Below are positions 1 to 64,000 of a stretch of 64,000 nucleotides of DNA, piece by piece. The position numbers and the translations under genes were made by a program. The stretch is taken from contig NZ_APNK01000002.1 of the NCBI RefSeq assembly GCF_000732535.1, positions 1 to 64,000 on the forward strand. The letters are read 5' to 3'. Positions within the stretch are counted from its first letter, which is position 1. Each line of letters begins with the position of its first letter. The notes beneath the pieces are model-generated. The model was not told where the DNA came from and made no database searches. It saw only the letters and a list, made by a program, of their open reading frames with translations. Origin of the DNA: Salinisphaera hydrothermalis C41B8. GTDB lineage: Bacteria > Pseudomonadota > Gammaproteobacteria > Nevskiales > Salinisphaeraceae.

Positions 1-60
1 GGTCAATTTTCAATCGGCGTTTCAAGACCAAAAGGGGTCACTTTTCAGTCGGCGTTGACA
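1..60. mobile_element. terminal end of an IS21-like insertion sequence (continues off the left edge)
   Basis: Read on the minus strand from base 60 the sequence begins TGTCAACGCCGACTGAAAAG and carries two related blocks (CGCCGACTGAAAAGTGACCC and CGCCGATTGAAAATTGACC) separated by about 18 bases. Terminal TG and repeated GCCGA(C/T)TGAAAA(G/T)TGACC blocks are typical of IS21-family ends. The boundary at 60/61 coincides with the point where the photolyase reading frame loses family similarity. The transposase genes (istA/istB) would lie outside the window. Family assignment rests on end structure only. Confidence 0.6.
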
Positions 61-1138
61 TCTTGGTGAGGAAAGAGGCCACCGTCATCCGCAGCCGGTT
101 ATGCATATAGCCGGTGGCCCAGAGTTCGCGCATACCGGCATCCACCATGGGAATACCCGTTTGGCCGGCCCGCCAGGCATCGAGCGCCTCGTCGTCCTCG
201 ATCCACGGAAAGTGTCTAAAGCGCTGATCCAGCGGCTCGCGCGGCGTATCCGGAAAATGAAACAGCACATGATGCGCGAATTCGCGCCACCCGATTTCGC
301 TCTGAAAACTTTCGATATGCGGGCGTGGTGCTGGGCTCGCGTGTTCGTCGAGCCACTCATCGGTGCGATGCATCACCTGATGGGGGCTGATTTCACCGAA
401 ATGCAGATGCGGCGAAAGATACGACGTGCCCTGTACAGACGGCCGATCCCGCTCTTCGTCGTAGCGCTCGGCCGGCGCGTCCAGAAACGCTTCGAGCCGC
501 CGCTGAGCGCCGGATTCTCCGGGCTCCCAGCGCTGGCGGATGCCGTCGTCCCAGCGCACGCTTGGCAATAAATCGAGTTCGGCGATCTCGAGTGTGCCGA
601 TACGCGACCCGACCGGCGGTAGCTCGGTGGGCCGGGGTAGTGGGGCGCGGCGCGGCTCCTGCTTGATGCACTTCCAGAACGGGGTAAACACCTTGTACGG
701 GGCGCCCTGACGGGTGGCAATCTGCCAGGGCTCGAATAACAGATGGGCCTGGAAACTCGCCACATGCAGGTCGCCGCGCCGGTTCAACGCCTGCTTGATC
801 TGTTTGTCGCGCGCCACGACGAGCGGGTCATACAGCCGGTTCCAGAATACCGCGCTGGCGCCGGATTCCTCGATGAGCCTCTCGAGCGCGTCGAGCGACG
901 GCCCGCGACGCACGACAAGTCGTGAGCCGATGGCGTCCAGTTCGTTGCCGAGCGCGGTGAGCGATTCGTGCAACCACACCCGTTGGGCACCGCCCTCGGC
1001 CCAGTCGCCCCGCTCCTCGGGGGCATGAATGAATACTGGAACGATGCCGTCGTAGCCCCCGTCGACGGCAGCGCGCAAGGCGGGGTTGTCGGCCAGCCGG
1101 AGGTCGCGGCGAAACCAGACGATGGCGCGATTCTTCAT
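61..1138 (-). pseudogene. phrB: class I deoxyribodipyrimidine photolyase, 3' end removed by IS insertion
   Basis: The start ATG at 1138 begins MKNRAIVWFRRDLRLADNPA, the standard N-terminus of CPD photolyases, which repair UV pyrimidine dimers using FADH- and an antenna cofactor. The frame keeps the N-terminal Rossmann-like domain and much of the FAD-binding domain (SYLSPHLHFGEIS, GWREFAHH, MVDAGMRELWATGYMHNRLR) and then, after MTVASFLTK, runs into the IS end and stops seven codons later at 38-40. About 100 C-terminal residues are missing, including the helices that complete the FAD pocket. Its start overlaps the stop of the upstream photolyase-related gene by ATGA, so the pair was one translationally coupled operon. 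The truncated product is probably inactive. Confidence 0.88.
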
Positions 1139-2703
1139 AGGAATTCCTGTGCTTCGATACGGCGTTTCAGTTCGCGTGCCCGATCGCGAAGCGCGGCCAT
1201 GAAGTCCGCATCCTCGCGTTTCTTTTCCAGGTTCTTGACCTGAAACACCAGGCGTCGATTGTCGCGAAAGGCGTCGAGATTCCGGTCGAGAAAATCCCAG
1301 TAAAGCGTTGTAATCGGGCACGCCTGGTCGCCGATCGCGTGCTTGTAATGGAACCGGCAGTTTTTACAGTAATTGCTCATCTTGTTGATGTAATTACCGG
1401 ATGCGCAATATGGTTTCGTGCCAACAAGGCCGCCGTCGCCAAACTGACTCATGCCGAGCGTATTGGGCAGGCTCGCCCAGTCGATGGCGTCCAGATACAT
1501 GGCCATGTGCCATTCGTGGAAACGGTAGGGATGAACGCCCGCCACGAGCGCGAACAGGCCAAGCACCATCAGGCGTTGGATGTGATGTGCGTAGCCATGA
1601 TCCAGCACGTTGGCCATCGCGTCGTGGATGCAGGCCATATCCGTTTCGCCGTCCCAGAACGCGCGTGGCACCGGCAGCTGGGCGCGCAACGCATTGCGAT
1701 GCGCGTAACCGGGCATCTCATGCCAGTAGATGCCGCGCACGAATTCGCGCCAGCCGAGGACCTGGCGCACATAGCCTTCCACGCTGTTTAGCGGCGCGTG
1801 GCCGGCTCGGTACGCGGCCACGGCGGCATCGACACAATCGCGTGGATCGAGCAAATGCAGATTGAGCGCGGCCGACAAGCGTGAGTGATAGGCGAAATGC
1901 CGGCCCGTCCAGAGCGCATCCTGATAATCGCCGAACAGGGGAAGCCGATGCGCGATGAAATCGCGCAGTGCCGAGCGCGCTTCGTCGTGTGTCACCGGCA
2001 GATCGAATGGCTCGATATGACCGGGATGGCCACCAAAACGGGACGCCACCATGGCGATGACGTCGCGCGTGAGCGCGTCGGGTCGAAAACGTCGCACATG
2101 CGGCAGCTCGCCCGGGCCATCGCGGCCGAACGTCTCGCGATTGTCCTTATCGTAGTTCCACTGGCCGCCCTCCGGCTCGTCCTCGTCCATGAGGATGTTT
2201 TCGGCGCGGCGCATCGAGCGATAGAAATGCTCGAGCAGCAGCGTGTTGCGGCCGTTCGCCCATTCGTCGAAGGCATCCTGGCTGCAATAAAAATGACGAT
2301 CGGGGCGCACCTGCAGGGCAAGGCCGTGCGATTCGGCGCATTCAGCCAGCATGGTCTGCACGCGATGATCCCCGCACTCGGTCATCACCAGCCGCTGCGG
2401 TGCGCACTTGTTGATGGCGACGGTCAGGATCGCGGCAAAATCGCGGCCGCTGTCGTGTCGCGCATCGGCCTCGAGGGCGTGGTACCAGACCTCGTAGCCG
2501 CGCTCGCGGAGGTCGTCGCGATGATGGCGCATGGCGGCGAAGAACAGCACCAGGCGTTGCTTGTGGCACCAGACGTGGGTCGCTTCGGTCTGGTTTTCCG
2601 CCATCCACACGATGTCGCGATCGGCGTCGTAATCGTCCAAGGCAGATAACCCCCGGTCGAGCTGATCGCCGAGCACGATCACGAGATTTCTGATCCGGCT
2701 CAA
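1135..2703 (-). CDS. Fe-S cluster photolyase/cryptochrome-related protein (FeS-BCP, COG3046 type)
   Basis: The product begins SRIRNLVIVLGDQLD, the hallmark opening of the deoxyribodipyrimidine photolyase-related (FeS-BCP, prokaryotic 6-4 photolyase) family, and continues through a long FAD-binding helical domain (QVLGWREFVRGIYW, ALVAGVHPYRFHEWHMAMYLDAIDW). Near the C-terminus are the cysteines expected to ligate a 4Fe-4S cluster (YCASGNY, YCKNCRF, DQACPIT). I favour the TTG at 2703, preceded by AGGGGAA six bases upstream, giving 522 residues; an upstream ATG at 2751 would add 16 poorly conserved residues. Likely function is light-dependent repair of (6-4) photoproducts. It overlaps the truncated class I photolyase by four bases; with that gene broken it may be the only photolyase left at this locus. 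Confidence 0.85.
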   Translation of the reverse strand: MSRIRNLVIVLGDQLDRGLSALDDYDADRDIVWMAENQTEATHVWCHKQRLVLFFAAMRHHRDDLRERGYEVWYHALEADARHDSGRDFAAILTVAINKCAPQRLVMTECGDHRVQTMLAECAESHGLALQVRPDRHFYCSQDAFDEWANGRNTLLLEHFYRSMRRAENILMDEDEPEGGQWNYDKDNRETFGRDGPGELPHVRRFRPDALTRDVIAMVASRFGGHPGHIEPFDLPVTHDEARSALRDFIAHRLPLFGDYQDALWTGRHFAYHSRLSAALNLHLLDPRDCVDAAVAAYRAGHAPLNSVEGYVRQVLGWREFVRGIYWHEMPGYAHRNALRAQLPVPRAFWDGETDMACIHDAMANVLDHGYAHHIQRLMVLGLFALVAGVHPYRFHEWHMAMYLDAIDWASLPNTLGMSQFGDGGLVGTKPYCASGNYINKMSNYCKNCRFHYKHAIGDQACPITTLYWDFLDRNLDAFRDNRRLVFQVKNLEKKREDADFMAALRDRARELKRRIEAQEFL

Positions 2704-2835
2704 GCGGGTTCCCCTGTAGTTGTTGTGGCCTGATCGGCTACGCATGGCCAAGCGTACCGGATGAGGCCGACGTATCGCGGCCCGTCGAAGGCGGCGCCGT
2801 TATGGTCCCCAGCTCGCACATACCGGCCTGGCGCG

Positions 2836-3580
2836 TGTAGATCGGCTTAGGCCAAAGGCTGTAAGCCGACAGCGTCGACGCCCGTAATCGTTGATCCACG
2901 CCCGTCACCATCCCACCCACATGTCGGGTTACGCCTGCGGCTAACCCGACGTACGCAAACGGATGCCGCAGTACGAGTGCCAAGCGCCTCCATTTTCGCC
3001 CAGCCCGCGCAGGTCCCGCTCACCGCGTGTAGGTCGGCTTAGGCCAAAGGCCATAAGCCGACAGCGTCGCCGCCCATGATCGTTGATCCACGCCCGTCGC
3101 CATCCCGCCCACACGTCGGGTTACGCCTGCGGCTAACCCGACCTACGCAAACTGATGCCCCAGTAAGAGTGCGAAGCGCCTCCATTTTCGCCCAGCCCGT
3201 GCAGGTCCCGCTCACCGCGTGTAGGTCGGCTTAGGCCAAAGGCCGTAAGCCGACAGCGTCGCCGCCCATGATCTTTGATCCACGCCCGTCACCATCCCGC
3301 CCACCCGTCGGGTTACGCCTGCGGCTAACCCGACCTACGCAAACTGATGCCCCAGGTGCGAGTGCCACGCGCCTCCATTTTCGCCCAGCCCGCGCAGGCC
3401 CGCTCAGCGCGTGTAGGTCGGCTTAGGCCAAAAGGCCGTAAGCCGACAGCGTCGACGCCCGTAATCTTTGATCCGCGCTCGTCACTATCCCGCCCACATG
3501 TCGGGTTGCGGCTAACCGGACCCACTCAAACCGCAAAGCCTGCGTAGGTCGGCGTAGGCTAAGAGGCCGTAAGCCGACAA
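2836..3580. repeat. four-copy tandem array of ~192-bp units built from two REP-like palindromes
   Basis: Each unit has palindrome A (GTAGGTCGGCTTAGGCC...GGCC.TAAGCCGACA), a ~48-bp spacer, palindrome B (GTCGGGTTACGCCTGCGGC + TAACCCGACCTACG) and a ~70-bp spacer. A palindromes start at about 2836, 3027, 3219 and 3411, so the period is 191-193 bp; a fifth A palindrome lies at 3543-3580. The last B copy (3498-3525) is shortened. The spacers are conserved between units, so whole units were duplicated. I see no gene in 2752-3684. Confidence 0.88.
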
Positions 3581-3684
3581 AAGCACGCCCACAGCCCGTT
3601 CAACCCGCCACACGCGTCGCATCACTCGGGGCGCAATCACGGCAACCCAAGACAGCCCCCGAAGCCCTCCGGCATACTGGGCGG

Positions 3685-4482
3685 ATGTCTGACCCCCGCG
3701 GCGTATCGACCATCGACGACAGCATCGCGCAAGCGGCGAGGGTGCTTGGGTCGGCTTCGCGTGTACTGGTCATCACCGGCGCGGGCATGTCGGCCGACTC
3801 CGGGATGCCGACGTACCGCGGCGTTGGCGGGCTGTATGAAGAACAGTCGACGGCCGACGGCGTGGCCATCGAGGAAGCGCTGTCCGGCCCCATGTTCGAG
3901 CGCGACCCGGCGCTGACCTGGAAATACATCGCCCAGATCGAATCCGCATGTCGCGGCGCGCGGCCCAATGCGGGACATCACGCCATCGTGGATCTTGCCG
4001 ATCATGTCGAGCATCTCTGCGTGGTCACGCAGAACGTCGACGGCCTCCATCGAGCCGCCGGCACGCGTGAACTCATCGAAATGCACGGCAATATTCATCG
4101 TCTGTTCTGCATTCGCTGCGGACAATCGCGGACGGTCCCGGATTACTCGAGGCTGATGCAGTGGCCGCCCCGGTGCGGGCGCTGTAACGGCTTAGAGCGT
4201 CCCGCCGTGGTGTTGTTCGAGGAGATGCTGCCGAGCTCGGCGTTGGAGCGATATCAGCGCGAGCTTGCCGGCGGATTCGATGTGGTGTTGATGATCGGCA
4301 CCACAGCGGTTTTCGAATACATCGCGGCGCCGGTACGCGCCGCTGCTTCGGGGCAGGGCACGGCGATCGAAATCAACCCGGCCGATACGCCGGTCACAGC
4401 ACTGTGCGATATAAAGTGTCCAGGGCCCGCGGCCGATGTGGTCCCGGCGATTGTCCAGCAGCTCGAAACCCGCGGGTTTTGA
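3685..4482 (+). CDS. Sir2-family NAD-dependent protein deacylase
   Basis: A 265-residue sirtuin, which removes acyl groups from lysines using NAD+. The NAD-binding motif GAGMSADSGMPTYRG is at residues 32-46, TQNVDGLH follows in the middle with the catalytic histidine in EMHGNIH, and two Cys pairs (CIRC and CGRC) form the structural zinc site. GTT and INP motifs close the Rossmann fold. It resembles small bacterial deacetylases of the CobB/SrtN type, but the MPTYRG loop does not separate deacetylase from desuccinylase activity. It is followed 36 bases later by cysC on the same strand, possibly cotranscribed. Start ATG at 3685. Confidence 0.9.
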   Translation: MSDPRGVSTIDDSIAQAARVLGSASRVLVITGAGMSADSGMPTYRGVGGLYEEQSTADGVAIEEALSGPMFERDPALTWKYIAQIESACRGARPNAGHHAIVDLADHVEHLCVVTQNVDGLHRAAGTRELIEMHGNIHRLFCIRCGQSRTVPDYSRLMQWPPRCGRCNGLERPAVVLFEEMLPSSALERYQRELAGGFDVVLMIGTTAVFEYIAAPVRAAASGQGTAIEINPADTPVTALCDIKCPGPAADVVPAIVQQLETRGF

Positions 4483-4518
4483 GCGCGTCTTGCATAGTCG
4501 AAAGGCAAACTCGAACCC

Positions 4519-5157
4519 ATGAGCAACAACGAGAACCTGGTTTGGCACGAAGGCACGGTAAGCCGAAAACGACGGGAGGCGATCAATCGTCACCGCGGGC
4601 TAACAATCTGGTTTACGGGGCTGTCGGGATCGGGCAAATCCACCATATCGGTCGCGCTGGAAGAACGCCTCACCAACATGGGGTGTCGCACCTATCGTCT
4701 CGACGGCGATAACGTCCGCACCGGGCTCAACCGTGATCTATCGTTCACGCCGGAAGACCGGATCGAGAACATCCGGCGCATTGGAGAAGTCGCCAAGCTC
4801 TTTCGGGATGCCGGCGTGATCAATCTCACGGCGTTCATCTCGCCTTATCGCCGTGATCGGGAGATGGCGCGCGCGCTCTCCAGCGAAAACGATTTCGTTG
4901 AGGTGTTTGTCGACGCGCCGCTGGATGTTTGCGAGCAGCGTGATCCGAAAGGGCTGTACAAGAAGGCACGGGCGGGCAGCATTCCGAATTTCACGGGCAT
5001 CAGTGCGCCCTACGAGCCGCCGGAGCATCCCGAAGTGCATCTGCACACAGCGGACAAGGACGTAAATGGCTGCGTCGATCAGCTTGTCGAATATTTGATT
5101 ACGCAGGGGTATCTGGAGAATTCGCTCGTGGCCGCTGCCGGTGCCGGTTCCGCTTGA
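4519..5157 (+). CDS. cysC: adenylyl-sulfate (APS) kinase
   Basis: A 212-residue kinase that phosphorylates APS to PAPS, the donor for sulfate reduction and sulfotransferases. The P-loop GLSGSGKST is at residues 34-42, followed by [19 protein letters not shown] and [11 protein letters not shown], all signature segments of CysC. There is no fused CysN domain. Its place between a sirtuin gene and an exopolysaccharide locus, away from cysND, suggests that activated sulfate may serve the polysaccharide pathway, which also has a UDP-sulfoquinovose synthase gene downstream; this link is inference. The stop codon lies just before the lipoprotein region. Confidence 0.95.
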
Positions 5158-5246
5158 TGATATCTGGTGTTTTTTTTCGTAGCGGCATGTCGGATAGCGT
5201 GTGCTATCCTGCCGCGCTTTCGACTCGAACCGCTGGTGCGAACCGT

Positions 5247-5747
5247 ATGTTCATGATGCGCTTGGGCTTGCTGCTCATTTCGTCCGTTGCGCTTTCTGCT
5301 TGTAGTGTCCTCCATTTGGGGGACAGTGCTTCGGGCGTTTCGGTCGTTGGCAAGAACACCTACTGCGGAACGCCGTCGCAGCAGTCCGAAGCCCATTATT
5401 TCGCCACGCCCGGCGCGTTCCAGAACTGGATTGACTACCGCAACATCTCCGGCTTTAGCCCGAAAATGGCGCGCAACGGTGTGCTGGTCGTCGAAATGGG
5501 CCAGCGCCCGACGGGCGGTTACAACGTCAAGCTCGACGGCAAGAAGACCGGCCTCAAGAATGATGTGCTCACCGTGGGCATGGACTGGCACGCCCCACGG
5601 CTCGACGCCGCGGTGAGCCAGGCGATGATTACCGAATGTGTCGCGCTCCACCTGCCGCAAGGGCAATACAACAAAGTTCGCGTGGTGGACCAGCTCGGCA
5701 ATCTGCGCGGTAGTGTGAATGTTTCCGGCAGCAAATCGAGTTCCTGA
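5247..5747 (+). CDS. putative lipoprotein, possible PrcB_C-like domain
   Basis: The ATG at 5247 (MFMMRLGLLL) gives a clean lipoprotein signal peptide with lipobox ALSAC and Cys19, so the mature protein of about 148 residues should be membrane anchored. In-frame codons upstream back to 5154 overlap the cysC stop and look untranslated. The segment MGQRPTGGYNVKL followed by a short beta-rich stretch resembles the C-terminal domain of PrcB-type protease-complex inhibitors (G-x-R-P-T-G-G-Y). Two further Cys residues could form a disulfide. It sits between cysC and the capsule export genes on the same strand. Function unknown; the domain assignment is tentative. Confidence 0.6.
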   Translation: MFMMRLGLLLISSVALSACSVLHLGDSASGVSVVGKNTYCGTPSQQSEAHYFATPGAFQNWIDYRNISGFSPKMARNGVLVVEMGQRPTGGYNVKLDGKKTGLKNDVLTVGMDWHAPRLDAAVSQAMITECVALHLPQGQYNKVRVVDQLGNLRGSVNVSGSKSSS

Positions 5748-5884
5748 TCGCGGCTCGATAGCCTCCCAGTATCTAGAGTTCGTCACGAGGCTGGAGATGA
5801 AAGTATTGAATGGCGTTTTTTGCGGCTCAAACGTTTTTGTGTGCTGCGAGCCAACATCTACGTGTTTAGATTTAGAGTGTTGAG

Positions 5885-6322
5885 ATGCAATTGAACAGCC
5901 TGCTCTGCGTCTGTACAGGCAACATCTGTCGGAGTCCTTTGGCAGAGGGGTTGTTTCGGCGAGATACAGCGGGCCTAGATGTCGGCTCGGCCGGTATTGC
6001 GGCCGTCGTGAATGGCAGTATGCCGGATGCGGCGCGCGGGATAGCGGAGCGTGAGGGGCTTGATCTGGCGGCACATAGCGGTCGGCAACTGACCGAAATC
6101 ATGCTCCGCGATTATGATCTAGTGCTGGTGATGGAAGATGGGCAGCGCCAGTGGATCGCCGAACGGTTTCCGGAAAGCCGCGGGCGAGTATTTATGATCA
6201 GCCATTGGCGTGGAGGAAACGATATCAAAGACCCCTATCGCCACCCGCGTGATGTTTTCGAGTCAAGTTATGCCGACATCGCAGAGTGCGTCGGAGACTG
6301 GTGCGATCGGCTTGGTAAGTAG
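5885..6322 (+). CDS. wzb: low-molecular-weight protein-tyrosine phosphatase (Wzb type)
   Basis: A 145-residue LMW-PTP. The catalytic P-loop CTGNICRS (nucleophile Cys10, Arg16) is near the N-terminus and the general-acid loop appears as KDPYRHP near residue 115. In capsule systems Wzb dephosphorylates the tyrosine-rich tail of the co-polymerase kinase Wzc, cycling polymer export. It is the first gene of the polysaccharide export block wzb-wza-wzc. The 140 bases upstream are AT-richer than their surroundings and probably hold the operon promoter, although I could not assign confident -35/-10 boxes. Confidence 0.92.
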   Translation: MQLNSLLCVCTGNICRSPLAEGLFRRDTAGLDVGSAGIAAVVNGSMPDAARGIAEREGLDLAAHSGRQLTEIMLRDYDLVLVMEDGQRQWIAERFPESRGRVFMISHWRGGNDIKDPYRHPRDVFESSYADIAECVGDWCDRLGK

Positions 6323-6431
6323 TTGACTGGGGCCTGCGCCGCGCGTTAAGCGGCTGTCTTGGTTTGAGACGCATAAGGTCTGTCGCCGAAGTTGGCAGAC
6401 CTGCGATAGTTAGTTAGGGGACGGATTGCTA

Positions 6432-7706
6432 ATGCGAAGTATTGACGGCGCCTTGCCTGTGTGGATGTGCGCGAGTATGCGAGGCGCTGCGAGTGCTGCC
6501 GCATTGGCTCTATTGAGTTTGAGTGCGGGTTGTGCGATGCCCGGCTATAGTTCCGATGGCCTCAATGGGCCGGCGTGGTACAACTTCGGAGCGAGCCACG
6601 AATCCACATACCAGCAAAAGCAGAATCAGCAAAAGATCGACTATGAGCCGCGTCTGGTTAAGATCACGCCAAGTCTCATAGAGCAACAAAACCAGAAAAG
6701 ATCTGAGCAGACTGTCACCCCGGCTGAAAAGAAAGTCAGTGTGCGGTCCAAAACCTCGGTTTATCGTTTGGGGCCGGGCGATGTGTTACAGGTTGTTGTT
6801 TACGGCCATCCGGAACTCACCAATCCGACGCAATCCACCAATAGCAGTGGCGATATTCAAGGCCAGCTGATTAACGCCGATGGGAAGTTGTACTTCCCTT
6901 ACGTCGGGCAAATTAAAGCTGCCGGGCTAACGACTGCTCAATTAAGACAAAAGATAGTTACCCGTCTTTCTACTTATATTCGTGACCCGCAAGTGGATGT
7001 GCGAGTCATGAAATACCGTAGCCAGCATGTGTATATCTCGGGCGATGTAAGTAAGCCTTGTACCGTACCAATCACAGATATCACGCTAACGCTGTTAAGC
7101 GCACTTGATCAGTGTCAGTCGCTGAGCGGCTCAGGCTCGGCCGCTCGAGGTAGCACGAGTTCGGGAGCGACCAGTGTCGGCGTGCAAAATGTCGTGCTTG
7201 TGCGCAATGGCCATAGGACGCGTCTAGATCTGAATCAAATCTACTCAGCCGGTCGGTCGGTGCCGCTGCAGGCAAATGACCATTTGCTGATAGACGATAG
7301 TGCCAACCGGGTATTTATGGTGGGCGAATTCTCGAAACAGATGGCGCTTCCATATTCGACTGGCGGAATGTCGCTTAACGATGCTATAGCGGACGCGGGC
7401 GGCGTAAGTCTCGATTCGGCAAATACCAGTGCAATTTATGTTATTCGCGGTTTGACCGACGAAACTTCAGTCAATTCGGAGAGCGGGCAGACCATTTCGC
7501 GTCCCACGGTGTATCGCCTGAACGCGAACTCGCCTGTTGGTCTCGTGTTGGCGAATCAGTTTGAACTGAAGCCACGCGATATCGTATATGCGGCGCCGGC
7601 AAGTCTCGTGAATTTCAACCGGGCCTTCGCACAAATCACGCCTGCGCTCAACACCATATTCCAGACCTTGCTGATCTACAGCCGTGCCAACAACGGCGGC
7701 CTTTAG
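6432..7706 (+). CDS. wza: polysaccharide export outer-membrane lipoprotein Wza
   Basis: A 424-residue outer-membrane polysaccharide secretin. ATG 6432 is preferred over the TTG six bases upstream; AGGGGA lies about a dozen bases before it. The N-terminus is a lipoprotein signal with lipobox LSAGC (Cys34). The PES domain starts at YRLGPGDVLQVVVYGHPEL, followed by SLBB-type segments (VYISGDV, VFMVGEF, LNDAIADAGGV), and a C-terminal amphipathic helix would form the outer-membrane alpha-barrel. It works with Wzc to export high-molecular-weight polysaccharide. wzc starts 14 bases after its stop. Confidence 0.95.
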   Translation: MRSIDGALPVWMCASMRGAASAAALALLSLSAGCAMPGYSSDGLNGPAWYNFGASHESTYQQKQNQQKIDYEPRLVKITPSLIEQQNQKRSEQTVTPAEKKVSVRSKTSVYRLGPGDVLQVVVYGHPELTNPTQSTNSSGDIQGQLINADGKLYFPYVGQIKAAGLTTAQLRQKIVTRLSTYIRDPQVDVRVMKYRSQHVYISGDVSKPCTVPITDITLTLLSALDQCQSLSGSGSAARGSTSSGATSVGVQNVVLVRNGHRTRLDLNQIYSAGRSVPLQANDHLLIDDSANRVFMVGEFSKQMALPYSTGGMSLNDAIADAGGVSLDSANTSAIYVIRGLTDETSVNSESGQTISRPTVYRLNANSPVGLVLANQFELKPRDIVYAAPASLVNFNRAFAQITPALNTIFQTLLIYSRANNGGL

Positions 7707-7720
7707 GGAGCGTTTGTAGT

Positions 7721-10018
7721 TTGATTAACGAATCGCCCGGCAACCCGCCGAGTCATCAAATGTCCTACGAGCCGCGAACCGAGGAGGCGCCCAGCGACGA
7801 AATCGATCTCGTACGCCTCTGGGCGATCCTGTCCGCCGGCAAATGGAAGATAGCGGCGTGCGTGCTGGCCGCTATCGTGCTGGCCGTGTTCTACCTATGG
7901 GCAACCCTACCCACCTACAGCGCGAACGCGTTGTTACAGGTCGAGACGAACCAGCCCGCCTCGCCGTTGCAGGGGCTCACCTCTCAGCTCGGCCAGATCA
8001 CCGGGCAAAGCACGAGCATCGCGGCGCCCGAGATGCAGATCATGAAATCCCGCTCGGTCATTGGCCAGACCGTGCGGGACCTCGGCCTGGATATCGTCGC
8101 CAAACCGGATTATTTCCCCGTGATTGGCCACGCGATAGCGAAAAGCCGCAAGCCGACCAAGGCCAGTGCCGCGGCGGTGCCGGCGAGCCAGGGGTTCTGG
8201 TTTTCGCACTATGCCTGGCAGCCGGCACACATCAAGGTGACGCGCTTCGACGTGCCCCACGCATTGCTCGGCAAACCGTTCGATCTACGCGCGCTGGGCG
8301 ACGGTCAATATGTATTGTATGGCCCCGAGGGGTCGAAGATCCTCAAAGGCCAGGTCGGCAAGGCGGCGAGTGGCCATACGCCCGACGGCCAGGCGGTCGG
8401 GCTTTTCGTGCAAACGTTGCACGTCGCCGCGCCGCCGACGGATTTTACCGTCACGCACAATGCCTGGCTCTCGACGGTCAACGGCCTGTCGAAAAAGCTC
8501 AGCGTCTCCGAGCGGGGTAAGGACACGGGCATTGTCCAAATCGCGTTACAAGGCCACGATCGGCATCACATCACGCAGCTCGTGAACGCCATTGCCAACA
8601 ATTATCTGCAACAGAATGTCGAAGCCCAGTCGGAGCAAGCCAAGAAAAGCCTGGACTTCCTGAACAAGCAGCTACCCAAGCTCAAGTCCGACGTACAGAC
8701 CGCTGAACGTAAGCTCGCGAACTACCAACAAAGCAACGGCCAACCGGTGGACCTGAACGAGGCGGCGCAATCCCTCCTCAAGCAAGGGGTGGATCTGCAA
8801 AACCAGCAGTCCAAGCTCAAGATGAAACTGGCCGAATTGCGCCAGACCTACACCGGCAAGCACCCGGCGCTGGAAGCCGCGCGCGATCAGATGGCGCAAC
8901 TCAAACAACAAGAAAAACAGCTACAAAAGAAGATCAACAAGCTGCCGGACGCCGAAAAAGCCATCCTGCGGCTTAAACGCAACGTGAAAGTCAAGACACA
9001 GCTCTACACCACGTTGCTCGACCGCGCCCAGCAACTGCGTGTCATGAAGGCGGGGACCGTCGGCAACGTGCGTATCGTCGACCCGGCGGTCCCGCCGGTT
9101 AAACCTGTTGCGCCCAGCAAAAAACTGGCGCTGATTCTGGCCGTGCTGCTGGGCGGCATCGTCGGCGTGGGGCTGGTGTTGCTGCAAGCCGCTTTGCGCC
9201 GCGGTATCAACGACCCGAGCGAGATCGAAAACCAGCTTGGCCTGCCGGTTTACGCCGTCGTACCGTTCAGTAATTGGCTGGAACGCCGTGCGCGCAGAGC
9301 TGAAAGGCAAGGGTTGCCGACCCCTGTGCTTGCCCGTGACCATGGCGACGATGTGTCTGTAGAAGCGCTGCGTAGTCTTCGAACTAGCCTGTACTTTGCT
9401 CAGATGGAGTCGGGCAGCAACGTCATCCTGATCACTGGCCCAGCACCCGGCGTCGGTAAGTCGTTCATTAGCGCCAATCTCTCCTGGCTGCTGGGCGACA
9501 CCGGGCAACGCGTTATTGTAGTCGACGCTGATATGCGTAAAGGTCGGCTTCACGCCTTTACTGAAGGGCGGCAACGCGAACCTGGTTTGTCCCAAGTGCT
9601 CACCGGCCAAGTTAAGTTCGAAGATGCGGTGCGCAATATAGGTGAGCAAGACAATGTGCAATTGCTCACCAGTGGTCAGATACCTCCGAACCCGTCCGAG
9701 TTGCTAATGCGGCAGTCATTTGGTGAACTCATCGAGCGGCTCAAACAAGAATACGATCTTGTGATTATCGACGCGCCGCCGATCCTGGCGGTGACAGACG
9801 CCGCCGTCATCGCTGCGGCAACGCCCGGAATTGTCACGTTCATGGTGGCTCGCGCGGGCGTCCATCCTATGGCCGAACTGGAAGAAAGCGTCAAGCGGTT
9901 CTCCCGCCAGGATCGCAAAATCGCGGGTGTGGTGTTCAACGCCTATCGCCAATCACACGCCAAGTCGGCTGGGGTCTATGGCGGCTATTACGAGTACGAA
10001 TACAAGGCCTCCAGCTGA
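7721..10018 (+). CDS. wzc: Wzc-type tyrosine autokinase / polysaccharide co-polymerase
   Basis: A 765-residue PCP-2a BY-kinase. After an acidic N-terminus come TM1 (about 41-63), a long periplasmic Wzz-like domain with coiled-coil heptads (about 290-420) and TM2 (about 468-490). The cytoplasmic kinase has Walker A GPAPGVGKSF (about 572), Walker A' VVDADMRKGR (about 600) and Walker B DLVIIDAPP (about 678), ending in a Tyr cluster, YGGYYEYEY, which is the autophosphorylation tail acted on by Wzb. It sets chain length and gates export through Wza. The likely start is TTG at 7721. The central periplasmic insertion is longer than in the E. coli protein. Confidence 0.94.
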   Translation: MINESPGNPPSHQMSYEPRTEEAPSDEIDLVRLWAILSAGKWKIAACVLAAIVLAVFYLWATLPTYSANALLQVETNQPASPLQGLTSQLGQITGQSTSIAAPEMQIMKSRSVIGQTVRDLGLDIVAKPDYFPVIGHAIAKSRKPTKASAAAVPASQGFWFSHYAWQPAHIKVTRFDVPHALLGKPFDLRALGDGQYVLYGPEGSKILKGQVGKAASGHTPDGQAVGLFVQTLHVAAPPTDFTVTHNAWLSTVNGLSKKLSVSERGKDTGIVQIALQGHDRHHITQLVNAIANNYLQQNVEAQSEQAKKSLDFLNKQLPKLKSDVQTAERKLANYQQSNGQPVDLNEAAQSLLKQGVDLQNQQSKLKMKLAELRQTYTGKHPALEAARDQMAQLKQQEKQLQKKINKLPDAEKAILRLKRNVKVKTQLYTTLLDRAQQLRVMKAGTVGNVRIVDPAVPPVKPVAPSKKLALILAVLLGGIVGVGLVLLQAALRRGINDPSEIENQLGLPVYAVVPFSNWLERRARRAERQGLPTPVLARDHGDDVSVEALRSLRTSLYFAQMESGSNVILITGPAPGVGKSFISANLSWLLGDTGQRVIVVDADMRKGRLHAFTEGRQREPGLSQVLTGQVKFEDAVRNIGEQDNVQLLTSGQIPPNPSELLMRQSFGELIERLKQEYDLVIIDAPPILAVTDAAVIAAATPGIVTFMVARAGVHPMAELEESVKRFSRQDRKIAGVVFNAYRQSHAKSAGVYGGYYEYEYKASS

Positions 10019-10565
10019 GTAAGCGGTAAAGTTGAACGCGGTGGTCGGCGAGATTCGCAAGGAAACGTGTGGGAATTACCTGTTGGCAAGCAACCGATTA
10101 TCGCAATGCTGGCGCGGCAACTCCTTTAGGAGCGGCGCCCGCCGCGATGGAACGTTCCGCCGTGCCACGCCGAACCTCGAATCAACCGGATCGCAGCTTC
10201 TACAGGTGGCCAAGTCAGCCCCGAGGCTGATCGAAACCCTGTCGGCGAATCGATATCGTGGTCTACGACCGCCGGGGGGCTACGTGCGATCGACGCCCAT
10301 GCAGGGCAAGCTGGGGTCCCCTTGTGGGCGCGATCACGTCGGCCACCCCGGAGATCTGGCGACGGCGCTTGAACGCTCATGCCGGTTTAGCCAACGTATG
10401 AATAGCCATCACAGTGCCATTCGCAATTATGGCGTGACGCGGCGCGCCTCGGGGCCGATCTGTCCGAAAGCGTTTTGGTTGACGGAAAAACGAATTCAAA
10501 ACGGGGTCAAAGCTGGTGCGGATCCCTGCTTACTCACCGAAAAACCACAACCTGAAGCTCAAGAT
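10019..10565 (+). other. 547-bp stretch with no recognisable gene
   Basis: The frame of the downstream sqdB-like gene stays open back to 10032, but the extra 178 codons have no family character (Arg/Ser-rich, low hydrophobicity) and the downstream ATG begins a complete Rossmann domain. No frame on either strand shows a protein I recognise, and no palindrome of the dispersed family is present. It may be a decayed gene or an untranslated leader. Confidence 0.5.
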
Positions 10566-11795
10566 ATGAAAATATTGATTCTCGGTGGCGATGGATTTTG
10601 CGGCTGGCCCACGGCCCTACATCTATCGTCTTTAGGTCACGAAATCGCAATCGTGGACAACCTCTCCCGTCGCCAGATCGACATCGAGCTCGAATGCGAA
10701 TCACTCACGCCTATCCGGCCGATGGGCGAGCGCCTGCGGGCATGGAGGGAAGTATCGGGCCGAGAGATTTTATTTTATAACTTCAGCGTTGCGCGTAATT
10801 ATCAGCGCCTGCTTGATCTGATCAACGGCTGGCAGCCGCATGCTGTGGTCCATTTCGCCGAGCAGCGCGCTGCGCCGTATTCGATGAAGTCGAGCCGGCA
10901 CAAGCGCTATACGGTGGACAACAATCTCAACGGCACCAATAACCTGTTGGCGGCGATTGTCGAAAGCGGTCTGGATATCCATGTGGCTCATCTGGGCACC
11001 ATGGGCGTCTACGGCTATGGCACCGCGGGCATGAAGATTCCGGAAGGCTATCTCACAGTCAAGGTCGAAACAGAAGACGGTGAGTTAGTTGAGAACGAGA
11101 TCCTGTATCCGCCCAACCCCGGCAGCATCTACCACATGACGAAAACCCAGGATCAGCTCCTGTTCGCGTACTACAATAAAAACGATCACGTTCGCGTAAC
11201 CGACCTGCACCAGGGTATTGTTTGGGGCACGCAGACAGCGGAAACGCGGCACGATGAGCGGTTGATCAACCGTTTTGATTACGATGGCGACTACGGCACC
11301 GTGCTTAACCGTTTTCTCATGCAAGCGGCGGTAGGCTACCACCTGACGGTCCACGGCACCGGTGGCCAAACGCGGGCATTCATCCATATCCAGGACACGG
11401 TGCGCTGTATCCAGCTTGCGCTGGAAAATCCGCCCGACAGCGGCGACAAGGTGCACATTCTTAATCAGATGACGGAGACGCATCGAGTCCGGGACTTGGC
11501 TCGCATGGTTACGGAGCGGACCGGCGTGGAAGCCGAGTATCTGGACAATCCGCGCAATGAAGCCGACGAGAACGAGCTGCACGTGGCGAACGACCGCTTT
11601 CTGCACTTGGGCCTGGAACCGATAACGCTAGGCGAAGGCCTGATGGAAGAGGTGACGGAGGTCGCGCGCAAATACGCTCATCGCTGCGACAAGAGCAAGA
11701 TTCCGTGTGTGTCGTTGTGGCGCAGTCAGCCTGAGTCATCGATGCAACCGTCAGATGCCAGCGATGCGTACCCTACTCATCCTGACAACGGCTAA
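10566..11795 (+). CDS. sqdB: UDP-sulfoquinovose synthase (SQD1/SqdB type)
   Basis: A 409-residue extended SDR enzyme. It matches plant SQD1 and bacterial SqdB almost block for block: GGDGFCGWPTALHL, VDNLSRR, ESLTPI, VVHFAEQRAAPYSM, HLGTMGVYG (catalytic Thr), SIYHMTK (Tyr-x3-Lys), TDLHQGIVWG, FDYDGDYGTVLNRF, QAAVGYHLTVHGTGGQTR and NQMTE. The enzyme makes UDP-sulfoquinovose from UDP-glucose and sulfite. ATG 10566 begins directly at the dinucleotide fold; an upstream open extension is not conserved. Sulfolipid genes (sqdC/sqdX) are absent nearby, and the gene lies between wzc and wzx, so the sugar is probably built into the exported polysaccharide (inference). A C-terminal extension after VSLWR is unconserved. 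Confidence 0.9.
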   Translation: MKILILGGDGFCGWPTALHLSSLGHEIAIVDNLSRRQIDIELECESLTPIRPMGERLRAWREVSGREILFYNFSVARNYQRLLDLINGWQPHAVVHFAEQRAAPYSMKSSRHKRYTVDNNLNGTNNLLAAIVESGLDIHVAHLGTMGVYGYGTAGMKIPEGYLTVKVETEDGELVENEILYPPNPGSIYHMTKTQDQLLFAYYNKNDHVRVTDLHQGIVWGTQTAETRHDERLINRFDYDGDYGTVLNRFLMQAAVGYHLTVHGTGGQTRAFIHIQDTVRCIQLALENPPDSGDKVHILNQMTETHRVRDLARMVTERTGVEAEYLDNPRNEADENELHVANDRFLHLGLEPITLGEGLMEEVTEVARKYAHRCDKSKIPCVSLWRSQPESSMQPSDASDAYPTHPDNG

Positions 11796-11840
11796 GACAG
11801 GCACATCGGCAATATCTTGGTGGTGAAGAGTATGTGATTC

Positions 11841-13121
11841 ATGCGACGAGCGATTTTCTACACCACAGGCACGCAACTGCTGATCCAGCTCATAGGCTTG
11901 GGCACGGGAGTGTTGGTGGCGCGCCTGCTTGGGCCCGATGGTCGCGGTGCACTCGCCGCGGTCATTAGCTGGACATCCATGTTTGCTTATCTAGGTAACC
12001 TTGGTTTGCCGGTCGCGATAACGTATGCGTCTGCACGCTACCCGATGCAACGACATCAATTGCTGGGTAATGCGACGGTGCTGGCAGCCTGCCAGTGGGT
12101 GTTTCTTGGATTGTTGGGCTGGTTGGTGCTTCCCGGGGCGCTGGCTGGTCATGGCGCTGCCCTCGGTAATCTGGCGGTGTTGTATTTGTGCGCGTACCTG
12201 CCGCTCAATCTGTTGACGCTATATGCCAATGCGATTCAGCAGGGGGCGGGGCGCTATGCGTCCTTTAATGCCGTGCGAGTGAGCGTGCCTTTAGGTTATG
12301 CGCTGATCTTGCTGGGACTGTGGATGACGCACCACATCCGAGTAACCACCGTTGTCACTGCCAATCTCGCAAGTAATGCCCTCGCGGCGATTCTTGCGTT
12401 GTCGCTCACGGTGCCCATGCTGTTACGGCTGTGTCGACAAGTTGAAACACGCTGGTTTGACAGGAAAAGCCTGCGCCGCGAGCTGAGATATGGCGTTTCA
12501 GCCCAACTGGGTACGCTGCAACCCTTCACCGGCTTACGGATCGACGTGTTGGCGCTTACCTTGTTGGTTTCTACGCACGATATTGGCCTGTACATCGCAG
12601 CGCTGGCGGCCGCCAACCTCATTCGTGCACAGGGTTTTGCCCTGGGGCAGGTGGTGCTGCCCGAAATTGCCAAGTGTGGCAACGCTGCAGACCAATGGCG
12701 GGTGCTTCGTCGCTTCCTCCTGCTGGCGGCAGGTGGGGGCACTCTGGCTACGGTTGTCGTCATGTTTTGGGCTGTCGACCTGTTGCGACTCGTATACGGC
12801 GAGGCGTTCACTGCGGCGGCCCTCATGCTTAAAATCCTCTGTATCGCAGGTACGCTCGGCGCCTTATACAGGGTGATTGCGGACGGCCTGCGTGGCATGG
12901 GCCTGCCCATGGTATCGACCATTGCTGAACTGGTCGGCCTCACGATTGGGGTGGTTACGCTTATTGTCTGCGTGCCGACATGGGGGCAAGAAGGTGCCGC
13001 CTATGGTGTCCTTGCTGCGTCCGCAACGTCCCTGTGTGTAGCCGTGTGGATGGCGTTTCGAGCGCGACGTATTGCTCTCGGCGGGGGAGAAGTCGCCATG
13101 TCTGGAGGAGCTTCAACATGA
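11841..13121 (+). CDS. wzx: Wzx-type lipid-linked oligosaccharide flippase
   Basis: A 426-residue polytopic membrane protein with roughly twelve hydrophobic segments and the opening typical of MOP-superfamily polysaccharide flippases (GTQLLIQLIGLGTGVLVARLLG followed by GRGALAAV). It would flip undecaprenyl-linked repeat units across the inner membrane before polymerisation by Wzy. It is the only flippase candidate in the locus, lies 45 bases after sqdB, and its last codons overlap a short following frame. Confidence 0.85.
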   Translation: MRRAIFYTTGTQLLIQLIGLGTGVLVARLLGPDGRGALAAVISWTSMFAYLGNLGLPVAITYASARYPMQRHQLLGNATVLAACQWVFLGLLGWLVLPGALAGHGAALGNLAVLYLCAYLPLNLLTLYANAIQQGAGRYASFNAVRVSVPLGYALILLGLWMTHHIRVTTVVTANLASNALAAILALSLTVPMLLRLCRQVETRWFDRKSLRRELRYGVSAQLGTLQPFTGLRIDVLALTLLVSTHDIGLYIAALAAANLIRAQGFALGQVVLPEIAKCGNAADQWRVLRRFLLLAAGGGTLATVVVMFWAVDLLRLVYGEAFTAAALMLKILCIAGTLGALYRVIADGLRGMGLPMVSTIAELVGLTIGVVTLIVCVPTWGQEGAAYGVLAASATSLCVAVWMAFRARRIALGGGEVAMSGGAST

Positions 13122-13387
13122 ATCACGCAAAGGCTTCAGGCCGTATGCTCCTGCTGTGTGGAACATTGTCCACCGTGCTGGTTACGACGCTGCTGGCCAT
13201 GGCGGGCAGTCGCTTTCCTCTCGGCGCCAGATTCACTCCACACTCATCACATCCGCTAAGTGGGCGATCCCGAATTCATAATGATCTTAATCATCAACAG
13301 TTCTTTTCCCGAGTTGAATCAATTGGCCGCAGGTTTGGCCGAAATGAACGTCCTCTCGTGCTACGTCCGCCCATATACCAATCTTGA
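13118..13387 (+). CDS. possible small membrane or secreted peptide, or gene relic
   Basis: An ATGA overlap with the wzx stop opens an 89-codon frame starting MNHAKASGRMLLLCGTLSTV, with one hydrophobic segment (residues 10-28) that could be a signal anchor. The rest is basic and unremarkable, and the last ~100 bases overlap the start of the following glycosyltransferase. It may be the 5' end of a lost gene. No family recognised. Confidence 0.25.
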   Translation: MNHAKASGRMLLLCGTLSTVLVTTLLAMAGSRFPLGARFTPHSSHPLSGRSRIHNDLNHQQFFSRVESIGRRFGRNERPLVLRPPIYQS

Positions 13388-14537
13388 TCGGTGGGGGGAA
13401 CATTTATTGGAGCGAGTGCCTGTCCTAGGCAGCATATATGTGAAGTCCTTCGGTAGGCGTCGCATGCCAGAAGGACTAAATGCCACGCATGTGCGGCAGG
13501 TAGGTCTAGGTTGGGATTTTACATTGGCCTTGTGGTCAAAGCTTCCTGCTTGGATACCATTTCATCGGTCACTGCGCGGGCGAATCATTTATCTGCTCGG
13601 AAGCGCGGTCGAGCGTTCTGGAGCTCACGCGTCGAGGGATTCGACCGTAACGGCGGTGGTGGCTACTTGGGGCTGCGCCGAGTCAGCATTTCGGATAGCG
13701 AAGGAGCGGGGTGCTGTTTGCGTACTCAACTATTCGTTAGCCCATCATGCCTTCACCCGCCGCTATCTGCAGGATGAAGCCGCTCGCGAACCTGAGTTCG
13801 CCGCCACCCTGAACAGCCATGAGCGACCCGCTTGGCAGATGGAACAGTTGGATCGGGAGATTGAGCTGGCTGACCATATTCTGGTTGGCTCAAGCTTCGT
13901 TCGCGACACGTTCATTTCCGAAGGCGTGCCTATGGAAAAGTTGGAGGTAATTCCTTACGGGGTGGATACGTCTCTATTCCACCCCGACGGGCGAAGGCAG
14001 GCACAAGATGAAAGCTTTAATATCGTTTTTGTCGGACAATTGAGCCAGCGAAAGGGCCTTTCCTATCTGCTTAAGGCCTATCAGGAGATTCGCGATCAGA
14101 ACACCTCACTGACCTTGGTCGGCCAGATGCAGGACGATGGTTCGGCACTGAAGCCATGGAGGCACTTGCTCCGGCATGTACCTCATCTGCCACGCGCACA
14201 GCTTGCCGAGGTATTGCAGTGCGCGGATGTGTTTGTATTTCCCACACTTGTCGAGGGGATGCCGCTTTCCGTCGTTGAGGCAATGGCCAGCGGCCTACCC
14301 GTGGTGACCACGCCGAATGGGCCAGGCGACATCGTTCGCGACGGCGTAGAGGGGTATATCATTCCGCCCCGCGACGTCGATGCCCTAGTGGCTCGACTGC
14401 GCCAGCTCAAGGGTGATAAAGCATTACTTCAATCTATGGGAGACAACGCGGTGAAGCGATCAAAAGCCTTCACTTGGACCGTCTACAGGAAAACTGTAGT
14501 GGCACGCGTGTCGGAATGGGCTGGATTGCAACGCTGA
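13281..14537 (+). CDS. family 4 glycosyltransferase
   Basis: A 418-residue GT-B enzyme starting at ATG 13281 (MILIINSSFPEL). The C-terminal donor domain has the standard GT4 landmarks: VIPYGVDTSLFHP, IVFVGQLSQRKGLSYLLKAY, and the sugar-nucleotide motif EGMPLSVVEAMASGLPVV with its E-x7-E pattern, then GDIVRDGVEGYII. It would transfer a sugar from a nucleotide donor to the growing lipid-linked repeat unit on the cytoplasmic side. The specific sugar and linkage cannot be told from sequence. Confidence 0.88.
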   Translation: MILIINSSFPELNQLAAGLAEMNVLSCYVRPYTNLDRWGEHLLERVPVLGSIYVKSFGRRRMPEGLNATHVRQVGLGWDFTLALWSKLPAWIPFHRSLRGRIIYLLGSAVERSGAHASRDSTVTAVVATWGCAESAFRIAKERGAVCVLNYSLAHHAFTRRYLQDEAAREPEFAATLNSHERPAWQMEQLDREIELADHILVGSSFVRDTFISEGVPMEKLEVIPYGVDTSLFHPDGRRQAQDESFNIVFVGQLSQRKGLSYLLKAYQEIRDQNTSLTLVGQMQDDGSALKPWRHLLRHVPHLPRAQLAEVLQCADVFVFPTLVEGMPLSVVEAMASGLPVVTTPNGPGDIVRDGVEGYIIPPRDVDALVARLRQLKGDKALLQSMGDNAVKRSKAFTWTVYRKTVVARVSEWAGLQR

Positions 14538-14589
14538 CACGCACAAGAGCCTACAATTTCGCACAGCCAACCCTCTTTCCTATTGTCTG

Positions 14590-15738
14590 ATGAGCGTAAA
14601 ATTCCGAAACAAACCTGTGGTTGTTTATTGGAACAACATCCCCTCGCCCTACATGGTCGAGCGATTCAACGCCTTGGCCGACCGGGATGCCTTCGATTTT
14701 GAGGCCTGGTTCAACGACCGAGTGGAGCCGGATCGCAGCTGGACTGTGGACGAGAGTACCTGGCGGTTTCGTTATCGCTACGTGCCCAGCACGCGCCTCG
14801 CGGGGAGGATATTGCATTGGCCTTGGCTGGTGTTGGGGCGTCGGCCCGATGTATTGGTAAGCCTGTATGCAGAGCCGTCGTTCCTGATTGGCTGGGCTCT
14901 GGCCAGGTTGCGCGGCGCGAAAACGGCGTTTTGGTGCCAAGTCACGATGGATCGTTGGGTGACGCGAAAGGCTTGGAAGAATTCAGTTAAAAAATTGGTG
15001 TTCCCGCGTGTCGACGCGACGTTGGGCAGTGGCGAGCAAAGCCGCACCTTTGCCATGCAGTTTGGTACCCCTGCTGACAGGGCCATGTGCCTGCCGCATT
15101 CGATCGATGTTACTCACTATATGAGTGGAGCTATCGAAGCGCGGCCTGACAGAAATATATTGCGGGCTGATCTGCAGCTTAAGGGTACGACCTTCATCTA
15201 CGTCGGACGCCTTTGGTGGGGGAAGGGTGTCAACTATTTGCTGGACGCGTTCGCCATGGTGCAGCGTCAGAGCGCCGAGGAAGTGAGTTTGCTGCTCGTC
15301 GGCGATGGGTCGGAGGAAGCTGCACTACGGGAAACTTGTACTGCGCGGGGTATCCGCAACGTGGTGTTTGCGGGCTTCAAACAAAAGCCGGAGTTGCCCG
15401 AGTATTACGCCGCCTCCGATGTGTTCGTGTTTCCGACGCTGGGCGATCCCTATGGTCTGGTGGTGGATGAGGCCATGGCCTGTCGATTGCCCGTGATCAG
15501 CACCAGCGCAGCCGGTGAGATTCGCGATCGCGTCGAGGAAGGTGTCAACGGCTATATCGTGCGGCCGGAAGATAGTGCCGTGCTGGCGTCGGCGATGCTT
15601 AAACTGAGTCAGGACGAGGGCCTGCGCGAACGCATGGGGCAGGTGTCTGCGGAAAAAATCCAGTGTCACACGCCGGAAAAATGGGCCGAGGATTTCGAGC
15701 ACATTGTTGCGACATTGCTGGCGGAGAAATCACGGTGA
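14590..15738 (+). CDS. family 4 glycosyltransferase
   Basis: A 382-residue GT-B glycosyltransferase. The N-terminal acceptor domain begins VVVYWNNIPSPYMVERFNAL; the donor domain has FIYVGRLWWGKGVNYLLDAF, LLLVGDGSEE and the E-x7-E motif within DPYGLVVDEAMACRLPVI. Its stop overlaps the GTG start of the FkbM methyltransferase gene, so the two are translationally coupled. A decayed partial copy of this gene's first ~310 bases lies about 4.4 kb downstream (18974-19312), showing that this part of the locus was duplicated or replaced. Confidence 0.88.
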   Translation: MSVKFRNKPVVVYWNNIPSPYMVERFNALADRDAFDFEAWFNDRVEPDRSWTVDESTWRFRYRYVPSTRLAGRILHWPWLVLGRRPDVLVSLYAEPSFLIGWALARLRGAKTAFWCQVTMDRWVTRKAWKNSVKKLVFPRVDATLGSGEQSRTFAMQFGTPADRAMCLPHSIDVTHYMSGAIEARPDRNILRADLQLKGTTFIYVGRLWWGKGVNYLLDAFAMVQRQSAEEVSLLLVGDGSEEAALRETCTARGIRNVVFAGFKQKPELPEYYAASDVFVFPTLGDPYGLVVDEAMACRLPVISTSAAGEIRDRVEEGVNGYIVRPEDSAVLASAMLKLSQDEGLRERMGQVSAEKIQCHTPEKWAEDFEHIVATLLAEKSR

Positions 15739-16625
15739 AACTCTTTGCACCATGGCAGACCATTCGTCACTACTTGAGTCATCCATTGGGCCGTCGTGAC
15801 CGTGTGGGTACGCTGCGTCGGATGTTTCGCTGGCAAGTAGGCAGTCGTCTGCTGCAGCAGCCCTGTGCAATGCCTTTTATGGGCGAAACACGGCTGCTCG
15901 TTCGCAGGGGCATGCACGGCGCAACAGGCAATGTGTACGTCGGACTGATGGAGTTCGAAGACATGGCATTCGTTCTGCACTTTCTTCGTGCGGATGACGT
16001 GTTCCTCGATGTCGGCGCCAATGTCGGTGTCTACAGCATCCTGGCGGCCAGCCGTGGTGCGGATGTGCTAGCGATGGAGCCGGTGCCTTCGACGTTTGAA
16101 TGGTTGCTTGATAACGTCTATTTCAATCGTTTCAACGATCGGATCGTTGCACGGAATATCGGCGTGGGACGTGAATCTGGTCAGGTGAGATTTACGAGTG
16201 ATGTGGGGGGGGCGACTAATCACGTATTGACTGAAGCGGATGCGATCGGCAATGCAGTCGAGGTGCCCGTTTTGCCTCTTGACGATCTAGCGACCGAGGC
16301 GGCGATGCTGAAGATAGACGTCGAGGGTTTTGAGGCGGAAGTCATCCAAGGGTCAAAAGATTTGCTCGCTACCGACGCCTTAAAGGCAGTGTTGATCGAA
16401 CTGAATGGCCTGGGCGCACGCTACGGCTTCAACGATGAAGACATTCACCATCAAATGGGGGGTTACGGTTTTGTGCCAATGCGCTATGACCCCTTCACCC
16501 GCGCACTGACGCGGCTATCTGGTCGCAACAAGAGCGGAAACACACTTTATATTCGGCCATCCGTATCGCTAGAGCAAAGGTTGCGCGCTGCCCCGGCTGT
16601 AACATTTGGAAGTGCGACATTTTGA
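15735..16625 (+). CDS. FkbM-family SAM-dependent methyltransferase
   Basis: A 296-residue protein with a SAM-binding Rossmann motif FLDVGANVGVYS near residue 90, followed by AMEPVPSTFEWLLDNV and LPLDDL..EAAMLKIDVEGFEAEVI, the characteristic FkbM segments. Such enzymes O-methylate sugars in capsules and O-antigens. GTG 15735 is chosen because it overlaps the preceding stop (GTGA) and gives a full-length start (VKLFAPWQTIRHYL). A second, broken FkbM gene lies at 22.3 kb in the same locus. Confidence 0.85.
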   Translation: MKLFAPWQTIRHYLSHPLGRRDRVGTLRRMFRWQVGSRLLQQPCAMPFMGETRLLVRRGMHGATGNVYVGLMEFEDMAFVLHFLRADDVFLDVGANVGVYSILAASRGADVLAMEPVPSTFEWLLDNVYFNRFNDRIVARNIGVGRESGQVRFTSDVGGATNHVLTEADAIGNAVEVPVLPLDDLATEAAMLKIDVEGFEAEVIQGSKDLLATDALKAVLIELNGLGARYGFNDEDIHHQMGGYGFVPMRYDPFTRALTRLSGRNKSGNTLYIRPSVSLEQRLRAAPAVTFGSATF

Positions 16626-16830
16626 ACGAGGGAAATTCAAATATGCGGGTATCGCGCAGACCCCCCCCGCCTCGCAGACTTGTTCGGCGATATCGCGGCT
16701 GTCGCTGCGAGCGACGCACAGTCAGGAGCCTCTATACAGAGCCAATGCAGAGAAGGTTCATGGCGATACGCTGGGAAAAAATGCTCCGACGAACTCGAGC
16801 ATATCTACGAGAGAGCGTTGGCAGTGGAAT
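16626..16830 (+). pseudogene. C-terminal fragment of a glycosyltransferase, cut by the IS3 element
   Basis: One frame reads RLADLFGDIAAVAASDAQ...CREGSWRYAGKKCSDELEH + IYERAL, the usual C-terminal helix of GT4 enzymes (R-x-x-S-W-x-x-x-x-x-x-E-L-x-x-I-Y). There is no N-terminal part: the frame opens right after the fkbM stop. Removing the IS and one copy of the GAAT duplication restores the ending AVESR-stop at 18036-18038, so the IS struck a gene that had already lost its 5' part. Confidence 0.6.
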
Positions 16831-16900
16831 GGTAATCCCCCCAGAAAAGAGTGCAGGTCAAAAGTGGAATTTTCTCGTAATCTAACCCGAGGAGGTTCCC

Positions 16901-17167
16901 GTGAAGACATCGCGTTATACCGACAGCCAGATTCTGGCGATCTTGAAGCAGGCCGAGGCCGGCACGCCCGTACCGCAGCTGTGCCGTGAGCACGGCATGA
17001 GCTCCGCCACGTTCTACAAGTGGCGCAGCAAGTATGGCGGCATGGACGCCTCGCTCATGGCCCGCATGAAAGAGCTGGAGGACGAGAACCGCCGGCTCAA
17101 GAAGATGTACGCCGAGGAGCGGCTCAAGGCCGAGATCGTGCAGGAAGCCCTGGCAAAAAAATGGTGA
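16901..17167 (+). CDS. IS3-family transposase OrfA
   Basis: An 88-residue helix-turn-helix protein ([40 protein letters not shown]) with a C-terminal leucine-zipper-like region ([18 protein letters not shown]). It recognises the IS ends. AGGAGG lies eight bases before the ATG. Near its 3' end the heptamer A_AAA_AAA at 17155-17161, read in the orfA frame, provides a programmed -1 frameshift to make the OrfAB transposase. Confidence 0.95.
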
Positions 17168-17988
17168 GGCCATCTCGTCGACGTGAGATGGCCCGACACA
17201 GCGTGCGTGAATACGGGATCAGCATCCGGCTGGCCTGCGTGGCGTTTTCGATCAGCCGGACCTGCTATCGCTATCAGCCGACGTTGTCGGATGAGAACGC
17301 CGAGATTGCTGACTGGCTGATCCGCCTGACCGATCATCAGCGCAACTGGGGGTTCGGCCTGTGTTTCCTGTATCTGCGCAACGTCAAGGGTTTTCGCTGG
17401 AACCACAAGCGCGTGTATCGGATCTATCGCGAGCTGGAACTCAATCTGCGGATCAAGCCGCGCAAGCGCTTGAAGCGAGACGCACCGGAGAAACTGGCCG
17501 TGCCGACGGCGTCCAACCAGAGCTGGTCGATGGACTTCATGCACGACCAGCTGAGTGATGGCCGCAGCTTCCGGCTGTTCAACGTCATCGACGACTACAA
17601 CCGCGAAGGCCTGGGGATCGAAGTCGATCTGTCGTTGCCCTCAGCCCGGGTCATTCGCAGCCTGGAGCAGATCATCGAATGGCGCGGCAAGCCGGCCGCC
17701 ATTCGCTGTGACAACGGCCCGGAATATATCAGTGGCGCGTTGATCAAATGGGCCGCCAAGCGCAAGATCCGGCTCGACTATATTCAGCCGGGCAAGCCGC
17801 AGCAGAACGCCTACGTCGAACGCTATAATCGAACGGTTCGCTACGACTGGCTCAATCAGCATCTGTTCGAGTCCATTGCTCATGCTCAGGACGCTGCGAC
17901 GCGTTGGCTCTGGACTTACAATCACGAGCGGCCAAACATGGCGCTCGGCGGCATCACACCCATGCAGAAACTGAGTATGGCTGCTTAA
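17161..17988 (+). CDS. IS3-family transposase OrfB (DDE catalytic domain; expressed by -1 frameshift)
   Basis: The frame after the slippery site reads [20 protein letters not shown] and contains an IS150/IS3-type rve integrase domain: WSMDFMHD (first Asp), [11 protein letters not shown] (second Asp) and [12 protein letters not shown] (Glu), ending with [20 protein letters not shown]. All three DDE residues are present and the frame is uninterrupted, so the element could be active. Translation is probably as the OrfAB fusion; an ATG at 17161, overlapping the slippery run, allows separate OrfB. Confidence 0.94.
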
Positions 17989-18199
17989 CTCCGCTTTTGA
18001 TTTGCGCTAAAAACGGGGGGATTACCGAATCACGATGACCACTGGATGGAGCGCCAAAGTTGATTCCACTTCCCTTGTTCTGGATTGTTCGTGAAGATTA
18101 CTGATACTGCGAGGTAACCAATTGTTGCGGTGGTACCGTTAATTGCGGTGATGGATTGGGGGCTATGCGACCTAACGCGACATTGCTAACCTGTTCCGA

Positions 18200-18480
18200 T
18201 GGGTGCCATGAAATGATGGTGGCGACCTTGGGTCATGCCGGACGTGCACAGCCCACGCGCTGGGGTCTCCAACGGCTGATGCTGTCCGGCGAGCACAAGA
18301 GCGTGGAACCCATGGTGGCTCGGGGCACGCCTGACAGCGTTCCGCTCCGGGGCATCAGGCCGGCCGTGCATCATACGGTCGTCCATGCCAGCTGGGACGA
18401 CGACGACTGCTGCTGCCGGCGAGCGGGTAATGCCGGAGCTGCTGCATGAAAATCTCGAGCCGGGCGTTCGGAAACTGTTG
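18200..18480 (+). pseudogene. remnant of an IS701-like transposase N-terminus
   Basis: The plus strand reads LMLSGEHKSVEPMVAR, then HTVVHASWDD, and after a frameshift ERVMPELL, matching the order of conserved blocks at the start of IS701-family transposases (L-x-GE-x-KSVEPMAAR, HH-x-V...W-D, ERV-PAL). No catalytic part follows. Assignment is from recalled family motifs in short degraded sequence. Confidence 0.42.
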
Positions 18481-18819
18481 GCACGTTCCAGCGTGATCGT
18501 GCTGTGGCTCGGCCACGAGAACACCCGGCAAGGACACAGGCCACTATGTGGAAGCAGACCTCATCATGAAGAAGCGTTTGGTCGCGCGGCACGAATCGCA
18601 GGAACAGGCGCTACGCCTATATAAACCACCCTATAGTCGGATTGGCTTCCACCGGGCGCTATGATGAAGTGAGGCGCTGGTTTATCAAATGCTCATGCGG
18701 CGGGCGATCTGGTGCTTCACATAATCGAGTACCGGACCTAATTTAGCTTAAGCGAAGCTTCGCATTAGCGGAAGGGCTGACTGACTGCTGATACCCGGCG
18801 GGTGCTCACGCTAGCGCTG
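18481..18819. other. IS-derived debris with no recognisable gene
   Basis: Short frames only, on either strand, between the IS701-like and IS66-like remnants. No conserved protein motif, palindrome or RNA gene was seen. It is most simply read as decayed mobile-element DNA. Confidence 0.4.
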
Positions 18820-18952
18820 TCCTTGATTTCTTGATCGAAACGGCCGAAGTCAATGACCAAGAAACCTACGCCTCGCTCGGATACGTTCTTGAACGTCTGC
18901 GTACGGCGACATGGAAGCCATGCTGACGTTGAATCTGCATGAGCAGGATTAG
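18820..18952 (+). pseudogene. C-terminal remnant of an IS66-family transposase
   Basis: The plus strand encodes LIETAEVNDQETYASLGYVL + ERLRTAT followed, after a frameshift, by MEAMLTLNLHEQD-stop. This parallels the C-terminus of IS66 TnpC (S-L-I-E-T-A-K-x-N-G-x-E-P-Y-x-Y-L...L...A-T...EALLPWNL). Only about 45 codons survive and they are frameshifted. Confidence 0.6.
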
Positions 18953-18973
18953 CCATGAATCTGTTCGCCTGGA

Positions 18974-19312
18974 ATGATGAGGTTTGCGGATCGCTTGTCG
19001 AACAACATGGCCCCGCCCTACATGGTCGAGCGATTCAATCCGTTGGCTGATCGCCGCGCGTTCGAGTTTAATGCCTGGTTCCATGACCGAGTCGAGCCGG
19101 ATCGCAGTTGGATCGTGGAGGAGAGTATCTCGCGGTTTCGCTACATGTACGTGTCGGCACGCGTCTCGCGGGATAAGTATTGCACTCGCCCTGGGGTTGG
19201 CGTGGGGCCGACGGCCCGATGTGCTGGTAAGTCTGTTTCGGGGCAGTCATTCCTGATCGCCTGGCTGCGAGCTTAGTTACGCGGGGTAAAAACCGCGTTT
19301 TTGGACCGCGAT
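18974..19312 (+). pseudogene. decayed partial copy of the glycosyltransferase at 14590-15738
   Basis: NMAPPYMVERFNPLADRRAF, HDRVEPDRSW and ESISRFRYMYV match NNIPSPYMVERFNALADRDA, NDRVEPDRSW and ESTWRFRYRYV of the intact gene; after a frameshift GRRPDVLVSL also matches. DNA similarity is obvious over about 310 bases (18999-19310 against 14631-14950). The copy has at least two frameshifts and an in-frame stop, and ends just before wzy. It marks an old duplication or gene replacement. Confidence 0.85.
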
Positions 19313-19369
19313 GATATTCGAGCGCTCAATTTCTTCGTGCCAATTTTGAATTTGGAAGCTGCTTTCGCA

Positions 19370-20719
19370 ATGTATTATTCGATTGATCTGATATTACTGG
19401 TGTTGAATGGGGCGGCGCTCTCGGTATTTCTATCACGGCCTGCACGTCACACGTTGTTGCTCATCGTGAATTCAATATATCTGACGATTGGTATTATTGG
19501 TTTTTGCTTTTATTCATATGGCATTGATTTGATTAATGTCCCCTTTTATAGGATCTTCGCGCGCTCGTCAGACTTTAATTCTATGTCTCTTTTTTTGTAT
19601 TTATCAGCTTTGCTGGTCTTAAATATCACTAGTGCCGCTATAGAATTGCTACTGCCGAAGTTGAGAAGTTCGAAAAATTCCGTTGCTCGCGTTCGAGGCA
19701 TGCGGTTCATCTCCATTAAAAAATCGACTTACTCGTTGGCTATTGTCTTAATGTTCTACACGATATACGTGTCTGGGCGTGGACTTGAAAATACATTGTT
19801 CGGTGGCGCATATCTTGCGCAAGATAATAGGGCGCTAACTTTAATTGGAACCGTTGGCATATTGCCGTCGGCCTTTATTTGTGGCTGGTGCGTTTCCGGA
19901 TCACGACGTGTCGGCATAAAAATAATTTCGGTGATAATTGGGCTTTTATTTTGGGCGACGCTTGCAGGTCTCGCGACGCGTTTGTCCGCGTTATTTTGGG
20001 TCATGTTTGTCGGCGGACATATATACGGGAAAGGGTCGTTGCGTCGATCGAAGGCATTGATTTTCATTTTGGTCTTGATGTTGCCTAGTTTGTTAAGTAT
20101 CCCGCTTTACATGCGCGGGAGTGCCGATCTAGGGTTGCTTAATTTGCCGGAATCTCTGCTTAGTTATATATCATTGCGAAGCTTTGCTTTTACGTGGTGG
20201 TTCTCTGTTATTTCAACGGTAGAGAATTTTACATTTGGTCTCCCGCTGGCGGGAATGGTTTATTCCTACGCCAAAATACCGGATATTTACTTTTGGACGG
20301 AAATTAATCCGCTTCCATCTTTCATTGGATTCCCGGGTCTTCCTGATTGGTATACAATCGCCCCTACGTTAACGATCCCCGACTATGCTTTTATTCCATA
20401 CAATGGGATTGGCGAATTGGCCAATTACGGTTTCATATTTTTTTGCTCTTACTACATTTTGGCGAGCGTTGTAATAACTTTCTTTGATCGGAAAAAACGC
20501 TACTTTTCCGGATCGGCGGATGGGGCGTTCGGTGCGGGGGTGGTGAATCTTTGCTCCGTTTTGATTGCATTGTCGTTTTTATTATCTACCCAGTATGTAC
20601 TGCGTGCGTCTACTAGGTTTTTTTATTATGCAATTTTCATTTATATAATTTATCGAATGGGCGGAAGGTTAGTAAGGATGTTTGTCCGCTCGACCGGAGG
20701 GAGTCTAAGAGGGCGCTGA
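19370..20719 (+). CDS. wzy: putative polysaccharide polymerase Wzy (AT-rich, transferred)
   Basis: A 449-residue polytopic membrane protein starting at ATG 19370 (MYYSIDLILLVLNGAALSVF) with GGAAG upstream, about ten to eleven hydrophobic segments and a long loop near residues 300-360 (INPLPSFIGFPGLPDWYTIA), the topology of O-antigen/capsule polymerases. It is the only polymerase candidate in the locus. Base composition is strikingly AT-rich (many TTT, ATA, AAT codons) compared with flanking genes, a common sign of recent transfer of wzy genes. Sequence is too divergent to name the linkage formed. Confidence 0.7.
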   Translation: MYYSIDLILLVLNGAALSVFLSRPARHTLLLIVNSIYLTIGIIGFCFYSYGIDLINVPFYRIFARSSDFNSMSLFLYLSALLVLNITSAAIELLLPKLRSSKNSVARVRGMRFISIKKSTYSLAIVLMFYTIYVSGRGLENTLFGGAYLAQDNRALTLIGTVGILPSAFICGWCVSGSRRVGIKIISVIIGLLFWATLAGLATRLSALFWVMFVGGHIYGKGSLRRSKALIFILVLMLPSLLSIPLYMRGSADLGLLNLPESLLSYISLRSFAFTWWFSVISTVENFTFGLPLAGMVYSYAKIPDIYFWTEINPLPSFIGFPGLPDWYTIAPTLTIPDYAFIPYNGIGELANYGFIFFCSYYILASVVITFFDRKKRYFSGSADGAFGAGVVNLCSVLIALSFLLSTQYVLRASTRFFYYAIFIYIIYRMGGRLVRMFVRSTGGSLRGR

Positions 20720-21156
20720 GTCTTGCGCTGTCGCTGCAAATAGTGATTTATTGCGGCGAGTGGGCAGGCATGGGGCTGTAGTGTGGTAAAACAAACATGG
20801 AAATTTGTTCTAAGGGCAACTTCGCTATATTCGAGCGTGCCTGCTCATACGCCTACCGTAGCTGCAACGTCTTCTCATTATATCTCTCCGGCGCCCGGGG
20901 GCACCGCGGAACCGCTTCCCGATTTCCATCGACGAGTTGGTAGTGTGGTCGTTACAATTGAAGATTCCTAGTCAAGCCAGCACTGGCCAGTGTGCCCGAC
21001 TGGTACCCTGCCGCAATTCGGGTTTTTCAGACCCTCGGATAGTTCTGCGTGCCAATTTATAAATGGACCGCAACGGCAGTTACTCAGTAATATTGATTGG
21101 CCCGTGCAAGATCGAATTGCCGCGGCTCATTCAATCGCCTCACATTTGATAAAGTT
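20720..21156 (+). other. 437-bp gap between wzy and the next glycosyltransferase
   Basis: No protein family is recognisable on either strand. A 62-codon frame at 20783-20971 has no RBS or recognisable motif. Composition changes gradually from AT-rich (wzy side) to GC-rich, so this may be the scar of gene replacement. Promoter content cannot be excluded. Confidence 0.4.
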
Positions 21157-22314
21157 ATGCGGCAGCGCGATCAGAGACCCATTTTTACTGTTGGCACATT
21201 TCCACCGCCTACACATGGCATGGCTGCCGTAAACGCTGCCGTGCGCGAAGCGCTACGCAGTGCGGGTGCGGAGGCTACTGTTATCAACTTAGCGGCCTCT
21301 GGCATTGATCGTTCGTTGACCAACCGACTCGGTCGGCTGCCTAGAGTTCTGCGGGGGCTTGCGCGTTTTGCATGTTTGCCTTGGCGGTGCCGCGCAACGC
21401 TGTATATGAGTGTGTCCGGGGGGTGGGGTCAGGTATATGAGCTGCCATTTGTCGCGGTGGCCCGGTGGCGCGGTATGCCGGTGTATCTGCACCATCATAG
21501 TTTTGCCTACCTCGACCGGCGCAGCCGGTTGACGGGCTGGCTGATGCGACTTGCAGGCCCTGAATGCGTACATATCGCGCTCTCGACGGGCATGGCGTCT
21601 CGCTTGCAGGCGCAATACTCGGTCAAGCAAGCTGTGGCGGTGTCGAATACCGTATTTTTCTTGCAGCCAGATACTACGACTGAAGCCACCACTTTTGCGC
21701 CGCGTCGGAAGCTGCATACTCTGGGATTGCTCAGCAATCTTGCCGAGGAAAAAGGCGTTTTCCTGTTTCTCGATCTGATGGCCGCAGCACGGGATGCTGG
21801 GTTGTCGCTACGCGGCATGCTGGCCGGCCCATTTCAGGACGACGAGACGGAGCGGCGGGTGCGCGCACGCCTGACGCACTTGCCCGCGGTCGAGTACGTG
21901 GGGCCGAAATACGGCGCAGAAAAAGACGCATTCTTCGCGAGCATTGATGTTTTTGTTTTCCCCACAACCTATGTCAATGAAGCCGAGCCATTGGTACTGC
22001 ACGAAGCAATGCAGCGCGGCATTCCGGTCATCGCTTATGGGCGTGGCGCTATTCCCGAAATAGTCGGCGCAGAATCTGGCTTGGTGGTTGATCCCGCTGT
22101 GCTGTTCGTGCCCGCGGCGTTGGATTGCCTTCGGGTTTGGCTGCATGAGCCGGCTGTCCTCGAGGCGGCTTCGAGTGCAGCCGTACGTCGCTGTGTGGAG
22201 ACTTACAGCGCGAGCGAAAGGCGCTGGCTGGCGTCGCGGGATGCATTGGTAGACGGCGTTGCGATGGCGTCTCCGAGCGAAGAACAGTCGAGGAGCACCT
22301 CATCAAAAGTCTGA
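21157..22314 (+). CDS. family 4 glycosyltransferase
   Basis: A 385-residue GT-B enzyme starting at ATG 21157. FTVGTFPPPTHGMAAVNAAV is the acceptor-domain opening seen in capsule GT4 enzymes; the donor domain has HTLGLLSNLAEEKGVFLFLD, a VFVFPTTY..EAEPLVLHEAM block with the E-x7-E motif, and GIPVIAYGRGAIPEIV. The frame continues upstream to 21097 but without conserved sequence. Its stop lies inside the beginning of an fkbM pseudogene that probably was the next cotranscribed gene. Confidence 0.85.
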   Translation: MRQRDQRPIFTVGTFPPPTHGMAAVNAAVREALRSAGAEATVINLAASGIDRSLTNRLGRLPRVLRGLARFACLPWRCRATLYMSVSGGWGQVYELPFVAVARWRGMPVYLHHHSFAYLDRRSRLTGWLMRLAGPECVHIALSTGMASRLQAQYSVKQAVAVSNTVFFLQPDTTTEATTFAPRRKLHTLGLLSNLAEEKGVFLFLDLMAAARDAGLSLRGMLAGPFQDDETERRVRARLTHLPAVEYVGPKYGAEKDAFFASIDVFVFPTTYVNEAEPLVLHEAMQRGIPVIAYGRGAIPEIVGAESGLVVDPAVLFVPAALDCLRVWLHEPAVLEAASSAAVRRCVETYSASERRWLASRDALVDGVAMASPSEEQSRSTSSKV

Positions 22315-22759
22315 CCACTACGGCCGGCAAGATCGCTTGCATACTGCCTGTGCCTGCGTTGCGTCGGGCACAGATGTGTTGTCGCTTGGCGGCGGGCTTG
22401 GAGCATGCAGGGTTGCTGCAGCACCTCGGCGCGATGAAGGCTGTGGTAGGTATCGGCTCGAACCGCAGGCATTTCGCGTTGGTGACACGGCACGTTTTCC
22501 GCCGGTGCGGGTTGTCTCCCTAGAGCCGCTACCGGGGCCAGCTGAATTGTTCCGGCGTGTGTTTGACGGTGATGCCGGTGTGGGACTGGTAGAGGCGGCC
22601 CTCGGCCCCGAGCGGGGCGAGGCGGTGATTCACCTCTCTGCACGCGACGACTCGTCTTCGCTGCTACCGATCACCGGCAGGCAGAACGCGCTGTTTCCGG
22701 GCACGGTCGAGGCCGGCGCCGCCACTATCCGCTGTGCGCGAAGCGATGGTGCAGATTAA
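22302..22759 (+). pseudogene. frameshifted and truncated FkbM-family methyltransferase
   Basis: Frame one reads PVPALRRAQMCCRLAAGLEH, GLLQHLGAMKAVVGIGSNRR and HFALVTRHVF; about 22495-22505 the similarity jumps to the next frame, VRVVSLEPLPGPAELFRRVF, EAALGPERGEAVIHLSARDD and SSSLLPITGRQNALFPGT. These are consecutive FkbM blocks. The SAM motif is degraded (GIGSNRR where DIGANRG is expected), and the C-terminal third is missing after 22759. The gene is dead. Confidence 0.78.
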
Positions 22760-23023
22760 CGAGTGGGTGGATAGTCGCCCTCTGGGCTTTCAGCCTACAT
22801 CGACGTGAGCTGGAAGACGATTGCTGGTACTGACAATCACATTCATGATAGTTAGCGTTCTTTGCTGCGGGAGTTAATCGGTGCGGTGGAGAGTAGTGAT
22901 TCGTCATCAAGGTAGGTGATTTGGCGAATGGTGGTTGATTTTCGAGACAGCTAGATTTTTGCAGTCTTTGTGGTATGAACGTTAGCGCTATATAAATGCT
23001 TGATAGATATTGATGGTGCCGGT
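22760..23023 (+). other. gap after the fkbM pseudogene
   Basis: 264 bases with no recognisable coding frame; the distal half becomes AT-rich and may include the leader of the acetyltransferase gene. No hairpin with a T-run was seen. Confidence 0.35.
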
Positions 23024-23587
23024 ATGACCCGCGTTCGAAACGACCTGTTCGATGCAAAAAAAGGCCTGGATCGGGGCCGTCCTAAATTGGTAGAGGCCGT
23101 CTGGTACCTGCTTAAGGTCGCCTTCTTTTTAAGTGCGCTACCTTGGCCGTCCTCTTTGAAATGCCGGATTCTGCGCTGGTTTGGTGCCTCTATCGGACAA
23201 GGAGTGGTGATCAAGCCGCGCGTCAATATACATCTCCCCTGGAAGCTATCAATCGGAGATTATTCTTGGGTTGGCGAAGAGGCATGCATTATCAACTTTG
23301 AGCCGTTGGTGATTGGAAAGCACTGTTGTGTCTCACAACGGGCTTTTCTGTGTTGTGGAAACCACGACTATCGTAGCCCGGACATGGCATATCGAAATGC
23401 GCCGATCGTTGTTGAGGACGGCGTCTGGATCGGTGCTCAAGTGTTTGTGGGGCCGGGAGTGACGATTGGTGAGGATGCGGTGGTAACCGCGGCGTCGGCG
23501 GTTTTTAGCGATATGAATGCTGGAATGGTATGTGCTGGTGTGCCTTGTGTCGCCACAAAACCCCGGTGGCGCGATGACAGTTTGTGA
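23024..23587 (+). CDS. WcaF-like O-acetyltransferase (hexapeptide repeat)
   Basis: A 187-residue left-handed beta-helix acyltransferase. After an N-terminal hydrophobic helix (residues ~25-43) the hexapeptide repeats begin (IGQGVVIKPRVNIHLPWKL), with CCGNHDY supplying the catalytic His, and end with VWIGAQVFVGPGVTIGEDAV and GVPCVATKP. This layout matches colanic-acid WcaF and related sugar O-acetyltransferases that use acetyl-CoA. It would decorate the repeat unit. ATG 23024 is preferred; an in-frame TTG lies eight codons upstream. Confidence 0.82.
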   Translation: MTRVRNDLFDAKKGLDRGRPKLVEAVWYLLKVAFFLSALPWPSSLKCRILRWFGASIGQGVVIKPRVNIHLPWKLSIGDYSWVGEEACIINFEPLVIGKHCCVSQRAFLCCGNHDYRSPDMAYRNAPIVVEDGVWIGAQVFVGPGVTIGEDAVVTAASAVFSDMNAGMVCAGVPCVATKPRWRDDSL

Positions 23588-23633
23588 TGACTGATGTCGT
23601 CGTTAGTACGTTAATGGTAATTTTTTATAATTA

Positions 23634-24896
23634 ATGCGAATTCTTATTTACGGGATTAATTTTGCTCCGGAACTCACGGCGACGGGAAAATACACGGGCG
23701 AAATGGCGAGTTGGCTCTCACGGCGAGGTCATCAGGTTCGTGTGGTTACTGCGCCACCTTATTATCCCGACTGGCGAGTAGGTGACGGTTATTCGGCAAA
23801 GCGTTACGTGCGAGAGTCGGATCTGTCAGAGAATGGCGAGATGACGGTTTATCGGTGCCCGCTTTGGGTGCCAAAGAGTCCGAGCGGTAGTAAACGTTTG
23901 GCGCATCTTGCCAGTTTTGCGGTCTCCAGCGCGCCCGTGATGTTGGCGCAGGCGAGATGGCGAGCGGACTTGGTCGTAGCGATCGCGCCAACTTTGTTCT
24001 GTGGGCCAGTGGCTCGTTTGATCGCGAAGTTGTCAGGCGCCAAGAGCTGGCTCCATATTCAGGATTTTGAAGTGGACGCCGCATTCGATCTCGGCATGTT
24101 GCAATCGCGCAGAGCGCGTCGATGGTTTCTCGGAGCCGAGGGTTCTCTCTTGCGCAGCTTTGATCGTGTGTCGACGATTTCGGACCGCATGCTGGACCGT
24201 TTAGCGGACAAGGGGGTTGCTGCGTCGCGACGCGTGTATTTCCCGAATTGGACGGATTTGGAAGCCATTCATCCGCTGTCACAGGCGTCGTCCTTTCGGG
24301 ACACGCTCGGTCTGGCTCCTAGTACGCGGGTGGTACTGTATGCCGGGAATCTTGGGGAGAAGCAGGGGCTGGACGTTTTGATCGACGCTGCCCGCCAAAC
24401 CGTTGAGAATACGAATATCGTCTGGATAATTGCAGGCGCTGGTAGCGCCAAGGCTCGGCTCCAGGCGCGTGCGGCGGACCTGCCGAATGTGCGCTGGTTG
24501 CCATTGCAGCCGATGGAAATGCTCAACGAGCTTTTGAACCTCGCTGATGTTCATGTGCTGCCACAGCGCGCGGATGCAGCCGATCTGGTGATGCCGTCGA
24601 AGCTTACCGGTATGCTGGCGAGCGGCCGGCCGGTGGTGGCGACGGCAGCCGAAGGAACTCAAGTGGCATCGATTGTCTCCCGGTGTGGTATTTGTGTCCC
24701 GCCCGAGGATGGGGACGCGCTTGCGGAAGCTTTGCTCGAGCTCGCAGGGGATGAGGAACGCCGAGAGGTATTAGGCGCCAGTGCGCGACACTATGCCGAA
24801 ACACATCTGGGTTACGAGCGGATCATGAAGAATTTTGAGTTAGAGGCGGAAGCGCTTGTGAACGGCGCAGCCGATACAGTGGAAGAAGATGCATGA
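23634..24896 (+). CDS. WcaI-like glycosyltransferase
   Basis: A 420-residue GT4 enzyme starting [20 protein letters not shown] and [20 protein letters not shown], followed by [12 protein letters not shown]: the signature opening of the colanic-acid WcaI family. Further landmarks are [38 protein letters not shown] and the [20 protein letters not shown] donor loop. It is coupled to gmd by an ATGA overlap, which suits a fucose-containing repeat unit. The exact acceptor is not deducible. Confidence 0.87.
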
Positions 24897-25981
24897 CTAA
24901 GCGCGCGCTTATTACCGGGGTTACCGGCCAGGACGGGGCCTATTTGGCCGAGCTGTTGCTCAGCGAAGGCTATGAGGTGCATGGCATCAAGCGGCGGGCT
25001 TCGTTGTTCAACACCGATCGTATTGATCACCTGTATCAGGACCCGCACGAGGCTAATCCGCGGTTTATTCTCCATTATGGCGATTTGACGGATTCGACGA
25101 ACCTGATTCGTATTGTTCAGCAGGTGCAGCCCGACGAAATTTACAACCTGGGTGCTCAGTCGCACGTCGCAGTCTCATTCGAAAGCCCGGAGTACACTGC
25201 CAACAGCGATGCACTGGGCACCTTGCGCTTACTCGAGGCGATCCGAATTCTTGGTCTTGAAGACAAGACACGGTTTTACCAAGCGTCTACATCGGAGCTT
25301 TACGGCAAGGTGCAGGCGGTTCCCCAGAACGAAACGACGCCTTTCTACCCGCGGTCGCCTTACGCCGTGTCGAAGTTGTACGCGTATTGGGCCGTGGTCA
25401 ACTACCGCGAAGCGTATGGCTTATACGCATGCAACGGTATTTTGTTCAACCATGAATCGCCGTTGCGTGGTGAGACTTTTGTAACCCGGAAGATCACGAG
25501 GGCATTGGCGCGCATCAAGCTGGGCCTGCAGGACTGTCTTTATCTGGGAAATCTCAACGCTCTGCGAGACTGGGGGCACGCACGTGATTACGTGAAAGCG
25601 CAATGGTTGATGCTGCAGCAGGCCGCTCCCGAAGACTATGTGATCGCCACCGGTAAGCAGTATTCGGTACGCCAGTTCACCGAGGCCGCTTGTCGCGAGC
25701 TGGGTATCGATATCCGTTGGGAAGGTGCCGGAGAGAGTGAGAAAGGTTACGACGCAAAATCCGGAGCGTGTCTGGTGGCCGTGGACCCGCGGTATTTCCG
25801 TCCGACCGAAGTGGAAACGTTGCTGGGCGATCCATCGAAGGCTCGTGAGCAACTCGGCTGGGAGCCGGAAGTGTCCTTCGATGCGCTCGTTGCCGAAATG
25901 GTTCGCGAAGATCTGATGAGTGCCGAGCGAGACGAGCTATGCCGGCGGCAAGGTTTCCAAACCTTCGATTATCACGAGTGA
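24893..25981 (+). CDS. gmd: GDP-mannose 4,6-dehydratase
   Basis: A 362-residue extended SDR enzyme converting GDP-D-mannose to GDP-4-keto-6-deoxymannose, the first committed step to GDP-fucose, colitose, perosamine and rhamnose. Diagnostic segments: [15 protein letters not shown] (NADP site), [28 protein letters not shown], and [12 protein letters not shown] with the catalytic Tyr-x3-Lys; [19 protein letters not shown] is specific to Gmd. fcl follows 168 bases downstream, so the product is GDP-L-fucose. Start overlaps the wcaI-like stop (ATGA). Confidence 0.96.
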
Positions 25982-26149
25982 ACGCGTAATTGAAGTCGGG
26001 CCAAGTGATTCCGCTCATCAGTGGAGTCGAAGAGCAAGTTGGCCTGGGTTTCGGCGGGCGCTTTCAGTAGATTACACCCCGATATAGCCAAAGCCCGCTT
26101 CGTCGGCAGATGAGGCCTGCCCGGCAGCGAGTGAGTTGGAGAGAGTTTT

Positions 26150-27136
26150 ATGGCAATTGAGTCCGAGTCGTCCGATATTGCGCCTGCCGCTAGGCTGAGT
26201 CCGGAGTCACGTATTTTTGTCGCCGGTCATCGCGGCTTGGTGGGTAGCGCTATTGTACGGCGGTTGCAGGCTGGTGGATTCAATAATCTCCTGTTGCGCA
26301 GCCGCCGCGAGCTGGATCTCACCAGCCAAGCCGCCGTGGATGCCTTCTTCGAAACGGAACAGCCGGAATACGTGGTCTTAGCCGCGGCCAAAGTCGGAGG
26401 TATTAGAGCCAACAATACGTACCCAGCCGAGTTCATTCGAGACAATCTAGCCATGCAGACGAATGTAATTCATTCTGCATGGGCGCATGGCACTAACAAG
26501 CTGTTGTTTTTGGGATCGTCGTGTATTTATCCGAAACATGCGCCACAGCCGATGCCCGAGGATAGCTTACTTACAGGCCCTCTTGAGCCAACCAATGAGT
26601 GGTACGCCGTTGCCAAGATCGCCGGTATCAAGATGTGCCAGGCATATCGAAAACAGTACGGGTTCGATGCGATTTCGCTAATGCCGACCAATCTATATGG
26701 TCCCGGCGATAACTTCGATCTCAAGAATTCTCACGTTCTCCCGGCTCTCTTGCGCCGTATTCACGAGGCGAAGCAGGCGCAGCAGCCGGAAGTGGTCGTA
26801 TGGGGTTCGGGCACGCCGCGGCGCGAGTTTCTTCACGTGGACGATCTGGCTGATGCGGCGGTAACGCTGATGGCGAACTACAGCCGCCCGGAAATCGTCA
26901 ACGTCGGAGTTGGCGAAGATATATCGATCCTGGAACTGGCCGAACTGGTCCGCGACGTTGTTGGCTACGAAGGTAAGTTGGTTCTGGATCGGGACAAGCC
27001 AGACGGCACGCCGCGTAAGCTGCTGGACGTGTCGCGAATAAATGACATCGGCTGGCGCGCACGCATTTCGCTTAAGGACGGGATCGAGGAGACGTATCGG
27101 TGGTTTTTGGATCACCAGGATCAATATCGTGGCTGA
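26150..27136 (+). CDS. fcl: GDP-L-fucose synthase
   Basis: A 328-residue bifunctional epimerase-reductase producing GDP-L-fucose from the Gmd product. The NADPH motif [17 protein letters not shown] is near residue 23, with [19 protein letters not shown] (catalytic Ser/Cys region), [11 protein letters not shown] (Tyr-x3-Lys), [13 protein letters not shown], and [12 protein letters not shown] near the end. GGAGAG lies before the ATG. Together with gmd it shows that the exported polysaccharide contains L-fucose or a derivative. Confidence 0.96.
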
Positions 27137-27637
27137 ATGAGTGCGATCGAGCTCGATCGTCTAACTCCCAAAGAGGTCTCGGTGTATCAAAGGCGCCAGG
27201 ACAGGGCGTTAGCTGATGCCTATGCGCTGTGGACATGCGCCTCTTGCCCGAAGCTGCTTGCGCTTAATGAGCTTTCGTAACAGTCGTTACAAGACGAAAT
27301 TCAAATCGTGACGGCCTGTTGACTCTTGGCGGATTATGGTCGCGTTCATCGACGCCGCATTGCCGTTCGATTGTCTGTCCCAAGTGGTATTGCCACCCGG
27401 AAATGAGCGGGCTGAGTTAGCGGTGGGTTTTAATCTGAATACCCGGATCTTCATCCTCGGTTCGGCCGGGTGCAGCAGGTCGCCAATTTGCGCACCTTAA
27501 TCTCCGGTCCCTATGGCAAAGCTGCCACAAATTCAACAAATAAGGGTCGGGCGGGCATCCAGGCTTTCGCCTTTGATGGGTTGGCCGTATAGTGACTGGG
27601 CGTCCAGGCGCAGGGGGTAGGTAAGGGAGTCTGCTAA
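27137..27637 (+). other. 501-bp gap between fcl and the ExoY-like transferase
   Basis: No recognisable gene. A 47-codon frame opens at 27137 immediately after fcl and holds a perfect 16-bp palindrome CGATCGAGCTCGATCG (27144-27159); a second ~54-codon frame around 27340 has no family character. It may be the remains of a deleted gene. No dispersed GTAGGTCGG-type palindrome is present. Confidence 0.4.
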
Positions 27638-28321
27638 GTGAAAACGGCAGATAGTGTGTCGGGTGAGCTCGATACTGGTCTCGATCGTGCAGCTCAGCCG
27701 CCCAGGCGGCCAGAAACTGGTTTCGGTCGGTCGCTTGACTTAACTGGAAGCGTCGTTCTTCTGTTGTTCTTGGCGCCGTTGTTTGTGTTGATCGCTATCG
27801 GCGTGCGATGTTCGGGCCGGCGGATCCTGTTTGCGCACGAGCGTGTGGGACGTAATGGACGTCGATTTCGTTGCCTCAAGTTCCGGAGCATGCACCCGAA
27901 CGCTCAAGCCCGTCTACGCGAGCTGTTACAAACTGACGCCGAAGCCCTCGCCGAATGGCAAGAGAACTTCAAGCTGAAAGACGATCCCCGTGTGACGCGG
28001 GTCGGCGCCTTTCTAAGGCGCTTCAGCCTGGATGAATTGCCGCAGTTGTTGAACGTGATAGCTGGAGACATGTGTCTTGTAGGGCCGCGGCCAATCGTCG
28101 AGGACGAATTGGCCCTTTATGGACAGTACGCACATATCTATCTTTCGACGCGGCCGGGAATGACAGGTTTGTGGCAAGTCAGTGGGCGCAGTGATACAAG
28201 CTATCGACGGCGTATCGCTCTAGACTGCGCCTACGTGCGGCGACGGAGCATCTGGCTGGACTTCAAAATTTTGCTCAAAACCGTGCTTGTGGTGTTCGGC
28301 CGACAGCGAGGCGCATATTGA
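27638..28321 (+). CDS. ExoY-type undecaprenyl-phosphate sugar-1-phosphate transferase
   Basis: A 227-residue polyprenyl-phosphate hexose-1-phosphate transferase (short PHPT class). One N-terminal membrane segment (SVVLLLFLAPLFVLIAIGV) precedes the catalytic domain: FRCLKFRSM, FLRRFSLDELPQLLNVIAGD, CLVGPRP, RPGMTGLWQVSGRS. ExoY-type enzymes start repeat-unit synthesis with glucose- or galactose-1-phosphate. The GTG at 27638 follows a GGGAG motif. Having both this gene and wcaJ in one locus is unusual: two alternative initiating sugars or remnants of two loci. Confidence 0.88.
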   Translation: MKTADSVSGELDTGLDRAAQPPRRPETGFGRSLDLTGSVVLLLFLAPLFVLIAIGVRCSGRRILFAHERVGRNGRRFRCLKFRSMHPNAQARLRELLQTDAEALAEWQENFKLKDDPRVTRVGAFLRRFSLDELPQLLNVIAGDMCLVGPRPIVEDELALYGQYAHIYLSTRPGMTGLWQVSGRSDTSYRRRIALDCAYVRRRSIWLDFKILLKTVLVVFGRQRGAY

Positions 28322-28341
28322 TAAGCCTGCGAGTTACTTCT

Positions 28342-28352
28342 GCGGTAGCGTG
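28342..28352 (+). promoter_or_regulatory. ops-like element (RfaH/JUMPstart core)
   Basis: GCGGTAGCGTG at 28342-28352 matches eleven of the twelve bases of the ops core GGCGGTAGCGTG, where RfaH is loaded onto paused RNA polymerase in polysaccharide operons. It lies 158 bases before wcaJ, a normal leader distance. Only one copy was seen and no rfaH gene is in the window, so chance similarity is possible. Confidence 0.5.
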
Positions 28353-28510
28353 GGAATGCTGTAAAATACACGTCCTCAATAGATCTCTGTGAGGAGCGAG
28401 TCGTTTATTGCCAGCCGGTCTTTAGCCGGTTTTTTTGCAGCTTTTTTACACCTTCTCGGGTCTGATTCGCTCGTATAGAGTCGCATCCGTTTATAAAGAT
28501 CAACAGAAGA

Positions 28511-29905
28511 ATGTTTCGACGCGGATTTTTACGAGATCACAGCAGTGTTTCGCTCGGCCTGTATGTAGTGGTCGACCTCACCATGATCTGTATAGGAGCC
28601 TATCTCGCGTACGCTTGGCGCTTTGGTAACCTAGGGCTGGATACGCATTATCGTGGACCGGTTTTCGTCGCGATTCTGCTGACTTGGAGCGTGTTTCCGT
28701 CGCTGGATCTTTACGACTCCTGGCGCGGTCGTAGCCCTGTCGATCAAATCCGAATGGTTACGCTCGGCTGGATCGCTGTGATGTTGGGGCTGATTCTGAT
28801 TGGTTTCGCGCTCAAACAAAGCGATAACTACTCCCGGCTTTGGGTTCTTGCTTGGGCGCTCTCGGGATGGGCACTTTTGGTGCTTGGTCGTATCGTAGCG
28901 TATACCCTTTTGCGTGAGCTACGCGCTCGTGGCTGGAATCATCGCCGCATTCTTATGGTAGGAAGCGGCCCCTTGGTGGAGGAAGCCTTGGCGCGAGTGA
29001 AAGATGCGCCTTCGACGGGGTGGGAAGTGATCGCGGTGGCGATGCTCGATCACGACGGTCGTCGAGACATCCATAACGTCAGAGTAGTGGAATACAAGGC
29101 GAGGACCGAGCGGCTGGCGCGTCGCTTCGACGCAGACGAGGTCTGGCTATGTCTGCCGCTTGACCAGCAGCCTCTTATAGATCGCGTGCTTTGGGATTTT
29201 CGGCACAGCACGATCACTATGCGCCTGGTGCCGAATCTTCATGGAATGCGGCTGATCCAGCATCCGGTGACGGATATTCTGGGCGTGCCAATGCTCAACC
29301 TCAGCGTTTCGCCGATGCATGGGCTTAGTCGGCTCATGAAGGCGATCGAGGATAGGACGCTGGCGCTGATCATTCTTACGCTCATTAGCCCGCTGCTATT
29401 GGTCTTGGCGATCGGCGTGAAGATGAGCTCGCCGGGCCCGATTTTCTTTCGCCAGAAGCGGATGGGATGGAACGGTCGGAATTTCACGATCCTGAAGTTC
29501 CGCTCGATGCCGGTGGACGTCGAATCCAAAACCGGCGCGGTATGGGCTAAGGCGGGCGAGAAGCGGTCGACGCGTTTCGGCGGATTTTTGCGGCGAACCA
29601 GCCTCGACGAGTTGCCTCAGTTCATCAACGTGTTGCGCGGCGATATGTCCATCGTCGGGCCGCGACCCGAACGCCCGGTGTTCGTGGATCAGTTCAAGGA
29701 TGAGATCCCGGGGTATATGCAAAAGCATATGGTGAAGGCCGGAATCACAGGGTGGGCTCAGGTCAACGGCTGGCGCGGTTCAACCGATCTGACCAAGCGC
29801 ATCGAGCACGATCTGTATTACATCGAACACTGGTCGATATGGTTCGACTTGAAGATCATCTTCCTGACGATCCTCAAGGGCTTCGTGCATAAGCACGCTT
29901 ATTAG
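28511..29905 (+). CDS. wcaJ: WcaJ-type undecaprenyl-phosphate glucose-1-phosphate transferase
   Basis: A 464-residue long-form PHPT. Four N-terminal membrane segments (residues ~15-125), a CoA-binding-like Rossmann domain (RRILMVGSGPLVEEALARVK), another membrane stretch (ALIILTLISPLLLVLAIGV) and the C-terminal catalytic domain: FFRQKRMGWNGRNFTILKFR, GGFLRRTSLDELPQFINVLR, IVGPRPERPVFVDQF, GITGWAQVNGWRG. It would load glucose-1-phosphate onto undecaprenyl phosphate to start the repeat unit. It ends KGFVHKHAY, as in colanic-acid WcaJ. A tiny relic of a similar 3' end is found 1.5 kb downstream. Confidence 0.94.
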   Translation: MFRRGFLRDHSSVSLGLYVVVDLTMICIGAYLAYAWRFGNLGLDTHYRGPVFVAILLTWSVFPSLDLYDSWRGRSPVDQIRMVTLGWIAVMLGLILIGFALKQSDNYSRLWVLAWALSGWALLVLGRIVAYTLLRELRARGWNHRRILMVGSGPLVEEALARVKDAPSTGWEVIAVAMLDHDGRRDIHNVRVVEYKARTERLARRFDADEVWLCLPLDQQPLIDRVLWDFRHSTITMRLVPNLHGMRLIQHPVTDILGVPMLNLSVSPMHGLSRLMKAIEDRTLALIILTLISPLLLVLAIGVKMSSPGPIFFRQKRMGWNGRNFTILKFRSMPVDVESKTGAVWAKAGEKRSTRFGGFLRRTSLDELPQFINVLRGDMSIVGPRPERPVFVDQFKDEIPGYMQKHMVKAGITGWAQVNGWRGSTDLTKRIEHDLYYIEHWSIWFDLKIIFLTILKGFVHKHAY

Positions 29906-29925
29906 AGGCGGCGATTTTCGCGCGA

Positions 29926-30058
29926 GCATGTAGGTCGGCTCAGGCGACGGGCCGTAAGCCGACATCGAGAGCCCGGCGTGCCGATCATTAGGTGACAGGT
30001 TGGCGTGGCTCCGAGTCGGTTCTGTCGGATTACGCCTGCGGCTAATCCGACCTACGGG
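29926..30058. repeat. copy of the 154-bp two-palindrome repeat
   Basis: Opens with GTAGGTCGGCTCAGGCG...GTAAGCCGAC, then the spacer ATCGAGAGCCCGGCGTGCCG / ATCATTAGGTGACAGGTTGG, and closes with GTCGGATTACGCCTGCGGCT followed by AATCCGACCTACGGG. The same unit occurs 2.3 times in tandem at 31061-31408, on the other side of the toxin-antitoxin genes. Confidence 0.9.
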
Positions 30059-30167
30059 ACCAGACGAGACGGAGATAGCGCTGGTAATTCGGGGCGGTGC
30101 GGACAGGGCTCGGTTGGCTTTTAAGTCGTGCTTACGCGAGAGGTGCGACATGGGTGGCCACAGTAGA

Positions 30168-30650
30168 TCATTGCAACCAGCCGCGCCGCCCAATCGCTTG
30201 GGTTAAAGCCTCGGCGACGTCGAGCAATATGGGTACAAAGCGGTGCCCGTTATTGAGTGCGTCGGCCAGGATATTTGGATCCTCGATATATTCGTGGACC
30301 ATCTGGTTACGCAGCTTGCGCATCGCCAACCACTCATCAGCTGACGATAGGAGGCCCAACTGCTCTGCACGATCCAGGCGATCGAGGGCGGTACCGGGAG
30401 ATTCGCCCTCGGCGCTTAGGTAAGCAGGTAATAACTTGTCCCCGAGCGTATCCTGGAGCCGCCCGAATCTTCCAACAAAAGCCTCTACGCGTTCCGCTTC
30501 GTCAGGGTTGTCCTGTAAAGCTATTGCTCGCGCTGAAGTGAAGGGCTGCTGGTAGAGTCGACGATCCGTCAGCGCGAGATGGTCACTTTCACGCTGCACT
30601 ACGCGCACGAGGAACTGTAGGCGTTGCCTTGTTGCAGCGTCCTGCGTCAC
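30168..30650 (-). CDS. hepT: HepT-like HEPN toxin of a MntA-HepT module
   Basis: A 160-residue all-helical HEPN protein. The catalytic/ligand motif RNQMVHEY (Arg114-Asn115...His119-Glu-Tyr121) is the R-N-x3-H-x-Y signature of HepT RNases. GTG 30650 is chosen because it overlaps the stop of the nucleotidyltransferase gene by GTGA. In type VII systems the HEPN RNase is silenced by AMPylation of its conserved Tyr by MntA, an antiphage or stabilisation function known for the family. The pair is isolated between repeat arrays, so it looks like an acquired cassette. Confidence 0.85.
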   Translation of the reverse strand: MTQDAATRQRLQFLVRVVQRESDHLALTDRRLYQQPFTSARAIALQDNPDEAERVEAFVGRFGRLQDTLGDKLLPAYLSAEGESPGTALDRLDRAEQLGLLSSADEWLAMRKLRNQMVHEYIEDPNILADALNNGHRFVPILLDVAEALTQAIGRRGWLQ

Positions 30651-30949
30651 AAAGGCACCCCGTCGCGCTCGGCGATTTGGTGAATACCGGCATGTCGAAG
30701 ATTCGGCGCAGACAGCAATACATCGACGTCGCGGCCTTCGAGAAATCGGCTGATCCGGGCTTCCAAGCGGGCTGCGAGCCACGCAGGGTGAGCAACCGGG
30801 TTATCGAGCTTAACCAGCAGGTCGAGGTCTCCCCCCCGCCGATTATCATCCAATCGCGATCCGAAGAGACGTACTTGGGCCGGACGTTGTTCGCTCTCTT
30901 CGGCGATGATGCGCCGAATGGCCGAAGCCTGTTCGCTGGATAGTCGCAT
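30647..30949 (-). CDS. mntA: MntA-like minimal nucleotidyltransferase antitoxin
   Basis: A 100-residue MNT-fold protein. FGSRLDDNRRGGDLDLLV (residues 29-46) supplies the Gly30-Ser31 motif and the first metal-binding aspartates (Asp41, Asp43); RDVDVL (Asp74/Asp76) gives the third. Complete active-site residues suggest an active AMPylator of HepT. It is the upstream gene of a two-gene operon and overlaps hepT by four bases. The expected order (MNT before HEPN) is kept. Confidence 0.88.
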   Translation of the reverse strand: MRLSSEQASAIRRIIAEESEQRPAQVRLFGSRLDDNRRGGDLDLLVKLDNPVAHPAWLAARLEARISRFLEGRDVDVLLSAPNLRHAGIHQIAERDGVPL

Positions 30950-31060
30950 GCCACTCTCTCCACGTGCCGCGCCGACGATCGACGCATACTGGATCGTAAT
31001 TATTTAGAGTAAGTATGGCAGTTGCTTACGTCTTCGACTATGCGGGCAAAAGTGTTCGCA

Positions 31061-31408
31061 GTATGTAGGTCGGCTTAGGCCGCAGGCCGTAGGCCGGCAT
31101 CGAGAGCCTAGCGTGCCCATCATTAGGTGACAGGTTGGTGTGGCTCCGAGTCGGTTCTGTCGGATTACGCCTGCGGCTAATCCGACCTACGGGGCTACGG
31201 GCAAAGGTGTCGCAGTATGTAGGTCGGCTTAGGCCGCAGGCCGTAGGCCGGCATCGAGAGCCCGGCGTGTTGATCATTAGGTGACAGGTTGGTGTGGCTC
31301 CGAGTCGGTTCTGTCGGATTACGCCTGCGGCTAATCCGACCTACGGGGCTACGGGCAAAGCTGTCGCAGCATGTAGGTCGGCTTAGGCCGCAGGCCGTAA
31401 GCCGACAT
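31061..31408. repeat. 154-bp two-palindrome repeat, 2.3 tandem copies
   Basis: Units start at about 31061, 31215 and 31369 (exact period 154); the third breaks off after the first palindrome and ATCGAGAGC. The units differ by only a few bases and share both palindromes and both spacers with the single copy at 29926-30058, so they are direct repeats flanking hepT-mntA. Confidence 0.92.
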
Positions 31409-31414
31409 CGAGAG

Positions 31415-31459
31415 CTGAAGATCATTTTCCTGGGGCAATGCGTGCACAAGAATACTTAA
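31415..31459 (+). pseudogene. 15-codon relic of a second wcaJ-like 3' end
   Basis: CTGAAGATCATTTTCCTGGG...GTGCACAAGAATACTTAA encodes LKIIFLGQCVHKNT-stop, matching the last residues of wcaJ (LKIIFLTILKGFVHKHAY-stop) with a two- to three-codon gap. DNA similarity to 29850-29905 is direct. The relic abuts the broken third repeat unit and is followed by a plus-strand terminator. Confidence 0.65.
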
Positions 31460-31468
31460 TTAGCCGGG

Positions 31469-31499
31469 CGGGCCGGGGCAAGCGCCGGCGGCCCGTTTT
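31469..31499 (+). terminator. rho-independent terminator, plus strand
   Basis: CGGGCCG (31469-31475) and CGGCCCG (31489-31495) form a GC-rich hairpin followed by TTTT. It directly follows the wcaJ-like relic and so probably ended that lost gene; the epimerase gene ends just beyond on the opposite strand. Confidence 0.6.
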
Positions 31500-31508
31500 G
31501 GGAGGCGA

Positions 31509-32516
31509 CTAGCAGTTGTAGTAGTCGCGATACCAGTTCACGAAGCGTTCGACGCCCTCGGCGACTGTGGTCTGTGGGCGGTAGCCGACGGCCTCGTATA
31601 GGCCGTCGACGCTGGCGTGGGTCGCTTCGATATCGCCGGCCTGCATGGGCAGCATCTCTTTCTCGGCCGTCACACCGAGGCATTCCTCGAGCCGATTGAT
31701 GTAGTCCATGAGCGGTACGGGATTGCCGTTGCCGATGTTGTATACCCGCCAGGGCGCCGGGCTGCTGTCGATGCGCGGGCTGTCGCTGTTCCAGTTCTCG
31801 TCCGGTGTAGCGGTTTTGTAGAGAACACGAACCACGCCTTCGGCGATGTCGTCCACGAAGGTGAAGTCGCGCCGATGCTGGCCGTGGTTGAACACTGGGA
31901 TGGGCTCGCCGGCGAGCATTTTCTTGGTGAACAGGAACAGTGCCATGTCTGGCCGGCCCCACGGGCCGTAGACGGTGAAGAAGCGCAACCCCGTAGTCGG
32001 CACGCCGTATAGATGGGCATAGGAGTGGGCCATCAATTCCGTAGCGCGTTTCGACGCGGCGTAGATCGCCAGCGGGTGATCGGCATCGCCGCTGGGCGAG
32101 AAAGGCATATCGGTCGACGCCCCGTACACCGAGCTGGTGGATGCATACACCATATGGGCAACATTATGGTGGCGGCAGCCTTCGAGCACGTTCAATGTGC
32201 CGGTGACATTGGCATCGATGTAGTCGTGCGGATGGTCGATGGAGTGCCGGACCCCGGCCTGCGCTGCCAGGTGTACGACGCGCTCGAAGCCATGGTCTGC
32301 AAATAACGCGGGCATGGCCTGGCGGTCGGCGATATCGAGTTCGATCTGTTTGAACGATGGGTTCTTTTCGAGTTCGGCCACACGCGCGCGCTTGAGCGCG
32401 ACGTCGTAGTACGGGTCGAAATTGTCGACGCCGATGACGGTTTCGCCTCGATCCAGCAGTCGCTGCGCGACATGAAATCCGATGAAGCCTGCGCTGCCGG
32501 TAACGAGAATGCTCAT
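31509..32516 (-). CDS. UDP-glucuronate 4-epimerase-like NAD-dependent epimerase
   Basis: A 335-residue extended SDR enzyme: [20 protein letters not shown] at the N-terminus, [49 protein letters not shown], and [20 protein letters not shown] with the catalytic Tyr-x3-Lys; [18 protein letters not shown] follows. NFDPYYD..LK and QAGVRYS-type segments fit the CapI/LpsL UDP-glucuronate 4-epimerases (giving UDP-galacturonate). ATG 32516 begins at the Rossmann fold. It is divergent from the nucleotide-sugar dehydrogenase gene, 194 bases apart, and both could supply uronic acids. UDP-GlcNAc epimerase activity cannot be ruled out. Confidence 0.85.
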
Positions 32517-32710
32517 TGAGGGTCCAGTGGTGCTACGGATGGGCGAGAGAATTATACCGGCCGCGGGCGGAGCTTCCGAAGCGGCGGTGCCGTGTGAGGC
32601 CGAATCATCGTATAACTTCGCCGGTTTTGCTCGAACCAGTAGTGCAGCGTTTCCGGTATCATCCTCCGGTCGCGAATCAGGATCACACGTCCAGATCGAG
32701 GGGATGGCGA

Positions 32711-33997
32711 GTGTCAAAAATCGATGCGCCGGAAGGCGACCGGCTGGCGGTGCTGGGCCTGGGGTATGTCGGGCTGCCGCTTGCTGTTGCGTTTGGCCAG
32801 CACCTGCCCACTCTGGGCTTTGATATCGACGAGAAACGGGTCGAGCAGCTGCGAGGCGGCTACGACTTCACGCGCGAAGTCGCGCGCGAGCGTCTCGGGG
32901 CATCGAAAGACCTGGCGTTTTCGGCAGACCCGGCCGATCTTTCCAGCGCGAACATCTACATCGTGACCGTGCCGACCCCGGTAACAGAGGCAAAGGTGCC
33001 GGATTTCGGGCCTCTTGAATCCGCATCGCGCTCGCTCGCGCCTTATCTTTCGCCTGGCGATATTGTGGTATACGAGTCGACCGTCTATCCGGGCGCAACG
33101 GAAGAGCGCTGTGTGCCGATCCTCGCGGCTGGGTCCGGGTTGACGTTCAACGAAGATTTCTTCGTGGGTTACAGCCCTGAACGCGCGAACCCGGGGGATG
33201 CCGAGCACGGGTTGGCGAATATCGTGAAAGTAGTCTCCGGCTCGACGCCGGAGGCTGCCGATCGTCTGGTGGCTTTGTATCAAAAGGTGGTGCCGGCGGG
33301 CGTACATCGGGCTTCATCGATCACGGTTGCCGAGGCCGCCAAGGTCATCGAGAACGTGCAGCGCGATATCAATGTGGCGCTGGTCAACGAACTATCCCAG
33401 ATCTTTGTGCGCCTGGGCATCGATACACAGGAAGTACTCGAGGCGGCGGGTACGAAATGGAATTTCCTGCCGTTCAAGCCGGGGCTCGTGGGCGGGCATT
33501 GCATTGGGGTGGATCCGTACTACCTTACTTACAAGGCCCAGGCGGTCGGGTACCACCCGGAGATCATCCTGGCGGGGCGGCGAATCAACGACGGCATGGG
33601 GCGTTATATCTCGCAGGAAGTCGTTCGACTGATGCTGCGAAGAAGCATTCAGGTCAACGGATCTCGCGTTCTCGTCATGGGGCTTACCTTCAAGGAGAAT
33701 TGTCCGGATATTCGTAATACCCGAGTGGTCGACATCGTGCACGAGCTCAAGGCGATGAATGTCGACGTCGATGTGTATGACCCTTGGGCCGATGCCGCGA
33801 AAGTCGAGCATGAATACGGCCTGGCCCCGGTCGAGTCGCCAGAGGCTGGGGCCTATGACGCCGTGATTGTTGCTGTAGCGCACCGTCTGTTCCGGGAGGC
33901 CGGTATCGATAGCGTGCGTGCCTACGGCAAATCGACGCATATCGTGTACGACGTCAAGTACGCATTCGCCGCGGAAGAGACGGATGGCCGGCTTTAG
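32711..33997 (+). CDS. nucleotide-sugar 6-dehydrogenase, TviB/WbpO type
   Basis: A 428-residue NAD-dependent UDP-hexose dehydrogenase. [20 protein letters not shown] opens the NAD domain; [52 protein letters not shown] and [20 protein letters not shown] (catalytic Cys) follow. The NPGD and RDINVAL segments point to the UDP-N-acetylhexosaminuronate dehydrogenases (TviB, WbpO) rather than UDP-glucose dehydrogenase. The start is GTG 32711 with GAGGGGATGGCGA upstream. With the divergent epimerase it would supply an acidic sugar for the polysaccharide or pilin glycan. Confidence 0.87.
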
Positions 33998-34269
33998 TTG
34001 TGACCTCTAGGGTGGGGATCGTCACAAACTAAGCGCATCGGTGACTTGGCGCGCCCCGGCCCGCGAGTGAGGTATGACTTCGGATGGTGGCGTCCGGCGA
34101 GGCCAGAGGCGTTCGGGTTACGCCGTCGTACCGCTTGATGTGGCATCGCGCGCCTCGGTCGTGGCCTGCGCCTTGGCTCAAGCGACGAGATCAGCTTACG
34201 CGGTGCGTATCTCGCCACGACCGCCACAGCCGCTTGAATCACATTCCGTCGTGAGTCGGGTGCTGGTGG

Positions 34270-34543
34270 CTAGGGCGTGTTGAGGTTTCGTGCGAGCGCC
34301 GCGTTGGCGTCCGCAAATCGTGACCGGCAAGGCGCGAGTCGCCGCGTCGTGGCGAGCCACGACCCAGACTCGCAACGCCGCAGGGCGCGATTTGCGGCCC
34401 AACCCGAAGGGACAAGCGCTGTTTTGCGGCAATCCAGCGTTGTTGCTCTCTCGCGTAGAACGACTACGCCACGTTCGCTACGCCTCGTCTTGCCGCAAAA
34501 CAGCGCTTGGCGCGGACTCGCACCAAACCTCAACACGCCCTAG
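34270..34543. mobile_element. MITE-like palindromic element, full copy 1 (274 bp)
   Basis: The ends are a 27-bp inverted repeat with one mismatch: CTAGGGCGTGTTGAGGTTT + CGTGCGAG at 34270-34296 and its complement at 34517-34543. CTAG at both edges resembles the YTAR target duplication of IS5-type transposition. Inside, a perfect 20-bp inverted repeat CAAGCGCTGTTTTGCGGCAA (34413-34432 with 34490-34509) brackets a 57-base loop. No protein is encoded. Related copies are at 47691-47828 (deleted) and 52960-53226 (inverted). Confidence 0.85.
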
Positions 34544-35199
34544 AATGCCAGCAACACGCCCATGCCAACGGCCACATTGTTCCGGAGCGTGCTGTTTTCG
34601 GCTCTCAGATCATTCTTCTTGATGGCCAGGCCGCCTTGAAGCCCGACTTTTTCGTTCAGCCAATTCTGCGCCATGAATCCGCGCAATCCACTGCCCTGGT
34701 TGAACAGGCGTGAATCCTTCTCCAGCGCATCATCGTCGTCGAGGTGAGGATTCAAATTGAGCGCGAGTGGATCGATGACGGCCCGTGGTGTACTGGCCGT
34801 CCGGGCCTTGGGGAGTGGCTGTCTGCCAGTGCCGGTTAGCAGAGTCTCGTGGGCCGACGTCGTCGGGGGAAGTTCCAGATTCAGCGGCGGCGGCACGCTG
34901 ACCCTTGTAATCACGATCGGGCTGGAATGCTGACGCTTCGGGCGTTGCGCCAAAGCATGCATCGGCGACCACTGAAGTTTCAGATGATGTTTCGACGGAA
35001 GCAGCCGGAGTCGCGACGATATCGATGCGACATGAAAGTGATGCGTCCGCGGTTGGGTCGTAGCGGATGCATTCTGCGTGGCGGGCTTGTTGCCGATCGA
35101 AGTCTGGGCCGCCGGCCAAAACAAGTACGCGCTGGCGCCAAGTGTGGCACTGGCCAGTATCGCAACAGCCAAATATCCAGATGTTATGCGCGAGACCAT
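34540..35199 (-). CDS. hypothetical membrane-anchored protein, third gene of the pilin cluster
   Basis: 219 residues with one N-terminal membrane anchor (YLAVAILASATLGASAYLFW, residues ~9-28), a Pro/Ser/Thr/His-rich middle (to ~165) and a C-terminal piece that could be beta-strand, ending VAVGMGVLLAF with a terminal Phe as in outer-membrane beta-signals. I recognise no family. It follows the PglL-like ligase on the same strand, 187 bases apart. Its TAG stop is supplied by the CTAG terminus of the MITE, so the original C-terminus may have been longer. Codon usage is typical of the window. Confidence 0.55.
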   Translation of the reverse strand: MVSRITSGYLAVAILASATLGASAYLFWPAAQTSIGNKPATQNASATTQPRTHHFHVASISSRLRLLPSKHHLKLQWSPMHALAQRPKRQHSSPIVITRVSVPPPLNLELPPTTSAHETLLTGTGRQPLPKARTASTPRAVIDPLALNLNPHLDDDDALEKDSRLFNQGSGLRGFMAQNWLNEKVGLQGGLAIKKNDLRAENSTLRNNVAVGMGVLLAF

Positions 35200-35386
35200 G
35201 GCGCCACGCTAATGAGTCAGCTATCCGACAAGCTGATTTTTATTATACCGATTTTCAACGGCATAACCGGATAAATATTGAATTTAGCGAAGCAGCTCGC
35301 GTTTAGCCGGTTGTGCGTTCTCGTTGGCGGGATTCGTCGCCACATGCGATGCATGCCCGAAAGGTGCTCGCGAGAGCATATCCAGC

Positions 35387-36850
35387 TCAGTCCGAATGCC
35401 GGGGAACGCGCGGCGGCAGGGGATGCGCGGTCAACCCCGTGAGAGTCCCGTCCAGCCAATACCGGGGTTGATACGTGTTGCGTAAATATACGGCGCTGGT
35501 CGGCTTGGGCGAATGCAGCCGATGCCAGTAGTCATAGGCTGTGAATACGCCCACGTAGAGCGATGCGGATAAAACCAGGGCTCGCACCGCCACATTCGTA
35601 ACGAAGTCGAGGCGGCCCGGGTCGCGTTCGGCCCTGGCGGGTGCTGCCGAAAGCGCAATTCCGCCCGCAAGCCCGGCCACAGTGACGAGCATGAACTGGC
35701 TGGCGGGCATATCGATCACGCCACTTACCATGGCGTGGATGCCCCCGGCAATAAGTGAAGCCGTGACGGCGACGACTAACGCTGGCGGTATGTCGCTGTC
35801 GTCTCTGGTCACCAGCCGTCGTGCGATTCGGATCCACTTGAAATAGAGATAGCCGAGGCCCGATACGAACAGCGCCGCGGCGGGCAGCCCCCATTCAACG
35901 GCCCATTGGAGTACTGCATTGTGCGGATGGGACGCCAACCCTGTGTCGATGGCCGCGAACTGCATCGGTCCGATGCCGAGCCACGGATGAAGGCGAATGT
36001 ATTCAATGGCAATACGCCATAGATAAAGCCTGCCATTCGGTGACGTCGAGAGTAAGTGCTCGGTGGGGCCTTGGCCTCCGTGAAAGAACATTATGAGGTA
36101 TGCGACATAACCACCCGCTGCCAGCGCGGCCATCCCCATGGCGTGGCGGATACCGGCGCGGCCATGGAGCAGGACGACGGCTGCGGTTGCCAGTAGCGTG
36201 GCGTAGCCGGTGCCGCGGCCGCCGGTGCGCCAGTAGAGGGCCCAGAAAAAAATGCCTACCGTGGCGATGAACGCGATCCAGAAGCCTCGTCGCGCTCTCG
36301 TGAGAGGATTTGGCAGGGCAAGGGCAGTTGCCAGGAATGGCAGCAACCACGTCTGATACTGATTGAAGAAACGAATATTGCCGTAAGTGCCGACAGGCTC
36401 GGGGAAGCGCAGCGGGAGGTTGCTGAGCAGAGAAGCGTAGATCGCGATGATCGCAGAGAAGCACGCGAGGACGATTGGAGTAGCGGTCGCGAGCACGATT
36501 AAACGCTCGGGCCGCAGCGATAGACCGGTAAGCGTGGAAGACACGCCGTGGGCCGCAACAAGCGCGAGGAGCAGCGTGTATGTGACTTCCAGCAGGCTCC
36601 AGCTTGGCAGCGAGCTCGCCGCGCTGGAGATAATGCCGAGGAGTAACAGAGCAACGAAAAAAGGAGTCGCCGTGCCGCGTATCGGTTTTCGCCCTCCGGT
36701 CGCGACCATCACGCCGACCAAGCAAAGGGGGCCGGTGATTACAAGGCGTCGAGAATCGAAACCTGAGGCAATTGGAATAATCCAGCCAGTTGCGAGCCAT
36801 AGGCCGGCTATTGCGCTTTGAGAAGCTGATTTCGAGCGATTGGCTAGCAC
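35387..36850 (-). CDS. O-antigen ligase-like / pilin O-oligosaccharyltransferase (PglL/TfpO type)
   Basis: A 487-residue polytopic protein with about twelve membrane segments. The large periplasmic loop and following Wzy_C region carry the ligase signature, GRLYLWRIAIEYIRLHPWLG and LASHPHNAVLQWAVEWGLPA; HPHN...W-x-V-E-x-G-L is typical of PglL-type O-oligosaccharyltransferases. It lies directly downstream of pilA, separated by a terminator and a REP palindrome; in Pseudomonas, Acinetobacter and Neisseria relatives the pilin glycosylation ligase often sits beside pilA. WaaL O-antigen ligase is the main alternative, since the two families share the Wzy_C domain. Confidence 0.75.
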   Translation of the reverse strand: MLANRSKSASQSAIAGLWLATGWIIPIASGFDSRRLVITGPLCLVGVMVATGGRKPIRGTATPFFVALLLLGIISSAASSLPSWSLLEVTYTLLLALVAAHGVSSTLTGLSLRPERLIVLATATPIVLACFSAIIAIYASLLSNLPLRFPEPVGTYGNIRFFNQYQTWLLPFLATALALPNPLTRARRGFWIAFIATVGIFFWALYWRTGGRGTGYATLLATAAVVLLHGRAGIRHAMGMAALAAGGYVAYLIMFFHGGQGPTEHLLSTSPNGRLYLWRIAIEYIRLHPWLGIGPMQFAAIDTGLASHPHNAVLQWAVEWGLPAAALFVSGLGYLYFKWIRIARRLVTRDDSDIPPALVVAVTASLIAGGIHAMVSGVIDMPASQFMLVTVAGLAGGIALSAAPARAERDPGRLDFVTNVAVRALVLSASLYVGVFTAYDYWHRLHSPKPTSAVYLRNTYQPRYWLDGTLTGLTAHPLPPRVPRHSD

Positions 36851-36911
36851 GCGCTTTACATGAAGCGAAGGGATGCAGACTTGCCTTAATGTCTCAGGCT
36901 GCGATCTGTCG

Positions 36912-36942
36912 GATTACGCCTGCGGCTAATCCGACCTACGCG
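36912..36942. repeat. single REP-like palindrome (B type)
   Basis: GTCGGATTACGCCTGCGGCT followed by AATCCGACCTACG, a lone copy of the B palindrome between the ligase gene start and the pilA terminator. The rest of 36851-37156 shows no gene. Confidence 0.85.
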
Positions 36943-37156
36943 ACTTGTGAGTGAGTCTTGCAGTCAGCATCCCGATCATTAGAGGCAGGCATCTGCAATA
37001 CAACGAGGGGCAACCCAGAAAGCGCTCCTTGGGTTGGTGCTGAGCAGATAGCTGCGACGGTAACTATTTGAAGTGTCGAACCTCAGATCAAGCTTGCCAT
37101 GCAAGCTGGTGATAGTTGAAGCGGCGAATAATACCTTGAGACAATTTATTTTCTCG

Positions 37157-37182
37157 ATAAAAAGCCCCAGTTAACTGGGGCT
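37157..37182 (-). terminator. rho-independent terminator of pilA
   Basis: A perfect 20-bp palindrome AGCCCCAGTTAACTGGGGCT (37163-37182) followed on the minus strand by TTTTTAT, 21 bases after the pilA stop. It should limit readthrough of abundant pilA mRNA into the ligase gene. Confidence 0.92.
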
Positions 37183-37203
37183 CACATCCAACAGGTCTAA
37201 AAA

Positions 37204-37647
37204 TTAGGACCCTCGACAATTAGCCGGTACATATGCCGAGTCGAGCCCGTTAGTGGAGCAAGTCCAAGTTATCGAATTTGTAGGCGGCGTGCCTGCAGAC
37301 AATGCTTTTCCGCCGCTTTTAGGAGTAAGAATTAGCTCCTTCGCGCCGGTTCCTGGAATTTTGTCTGTATAGCTTACAGTGATCGCCCCGGTGCTAGAAT
37401 CGACGCTTAAGCCACTAACAATATCAGTTGTTTGCCCTGTTTCGGCGCCCTTGCTGAGATCATCCGACCCATTCATAGCATTTTCAGCAACAGTCGTTTT
37501 AAGAGACGATGCGAGGTTAATTCCCTCCGTCACTTTCGATCGGGCGACGTAATTCTGATACTGCGGAATCGCGATCGCGGCGAGAATGCCGATGATCGCG
37601 ACCACGATCATCAGTTCGATCAGTGTGAAGCCTTGTTGCTTCTGCAT
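37204..37647 (-). CDS. pilA: type IV major pilin PilA
   Basis: A 147-residue type IVa pilin. The leader MQKQQG is cut before Phe7 by PilD; the mature N-terminus [20 protein letters not shown] has the conserved Glu5 and is the membrane/assembly helix. The globular domain ends with the D-region disulfide pair Cys...Cys (TWTC..., ANC). The last residue after the loop is Ser (CRGS), the kind of C-terminal Ser that TfpO-type ligases glycosylate in some Pseudomonas pilins. AGGGGG lies nine bases before the ATG and a sigma-54 promoter is upstream, as for PilSR-controlled pilins. Confidence 0.95.
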
Positions 37648-37707
37648 TGCGGGTTCCCCCTTGAAAAGTGCTGAAAATAGTCACGCGGACTGGTGCACGC
37701 GTATCAA

Positions 37708-37723
37708 AGCATAAGCTGTGCCA
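37708..37723 (-). promoter_or_regulatory. sigma-54 promoter of pilA
   Basis: On the minus strand TGGCACAGCTTATGCT fits TGGCAC-N5-TTGCW with one mismatch, with the invariant GG and GC dinucleotides exactly ten bases apart. It lies about 60 bases before the pilA ATG, as in PilR/RpoN-dependent pilin genes. Confidence 0.8.
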
Positions 37724-37824
37724 GCCGGGAACCGCAGTTTAATCAGAAAGTTGACGTGAATGCCAGAGGCCTTTTGCCTCGGGCCGCCGTCATAAAGTGA
37801 CGTGGTGCGTCACTTCGCTGCCGT

Positions 37825-38043
37825 CTAGCGGCCGCGGTAGGTAATACGGCCCTTGCTGAGGTCGTACGGCGTGATCTGAACGGTGACGGTGTCGCCACGC
37901 AGGATACGGATGTAATGCTTGCGCATCTTGCCGGAAATATGGGCGGTCACGATGTGGCCGTTTTCCAGCTTCACGCGAAAAGTGGTGTTGGGCAGGGTCT
38001 CGACGACCGTGCCTTCCATCTCGATATGCTCTTCTTTTGCCAT
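37825..38043 (-). CDS. infA: translation initiation factor IF-1
   Basis: A 72-residue OB-fold protein, the exact usual length: [40 protein letters not shown] and [22 protein letters not shown]-1 binds the 30S A site with IF-2 and IF-3. It follows aat, as in many gammaproteobacteria, 125 bases away. A GGAGCTAAT motif precedes the ATG. Confidence 0.98.
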
Positions 38044-38168
38044 TAGCTCCTGATCTCTTGCTCGGCGCGGTAGAACGCGCCGGATTATCTGTCAACTGGG
38101 CGCGCGGTTCAATCGCTACGCGGATTCTGGGTGCGCGGCATGGCTAAATCCAAGCCAATCAACCGCAT

Positions 38169-38939
38169 TCAGCTGGTGCTGGATGTGCTGTCGCGCGATG
38201 TGTTTTCAAGATGCGCGCTGGATTGCGGCGCATCGATGTCGAAAGACCACGGGGCCGGCGGGGCACGCTCCGGCCTCGGCAGGCGGATCGCCTCGAGAAA
38301 ACGGGCGCGGGAGATGTCTATAGCGCCCATGCGATACAGATGCGGTGAGCCGACCTGGCCGTCGAGGTAGCGATAGCCCCAGGCGTGCAGTTGCCGGGCG
38401 AGCCAGGTGAGCGCGATTTTGCTGGCGTCGGGCTCGGTGCTGAACATGGATTCGCCGAAGAACACGCGGCCGCGGGCGATGCCGTAGAGCCCGCCGATGA
38501 GTCGGTGCTCGCGCCATACTTCAATCGAGTGGGCGTGGCCCATTTGATGCAGGCGTTGATAGGCGGCGCGCATTTCCGGCCCCAGCCAGGTGCCTTCGCG
38601 ATGAACGCGCAGCGCGGCGCACTGGTGGATGACGCCGTCGAAATCGCGATCCAGAGATACGGCGTAGTCGTGCCGGGCCAGAATGCGCTGAAACCGGCGC
38701 GACACATGCACGCCGTCGGTCTCGAACACGGTGCGCGGGTCAGGGGACCACCAGAGGATCGATTCCTCTGGGTTGTACCAGGGAAAAATACCGAGCGAAT
38801 AGGCGCGTAGCAGTCGCTGCGGCGACAGGTCACCACCCATGGCGAGGAGGCCATTCGGCTCCTCGAGCGCGAGGCTGGGATCCGGAAAGGCGCCGTCAGG
38901 CTGGTTGGGATCGAGCCAGTACAGCCGGATGCCGCTCAC
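38169..38939 (-). CDS. aat: leucyl/phenylalanyl-tRNA-protein transferase
   Basis: A 256-residue transferase that adds Leu or Phe from tRNA to proteins with N-terminal Lys/Arg, making them ClpS/ClpAP (N-end rule) substrates. Diagnostic sequence: YWLDPNQPDGAFPDPSLAL, GLLAMGGDLSPQRLLRAYSL, GIFPWYNPEESILWWSPDPR, GTWLGPEMRAAYQRLHQMGH, FFGESMFS and YLDGQV...HLYRMGA. GTG 38939 overlaps the preceding gene's stop (GTGA). The C-terminal tail after SFDIDAP is Ser/Thr-rich and longer than usual. Confidence 0.95.
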   Translation of the reverse strand: MSGIRLYWLDPNQPDGAFPDPSLALEEPNGLLAMGGDLSPQRLLRAYSLGIFPWYNPEESILWWSPDPRTVFETDGVHVSRRFQRILARHDYAVSLDRDFDGVIHQCAALRVHREGTWLGPEMRAAYQRLHQMGHAHSIEVWREHRLIGGLYGIARGRVFFGESMFSTEPDASKIALTWLARQLHAWGYRYLDGQVGSPHLYRMGAIDISRARFLEAIRLPRPERAPPAPWSFDIDAPQSSAHLENTSRDSTSSTS

Positions 38940-40078
38940 GATTGCATCGCCGGTGTCTGGGAGAAATTGCAGCGGTCGCGTTGTTCGGCCTCGAACGCGG
39001 CCATCATCTCGGCCTCGCGCTCCACGAAATCGCCGATGGCATGGTCGAGGCGCGGATCGGCGATGACATGCGTCGACCACGTCGGCACCGGCTCGAAGCC
39101 ACGCCGGATCTTGTGTTCGCCCTGGGCGCCGGCGTCGAAGCAGGCGAGACCGTTCTCGATGCAGTATTCGATGCCCGCGTAATAGCAGGTCTCGAAATGC
39201 AGGCTGTGGTAATCGGTTTCGCAGCCCCAGTGGCGACCATACAGCGTATCGCCGCTATGCATCATGAAGGCCATGCCGACCGGTCGGTCGTCGTGATAGG
39301 CGATGAAGAACAACACCTCGTCGCGCAACCGGGTGGTGAGTTCGGCGAAAAATTCCGGCGTCAGGTACGGGTCCTGGCCGCGGATCGCATAGGTGCGGCC
39401 ATAGAACGCATAGAGCGTTTGCCAGAGCTCATCCGAGATGTCCGCCGGGCGCCGGACACTCACTTGTACGCCGGCGTCCGCCATGCGACGGCGCTCGCGT
39501 TTGATCTCCTTACGGCGTTTGGATGACAGCTCGCCCAGGAATGCCTCGAAATCGGCGTAGTCGCGGTTGAACCAGCGATACTGGCATCCGCGCCGGGCAT
39601 GGGCTTCGGCGCCGAGCATGGCAGCGGTCGACGCGTCGTCGCCGAACAGGCTGTGCAGCGACGACACGCCCATGTGTTCCGGCAGTCTGGCCAGGGCGCC
39701 GGCCAGCGCGCGCCGGGCGCCATCGTCGCGGGCCAGCAGGCGCGGGCCCGATACGGGCGTGAACGGCACCGCGTTCAGCAGCTTCGGGTAGTAGTCGAGG
39801 CCGACCTGGTCGTATGCATTGGCCCAGGCGAAATCGAACACGAATTCGCCGAACGAGTGGTCCTTGAGATACAGGGGGGCAGCGCCGACCAGGGTGCCGT
39901 CGTCAGTACGAAGCAGCGCGTGTGCGGGCTGCCAGCCGAGATGGGGCGATACACTGCCGCTGGCTTCCAGCGAGGCCAGAAAACCGTGCTGAATAAACGG
40001 CTGATCGGTGCCGCAGAGCGTGTTCCACTCCGCGGCATCCACGTCGAGAATGCTTTCGACCTGCGTCAGTGTCGCCAT
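38936..40078 (-). CDS. GNAT-fold protein of the DUF482/FemAB-like family
   Basis: A 380-residue member of COG3146, a GNAT-superfamily group often annotated as peptidoglycan-associated acyltransferase but without a proven reaction. Family segments: PFIQHGFLASLEASGSVSPH, GWQPAHALL, SVSLHSLF-like block at VSSLHSLFGDD, SKRRKEIKRERRRMADAGV, YLTPEFFAEL, LYGRHWGCETDYHSLHFETC, YYAGIEYCIENGL and AGAQGEHKIRRGFEPVPTWS. It is cotranscribed with aat through a four-base overlap, a common gammaproteobacterial arrangement. Confidence 0.88.
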   Translation of the reverse strand: MATLTQVESILDVDAAEWNTLCGTDQPFIQHGFLASLEASGSVSPHLGWQPAHALLRTDDGTLVGAAPLYLKDHSFGEFVFDFAWANAYDQVGLDYYPKLLNAVPFTPVSGPRLLARDDGARRALAGALARLPEHMGVSSLHSLFGDDASTAAMLGAEAHARRGCQYRWFNRDYADFEAFLGELSSKRRKEIKRERRRMADAGVQVSVRRPADISDELWQTLYAFYGRTYAIRGQDPYLTPEFFAELTTRLRDEVLFFIAYHDDRPVGMAFMMHSGDTLYGRHWGCETDYHSLHFETCYYAGIEYCIENGLACFDAGAQGEHKIRRGFEPVPTWSTHVIADPRLDHAIGDFVEREAEMMAAFEAEQRDRCNFSQTPAMQS

Positions 40079-40121
40079 GATGTCGAAGGATGAGATGTAT
40101 GGCGGCGGAGTGGCGTCGCCG

Positions 40122-40457
40122 TCAATTCAGGGCATAGCTCTGGGGCAGGGTTTCGCGCAGGGCAAACTGGACGCAGGCGTCGTGCTCGAACTCGTTGAGC
40201 TCGTCCTGGGCATCGCGCGCGCGATCGGCCTCGGTCAGGCGCCCGGCATCGTCGAACTTCACGATGGCGCCGAGTGTCTTGACCTGGATTTCGCCCTCGT
40301 CGTTGGCCTGGTCGTCGAAAGCCACCTGGACGTAGCGCAGCTGCTGGTCGGCAAAGCGCGGCAGGTCCTGTTTGCCTTCCGCGACCGCCGACGCCTCGTC
40401 TTCGGTGAACTCTTCCATGGAACCGTTTTCGGTAAGCAGGAAATGGCGGACCGACAT
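40122..40457 (-). CDS. conserved hypothetical acidic protein
   Basis: A 111-residue, acidic, soluble protein beginning MSVRHFLLTENGSMEEFTED and containing LRYVQVAFDDQANDEGEIQV. I recognise no domain; it has no signal peptide or membrane segment. It lies 43 bases upstream of the DUF482 gene on the same strand and probably heads the operon with aat. The reading frame shows normal codon bias for the window, supporting a real gene. Confidence 0.7.
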   Translation of the reverse strand: MSVRHFLLTENGSMEEFTEDEASAVAEGKQDLPRFADQQLRYVQVAFDDQANDEGEIQVKTLGAIVKFDDAGRLTEADRARDAQDELNEFEHDACVQFALRETLPQSYALN

Positions 40458-40629
40458 CGTTACCTCGTATTGGCCTCGTATGTCGTCGATATTGGCGCAA
40501 ACAGCCTGAATTCAAGCGTCTGGCGGCACGACCACAACAGGCCCTTCGTTGCCTCGGTTACACTATGGGCATGAGGGCAGCGCAACCACAACCCAACCTC
40601 TTCGATATTTGGCTCGGAGCGCATTGTTA

Positions 40630-43128
40630 ATGGCCAGGGCAGCGACCAAACAGGGCAAGGCGAACACCTCGTCCAAGGCGGCCAAGGCCGGCCCGAAGAA
40701 CAGTAGCCGCGCCGCGGCCAACGACGCCGACGAAGCGCCCAGCGCGTATCGCCAGCGCCTGGGTCGACTGCTGCGCGAAGCGGCGTTATTCATCGCGATG
40801 GCGATTACGCTGTTTCTTCTGGCCGCGCTGATCTCCTACGATCCGGCCGATCCGGGCTGGTCGAACAACGGCAACGGCACTGCCGTGCGCAATCTGTTGG
40901 GCGTGCCCGGCGCGTGGTTTGCTGACGTGCTGCTGAGCCTGTTCGGCTATCTCGGCTTTATCTTCCCGTTTCTGGTGCTCTACGGCGGCTGGCTGGTCTT
41001 CGTCGATCGCGATCGGCCGAGCGGCGAGCTGATGTCCAAGAGCATTCGTGCCGGTTCGCTGTTGCTGTGCCTTATTTCGGCCTGTGGTCTGGCGTGGCTG
41101 ACGTTCGGCGGCATTCAGGCCAGCGGCTTGCCGCAGGGCGCCGGCGGCGTGGTCGGCGCAGCGGCGGCCCGTCCGCTGGCCGGCGTCATCAAAATGGTCG
41201 GCGCGGCCTGGGCGTTGATCACCGTGTTCGTGATCACGCTGTCCATGGGGCTCGGCTTCTCGTGGCTTGCCGTGGCCGAGCGCATCGGCCATTTCGTGCT
41301 GGGCGGGGCGGTCAACATGGTAATGTCGGTGGTCGATCGGATCGGCGCCTGGCGCGCGGAACGCGCCGAGCGCGCGGCCGAGCGGGCCGCGGCGCCGCCC
41401 AAACCCAAGCGCGAGAAGAAAGCCAAGCGCAAGGCACCCAGCGTCGACGACGCTGGCGCAGCCAAGCCGGCCGCTGCTCCGGCCCCCGCCGAGACGGCGA
41501 AAGCAAGCGCGCCGGTCGCGGTCAAGAAGCCAAAGAAAGACAAGAGCAACAAGCGCAAGGCCACCCAGCTCGATCTGCCCATGGACGAGCAGGTCGATGT
41601 GCCCACCTACGATCCGGAACGCGACAGCCCGATCCCGCCGATCGAGTTGCTTGACCCGGCGCGCGAGCCCAAGGGCGATCAGGACGAGGCCGTGCTCCAG
41701 CATATGTCGGAGCAGCTCGAACAGCATCTGGCCGATTTCAACGTGCAGGCCAAGGTCGTGGCCGTGCAGCCGGGCCCGGTGGTGACGCGCTTCGAGATCG
41801 ACCCGGCGCCCGGCGTGAAGGTGAACCAGATCTCAAATCTGTCGAAGGATCTGGCGCGCGCCATGTCGACCACCAGCGTGCGCGTGGTGGAAGTCATCCC
41901 CGGTAAATCGGTGGTGGGTCTGGAAATTCCGAACGCGGACCGCGAGATCGTGGCGCTGCGCGAGATTCTCGATTCCTCGCTCTATGCCAAGGCCAGCTCG
42001 CCGCTGACGCTCGCCCTCGGCAAGGACATCGGCGGCAGCCCGGTCACGGCCGATTTGGCCAAGATGCCGCATATGCTGGTGGCCGGCACGACCGGTTCGG
42101 GTAAATCCGTGGCGGTGAACGCCATGATTCTGTCGATCCTGCACAAGGCGACGGCCGAAGAGGTCCGCCTGATCATGATCGACCCCAAGATGCTGGAGCT
42201 GTCGGTCTACGAAGGTATCCCGCATCTGCTGGCGCCGGTCGTCACCGACATGAAGGATGCCGCCAACGCGCTGCGCTGGTGCGTGGGCGAGATGGAACGC
42301 CGCTACAAACTCATGGCCGCGCTCGGCGTGCGCAACATGGCCGGCTTCAATACCAAGGTGAAGAAAGCCATCGAAGCGGGCCAGCCGATCGAGGACCCGA
42401 TCGCGAAGAACGCGCAGTCGAACGAGGCAGCCGAAGCCGGCGAAGAACTGCCCACACTCGAGCCGTTGCCGGCGGTGGTCATCATCGTCGACGAGCTCGC
42501 CGACATGATGATGGTGGTGGGCAAGAAGGTCGAAGAGCTGATCGCCCGTATCGCCCAGAAGGCCCGTGCGGCCGGTCTGCACATGATTCTGGCGACCCAG
42601 CGGCCATCGGTGGATGTGATCACCGGCCTCATCAAGGCCAACATCCCGACTCGCGTCGCCTTCCAAGTGGCCTCGAAGATCGACTCCCGCACGATTCTCG
42701 ACCAGCAGGGCGCGGAAAGCCTGCTCGGACACGGTGACATGCTCTATCTGCCGCCCGGGACCGGCTTTTCCAACCGCGTGCACGGCGCCTTCGTGGATGA
42801 TCACGAAGTGCACAAGGTGGTCGAGTATCTCAAGCAGACCGGCCAGCCCGACTATATCGAGGAGATCCTCGAGGGCGGCGCGGACAACGCCGAGGGCGGT
42901 GGCGAAGGCGAGGACGACGTCGAGGCCGATCCGCTCTACGATCAGGCGGTGGCGATCGTGCTCAAATCCCGCAAGGCGTCGATCTCGTATGTCCAGCGCC
43001 GGCTGCGCGTGGGCTACAACCGGTCGGCGCGGCTGATCGAGCAGATGGAGAATGCCGGCATCGTCGGCCCGGCCGAAGGCAGTGGCGGGCGCGAGGTGCT
43101 GGCGCCGGCCCCGCCGGACGACGACTGA
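40630..43128 (+). CDS. ftsK: DNA translocase FtsK
   Basis: An 832-residue septal DNA pump that clears chromosomal DNA and activates XerCD at dif. ATG 40630 is followed by a short basic tail and four membrane segments (to ~210), a short Ala/Lys/Pro-rich linker (~240-330), then the alpha-beta motor with Walker [18 protein letters not shown] (~485) and Walker [15 protein letters not shown]. DLDxH-like downstream motifs ([26 protein letters not shown]-type segment [20 protein letters not shown]) and the gamma winged-helix domain ([20 protein letters not shown]) close the protein. The linker is much shorter than in E. coli, as in most bacteria. Confidence 0.97.
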
Positions 43129-43257
43129 CCTTCCCTCGGTGTTCGGTGCCAGTTCAGTAGTGATTCACGGCGGCGGCGCCACGCTCGCGTCGCATCGATA
43201 TTATTCAATCTACGCGCGGCGCGTGCAGATGCCGCCCGTAAAAACGAGGATCCAGGT

Positions 43258-43911
43258 ATGCGGATGACCCGCTGGCTTGTCGCTTTCGTGATGCTTTGCG
43301 TGGCCGGAATGGCCCAGGCAGAGCAGGGGTCGAAGACCCTGCAGGCGTTCTACAACAAGGTGCATACGCTGTCGGCCGACTTCCAGCAGGTCCAGCGCGA
43401 CGACAATGGCAACGTCGTGCAGCAGGCCAGCGGTACGTTCCTGCTGTCGCGGCCGAAGGAATTCCGCTGGGAATACAAGCAGCCGTACAAGCAGATCATC
43501 GTCAGCAACGGCAAGGTTTTCAAGTTTTACGACGTGGATCTGGCTCAGGTGACCGTGCGCGACATCGGCGCCACCCTGAAGGCCACGCCGGCGTTGTTGC
43601 TTACCGGCGGCGAGGCACTCAACGACGCGTTCAAGATCACCGACGGCGGCAAGCACGATGGCCTGACCTGGGTGCATCTGACGCCCAAGGCCAAGGATAC
43701 GGACTTCAAGTCGGTGGACCTGGGCCTCAAGAACGACGTGCCGGCGCTCATGAAGCTGCATGACAACCTCGGGCAGACCACGAGCATCACCTTCGGCAAT
43801 ATCAAGATCAACCCGAAACTGCCCGAGTCGAAGTTCACGCTCCACGTGCCGGATAACGTCGAAGTCGTCGACGGGCGGGCCAACGGCAAGGGCCAGGATG
43901 GCGCGCATTGA
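43258..43911 (+). CDS. lolA: outer-membrane lipoprotein carrier protein LolA
   Basis: A 217-residue periplasmic chaperone that ferries lipoproteins from LolCDE to LolB. A Sec signal peptide cleaves after AQA (residue 21). The beta-sheet fold shows LSADFQQVQRDDNGNVVQQA, GTFLLSRPKEFRWEYKQPYK, QIIVSNGKVFKFYDVDLAQV and the usual C-terminal DNLGQTTSITFGNIKINPKL. The ftsK-lolA-rarA order is conserved in gammaproteobacteria. Its stop overlaps the next gene's TTG. Confidence 0.95.
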   Translation: MRMTRWLVAFVMLCVAGMAQAEQGSKTLQAFYNKVHTLSADFQQVQRDDNGNVVQQASGTFLLSRPKEFRWEYKQPYKQIIVSNGKVFKFYDVDLAQVTVRDIGATLKATPALLLTGGEALNDAFKITDGGKHDGLTWVHLTPKAKDTDFKSVDLGLKNDVPALMKLHDNLGQTTSITFGNIKINPKLPESKFTLHVPDNVEVVDGRANGKGQDGAH

Positions 43912-44303
43912 CGGTTAACGGGTTTCGCCGCCTCTGGTTGGGCATCGGGCTCGCACTGTGCGCGGTCTTTATCTACGGCTGCCTGATGCCGAACCCGCCG
44001 TCCGAGCCGGGTATACCGTTCTTCGATAAATTCGAGCACGGTTTCGGGTTTCTCGTGATGGGTGCCTGGTTCGGTGCGTTGTATCCCAATCGGCGGGTGC
44101 GCGTGCTGTTGGCGCTGTCCGCGTTCGCCGCGGCCACCGAAATCATGCAGTGGGCGAGCGGTTATCGCGACGGCGATCCGTACGACTGGATGGCCGATAC
44201 CGCTGGCGCGGCCGTTGCGTTGACTCTGTTGCGCGCGATGGGCATCGATTGGGTTGGTCGTATCGGCGCGCGTCTGGTCGTGGCGAGCCGGGCGGGTGTC
44301 TGA
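43908..44303 (+). CDS. VanZ-like membrane protein
   Basis: A 131-residue protein with four membrane segments: ALCAVFIYGCLMP, an amphipathic DKFEHGFGFLVMGAWFG, RVLLALSAFAAATEIMQW and the C-terminal DWMADTAGAAVALTL. F-D-K-x-x-H...G and E-x-x-Q...D-x-x-D-x-x-A-N/D-T-x-G are VanZ-family motifs. Apparent start TTG 43908 overlaps the lolA stop (TTGA). Function in this context is unknown; VanZ itself gives teicoplanin resistance, but most homologues are uncharacterised. Confidence 0.75.
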   Translation: MTVNGFRRLWLGIGLALCAVFIYGCLMPNPPSEPGIPFFDKFEHGFGFLVMGAWFGALYPNRRVRVLLALSAFAAATEIMQWASGYRDGDPYDWMADTAGAAVALTLLRAMGIDWVGRIGARLVVASRAGV

Positions 44304-44577
44304 GAATCGATTCGACTAATGCGGCGAGAGCGGCTACGGCGGCGCTCGCGATGGCGGCAGAGCTGGAAAAGAGCGACGTCGTCTGGCGGCGCCACATAAG
44401 CAGCCCTGGCAGCGCCCTGTGGTAGCGCGAGTGGCATAAGCTTTAACCACGATCCTCACCACGCCGCGCGAGTGTTACATTCGCGCGATATGTCGTTGAT
44501 GGTTGATGCTGGAGGGTCGACTCGAGCCGCCCAAAGCATCACCGCTCCCGTATTCACCGCGCAACCGCAAGAACGCC

Positions 44578-45969
44578 GTGTCACAACAGCAGGAAATCGA
44601 TCTGGCCGCCGATGGCGCCGAGCCGGCCGCTCGCCCGCTCGCGGACCGCATGCGCCCAGCGAGTCTCGACGAATATGTCGGGCAGACGCATATTCTCGGC
44701 CCCGACAAGCCGCTGACGCGGGCGCTGGCCGCCGGCCGGATCCATTCCATGATCCTCTGGGGGCCGCCCGGCACCGGTAAGACCACGCTTGCGCGCCTGC
44801 TGGCGGCCCGGGTGGACATGCGATTCGTCCAGATCTCGGCCGTCATGGCCGGGGTCAAGGATATCCGTGCCGCCGTGGCCGAAGCGCAGAAAACCCAGCA
44901 GACCACGGGCCAGGGCACGTTGCTGTTCGTTGACGAAGTGCATCGTTTCAACAAGGCACAACAGGACGGGCTGTTGCCGTATGTGGAAGACGGCACGGTC
45001 GTGCTGGTCGGAGCGACGACCGAAAACCCGTCGTTCGAAGTGAACAACGCGTTGCTGTCGCGTACGCGAACCTATGTCCTGCGCGCGCTGGATGCCGAGG
45101 CGATCCGGTCGCTGATCGACCGGGCGCTCAACGACGCTGACCGTGGGCTTGCCGGGCTAGGTGTCACCATGGATGCGGCCTTGCGCGATCAGCTTGCCGC
45201 CCGTTCGGACGGCGATGCGCGTCGGGCCTTGAATCTGCTGGAGCTGGCCGCGGACATCGCGGCCGGCACCGAAGACCGGACCATTACCCAGGCCGAACTG
45301 GAAGAGGTGCTAAGCGCGGGCCTGCGTCGCTTCGACAAGGGCGGCGATTATTTCTACGACCAGATGTCCGCGCTGCACAAGAGCGTGCGCGGCACCGATC
45401 CCGATGCAGCGCTGTACTGGCTGTCGCGCATGCTGGAGGCCGGCGCCGATCCGCGCTATGTGGCCCGGCGCATCACCCGCATGGCCAGCGAGGATATCGG
45501 CAATGCCGACCCGCGCGCGCTGCGGATCGCTCTGGATGCCTGGGAAACCTATGAACGCCTCGGCTCGCCCGAAGGCGAGCTCGCGATCGCCCAGGCGGCG
45601 GCCTACATGGCTTGTGCGCCCAAATCCAACGCGGTGTACAAGGCGTTCAATGCGGCCTGGGCCGACGCCAAGAATCGCGGTTCGCTGGAAGTGCCGATGC
45701 ATATCCGCAATGCACCGACGCGGCTGATGAAGGATCTCGGCTACAGCGATGGCTATCGCTACGCCCACAACGAAGACGATGCCTACGCCGCGGGCGAAAC
45801 GTATTTGCCCGAGGCGCTCGTCGGCACGCGCTACTACGAGCCCGCGCCGCGCGGCCTCGAGATCAAGATCGGCGAGAAGCTGGCGCGACTGCGCGAGCGC
45901 GATGCGACCCACGCCCCGCGACAGACCCGCAGCCATCCCGAGGGCGACGACGGCGGCTCCGGGAACTAA
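44578..45969 (+). CDS. rarA: replication-associated recombination protein RarA (MgsA)
   Basis: A 463-residue AAA+ ATPase acting at stalled replication forks, related to WRNIP1. GTG 44578 begins SQQQEIDLAA, close to the family start; ADRMRPASLDEYVGQTHILG, Walker A WGPPGTGKTTLARL, Walker B LLFVDEVHRFNKAQQD, sensor 1 ATTENPSFEVNNALLSR, sensor 2 GDARRALNLLE and the C-terminal MgsA tetramerisation domain (ALYWLSRMLEAGADPRYVAR, KSNAVYKAF, LGYSDGYRYAHNEDDAYAAG) are all present. An in-frame ATG 24 codons earlier exists, but the extra sequence is not conserved. Confidence 0.95.
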   Translation: MSQQQEIDLAADGAEPAARPLADRMRPASLDEYVGQTHILGPDKPLTRALAAGRIHSMILWGPPGTGKTTLARLLAARVDMRFVQISAVMAGVKDIRAAVAEAQKTQQTTGQGTLLFVDEVHRFNKAQQDGLLPYVEDGTVVLVGATTENPSFEVNNALLSRTRTYVLRALDAEAIRSLIDRALNDADRGLAGLGVTMDAALRDQLAARSDGDARRALNLLELAADIAAGTEDRTITQAELEEVLSAGLRRFDKGGDYFYDQMSALHKSVRGTDPDAALYWLSRMLEAGADPRYVARRITRMASEDIGNADPRALRIALDAWETYERLGSPEGELAIAQAAAYMACAPKSNAVYKAFNAAWADAKNRGSLEVPMHIRNAPTRLMKDLGYSDGYRYAHNEDDAYAAGETYLPEALVGTRYYEPAPRGLEIKIGEKLARLRERDATHAPRQTRSHPEGDDGGSGN

Positions 45970-46044
45970 GCTGGCCGCGGTTCCGGTCCTTTATCGCGGA
46001 AGCGCCGTGGCTCGCTGTCTGCTTTGGTGCTGGGCCTCGCGCCA

Positions 46045-46800
46045 AGGCGGTTAGATCCAGATTGCGTCGTAGGTCGGCACCGAGGATGTGCTATCCAGAG
46101 GCCGGGTTTACGGACGCTGCCTGCTCTGTTTTATCGTCGAGCTCGCTTTTCTGGAGCGGATCCATATACGGATTATCGGATGGCCACTTTCGCAACTTAG
46201 ACTCTAATTGTGCGGTCGGCCCTGTCGGCCCGGTCGGCTGACGGCCCGCCGGCCTAAGCCGACCTACATCTGGCACGAGGGCGATGCCACCGGCGAGCTG
46301 TGCCAGACCCGCAATCACGGAGTCACGTAGGTCGGATTAGCGCTATGCGCGTAATCCGACAACACGAAGCCCGGTGTCATCGACAAGTCGCAATGCTGTA
46401 GTTGCGTAGGTCGGATTAGCGAAGCGTAATCCGACAAAACGAAGTCAGGCGGTATGGACAAGCCGCGATTTCGTAGCAGGCGCCACGGTGCAGCTCTGTC
46501 TTTTGTCGGCTTACGGCCTGTCGGCCTAAGCCGACCTACATCTGGCACGAGTGCGATGGTCACCGGCGAGCTGTGCCAGACCCGCAATCACGGAGTCACG
46601 TAGGTCGGATTAGCGCTATGCGCGTAATCCGACAACACGAAGCCCGGTGTCATCGACAAGTCGCAATGCTGTAGCAGGCGCCGGGGTGTAGCCGTGTCTT
46701 TTATCCGCTTACGGTCTGCCGGCCTCAGCTGACCTACGTTAGACCCGTGCCATACCGCCGGCACGCTGCGATAAACCCGCCGTCATGTTTGTCGATTAGC
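46045..46800. repeat. palindrome array with a ~150-bp direct duplication
   Basis: At least six palindromes of the GTAGGTCGG(A/C)TTA...TAA(T/G)CCGAC family. The block GCACGAG.GCGATG..CACCGG through CACGTAGGTCGGATTAGCGC, TATGCGCGTAATCCGACAAC and ending AGTCGCAATGCTGTAG occurs at 46276-46400 and 46547-46676 almost unchanged. GCGCTATGCGCG forms the loop of these copies, a third variant next to CTGCGGC and TTCGC. No gene is visible in 45970-46823. Confidence 0.85.
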
Positions 46801-46823
46801 GCTATACGGGTAATCGGACAAAA

Positions 46824-47498
46824 CTAGCTGTCGGCCGCAATGATGCGCTCGGCCACGGCGGCCAGATCCGGACCGACGATATCGGGTCGGTCGCCGGCCG
46901 TGTTGATCGAGTCGTCGCCGCGGGCGACAAAGGCGGCCTTGAGCCCAGCGCGCAGCGCGCCGGTAACATCCCAGTCATGACATGCAATCAGCCGTAGTGC
47001 GTCGGGCGGGGCGCCGAGCGCATCGGTGGCGACCCCGTAGGCGGTCGGGTGCGGTTTGTAGCAGCGCGCGGCCTCCACGGAGAGCACGTGGTCGAACATG
47101 TCGGTGAGCCCGGCGTGTGCGAACTGCGAGTCGACGGCCGACTGCGCGGAGTTGGTCAAGGCCGTCAGCGTAAAGCCCGCCGCGCGCAGGCGATCCAGGG
47201 CGGGGCGGACGTCGTCGTGGGGCGGCAATGTCGCGACGGTATCGAATACCCGACGGCGTTGCTCATCGGTGAGTGCTATACCGCGCCGCGCGGCCAGTTG
47301 ATCCAGACAACGACTGGCCAGATCCGAGAAATCCAGAAACCGCCCGGTGAGACTGGTGACCGTGGACCAATGGAGCAGCGAGGCGAACCATTCGCGCCGA
47401 CTGCGGCTATCGCCAAAGATGTCACTGAATATCGGATCGAGAGCCGACAGGTCGAGTAGTGTCTCGTTGACGTCGAAGACGAGATGAGTCGTTGGCAT
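46824..47498 (-). CDS. haloacid dehalogenase type II
   Basis: A 224-residue HAD-superfamily hydrolase starting MPTTHLVFDVNETLLDLSAL with nucleophile Asp9. The type II haloacid dehalogenase order is present: LTNSAQ (motif II Ser), CYKPHPTAYGVA (motif III Lys) and IACHDWDVTGALRAGLKAAF. The family hydrolyses 2-haloalkanoates, although many genomic members act on other small phosphorylated or halogenated substrates. The gene stands alone between a palindrome array and a MITE fragment. Confidence 0.85.
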   Translation of the reverse strand: MPTTHLVFDVNETLLDLSALDPIFSDIFGDSRSRREWFASLLHWSTVTSLTGRFLDFSDLASRCLDQLAARRGIALTDEQRRRVFDTVATLPPHDDVRPALDRLRAAGFTLTALTNSAQSAVDSQFAHAGLTDMFDHVLSVEAARCYKPHPTAYGVATDALGAPPDALRLIACHDWDVTGALRAGLKAAFVARGDDSINTAGDRPDIVGPDLAAVAERIIAADS

Positions 47499-47690
47499 AT
47501 CGCGTTTGCAAACAAAAACGTTGCGTCGCAGGTTAGGGGTTCGGGACGATTGATGCGAGCACTGGCCGATGTGCCGCCGTGGGTCGCGATCACTGCGTCA
47601 AGATGGCGGGCCCGATCGAGAGGAACGGTGCACCCGCCCAATCTGCCGGGCGCGGGTCGATCGGATGGGGCAGCGAGTGGGGCCCGATGC

Positions 47691-47828
47691 CGTGTCCAGC
47701 GAGCGCCGCGTTGGTGTCCGCAAATCGTGTCCGGCAAGACGCGAGTTCGCCGGCGCCGAGCGTGTCACGACCCAAATTCACAACGCGGCCGGGCGCCCTT
47801 AACGCGTCTCTCATAACGACACGCCCTA
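47691..47828. mobile_element. internally deleted MITE-like copy
   Basis: GAGCGCCGCGTTGGTGTCCG + CAAATCGTGTCCGGCAAGAC follows the left arm of the element at 34270 with a few substitutions, and ACGACACGCCCTA at the far side resembles its right terminus. The internal 20-bp stem is missing. Orientation matches copy 1. The rest of 47499-48099 shows no gene. Confidence 0.6.
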
Positions 47829-48099
47829 CGGGAAAGCGCGGATTGCGCGTACAACTTATTAAAAATCACTATCGAGTGACGCCGGTTGGTATGCGCTAAA
47901 GGCGTAACCCGCGCGGCGATTGGGGCGCACGGTTCGCGAAGCGGCGCGATTCATATAAGCTGTCGGACCACGCGATGCGTAATACGCGCCACGTTATCGA
48001 TACATCGTGGTGCCGCCTATCGGCTGTCACCATCAGCAATAGGTCTATCATCGCTAGGTCGTATATGATGAGCGGGGAACTACGCCGAGGCCGTTTTAT

Positions 48100-48795
48100 A
48101 TGAACACCAGCTCAAAAGCCGGAAGCGCGCACCGGGTCATCATCGCGGACGATCACCCCCTGTTTCGTACCGCCTTAAGCCAGGCGGTGTCGCAGGCGTT
48201 GGGCGATCCCGAACTATTGACCGTGGGGAGCGTCGACGAGCTGACTGCGCTACTTGCCGACAGCAACAACGATGCCGATTTGTTGCTGCTCGACCTGAAC
48301 ATGCCAGGTGCTCGAGGCTACTCGGCTCTGGTGCATACGCGCAGCGTGGCGTCGTCGTTACCGGTGATCGTGGTCTCGGCGCACGAGGATGCCAGCGTGG
48401 CCCAGGCCGCACTCGAACACGGCGCGGCCGGGTTCATTCCCAAGTCCGCCTCGCCGGAAACCATGGCCGAGGCCATCTCGGCAGTACTTTCGGGCCAGCG
48501 CTGGATTCCGAAGCACGCCGAGAACGCCGAGCCCGACAAGGACGACTTCACCGAAAAGCTCGCCACGCTCACGCCGCAGCAGCAGCGCGTGCTGATGATG
48601 CTCACCGACGGGCTGCTCAATAAACAGATCGCCATCGATCTCGATATTTCCGAGGCAACCGTCAAGGCGCATATCACCGCGATTCTGCGCAAACTTGATG
48701 TCCATACTCGAACCCAGGCCGTCATCGCGGCCCGCAGCCTCGAAATCGACTGGGGCAACTACGCACGCCGCGAACTCAACGACTCTAATACCTGA
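48100..48795 (+). CDS. crbR: CrbR/ErdR-like LuxR-family response regulator
   Basis: A 231-residue NarL-type regulator. The receiver domain has RVIIADDHPLFRTALSQAV, phosphoacceptor Asp in LLLLDLNMPG, VVSAHEDASVAQAALEHGAA and the K-S/A motif FIPKSAS; the DNA-binding domain has LTPQQQRVLMMLTDGLLNKQ, IAIDLDISEATVKAHITAIL, RKLDVHTRTQA. The convergent neighbour is a CrbS-type sensor with a symporter domain, so this is probably its partner: CrbS/CrbR (MxtR/ErdR) systems switch on acetyl-CoA synthetase during acetate use. Naming is by family and context. Confidence 0.82.
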   Translation: MNTSSKAGSAHRVIIADDHPLFRTALSQAVSQALGDPELLTVGSVDELTALLADSNNDADLLLLDLNMPGARGYSALVHTRSVASSLPVIVVSAHEDASVAQAALEHGAAGFIPKSASPETMAEAISAVLSGQRWIPKHAENAEPDKDDFTEKLATLTPQQQRVLMMLTDGLLNKQIAIDLDISEATVKAHITAILRKLDVHTRTQAVIAARSLEIDWGNYARRELNDSNT

Positions 48796-48818
48796 TCGAC
48801 GCGCCGATCGCACAGCGC

Positions 48819-48853
48819 AAAGAGCGGCCCCGGGCGGAGCCGCTCTTTTTTTT
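48819..48853 (+). terminator. rho-independent terminator after crbR
   Basis: AGAGCGGC and GCCGCTCT pair around CCCGGGCGGA and are followed by a run of eight T. Centred about 45 bases after the crbR stop. Confidence 0.9.
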
Positions 48854-48994
48854 CTTCGCAGATAAGCTTGGCAAGGGCGGCCGCGCGAATTGGGCAGCGC
48901 GCTGGACCAGGGCACGCCGAAAAACGGGGCCTACAAGTATTGCCCGCCCGACGGCGGAGACCTTAACTCTCGCGCCGCAGCCGGAATTACTTTG

Positions 48995-49085
48995 ATGTCG
49001 GATTACGCTTCGCTAATCCGACCTACGCGCCATAGGGCCCGCATATTGACGTAGGTCGGCTCAGGCCGCAGGCCGTAAACCGACA
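48995..49085. repeat. palindrome pair between crbR and crbS
   Basis: ATGTCGGATTACGCTTCGCT + AATCCGACCTACGC (B type with TTCGC loop) and GTAGGTCGGCTCAGGCCGCA + GGCCGTAAACCGACA (A type), in the opposite order from the 192-bp and 154-bp arrays. Confidence 0.85.
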
Positions 49086-49247
49086 TGGACGGCCGCGCCC
49101 GCACCCGCCGATTGGCGCCCATGGTGCATGGCGCTTCGCTAATTCGGCGGACACGACGGTTGATGAAGACACACTCGGCCGTCGCTAGCGCGCCGATCAA
49201 CGAAACGCGAACCGCGACGCGGTCCAAGCCGCGCTGCCAGGACGTGC

Positions 49248-52200
49248 CTAAACCGCTTCAATTTCACCGCCGCGCACTGGCCGGCGAATGGCCTCGCGCA
49301 GTTTCTCCGGACCGATCGGCTTGTAGACCAGGCCGACATTCATGGCTTCGACCCGCGCGATGATGTCCTGGCTGCGGTTGGCCGTCACCAGAATGAAGCG
49401 GGTGTCGTCGAACTGTTCGCCCAAGCCTTCGATCAGCGTCAGACCGTTCGCGCTGTCTTCGCCCAGGTCGTAGTCGAAGATCGCGATATCGAACGATTCG
49501 TCGCCGAGAATGGCCTCCGCGTCTTCCGGCGGCGCCGTCATGCAATCGATGTCCCAGCGTTCGAGCAGGCCGACCAGGGCATCCAGCGAGGCATTGTCGT
49601 CGTCCACGCATAGCGCGCGATGAATGGGCTGGGACGCGACGGGCTTGGCGGCCGACGGTTCGGCGGCGGGCGTTTCCGGGGCCACGCGTTCGATATGAAT
49701 ACGAAACACGGTGCCGTAGCCGGGTTTGGAGTTCACCTGGATATCGTGGCCGAGCAGACGCGCCATGCGATCCGCCAGCGACAAGCCGAGACCCAGGCCG
49801 CGCTCGCCGGATGCATGGCTCGATGTGCCGCGCTGGAACTCCTCGAAAATCGAGCCGAGTTGGTCGTCGGTGATACCGGGGCCGGTGTCCCAGACTTCGA
49901 CCCGTACATGGTCGGCACGGCGGCGCACGCCGATCAGCACGCGTCCGGTTTCGGTGTAGCGCACGGCATTGGAGAGGAAGTTCTGGAGAATACGCCGCAG
50001 CAGGTTGGGGTCGCTGCGTACCCAGGCGTTCGATGGCACGGCGTGGAGCACCAGCCCGGCGTTGCGTGCCAGCACCTCGAATTCGCGGGTCAGCGGTTCC
50101 AGGATCCGCGACAACGGGAACGCCTGATATTTCACGTCCCACGCGCCGGCGTCGATCTTGGAAATATCCAGTAGTGGCTCGAGCAGCGCCTGGGCGGCCT
50201 CCAGCGACATCTGGATCTGTTGCAGGGCCGTGCTCTGGGCGTTGGCGTTGCCTTGCTCGGCGCCGGCGGCGAACAGCCGGGCGGCGTTGAGCGGTTGCAG
50301 CAGGTCGTGGCTGGCGGCGGCCAGAAAGCGGGTCTTGGACAGATTGGCGCGTTCGGCCTCGCGGCGCGCCTCCAGCGCGGCGCGCTGGGCTTCCGCACGC
50401 TGCTGGTTCTCGCGGCGCAGGCCTTCGTTGGCACGCGAGAGTTCTTCCGTGCGCTTGGCCACGCGTGCCTCGAGTTCTTCGTTCATCCGCGTCAGCGCGG
50501 CCTCGTTGCGCTTGAACTCGGTGATGTCGTTGAACGTGGTCACGAAGCCGCCGCCCGGCATGGGGTTGCCGGTCATCTGCAGCACCGTGTTGTTGCGGCG
50601 ATGACGCTCGAAGCGATGCGGCTTGCCTTCGCGCAGATGTTCCAGGCGCTTGCGTACGTGTTCCTCGACCGGCCCGGGGCCGCATTCGCCGCGCATGGCG
50701 TTGAAACGGATCAGATCGGCGATGTGCCGCCCGGTGCGGACCATGCCCGGCGGGTATTCGAACAGCTCCAGATAACGGGTGTTCCAGGCCACCAGCCGCA
50801 GATCCTGGTCGACCACCGATATCCCCTGGTCGATATTCTCCAGCGCCGCCTGCAGCACGTTGCGGTTGAACTGCACCGCATCGGCCGTGCGATCGAGCAG
50901 GCGCACCATGTCTTCGAGCGCGAGATCGCGCTGGCGCAGCCCGGAGGCCAGCATGAGTCGGGCCGACGCGCTGCCGACCACGCCGGCCAGTCGTTGCTCG
51001 GCGAACTGCAGCAGCGAAGCGTCCACGATCTGGTTGGATAACAGCTGGCGGTCGTGATGGCCGGCATATTCGTTGAGCGCGGCGCGTGCGGCCTGCGGCC
51101 CGAGGAAACGCTGTAGCAGCACCTCCAGTTCACCGACGCGGATCGCCGGCGGCCGGACGTCGGCCGTGCTGCGCGGTTGGCGCCGCATGCCCAGATCGAC
51201 GAAGGCCACGGCCTGTGCGCGTTCGATCAACGTGATCGACGTGTTGAGCGACACTGACGCCATCACGGCGATCTCGCCGGTGAGGGTCCAGAACACGCCG
51301 TGGGTGAGCGTATCGCCGAAATGCGTGCCGAACAGCGCCTGCGGCGCGAGCCAGCCGATACCGAACGGGCCGCCCGTCATCCAGCCGCCGGGCAGCCAGC
51401 CCTGGGTGACCATGATGGGTACGACCAGCGTATACAGCCACAGCGCGAGCCCGGCCAGCAGGCCGCTGATGGCCCCGCGCCGGGTGATGCGACGAATGAA
51501 GATGCCGCCGATCATCGGCGGTACGAACAGTACCACGCCCGACAGCGACAGCAGGCCGATGCCCGCTAGCGTCTGGCTGGTGGCGAACATGCGATAGAAC
51601 GCCCAGGCCAGAATCAGGATCACCACGATCAGGATGCGGCGCGTGCGCAGCAGCGCGCGCGAGAGATCCTGACGATGGCCGAACTGGACGCCCGGCAAAC
51701 GCAACGCCAGCGGTACCACGATCTCGTTGCAGATCATGGTGGAGAGCGTCACGGTCGCCATGATCACCATGCTGGTGGCGGCCGATACGCCGCCGATGTA
51801 GGCGACCAGGGTTAGCCAGTGCATGCCGGCATGCATGGGCAGGGCGATCACGAACCGGTCCGGATCGACCGTGTTGACGCCGAAGACCGTCAGCCCGGCC
51901 GCGGCCAGAGGCACCACGAACAGCGACATCAGGAACAGATACAACGGAAACAGCCAGCGCGCGGTGTTCAGATCGCGTGTTTCCGTGTTCTCGACCACGC
52001 CGACATGAAACTGGCGGGGCAGACAAAGCGTCGCCGCCACCGACAGGATGAGAACGGTGACGAAGCGCGGCGTGAGCAGCGGCTGATCAAACAGCGCATG
52101 AAACGCAGGTACGTTCCGGGCCTGGGCGAACAGATTGTGCACGCCGCCGAACATGCCGAACGTGACGACTGCGCCGACAATCAGAAAAGCGCTGAGTTTG

Positions 52201-52814
52201 ACGATCGACTCGAACGCGATGGCGCGGATGATGCCCTGGTGCGATTCGCGCGGATTGACGTGGCGGGTGCCGAACGCAATCGAGAACGCCGCCATGGCGA
52301 TGGCGACCAGCAGGCCCGTATCGGTCCAGCCGGCCAGCGTGACTTCCGTCTGCGGCTGGCTGTAGGCGCCGTGCACGATGGTGTTGAACGAGGTGGTCAG
52401 CGCATCGAGCTGCAGTGCGATGTACGGCAGCACCACCAGCAGCGCGATGCCCGACACCAGCGCCGCCAGCCCCTGCGACTTGCCGTAGCGCGCGGCGATG
52501 AAATCGGCGATGGACGTGGTGTTCTGCTGCTGTGAAATCAGCAGCATCTTGCGCAGCACCGGCGCCAGAATCAGCAGCGCGATCATCGGGCCGAGGTAGA
52601 CCGGCAGATAACTCCAGCCTTCGGTTGCTGCACTCCCGACGCTGCCGTAGAACGCCCACGACGTACAGAACACCGCCAGCGACAGCGCATAAACCACGGG
52701 GCGTGGTCCGGGGCGGCGCATCATCCGCCCGCGGCGGTCGCCGATATAAGCGATATAGAACAGAACGCCTATATAGATCAGCGATATGACGATAAGTATC
52801 CAGGGACTGATGAT
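49248..52814 (-). CDS. crbS: CrbS-type sensor: sodium/solute symporter domain fused to hybrid histidine kinase
   Basis: About 1188 residues. The N-terminal half is an SLC5/SSS-type transporter of about 13 membrane segments (SWAFYGSVGSAAT, VLPYIALQL, GVSAATSMVIMATVTLSTMI). Then follow a STAC-like linker, a PAS domain (VVDQDLRLVAWNTRYLELFE), a coiled coil, the kinase H-box LAAASHDLLQPLNAA (His near 835), N/G boxes (NAVRYTETG, VWDTGPGI, LGLGLSLADRMA) and a C-terminal receiver with IFDYDL (Asp near 1113). No ATG/GTG/TTG precedes the first conserved membrane helix (SPWILIVISLIYIGVLFYIA); I set the start at an ATC codon at 52814 (or 52811), six bases after GGGGAG. ATG 52724 would remove that helix. 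Confidence 0.85.
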   Translation of the reverse strand: MISPWILIVISLIYIGVLFYIAYIGDRRGRMMRRPGPRPVVYALSLAVFCTSWAFYGSVGSAATEGWSYLPVYLGPMIALLILAPVLRKMLLISQQQNTTSIADFIAARYGKSQGLAALVSGIALLVVLPYIALQLDALTTSFNTIVHGAYSQPQTEVTLAGWTDTGLLVAIAMAAFSIAFGTRHVNPRESHQGIIRAIAFESIVKLSAFLIVGAVVTFGMFGGVHNLFAQARNVPAFHALFDQPLLTPRFVTVLILSVAATLCLPRQFHVGVVENTETRDLNTARWLFPLYLFLMSLFVVPLAAAGLTVFGVNTVDPDRFVIALPMHAGMHWLTLVAYIGGVSAATSMVIMATVTLSTMICNEIVVPLALRLPGVQFGHRQDLSRALLRTRRILIVVILILAWAFYRMFATSQTLAGIGLLSLSGVVLFVPPMIGGIFIRRITRRGAISGLLAGLALWLYTLVVPIMVTQGWLPGGWMTGGPFGIGWLAPQALFGTHFGDTLTHGVFWTLTGEIAVMASVSLNTSITLIERAQAVAFVDLGMRRQPRSTADVRPPAIRVGELEVLLQRFLGPQAARAALNEYAGHHDRQLLSNQIVDASLLQFAEQRLAGVVGSASARLMLASGLRQRDLALEDMVRLLDRTADAVQFNRNVLQAALENIDQGISVVDQDLRLVAWNTRYLELFEYPPGMVRTGRHIADLIRFNAMRGECGPGPVEEHVRKRLEHLREGKPHRFERHRRNNTVLQMTGNPMPGGGFVTTFNDITEFKRNEAALTRMNEELEARVAKRTEELSRANEGLRRENQQRAEAQRAALEARREAERANLSKTRFLAAASHDLLQPLNAARLFAAGAEQGNANAQSTALQQIQMSLEAAQALLEPLLDISKIDAGAWDVKYQAFPLSRILEPLTREFEVLARNAGLVLHAVPSNAWVRSDPNLLRRILQNFLSNAVRYTETGRVLIGVRRRADHVRVEVWDTGPGITDDQLGSIFEEFQRGTSSHASGERGLGLGLSLADRMARLLGHDIQVNSKPGYGTVFRIHIERVAPETPAAEPSAAKPVASQPIHRALCVDDDNASLDALVGLLERWDIDCMTAPPEDAEAILGDESFDIAIFDYDLGEDSANGLTLIEGLGEQFDDTRFILVTANRSQDIIARVEAMNVGLVYKPIGPEKLREAIRRPVRGGEIEAV

Positions 52815-52959
52815 GAATCGCTCCCCGGCAGTCCAGCTGCCTGTTGATTGATGACCCCGCGCGACGGCTGATGTCGTAGCGGTGGACCTTGCCCGAAACA
52901 GTGCGGCGTCGCTGGCGTCTTCCGCGCGCTGCCGCGCCGCTCGTCATTCTGCCGTAAAA

Positions 52960-53226
52960 CTAGGGCCTTGTGCCGTTTCGTGCGAGTCCGCGCCAAGCGC
53001 TGTTTTACTGCAAGAGGAGGCGCGACGAGTGCGGCGCCGTGAGTCTAAGCGAGCGAGCTGCAACGCTCGATTGCAGTAAAACAGCGCTTGCCCCTTCGGG
53101 TTGGGCTCCAATCACGCCCTGCGGCGTTGCAAATCTTGATCGTGGCACGCCACGATCGGCGGCTCGCGCCTTGCCGGATGCGATTTGCGGTCTCCAACGC
53201 GGCGCTCGCACGAAACGGCAACAGGC
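52960..53226. mobile_element. MITE-like palindromic element, full copy 2 (inverted)
   Basis: Reverse orientation relative to copy 1. CTAGGGCCTTGTGCCGTTTC at 52960 and TTGCCGTTTCGTGCGAG (minus strand from 53222) form the terminal repeats. The internal 20-bp perfect stem is CAAGCGCTGTTTTACTGCAA (52994-53013) with its complement at 53071-53090, again enclosing exactly 57 bases. Two base pairs of the stem differ from copy 1 and both are compensated. Lies between crbS and serS. Confidence 0.85.
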
Positions 53227-53326
53227 GCCGGGGCGAATGACTGCCCACGGGCGCGGATTGTGACGGCGAGCGCCGCGGCCGATTGTGGCAGAATGCGCGT
53301 CGGCCATTGGCATCCCACTCGATTAG

Positions 53327-54625
<1,299 letters not shown>

Positions 54626-54889
54626 GAGCCTATTCCAATAGTGCGCCGGGGTCTGCGGCGCTATCCGGCAAGGATAGTATCCGCAGATTATGCAGATGAC
54701 CCAGATTTGAAGAAAAGCTGGATATGCTGACTAGTGTGGGGCTTGCACCGTTATAGCTTCGGGGGCAGCCCTTCGCTGTAAGCGAATACGAGCCCCGCGC
54801 TTTCAATCTGTTTAATCTGCGGATAAATTGCCTGTATTCGCGACCTGCGGACAAACTGGCCATGCAGATCAATCAGCGCGTCGGCGGTT

Positions 54890-55735
54890 TGGCCAGGTGT
54901 AGGTCGGCTTAGGCCGCAGGCCGTAAGCCGACATGGTCGACCGTACTGCGACTCGCAGATTGGCCTCCATGTCGGATTACGCTTCGCTAATCCGACCTAC
55001 ACGATTCGTCGGTCTTCAGATTTTGAAATGCGCTCTTAAGACGAAGTATCTCAGGCCGCTGTAGAGCTGCGGATACACCGTGGATCCGCGAGCTGCCGGC
55101 AAACCGGCCATGCAGATCAATCAGCGCGTCGGCGGTTCGGCCAGGTGTAGGTCGGCTTAGGCCGCAGGCCGTAAGCCGACATGGTCGACCGCACTGCCAC
55201 TCGTGGATTGGCCTCCATGTCGGATTACACTTCGCTACTCCGACCTACATGATTCGTCGGTTTTTCAGATTTTGAAAAGTGCTCTTAAGACCAAGTGTCT
55301 CCGGGCGCTGTAGAGCCCTGATTCGTCGTTGAACTTCGGCACCTGTCCCAAACGAGCACAAAACCCGCACTTTCAATCTGTGTGATCTGCGCAATCTGCG
55401 GATAAATGACTGTATTCGGGCTCGGCGGATCGACCGTCCATGCGGGTCACTTAGCGAGGCGTGGGTCGGCTTAGGCCACAGTCCGTAAGCCGACGGGCCG
55501 ACCGCACGACCGCGCACGAATCGGCCTCAATGTCGGATTACGCTTCGCTAATCCGACCTACCCGCTTGATTGCGAGCTGCCGGCAAACCGTCCACGTGGA
55601 TCACTCAGCGCGTCGATAGTTGAACTAAGTGTAGGTCGGCTTAGGCCGCAGGCCGTAAGCCGACATGGTCGACCGCACTTCCACTCGCGGATTGGCATTC
55701 ATGTCGAATTACGCTTCGTCAATCCGATCTACATA
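54890..55735. repeat. degenerate tandem array of ~247-bp palindrome-bearing units
   Basis: A palindromes (GTGTAGGTCGGCTTAGGCCG + CAGGCCGTAAGCCGACATGG) start at 54898 and 55145 (period 247), with degenerate copies near 55459 and 55630; each is followed about 65 bases later by a B palindrome with a TTCGC loop. Spacers such as GGTCGACCGTACTGCGACTC and GCCGGCAAACCGGCCATGCA are shared. 54626-55800 contains no gene that I can recognise. Confidence 0.82.
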
Positions 55736-55800
55736 ACAGCGTAGTTTTGGGATAAGCGAGCTGTATCGGCGGTCTGAGGGGAGCTGGCCGTGTACGTAAA

Positions 55801-56781
55801 TCATCGCGTGGGCAGCTTGGGCCAGAGTTCGTCCAGCAGCTTGTCGAAGCTGGGGCCCGGGTAGGCATCGATCGCGCGGTCGATGACGTCTTCGGTCAGA
55901 TGTTCGGCGAACATGCGGATGAAGCGCCGCATGTAACCGGTGAGGAACAGGTTGTGCCGGAAGCCGATGTGCGTCGTGCTGGACGAGAACAGATGGCTGG
56001 CGTCGAGGCTCACCAGATCGGCGTCGTTGGCGGGATCGTAGGCCATGTTCGCGATGACGCCCACGCCCAGACCGAGCCGGACGTAGGTCTTGATGACGTC
56101 GGCGTCGACGGCCGTGAGCACGACATCCGGCGTCAGTCCGCGCTCGGTGAACGCCGTATCCAGCTGTGATCGGCCGGTGAAGCCGAAGGTATACGTCACC
56201 AGCGGGTGTTCGGCGATGCGCTCGAGCGTCAGCGGGCTGCCATCGGCCAGGGGATGATCCGTGGGCACCAGAACGCAGCGGTTCCAGTGATAGCAGGGCA
56301 GCATGATGAGTTCGTCGTAATGTTCGAGTGCTTCGGTAGCGATGGCGAAATCGGCATCGCCGGCCGCGGCCCAGCCTGCGATCTGGGGCGGGGCGCCTTG
56401 GTTGATATGTAGCGAGACCCGGGGGTATGCCTGGCGGAAACCGGCAATCGTCGCCGGCAATGCATAGCGGGCCTGTGTATGTGTGGTGGCAACGCGCAGC
56501 GAGCCGCGATCGGTATCGGCGAACTCGCTTGCCGTGCGATTGATGTTGTCCACTTCCGACAGAATCCGGCGCGCGGTGCCGAGGATACGTTCGCCGGCGG
56601 GCGTGATGCGGTCGAGATGCTTGCCGTTGCGCTCGAAAATGAGCACGCCCAGTTCTTCCTCGAGCAGCCGGATCTGCTTGCTCACGCCGGGCTGCGAGGT
56701 GTGCAGGCTGCGCGCGGCCGCGGTGATGTTGAGTTGCTGGCGGGCCACCTCGTGGATGTACTCCAACTGTCGCAGCTTCAT
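55801..56781 (-). CDS. cysB: LysR-family regulator CysB
   Basis: A 326-residue LysR-type activator. The winged HTH (MKLRQLEYIHEVARQQLNIT, AARSLHTSQPGVSKQIRLLE) and effector domain (QARYALPATIAGFRQAYPRV, FAIATEALEHYDELIMLPCY, VADVIKTYVRLGLGVG-like block DADVIKTYVRLGLGVGVIAN, SSSTTHIGFRHNLFLTGYMR) match CysB rather than generic LysR proteins. CysB senses N-acetylserine/O-acetylserine and activates sulfate uptake and reduction genes. It is divergent from tauE (153-base gap), whose promoter it may control, and the cysG gene follows. Confidence 0.93.
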   Translation of the reverse strand: MKLRQLEYIHEVARQQLNITAAARSLHTSQPGVSKQIRLLEEELGVLIFERNGKHLDRITPAGERILGTARRILSEVDNINRTASEFADTDRGSLRVATTHTQARYALPATIAGFRQAYPRVSLHINQGAPPQIAGWAAAGDADFAIATEALEHYDELIMLPCYHWNRCVLVPTDHPLADGSPLTLERIAEHPLVTYTFGFTGRSQLDTAFTERGLTPDVVLTAVDADVIKTYVRLGLGVGVIANMAYDPANDADLVSLDASHLFSSSTTHIGFRHNLFLTGYMRRFIRMFAEHLTEDVIDRAIDAYPGPSFDKLLDELWPKLPTR

Positions 56782-56933
56782 GTCGATCCGGTTATTCGAT
56801 CGGGGTATTACTGCATCAGCATATATTACTTTTCGGTTTGATGCGCGACTGGTAGCTTGCCGCCTTCATCGGGGCCGCAACCGGCAGGTGCGGCCCGGGA
56901 CACGCCGGCGGCGCGCCGGATAAGGATGTTTGC

Positions 56934-57740
56934 ATGCTCGCTTTTGTCGTGGCCGGTCTGTTCGTCGGGGCCGCCGTGGGTTTGACCGGCGTGGGCGGTG
57001 GCTCGCTCATGACGCCGATCCTGATCCTGCTGTTCGGTTTCTCGCCTTCGGGGGCCGTCGGGACCGACCTGTTGTATGCCGCCGGCACCAAGGCGTTCGG
57101 CACGTTGCTGCATGGTCGTCAGCAGACGGTCGACTGGCCGGTGGTCGGTTTGATGGCGGCCGGCAGCGTGCCGGCGGCGCTGCTTACCATCGTGTGGCTG
57201 CATCTGGTCGGGTTGCAGCCTTGGGTACAGGAGCTGATGGTCGTCACGCTTGCGATCACGATGATCGTGACGGCGCTGCTGACGTTCGCACGCGATCGGC
57301 TCGTACGCTGGCTGCAGACACGGATGTTGTTCGTCTCGGGTAGGAGCCGCTCCGAGCTTCTGGCCTGGCGTCCGGTGATCACGGTGTGTGGTGGCGTCGT
57401 GCTCGGCGTGCTGGTGAGCCTGTCGTCGGTGGGGGCCGGTGTGCTGGGCACGACCATGCTGCTGATTCTTTACCCGAATACGCGTGCAGTACGCATCGTG
57501 GGCACGGACATCACGCACGCGGTGCCGCTCACGCTGATCGCCGGACTGGGGCATCTGACGCTGGGCACGACCGATCTGGGCGTGCTGGGGCTGCTGCTGC
57601 TCGGGTCGCTGCCAGGCATTTATCTCGGCACCCGGATGGGTTGGCGTTTGCCCGATCGCGCGCTACGGCCGATCATTGCCACCGTGTTGATCCTCGTGGC
57701 GCTCAGCATGATCTATAAAACAATGCACTTCGGCGGCTGA
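56934..57740 (+). CDS. TauE/SafE-family sulfite/anion exporter
   Basis: A 268-residue permease with about eight membrane segments. FVGAAVGLTGVGGGSLMTPI near the N-terminus and GVVLGVLVSLSSVGAGVLGT in the middle are the two pseudo-repeat glycine-rich motifs of the TauE/SafE (DUF81) family, and GTDITHAVPLTLIAGLGHL is a further family block. Members export sulfite, sulfoacetate or other organosulfur anions. Location between cysB and cysG supports a role in sulfite or sulfate handling. The neighbouring cysG ATG is 46 bases after its stop. Confidence 0.88.
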   Translation: MLAFVVAGLFVGAAVGLTGVGGGSLMTPILILLFGFSPSGAVGTDLLYAAGTKAFGTLLHGRQQTVDWPVVGLMAAGSVPAALLTIVWLHLVGLQPWVQELMVVTLAITMIVTALLTFARDRLVRWLQTRMLFVSGRSRSELLAWRPVITVCGGVVLGVLVSLSSVGAGVLGTTMLLILYPNTRAVRIVGTDITHAVPLTLIAGLGHLTLGTTDLGVLGLLLLGSLPGIYLGTRMGWRLPDRALRPIIATVLILVALSMIYKTMHFGG

Positions 57741-57786
57741 CGGCCGCGTTCTCCGGCTGCCTCCCGGCTCGCAACGAATTCCCCCG

Positions 57787-59211
57787 ATGATCGAGAAGCC
57801 TGTCGACGAACAATTTTCGACCTATCCGGTCGCGCTGCGGCTGGCCGGGCGTCGAGTGGTTGTGGCTGGCGGCGGCCGGATCGCGTCACGGCGCGTGGCA
57901 CGCCTGCTGGCGGCCGGCGCGCGCGTGGCGGTAATCGCGCCAAGACTCGATCCCGCACTTTCCGAACGCGCGGCTTGCGGCGCCATCGAGTGGCAACAGC
58001 GCGCCGTGAAAGACTCCGATGCGCGGGACGCCGCGCTGTGTTTCGCTGCGACCGACGATGCCGACGTGAACGCGCGCTTCGCGGCCGCCGCACGTGCGCG
58101 CGGTATTCCGGTCCAGCGCGCCGACGATGCCAAGGCTTCGGATTTCCTCGTGCCGGCGTTGGTCGAGCGCGGGCCGTTGCAGGTGAGTGTGTCCAGCGAT
58201 GCGGCCGCACCCAGCCTCACGCGTCGCCTGCGTGCCCGGCTGGAGACGCTGGTGCCGCACGCCTACGGCGATCTGGCTTCGCTGGCGGGTGAGTTTCGGG
58301 CGCAGGTCAAGACCTGCGTGCCGCGCGCCGAGCGCGCCGGATTCTGGAACGCGGTTTTCGAAGGGCCGATCGCCGAACAGGTTTTCGCCGGGCGGATCGA
58401 CGCGGCACGCCGCGAACTGCAGGCGACGCTGGCCGAGGCCGATCCGATGAAACGAGCGACTCGCGGCGAAGTCTATCTCGTGGGTAGCGGGCCGGGCGAT
58501 CCCGATCTGCTCACGTTCCGCGCGCTGCGGCTGATGCAGCGCGCCGACGTCGTGCTCTACGACAGTCTGCTGCCGGCCTCGATTCTGGAGCTGGTGTCGC
58601 CGGAAGCCGAGCGCATTCACGTGGGCAAGCGGGCGTCGAAGCATACGTTGCCGCAGGACGAAATCAACGCCTTGATGGTCAAACTGGCGCAGGCCGGTCG
58701 ACGGGTGCTGCGGCTTAAGGGCGGCGATCCGTTCGTGTTCGGGCGTGGCGGCGAAGAGATCTCGGAGCTGGCCGACGCCGGCATCCCGTTTCAGATCGTG
58801 CCCGGTATCACCTCAGCCAACGGCTGTGCGGCCTATGCCGGTATTCCGCTCACGCACCGCGACTACGCCCAGTCGGTGACATTCGTGACCGGTCATCTGA
58901 AAGAAGGCGAATTGAACCTTTCTTGGGCCGAGCTCGCCCAGCGGGGGCAGACCGTCGTGTTCTTCATGGGCCGGCGCAATCTGGATACCATCTGTGCCCG
59001 CCTGATCGAGCACGGCTTGCCGGCCGACTGGCCGGCCGCGATGGTGATCGACGGCACTACTGCGCGCCAGCGCCTGATTCCGGCCACGCTCACCGATCTG
59101 CCGCCGCTGGTGGCCGCGGAGCGTTCGACCGGTGCCGCCTTGCTGATCGTGGGCGAAGTGGTGCGCTTGCACGAACGGCTTGGCTGGTTTCATCCGACGG
59201 CTGAATACTGA
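57787..59211 (+). CDS. cysG: siroheme synthase (multifunctional)
   Basis: A 474-residue fusion making siroheme, cofactor of sulfite and nitrite reductases, from uroporphyrinogen III. The N-terminal dehydrogenase/ferrochelatase (CysG-B) has VVVAGGGRIASRRVARLLAA and SVSSDAAAPSLTRRLRARLE; the C-terminal SUMT (CysG-A) has GEVYLVGSGPGDPDLLTFRA, DVVLYDSLL, RLKGGDPFVFGRGGEEI, PGITSANGCAAYAGIPLTHR and FFMGRRNL. Length is typical. An inverted repeat CGCCCGT/ACGGGCG (59230-59257) lies just after the stop, without a T-run. Confidence 0.96.
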   Translation: MIEKPVDEQFSTYPVALRLAGRRVVVAGGGRIASRRVARLLAAGARVAVIAPRLDPALSERAACGAIEWQQRAVKDSDARDAALCFAATDDADVNARFAAAARARGIPVQRADDAKASDFLVPALVERGPLQVSVSSDAAAPSLTRRLRARLETLVPHAYGDLASLAGEFRAQVKTCVPRAERAGFWNAVFEGPIAEQVFAGRIDAARRELQATLAEADPMKRATRGEVYLVGSGPGDPDLLTFRALRLMQRADVVLYDSLLPASILELVSPEAERIHVGKRASKHTLPQDEINALMVKLAQAGRRVLRLKGGDPFVFGRGGEEISELADAGIPFQIVPGITSANGCAAYAGIPLTHRDYAQSVTFVTGHLKEGELNLSWAELAQRGQTVVFFMGRRNLDTICARLIEHGLPADWPAAMVIDGTTARQRLIPATLTDLPPLVAAERSTGAALLIVGEVVRLHERLGWFHPTAEY

Positions 59212-59264
59212 GGGCACGGTTCGTCCAAACGCCCGTTTCAAAACGCTAAGACGGGCGAGTCGTG

Positions 59265-59510
59265 TAGGTTTGATCGGCGAAGCGCAATCCAACATGGGCA
59301 CTAATCCGCGAGATTGGTGGGCGTGCGGCCATGTCGGCTTACGGCCTGCGGCCTAAGCCGACCTACATCGATCCCCCTGCTTATGCCGTCTTTCCCAGCC
59401 ACCGAACAATGCATCCAGGCGCGTAGGTCGGATTAGCGAAGCGTAATCCGACATGGGCACAAATCCGCCAGTGGTAGTGGGGCTCCTTAGAGCCTATTGG
59501 AATAGACTCT
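59265..59510. repeat. dispersed palindromes after cysG
   Basis: An A-type half (ATGTCGGCTTACGGCCTGCG + GCCTAAGCCGACCTACAT) at 59331-59368 and a TTCGC-loop palindrome (GTAGGTCGGATTAGCGAAGC + GTAATCCGACATGG) at 59421-59455, plus the short inverted repeat GAGCCTATTGGAATAGACTC near 59490, which resembles a sequence just after serS (54627). No gene is seen in 59212-59633. Confidence 0.8.
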
Positions 59511-59633
59511 TAAAACAAGGGGGGGGCTGGAACGTACTCTAAACCGATCTGCCTGTACTTGATGCGACCGACGCCGGGTGGTCGTTTGGCGCGAGGAGGC
59601 TGCAGCAGTGCCTGGCCCGCGCGCAGACCAGAC

Positions 59634-60371
59634 CTACGGCGCGTGAGCAGCCGTTGCCCAGTCGACGACGAGCGCGGTACGTTGCACGCCATCGCTGCCG
59701 TCGGGCCTCAGCGCGACGAGATCGATCGTTGCCGCCGGCCGTCGGGTCGCGACCCCGATGGCGAAACGATCTTTGACACTGTCAAGCTCCGTCGCGGCGA
59801 AGAACCAGGCCGCGGCGGACCGCACTCGCGTGCACCGTAGCGTCGGGCGAAGCCGGAAACTGGGCTTTTTCATGCCGGCGCCAAGACCCAGCCCCTGCGC
59901 CTTGAGCGCGGCTTCCTTGAGCGTCCAGAGCTGATGAAAATCGCGCAGCTGATCGGCTGGACCGACGCGTCGAAGTTCGGCGACTTCATCGGCATGAAAA
60001 CAATGCGCGGCCAGCTGGGCCGGCGCGAAACGCCGCGCATGAATCCGCTCGATGTCGCATCCGGCCGGCGTCTCGGCCATCAGGCTCAGGCAGGCGCTGC
60101 CGCTATGGCTGAGGCCGAGATGACGCGAGCCCCGGCGGCATCGGGGTGCAGCGCCTCGCGGGTATTCAATCGATAGCGCTTGGGGCGCGGCGTTGTATTC
60201 CGCGGCCAGGTGATGGCGCAGCAGCCAGCGACTGGCGAGATATTCGCGGCGGCGGCCGGCGTGCACGATGCCGGCCTCATGGCCGCGCTCGGTGTCGCTC
60301 AGGCCGGCACGAAGATCATCTGGATCGACTGTGTCGTCGAACACGAACAACGCGAGGTTGAGCCGTGTCAT
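59634..60371 (-). CDS. 4'-phosphopantetheinyl transferase (Sfp type)
   Basis: A 245-residue enzyme that loads the phosphopantetheine arm from CoA onto acyl carrier proteins. Sfp-type motifs: GCDIERIHARRF (Mg-binding Asp), HCFHADEVAEL and LWTLKEAALKAQGLGLGAGM (W-x-x-KEA-x-x-K-x-x-G). It begins 17 bases after the ketoreductase stop on the same strand, so it is the last gene of the aryl-polyene-like operon and probably activates that cluster's ACPs. Confidence 0.88.
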   Translation of the reverse strand: MTRLNLALFVFDDTVDPDDLRAGLSDTERGHEAGIVHAGRRREYLASRWLLRHHLAAEYNAAPQALSIEYPRGAAPRCRRGSRHLGLSHSGSACLSLMAETPAGCDIERIHARRFAPAQLAAHCFHADEVAELRRVGPADQLRDFHQLWTLKEAALKAQGLGLGAGMKKPSFRLRPTLRCTRVRSAAAWFFAATELDSVKDRFAIGVATRRPAATIDLVALRPDGSDGVQRTALVVDWATAAHAP

Positions 60372-60387
60372 GGCACCGAACGGGCCG

Positions 60388-61113
60388 TTAGCACAGCCCG
60401 CCGTTGACGGAGATCACCTGGCGGGTGATGTAGCTGGCATCCGGCGAACACAGGAACGACACGGCCGCGGCAACTTCTTCCGGGCGGCCCATACGCTGCT
60501 GCGGGATCATGGCCTTCAACTGGTCGGCGGGCAGGTCGCCCGTCATGTCCGTTTCGATGAGCCCCGGGGCGACGCAGTTGACGGTAATGCGCCGCTTGGC
60601 CAGCTCCAGCGCCAGGGCCTTCGTCGCGCCGATAATGCCGGCCTTGGCCGCGCTGTAGTTGACCTGGCCGCGGTTGCCCATCAGGCCGGCGATCGAGGCC
60701 AGCGAGACGATGCGCCCCGGGCGGCGGCGCTGGATCATCGGCATCACACAGGGATGGGCGACGTTGTAGAAGCCGTCGAGATTGGTGTCGAGCACGGCGT
60801 CCCAGGCTTCCTCGGTGAGCGCCGGGAACGCGGCATCGCGCACGATGCCGGCGTTGAGCACGAGACCGTAATAAGCGCCGTGCTCGGCGAGGTCGGCCTC
60901 GATCGCGGCGCGTGTCTCGGCGCGCTCGGCGCTGTCGAATCGCAGCATGCGCGCGTCGCGCCCGAGCGCGCGGATCGACTCGGCGACTTCGCGGGCGCTG
61001 TCTTCGCGCTGGCGATAGTGCACGACGATATCGAAGCCATCGCGTGCCAGGCGCAGGGCGATGGCGCGGCCGATGCCTCGGCTGGCGCCGGTGACGAGAA
61101 TCGTGTCGCTCAT
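60388..61113 (-). CDS. 3-oxoacyl-ACP reductase (FabG-like ketoreductase)
   Basis: A 241-residue short-chain dehydrogenase: NADP motif [36 protein letters not shown], and the catalytic triad region [20 protein letters not shown] + KAG (Ser, Tyr-x3-Lys). C-terminal [11 protein letters not shown] and [20 protein letters not shown] + G are typical FabG. In aryl polyene clusters such an enzyme (ApeQ type) reduces the beta-keto group of the growing ACP-bound chain. ATGA overlap with the DUF3261 gene. Confidence 0.92.
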
Positions 61114-61679
61114 GGTTTATTGGACGAGGCCGGGATGTTGAAAGCCAGAGGTTCGACGTCCAGCCGATAGCCGAGGCGCGTGTCGTAGATGGTCAGCCGG
61201 CTGTGCCACGGATCGCCGTTCGCGCGGTAGGCGATCCAGAGCAGGGTGTCGCCGCGCCACAGGGTGCGCGTATTACCGAGCTGTTGCAGGCGCACATCGG
61301 GATCGGTCAATGCCCCGCGCAGCGCCGGCAACGGCCAGTAAGCCAGCTCCAGGTCGGCCAGAATACGTTTGGCGGGAATCCGCTTGGCGGCCTGGAGTCC
61401 CCGCCCGCGCTCCACGGCATGGCCGTTCCAGCCGAGCGTGAATACGCGTTGGCCCATGGCCGACAGGCCGACCAGTGTGAGGTCGTCGGGCACCACCCGC
61501 AGGGCGACCTGCAGGCTGCGCGTATGGCCGCGGTAATGCACGGTCACCTGTTGCCGGGCTTCCACTGATTGGCCGAGCGCTGCCGGGCCGAGCGGCTGAA
61601 TCAGAGGCTTGGGCATGCAGCCGCCGAGCGCGACCGCCAAGCCGACGATCAGCGGCGCGATGACAACAGTGCGCTTCAT
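61110..61679 (-). CDS. DUF3261 lipoprotein of the aryl-polyene-type cluster
   Basis: 189 residues, starting [20 protein letters not shown] with lipobox ALGGC (Cys21). The body is beta-rich ([56 protein letters not shown]) as in DUF3261 proteins, which are near-constant members of aryl polyene loci and resemble the LolB/LolA fold. It probably helps move the aryl-polyene lipid to the outer membrane (inference). ATG 61679 overlaps the stop of the oxidoreductase gene. Confidence 0.82.
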
Positions 61680-62914
61680 GCGGCCGGTGCGCACAGCCGG
61701 CACAACGTCTCCAGCCGGCGCTCCGGCACGGCCACGTACGGGTTGCTCGTATCCCAGACATAGCCGGCCAGGATCGAGCTCAGCATCGTACGGATGGTGG
61801 TATCCGGTGTCGGATTGAAAAACACATGCTTGAGCGTGCCGCGATACCAGGCCGAGATGAAACTGGTGAACACGCGCTGGCCGGCGCGGATCGGTGCTTC
61901 GAATTCGGTATCCCAATCGACATCGCTGCCGCGCAGCTGGGCGTCGATCGGGCCGACCGCGCGCAACGCCGATTCCAGCGCAATCGTGACGCCCGACGAG
62001 AAGATCGGATCGACGAAGCCAGCCGCGTTGCCGAGCAGGGCATAGTCGCGACCGTGGAGCGCGGCGATGTCGTAGGCATAGTTTTCGGTCTGGCCCACGC
62101 GGCTGTCGAACTCGGCATCCGCCAGCAGCCGCGCCAGCCGCGGTTCTTCGCCGATGGCCTGCTGCAAACGCTCGACGGGCGTGCCGTCGAGCCCGTGAAG
62201 CCATTCCGGCGGCCCGATGACACCGACCGAGGCCCGGCCGCCCGCCAGGCCGATGAGCCAGTACCAGACTTCCGGCTGGCTCGGATGAATACCGATCACG
62301 ATCCGGTCGCGCTGATAGTCCGGCGCGTCGATATGATCCGCGACATGCGTGAACAGCGCAGCCCGCGGCGGTGCGCTGCCGGTTCGGTCGAGACCGAGCA
62401 GGCGCGGCAGCACGCGGGCAAAACCGCTGGCATCGCAGACGAAACGAGCGGTGAGCGCGGTGCGGGTATCGTCGTCGCCGACCACCGAGAGACGCGGCGC
62501 GCCGGGCGTTTCGAAATCCACCGACTCGACCGTCTGGCCGAAGCGAAGCGTGGCGCCGCGGTGTTCGGCCTCCAGCGCCAGCCGGTGATCGAAATCGGCC
62601 CGCAGCACCTGCCATGTCCAGGACCAGCCCGGCGTGAACTGGTCGTCGAAGGTAAAGCTGGTATCGCGATCATTCTCGGTGAACGTGACACCGCGTTTGA
62701 TCTGATAGCCGGCGTGTTCGACCGCATGCAGCATGCCGGCATCGGCCAGCGCATCCATGCAGCGCGGCAACAGGCTTTCGCCCACGGCGAAGCGCGGGAA
62801 ATGGCTGCGCTCGAGTACGGTCACGCGCCAGCCGCGATCCGCGAGCAGGGCGGCGATCGTGGCGCCGGCCGGCCCGGCGCCGATGACGGCGATATCGGTT
62901 TGTTCGGTATTCAC
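61676..62914 (-). CDS. FAD-dependent oxidoreductase (halogenase-like fold) of the aryl-polyene-type cluster
   Basis: A 412-residue flavoprotein: IAVIGAGPAGATIAALLADR (FAD dinucleotide motif), LERSHFPRFAVGESLLPRCM, WTWQVLRADFDHRLALEAEH, and ALLGNAAGFVDPIFSSGVTI (second FAD motif). This is the geranylgeranyl-reductase/tryptophan-halogenase branch. The halogenase W-x-W-x-I-P motif is not evident, so chlorination is unlikely. A protein of this kind is a regular component of aryl polyene loci, but its reaction there is not established. GTG 62914 follows the MMPL stop by one base. Confidence 0.85.
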   Translation of the reverse strand: MNTEQTDIAVIGAGPAGATIAALLADRGWRVTVLERSHFPRFAVGESLLPRCMDALADAGMLHAVEHAGYQIKRGVTFTENDRDTSFTFDDQFTPGWSWTWQVLRADFDHRLALEAEHRGATLRFGQTVESVDFETPGAPRLSVVGDDDTRTALTARFVCDASGFARVLPRLLGLDRTGSAPPRAALFTHVADHIDAPDYQRDRIVIGIHPSQPEVWYWLIGLAGGRASVGVIGPPEWLHGLDGTPVERLQQAIGEEPRLARLLADAEFDSRVGQTENYAYDIAALHGRDYALLGNAAGFVDPIFSSGVTIALESALRAVGPIDAQLRGSDVDWDTEFEAPIRAGQRVFTSFISAWYRGTLKHVFFNPTPDTTIRTMLSSILAGYVWDTSNPYVAVPERRLETLCRLCAPAA

Positions 62915-62915
62915 G

Positions 62916-64000
62916 TCAATCGGGCCTCGATGTAGCGATGTCGGCCGCAGGCCTTCCGAGAAGAGAAGCTAGCAGGAAGGTGAAGGTCAGGCCCAGTGCC
63001 AGGGTCAGGCCGAACTCATGCAGCGCCGGGGTATGGCTTAGCCCGAGCAAGCCGAAAGCGAGCAGGGTGGTGGCCACCGACAGGCCCACGGCAAGCATGG
63101 CCGGCGCATGATCCGCCGGGGCGGTGCGCAGGAATATGCCGTAATCCGCGCCCAGGCCAAGCAGCAGAATCAGCGCGACGAGATTGAACAGGGCGAATGT
63201 GGCGCCGGTGGCGGCGAAGATCGCCAGCACGGCGATGCTCGCCAGCGCCGGCGGCAACAACAGGGCAAGCGCACCGCGCGCGCCGAACGCCCGCCATAGC
63301 ACCAGCCAGGCGAGAATATATTCCAGCCCCAGCAGCCACGTCGCCAGGCGCCGATAATGCGCGAGCAGGCTGGATATGCGCGCCACGCTGTCGACGTACT
63401 CGGCGTTCGACTGGTTCGAGATAATCCGATGGAAACGAGCCGCGTCGTTGATCCGATCCACGCGGACGATGGCCGCGTCGCGGCCGTCGACCCGGCCCAG
63501 CCAGAGCCCGCGCAGGCCCAGACTGGCCGGGCTGGCCAGCCAGTCCGACAGGCTCAGCGTCCGGCCTTGGGCCGCGCTGAAGGCTTGTCGCGCCGCGGTG
63601 ATCTTGTCCGGCTTGAATCCGGCCTGGGCAAGAATCTGTGTCAACGGCCCGTGGGGCGCATAGAGGCTTTCGGCCAGGCGGGCATAGTTGGCTTTTTGTG
63701 CGGCCACCGGCGGATAGGCATCGGTAATCGCGCGTACCGAGGCCGCCGGGTTGGGGCCGGCACGAAGCCGGTCCACCAATGTCGTTTCGGTGCTCAGCAC
63801 CTGGGCCGGAGATTGCCCGGTCACCACCACGGCATGCGTTGATAGCGTACTGCCGAGCAGGTTAGCGACCTGGCGATCGGTTTTCAGCAGTTGCGGAGGC
63901 GGGTTGTAGAGCACACGCACGCTGTCGTCCGGCGAGAGTTGCCAGAGCGCGAAACCGCCGAGCACCACTGCCAGGCCGGACAGCCCGGCTACCAGCCGCC
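62916..64000 (-). CDS. MMPL-family (RND-like) exporter, partial
   Basis: The C-terminal 361 codons of a large lipid/polyene exporter; the frame stays open to the right edge, so the start lies outside. Visible parts: the end of the first membrane helix, a long periplasmic domain (SPDDSVRVLYNPPPQLLKTD, ADAYPPVAAQKANY-like region) and the C-terminal RND helices, including GLGADYGIFLRTAPADHAPA, the conserved helix-4 motif. In aryl polyene loci an MMPL protein exports the lipid-linked polyene. It lies directly upstream of the oxidoreductase gene. Confidence 0.9.
   Translation of the reverse strand, partial: RLVAGLSGLAVVLGGFALWQLSPDDSVRVLYNPPPQLLKTDRQVANLLGSTLSTHAVVVTGQSPAQVLSTETTLVDRLRAGPNPAASVRAITDAYPPVAAQKANYARLAESLYAPHGPLTQILAQAGFKPDKITAARQAFSAAQGRTLSLSDWLASPASLGLRGLWLGRVDGRDAAIVRVDRINDAARFHRIISNQSNAEYVDSVARISSLLAHYRRLATWLLGLEYILAWLVLWRAFGARGALALLLPPALASIAVLAIFAATGATFALFNLVALILLLGLGADYGIFLRTAPADHAPAMLAVGLSVATTLLAFGLLGLSHTPALHEFGLTLALGLTFTFLLASLLGRPAADIATSRPD

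Follow-up and report, generated by a model that had tools for sequence, protein, structure and literature searches.

The 64,000-nucleotide window analyzed here (the whole stretch from position 1 to 64,000 of contig NZ_APNK01000002.1 of Salinisphaera hydrothermalis C41B8) contains two copies of a palindromic sequence of some 270 bp, which raises the question of what kind of element this is and why its arms stay complementary. A first-pass annotation had described both copies as mobile and non-coding, with shared terminal repeats and a perfect internal stem, and had attributed the matched differences between the stems either to selection acting on a folded RNA or a cruciform or to template switching. 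Inspecting the two copies (Table 1) confirmed that each carries a 20-bp internal stem closing a 57-nt loop (no mismatches and a loop at 34433-34489 in copy 1), and that two pairs distinguish the stems (TTTTGCGGCAA / TTTTACTGCAA), each change being compensated in the opposite arm. The shared terminal repeats proved wrong: the repeat is of the GTTGAGG type in copy 1 and of the GTTGCCG type in copy 2, which has also lost the CCCTAG end on one side. In agreement with the non-coding assignment, Pfam gave no match at E 0.01 for the three open reading frames overlapping copy 1 (88, 110, and 88 amino acids). The fold of copy 1 reaches -168.3 kcal/mol (z = -11.9), and none of 200 shuffled sequences folded as well; with its recurrence across the genome, this places the palindrome beyond chance. 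As to the cause of the matched differences, the two copies do not decide between the proposed ones. The stem variant of copy 2 is unique, occurring in one of 158 distinct copies, so that the pair alone proves little; many copies, considered below, show signs of both.

Table 1. Features of the two element copies in the window
Feature	Position	Strand	Basis
Element copy 1, 274 bp with the CTA/TAG target bases	34270..34543	+	sequence, fold
Copy 1 terminal stem, left arm	34272..34296	+	
Copy 1 unit 1, stem-loop	34299..34402	sense strand +	with central hairpin matches covariance model R1
Copy 1 small central hairpin, CCC-GAA-GGG	34403..34411	.	
Copy 1 unit 2, inverted relative of unit 1, contains the 20-bp stem	34412..34515	sense strand -	
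Copy 1 internal 20-bp stem, left arm	34413..34432	.	
Copy 1 internal 20-bp stem, right arm	34490..34509	.	
Copy 1 terminal stem, right arm	34517..34541	-	
Element copy 2, ends of the GTTGCCG type, one of them decayed	52960..53233	- (inverted relative to copy 1)	
Copy 2 internal stem arm with two compensated differences	52994..53013	.	
Copy 2 internal stem, opposite arm	53071..53090	.	
Copy 2 central hairpin and unit 1	53092..53204	sense strand -	alignment

Searches combined with local alignment located the element at 77 places in its own 4.28-Mb genome, at least 63 of them full-length, with copy lengths clustering near 274, 288, 300, and 315 bp. Among 63 full-length copies, 50 start with (C/T)TAGG, 47 end with CCTA(G/A), and 38 do both. 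The element was also found in all 13 other genomes of the genus that were searched, and at E ≤ 1e-10 a search of 61 related genomes matched it in 22, among them every one of the 14 in the genus. Its pattern matches 54 named contig stretches, 48 in Salinisphaera records and six in a record labeled Endozoicomonas sp. G2_2 (NZ_JAGHQU01; L237, L243, L255, L256, L259, and L265), which is probably misnamed. Weak matches of 70-72% to the first 142-144 bases occur on plasmids of Azotobacter chroococcum (L292) and Halomonas sp. PA16-9 (L293). The own genome also holds a second subfamily with quite different stems and ends GGGCGTGTCGTCATGAG (L078, 1313-1584), as well as two copies that look like hybrids of both subfamilies (L076, 326-599; L109, 430-630). 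A 48-bp solo element on contig 8 consists of nothing but the two terminal repeats (GGGCCTGTTGCCGTTT...AAACGGCAACAGGCCC; L087 1218-1265, G000 C8, ~59.8 kb). Contigs 29, 37, and 46 break inside or close to element copies, which also lie near the ends of contigs 41 and 68. A contig from the IMG/VR viral collection (L266, last 150 bases) stops inside a copy.

The first-pass annotation had suggested looking for an IS5-type element with matching ends as the mobilizing partner, and a candidate was found in the same genome: an 866-bp insertion sequence (IS) on contig 8 (C8:121200-122065) with a single 267-amino-acid transposase. This protein falls in the NCBIfam family transpos_IS5_3 (NF033580; 257.7 bits against a cut-off of 110) and scores above the cut-offs of PF13340 and PF01609, which identifies it as an IS5-type DDE transposase. 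Both ends of the IS read GGGCGTGTTGAGGTTTC after CTA, exactly as do the first 17 bp after CTA in copy 1 (34273-34289); past these 17 bp, the IS and the element diverge. Two further long copies of the IS, on contigs 57 and 9, each contain one in-frame TGA over the family match. Together, the many dispersed copies and the IS with matching ends support the claim of mobility. We class this Salinisphaera element as an IS5-type MITE: it is shorter than 500 bp (274 bp here), has no transposase gene, and shares its terminal repeats with an IS. The transposase of the 866-bp IS is its predicted partner, which, judging from the common ends, would move it.

Other end types have possible counterparts as well. 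An IS in genome G006 has the GTTGCCG-type sequence GGGCGTGTTGCCGTTTC at both ends, resembling another end type of the MITE, and the ends of an IS in G001, GGGCCTGTTGATG / GGCCCTGTTGAGG (GTTGATG/GTTGAGG), resemble still others. Further away in the class, genome G181 holds an IS5-family element with ends TAGGGCGTGTTAACACTAAT (GTTAACACTAA), again resembling a terminal-repeat type. Transposases of the partner subfamily were detected at E ≤ 1e-30 in only 5 of the 14 genomes of the genus. Since just five of the ten class genomes searched match the transposase family at E ≤ 1e-20, three of them over the cut-off, no partner with matching ends was shown in these ten genomes for most end types.

The element prefers intergenic sites: an open 450-bp frame runs across 30 of 113 insertions, compared with 4310 of 6037 control positions. 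TA adjoins the element end at 194 of 238 sides, and a TA before the element's first G creates the stop codon TAG. Among the 179 sides reading CTAG or TTAG, 59 have at least 90 open codons ending exactly there, compared with 33 and 21 in the other two frames, an excess that is at most suggestive. One open reading frame (34540-35199, minus strand) stops on the TAG at the edge of copy 1; insertion at such a position could leave a stop codon in place. The orientation of flanking genes showed no significant preference across 181 sides (70 toward the element, 59 away, 39 ambiguous, and 13 with none; P 0.38), and a role in 3'-UTRs, which we had considered, is unsupported by these orientations. At the site of copy 2, the orthologous spacer of genome G007 measures ~210 bp rather than ~480 bp and contains 35 bp of a decayed element end (E 6e-6); copy 2 may thus have been inserted before the two species diverged.

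We collected 158 distinct full copies, four of them from outside the genus; these four were left out of the mismatch, change-type, clustering, private-change, and unit-sense counts. Within 36 copies of 273-274 nt from the own genome, the 720 cells of the internal stem include three compensated ones, in two copies, and 11 uncompensated ones, four of them G·U. Across the genus, all helices show compensated changes. In 66 copies, these amount to 25 cells at four pairs of the 20-bp stem, 89 cells at nine pairs of hairpin 1, and 124 cells at 14 pairs of the terminal stem. The covariation scores of the three helices (0.087, 0.146, and 0.234, respectively, against 0.036, 0.086, and 0.098 after shuffling, a procedure that does not control for relatedness) were reached by none of 500 shuffles, whereas the number of two-sided pairs was reached by 27, 32, and 0 of them; structures slid along the alignment scored at most 0.019, 0.033, and 0.066. 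Uncompensated stems, which the annotation had held would speak against its reading, do occur to some extent: 22 of 126 classified copies pair a normal arm with a replaced arm in the internal stem, and some of these types have multiplied, which argues against a strict need for perfect stems. More broadly, seven combinations of modules are seen at three sites (SSS 78, MSS 12, SMS 9, MMS 9, SMM 8, MMM 6, and SSM 4; 32 of the 158 copies were not fully classified). Within the genus, the loops show no special conservation, because unpaired positions are the more variable on average (mean entropy 0.61, against 0.42 for paired ones).

What the first reading of the locus had missed is the inverted relationship between the two internal hairpins, along with the extension of the family across the class. 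The assignment of unit 2 in copy 1 draws on the inverted self-similarity of the element in its own genome and on the second-unit matches described below. Eight distant relatives of ~270 bp have largely different stem letters (L137 from G006 in the genus, L142 from G015 in the family, and six from the order, together L137-L144). The three that were folded, L138, L139, and L142 (z of -15.1, -12.1, and -11.8), share the Salinisphaera layout of a terminal stem, hairpin 1, a CCC-NNN-GGG hairpin, and hairpin 2. A covariance model of hairpin 1 and the small hairpin, R1 (113 positions, 30 sequences), matches copy 1, itself one of these sources, at 34299-34412 on the plus strand with 124.1 bits. At E ≤ 1e-6, on rough E-values and with up to 13 candidates scored per genome, R1 matched 62 of 274 sampled class genomes, among them the own genome and one relative from the genus, G003 (positive sample: 51 of 221 genera; 48 families).

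We then examined one to three loci from each of 32 R1-positive genomes, G003 among them, together with L137-L144. These 56 loci from 40 genomes yielded 105 unit matches, and 48 of the 56, a search for which copy 1 was not a source, hold a second unit on the opposite strand ~100 nt away. The body of the element thus consists of a ~113-nt stem-loop unit present twice in inverted orientation, with both units reading inward. Both partners vary in 36 of 37 pairs across these 105 units, and 89.7% of cells are paired; covariation reaches 0.724, compared with 0.173 for shuffled and at most 0.128 for slid controls. The class alignment was fitted to R1 and so leans toward the structure, and the loci were chosen by a covariance model that favors G·U, but the slid controls and the finding of second units argue that model fitting is not the cause of the covariation. 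Conservation of letters is highest for CAAGGC on one arm (92-99%) and for AACGC..G on the opposite arm (90-99%), and four letters of this CAAGGC / AACGCCG motif stand at 99%. The terminal repeats, on the other hand, vary widely between lineages (GGGCCTGTTAACA, AGAGCCTATCC, GTACTCCGTCC, AGTGTACTGCTTCA, TAGTGTCCCTT, TTAGAACTC, and others). Ends were called for at least 38 elements of 197-287 bp, 33 of 38 within 264-275 bp and 36 of 38 within 264-287 bp; two loci had no profile match, the calls are weak or uncertain for L310, L311, and L316, and loci 336-343 were left out of this survey. In the loci examined, the architecture is thus conserved class-wide though nearly every pair has changed. As the hairpin shape is kept while most letters differ, the folded shape itself seems to matter.

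These findings bear on the reading of the element as a MITE of the usual sort, whose terminal repeats alone matter and whose body is a passenger homogenized by recombination among copies. MITE bodies are commonly taken as free to decay, and both the seven module combinations and the existence of a solo element made of two terminal repeats would fit such a passenger. An unconstrained body would not keep its architecture across class genomes, however, and the class-wide covariation, with all but one pair changing on both sides, speaks so strongly against this reading that we consider it very improbable.

A more serious question is whether the pairing reflects selection or the copying of one arm onto the other. 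For the change and G·T counts within the genus, we used copies of 270-277 nt. Pairs with less than 40% of their commonest Watson-Crick state were excluded from the transition-to-transversion count, the one-strand G·U count, and one clustering table; target-base pairs 1-2 from these counts, the clustering, and the private-change counts; and pairs 165, 175, and 183 from the private-change, unit-sense, and five-pair-removal counts. Compensated changes comprise 94 transitions and 89 transversions, compared with 222 and 152 among single changes, whereas a simple two-hit model, derived by hand and then tested, expects a transition fraction of ~0.81 among compensated changes; such richness in transversions is not what a path through G·U predicts. 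The central 3-nt loop reads GAA in 29 and its reverse complement, TTC, in 51 of 97 Salinisphaera copies. In other species (G001 covered in part, G002 and G008 absent), the corresponding numbers are 43 and 82 among 150 of the 229 places. In 32 near-identical copies, 6 paired changes are private, each of them lying in the terminal stem, beside 40 private single ones, where 0.04 paired changes are expected. Clustering of nearby compensated changes was also considered as a discriminator and rejected, because single changes cluster too.

Both outcomes have been described: template switching homogenizes the arms of inverted repeats and inverts their spacers, according to passages of PMC8604942, and creates and maintains hairpins, according to passages of PMC8794818. 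The latter also state that compensatory changes with loop inversion are extremely rare in RNA-gene data, yet report 69 loop inversions. Arm-to-arm copying thus probably contributes to the paired changes. In its strongest form, this account would dispense with selection on the fold altogether, with template switching (quasi-palindrome correction) and gene conversion between copies maintaining the perfect palindromes. The transversion-rich compensated changes, the 80 of 97 copies (125 among 150 of the 229 places elsewhere) with a central loop of GAA or its exact inverse, and the private paired changes would all fit it. It fails to predict, however, that length stays near-constant and the motif conserved across the class amid stem turnover, or that the pairs are strand-asymmetric in the way described next, and as a full explanation we regard it as unlikely.

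The asymmetry concerns mismatches. A pair maintained by selection on one strand can afford G·T more readily than A·C on that strand, while binding of double-stranded DNA and arm copying are indifferent to the two. Reading the whole element on one strand revealed no G·U excess over loops (134:96 in stems against 67:46 in loops), but concluding from this that there is no strand-specific selection would be misleading, because the two hairpins are inverted relatives. An early count on the RNAalifold structure (GU 293, AC 59) was set aside because RNAalifold penalizes A·C. When each unit was read in its own sense, leaving out the whole terminal stem and three central pairs (and, in the per-helix table, five poorly paired columns of helices 3-4), the ratio of G·T to A·C was 108:57 in stems (sign-flip P 0.007) and 56:80 in loops (Fisher 3e-5), counted as species-events that are only partly independent. 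Five pairs carry much of the excess in Salinisphaera, the stem ratio falling to 69:54 once they are removed, and in the class helix most of the G·T excess lies within four adjacent pairs.

We repeated the count on folds that allow Watson-Crick pairs only, applied to both strands, a procedure in which the counting is free of alignment and model while the choice of loci is still model-based. The 56 class loci gave 31:11 for the best units and 29:12 for the second units (together 60:23), the second set including one antisense match at the same place. Among the 97 Salinisphaera copies (268-277 nt), unit 1 gave 35:6 and unit 2 gave 31:19 in its own sense (19:31 on the plus strand), together 66:25 in own sense, compared with 27:25 in the terminal stem. 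When 274-nt copies were counted once per species and place, the ratios fell to 12:3 for unit 1, only 12:8 in its own sense for unit 2, and 15:12 for the terminal stem. The symmetric terminal stem behaves as expected for double-stranded DNA bound by a transposase, and the G·T excess in unit sense beside it points to a selected single-stranded fold, of either RNA or single-stranded DNA. Overall, these counts support selection on each unit to fold as a single strand in the inward sense.

The units could act as single-stranded DNA, a nuclease or transposase recognizing the folded unit during replication or conjugation. RAYT proteins are reported to recognize REP doublets (REPINs) as folded single-stranded DNA, and the inverted hairpin doublet and the conserved CAAGGC / AACGCCG motif on opposite arms would suit such recognition. 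G·T is better tolerated than A·C in DNA hairpins too, so the asymmetry is compatible with either nucleic acid. Against this, the IS5-type ends and the matching IS5 transposase already account for movement, and REPs are about three times shorter than the ~113-nt units. REPINs themselves are inverted doublets predicted to form hairpins in single-stranded DNA or mRNA, according to passages of PMC3116915. All considered, action as single-stranded DNA seems possible, if on the doubtful side.

The reading we favor, and hold to be probable, is that of an IS5-type MITE with an inverted doublet body whose units are selected to fold single-stranded, most likely as RNA. The element is non-autonomous and would be mobilized by the IS5-family transposase discussed above. 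A transcript entering from either flank would meet the first unit in sense orientation and fold that unit, and the element could in this way insulate, stop, or process transcripts from both flanks, a role that we would weigh about evenly against one in single-stranded DNA. Copying of one stem arm onto the other at replication would supply part of the paired changes, which the data support without proving it.

More tentatively, and with somewhat less than even confidence, the conservation of the body rather than the ends may mean that the family is a class-wide, mobile, structured non-coding doublet that swaps its terminal repeats, and with them its borrowed transposase, while keeping a long-lived fold. 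It would then be a selfish nucleic acid with a function of its own, exerted single-stranded and inward from both ends. A non-coding MITE body that keeps its architecture in 62 of 274 sampled class genomes, despite great stem turnover in the loci examined, opens to testing the idea that mobile elements can harbor a structured RNA or single-stranded DNA under selection. It also provides a large natural collection of sequences in which the effects of selection on folding can be told apart from those of template switching, because the element's own terminal stem serves as an internal control.

How does the element compare with known systems? Searching positions 34000-34800 against Rfam 15 found no family at its gathering score, the best hit having E 0.22 and lying below that score, and 13 loci from the class and from the order and family matched only tRNAs. 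Papers matching six of the element's end sequences concern other subjects, judging by their titles and abstracts. Among the matches listed in the literature on bacterial MITEs, the family was not recognized; the subscription literature lies mostly outside that set, and a description elsewhere is possible. Bacterial MITEs derived from the IS5 family resemble the element in their short non-coding form, terminal repeats shared with IS5, TA-centered target, intergenic preference, and fold-back structure. In contrast to them, the body in Salinisphaera is a conserved, covarying inverted doublet present in many class genomes. Sequence common to the element and its IS amounts to only ~17 bp per end, which corresponds to a type II MITE in the terms used in passages of PMC10969869.

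REPINs, the REP doublets, are alike in forming an inverted hairpin doublet, in their high copy number, and in their mostly extragenic location. Indeed, an inverted doublet of palindromic units, on opposite strands and ~100 nt apart, is what 48 of the 56 loci hold. REPINs are associated with RAYT, whereas the Salinisphaera element has ~113-nt units and IS5-type ends. The ERIC / RU-1, Correia (CREE), and Yersinia palindromic elements differ in sequence, ends, and size. They are alike in being small mobile sequences, some of them RNA-structured, that lie in intergenic and some intragenic positions, according to passages of PMC2229807.
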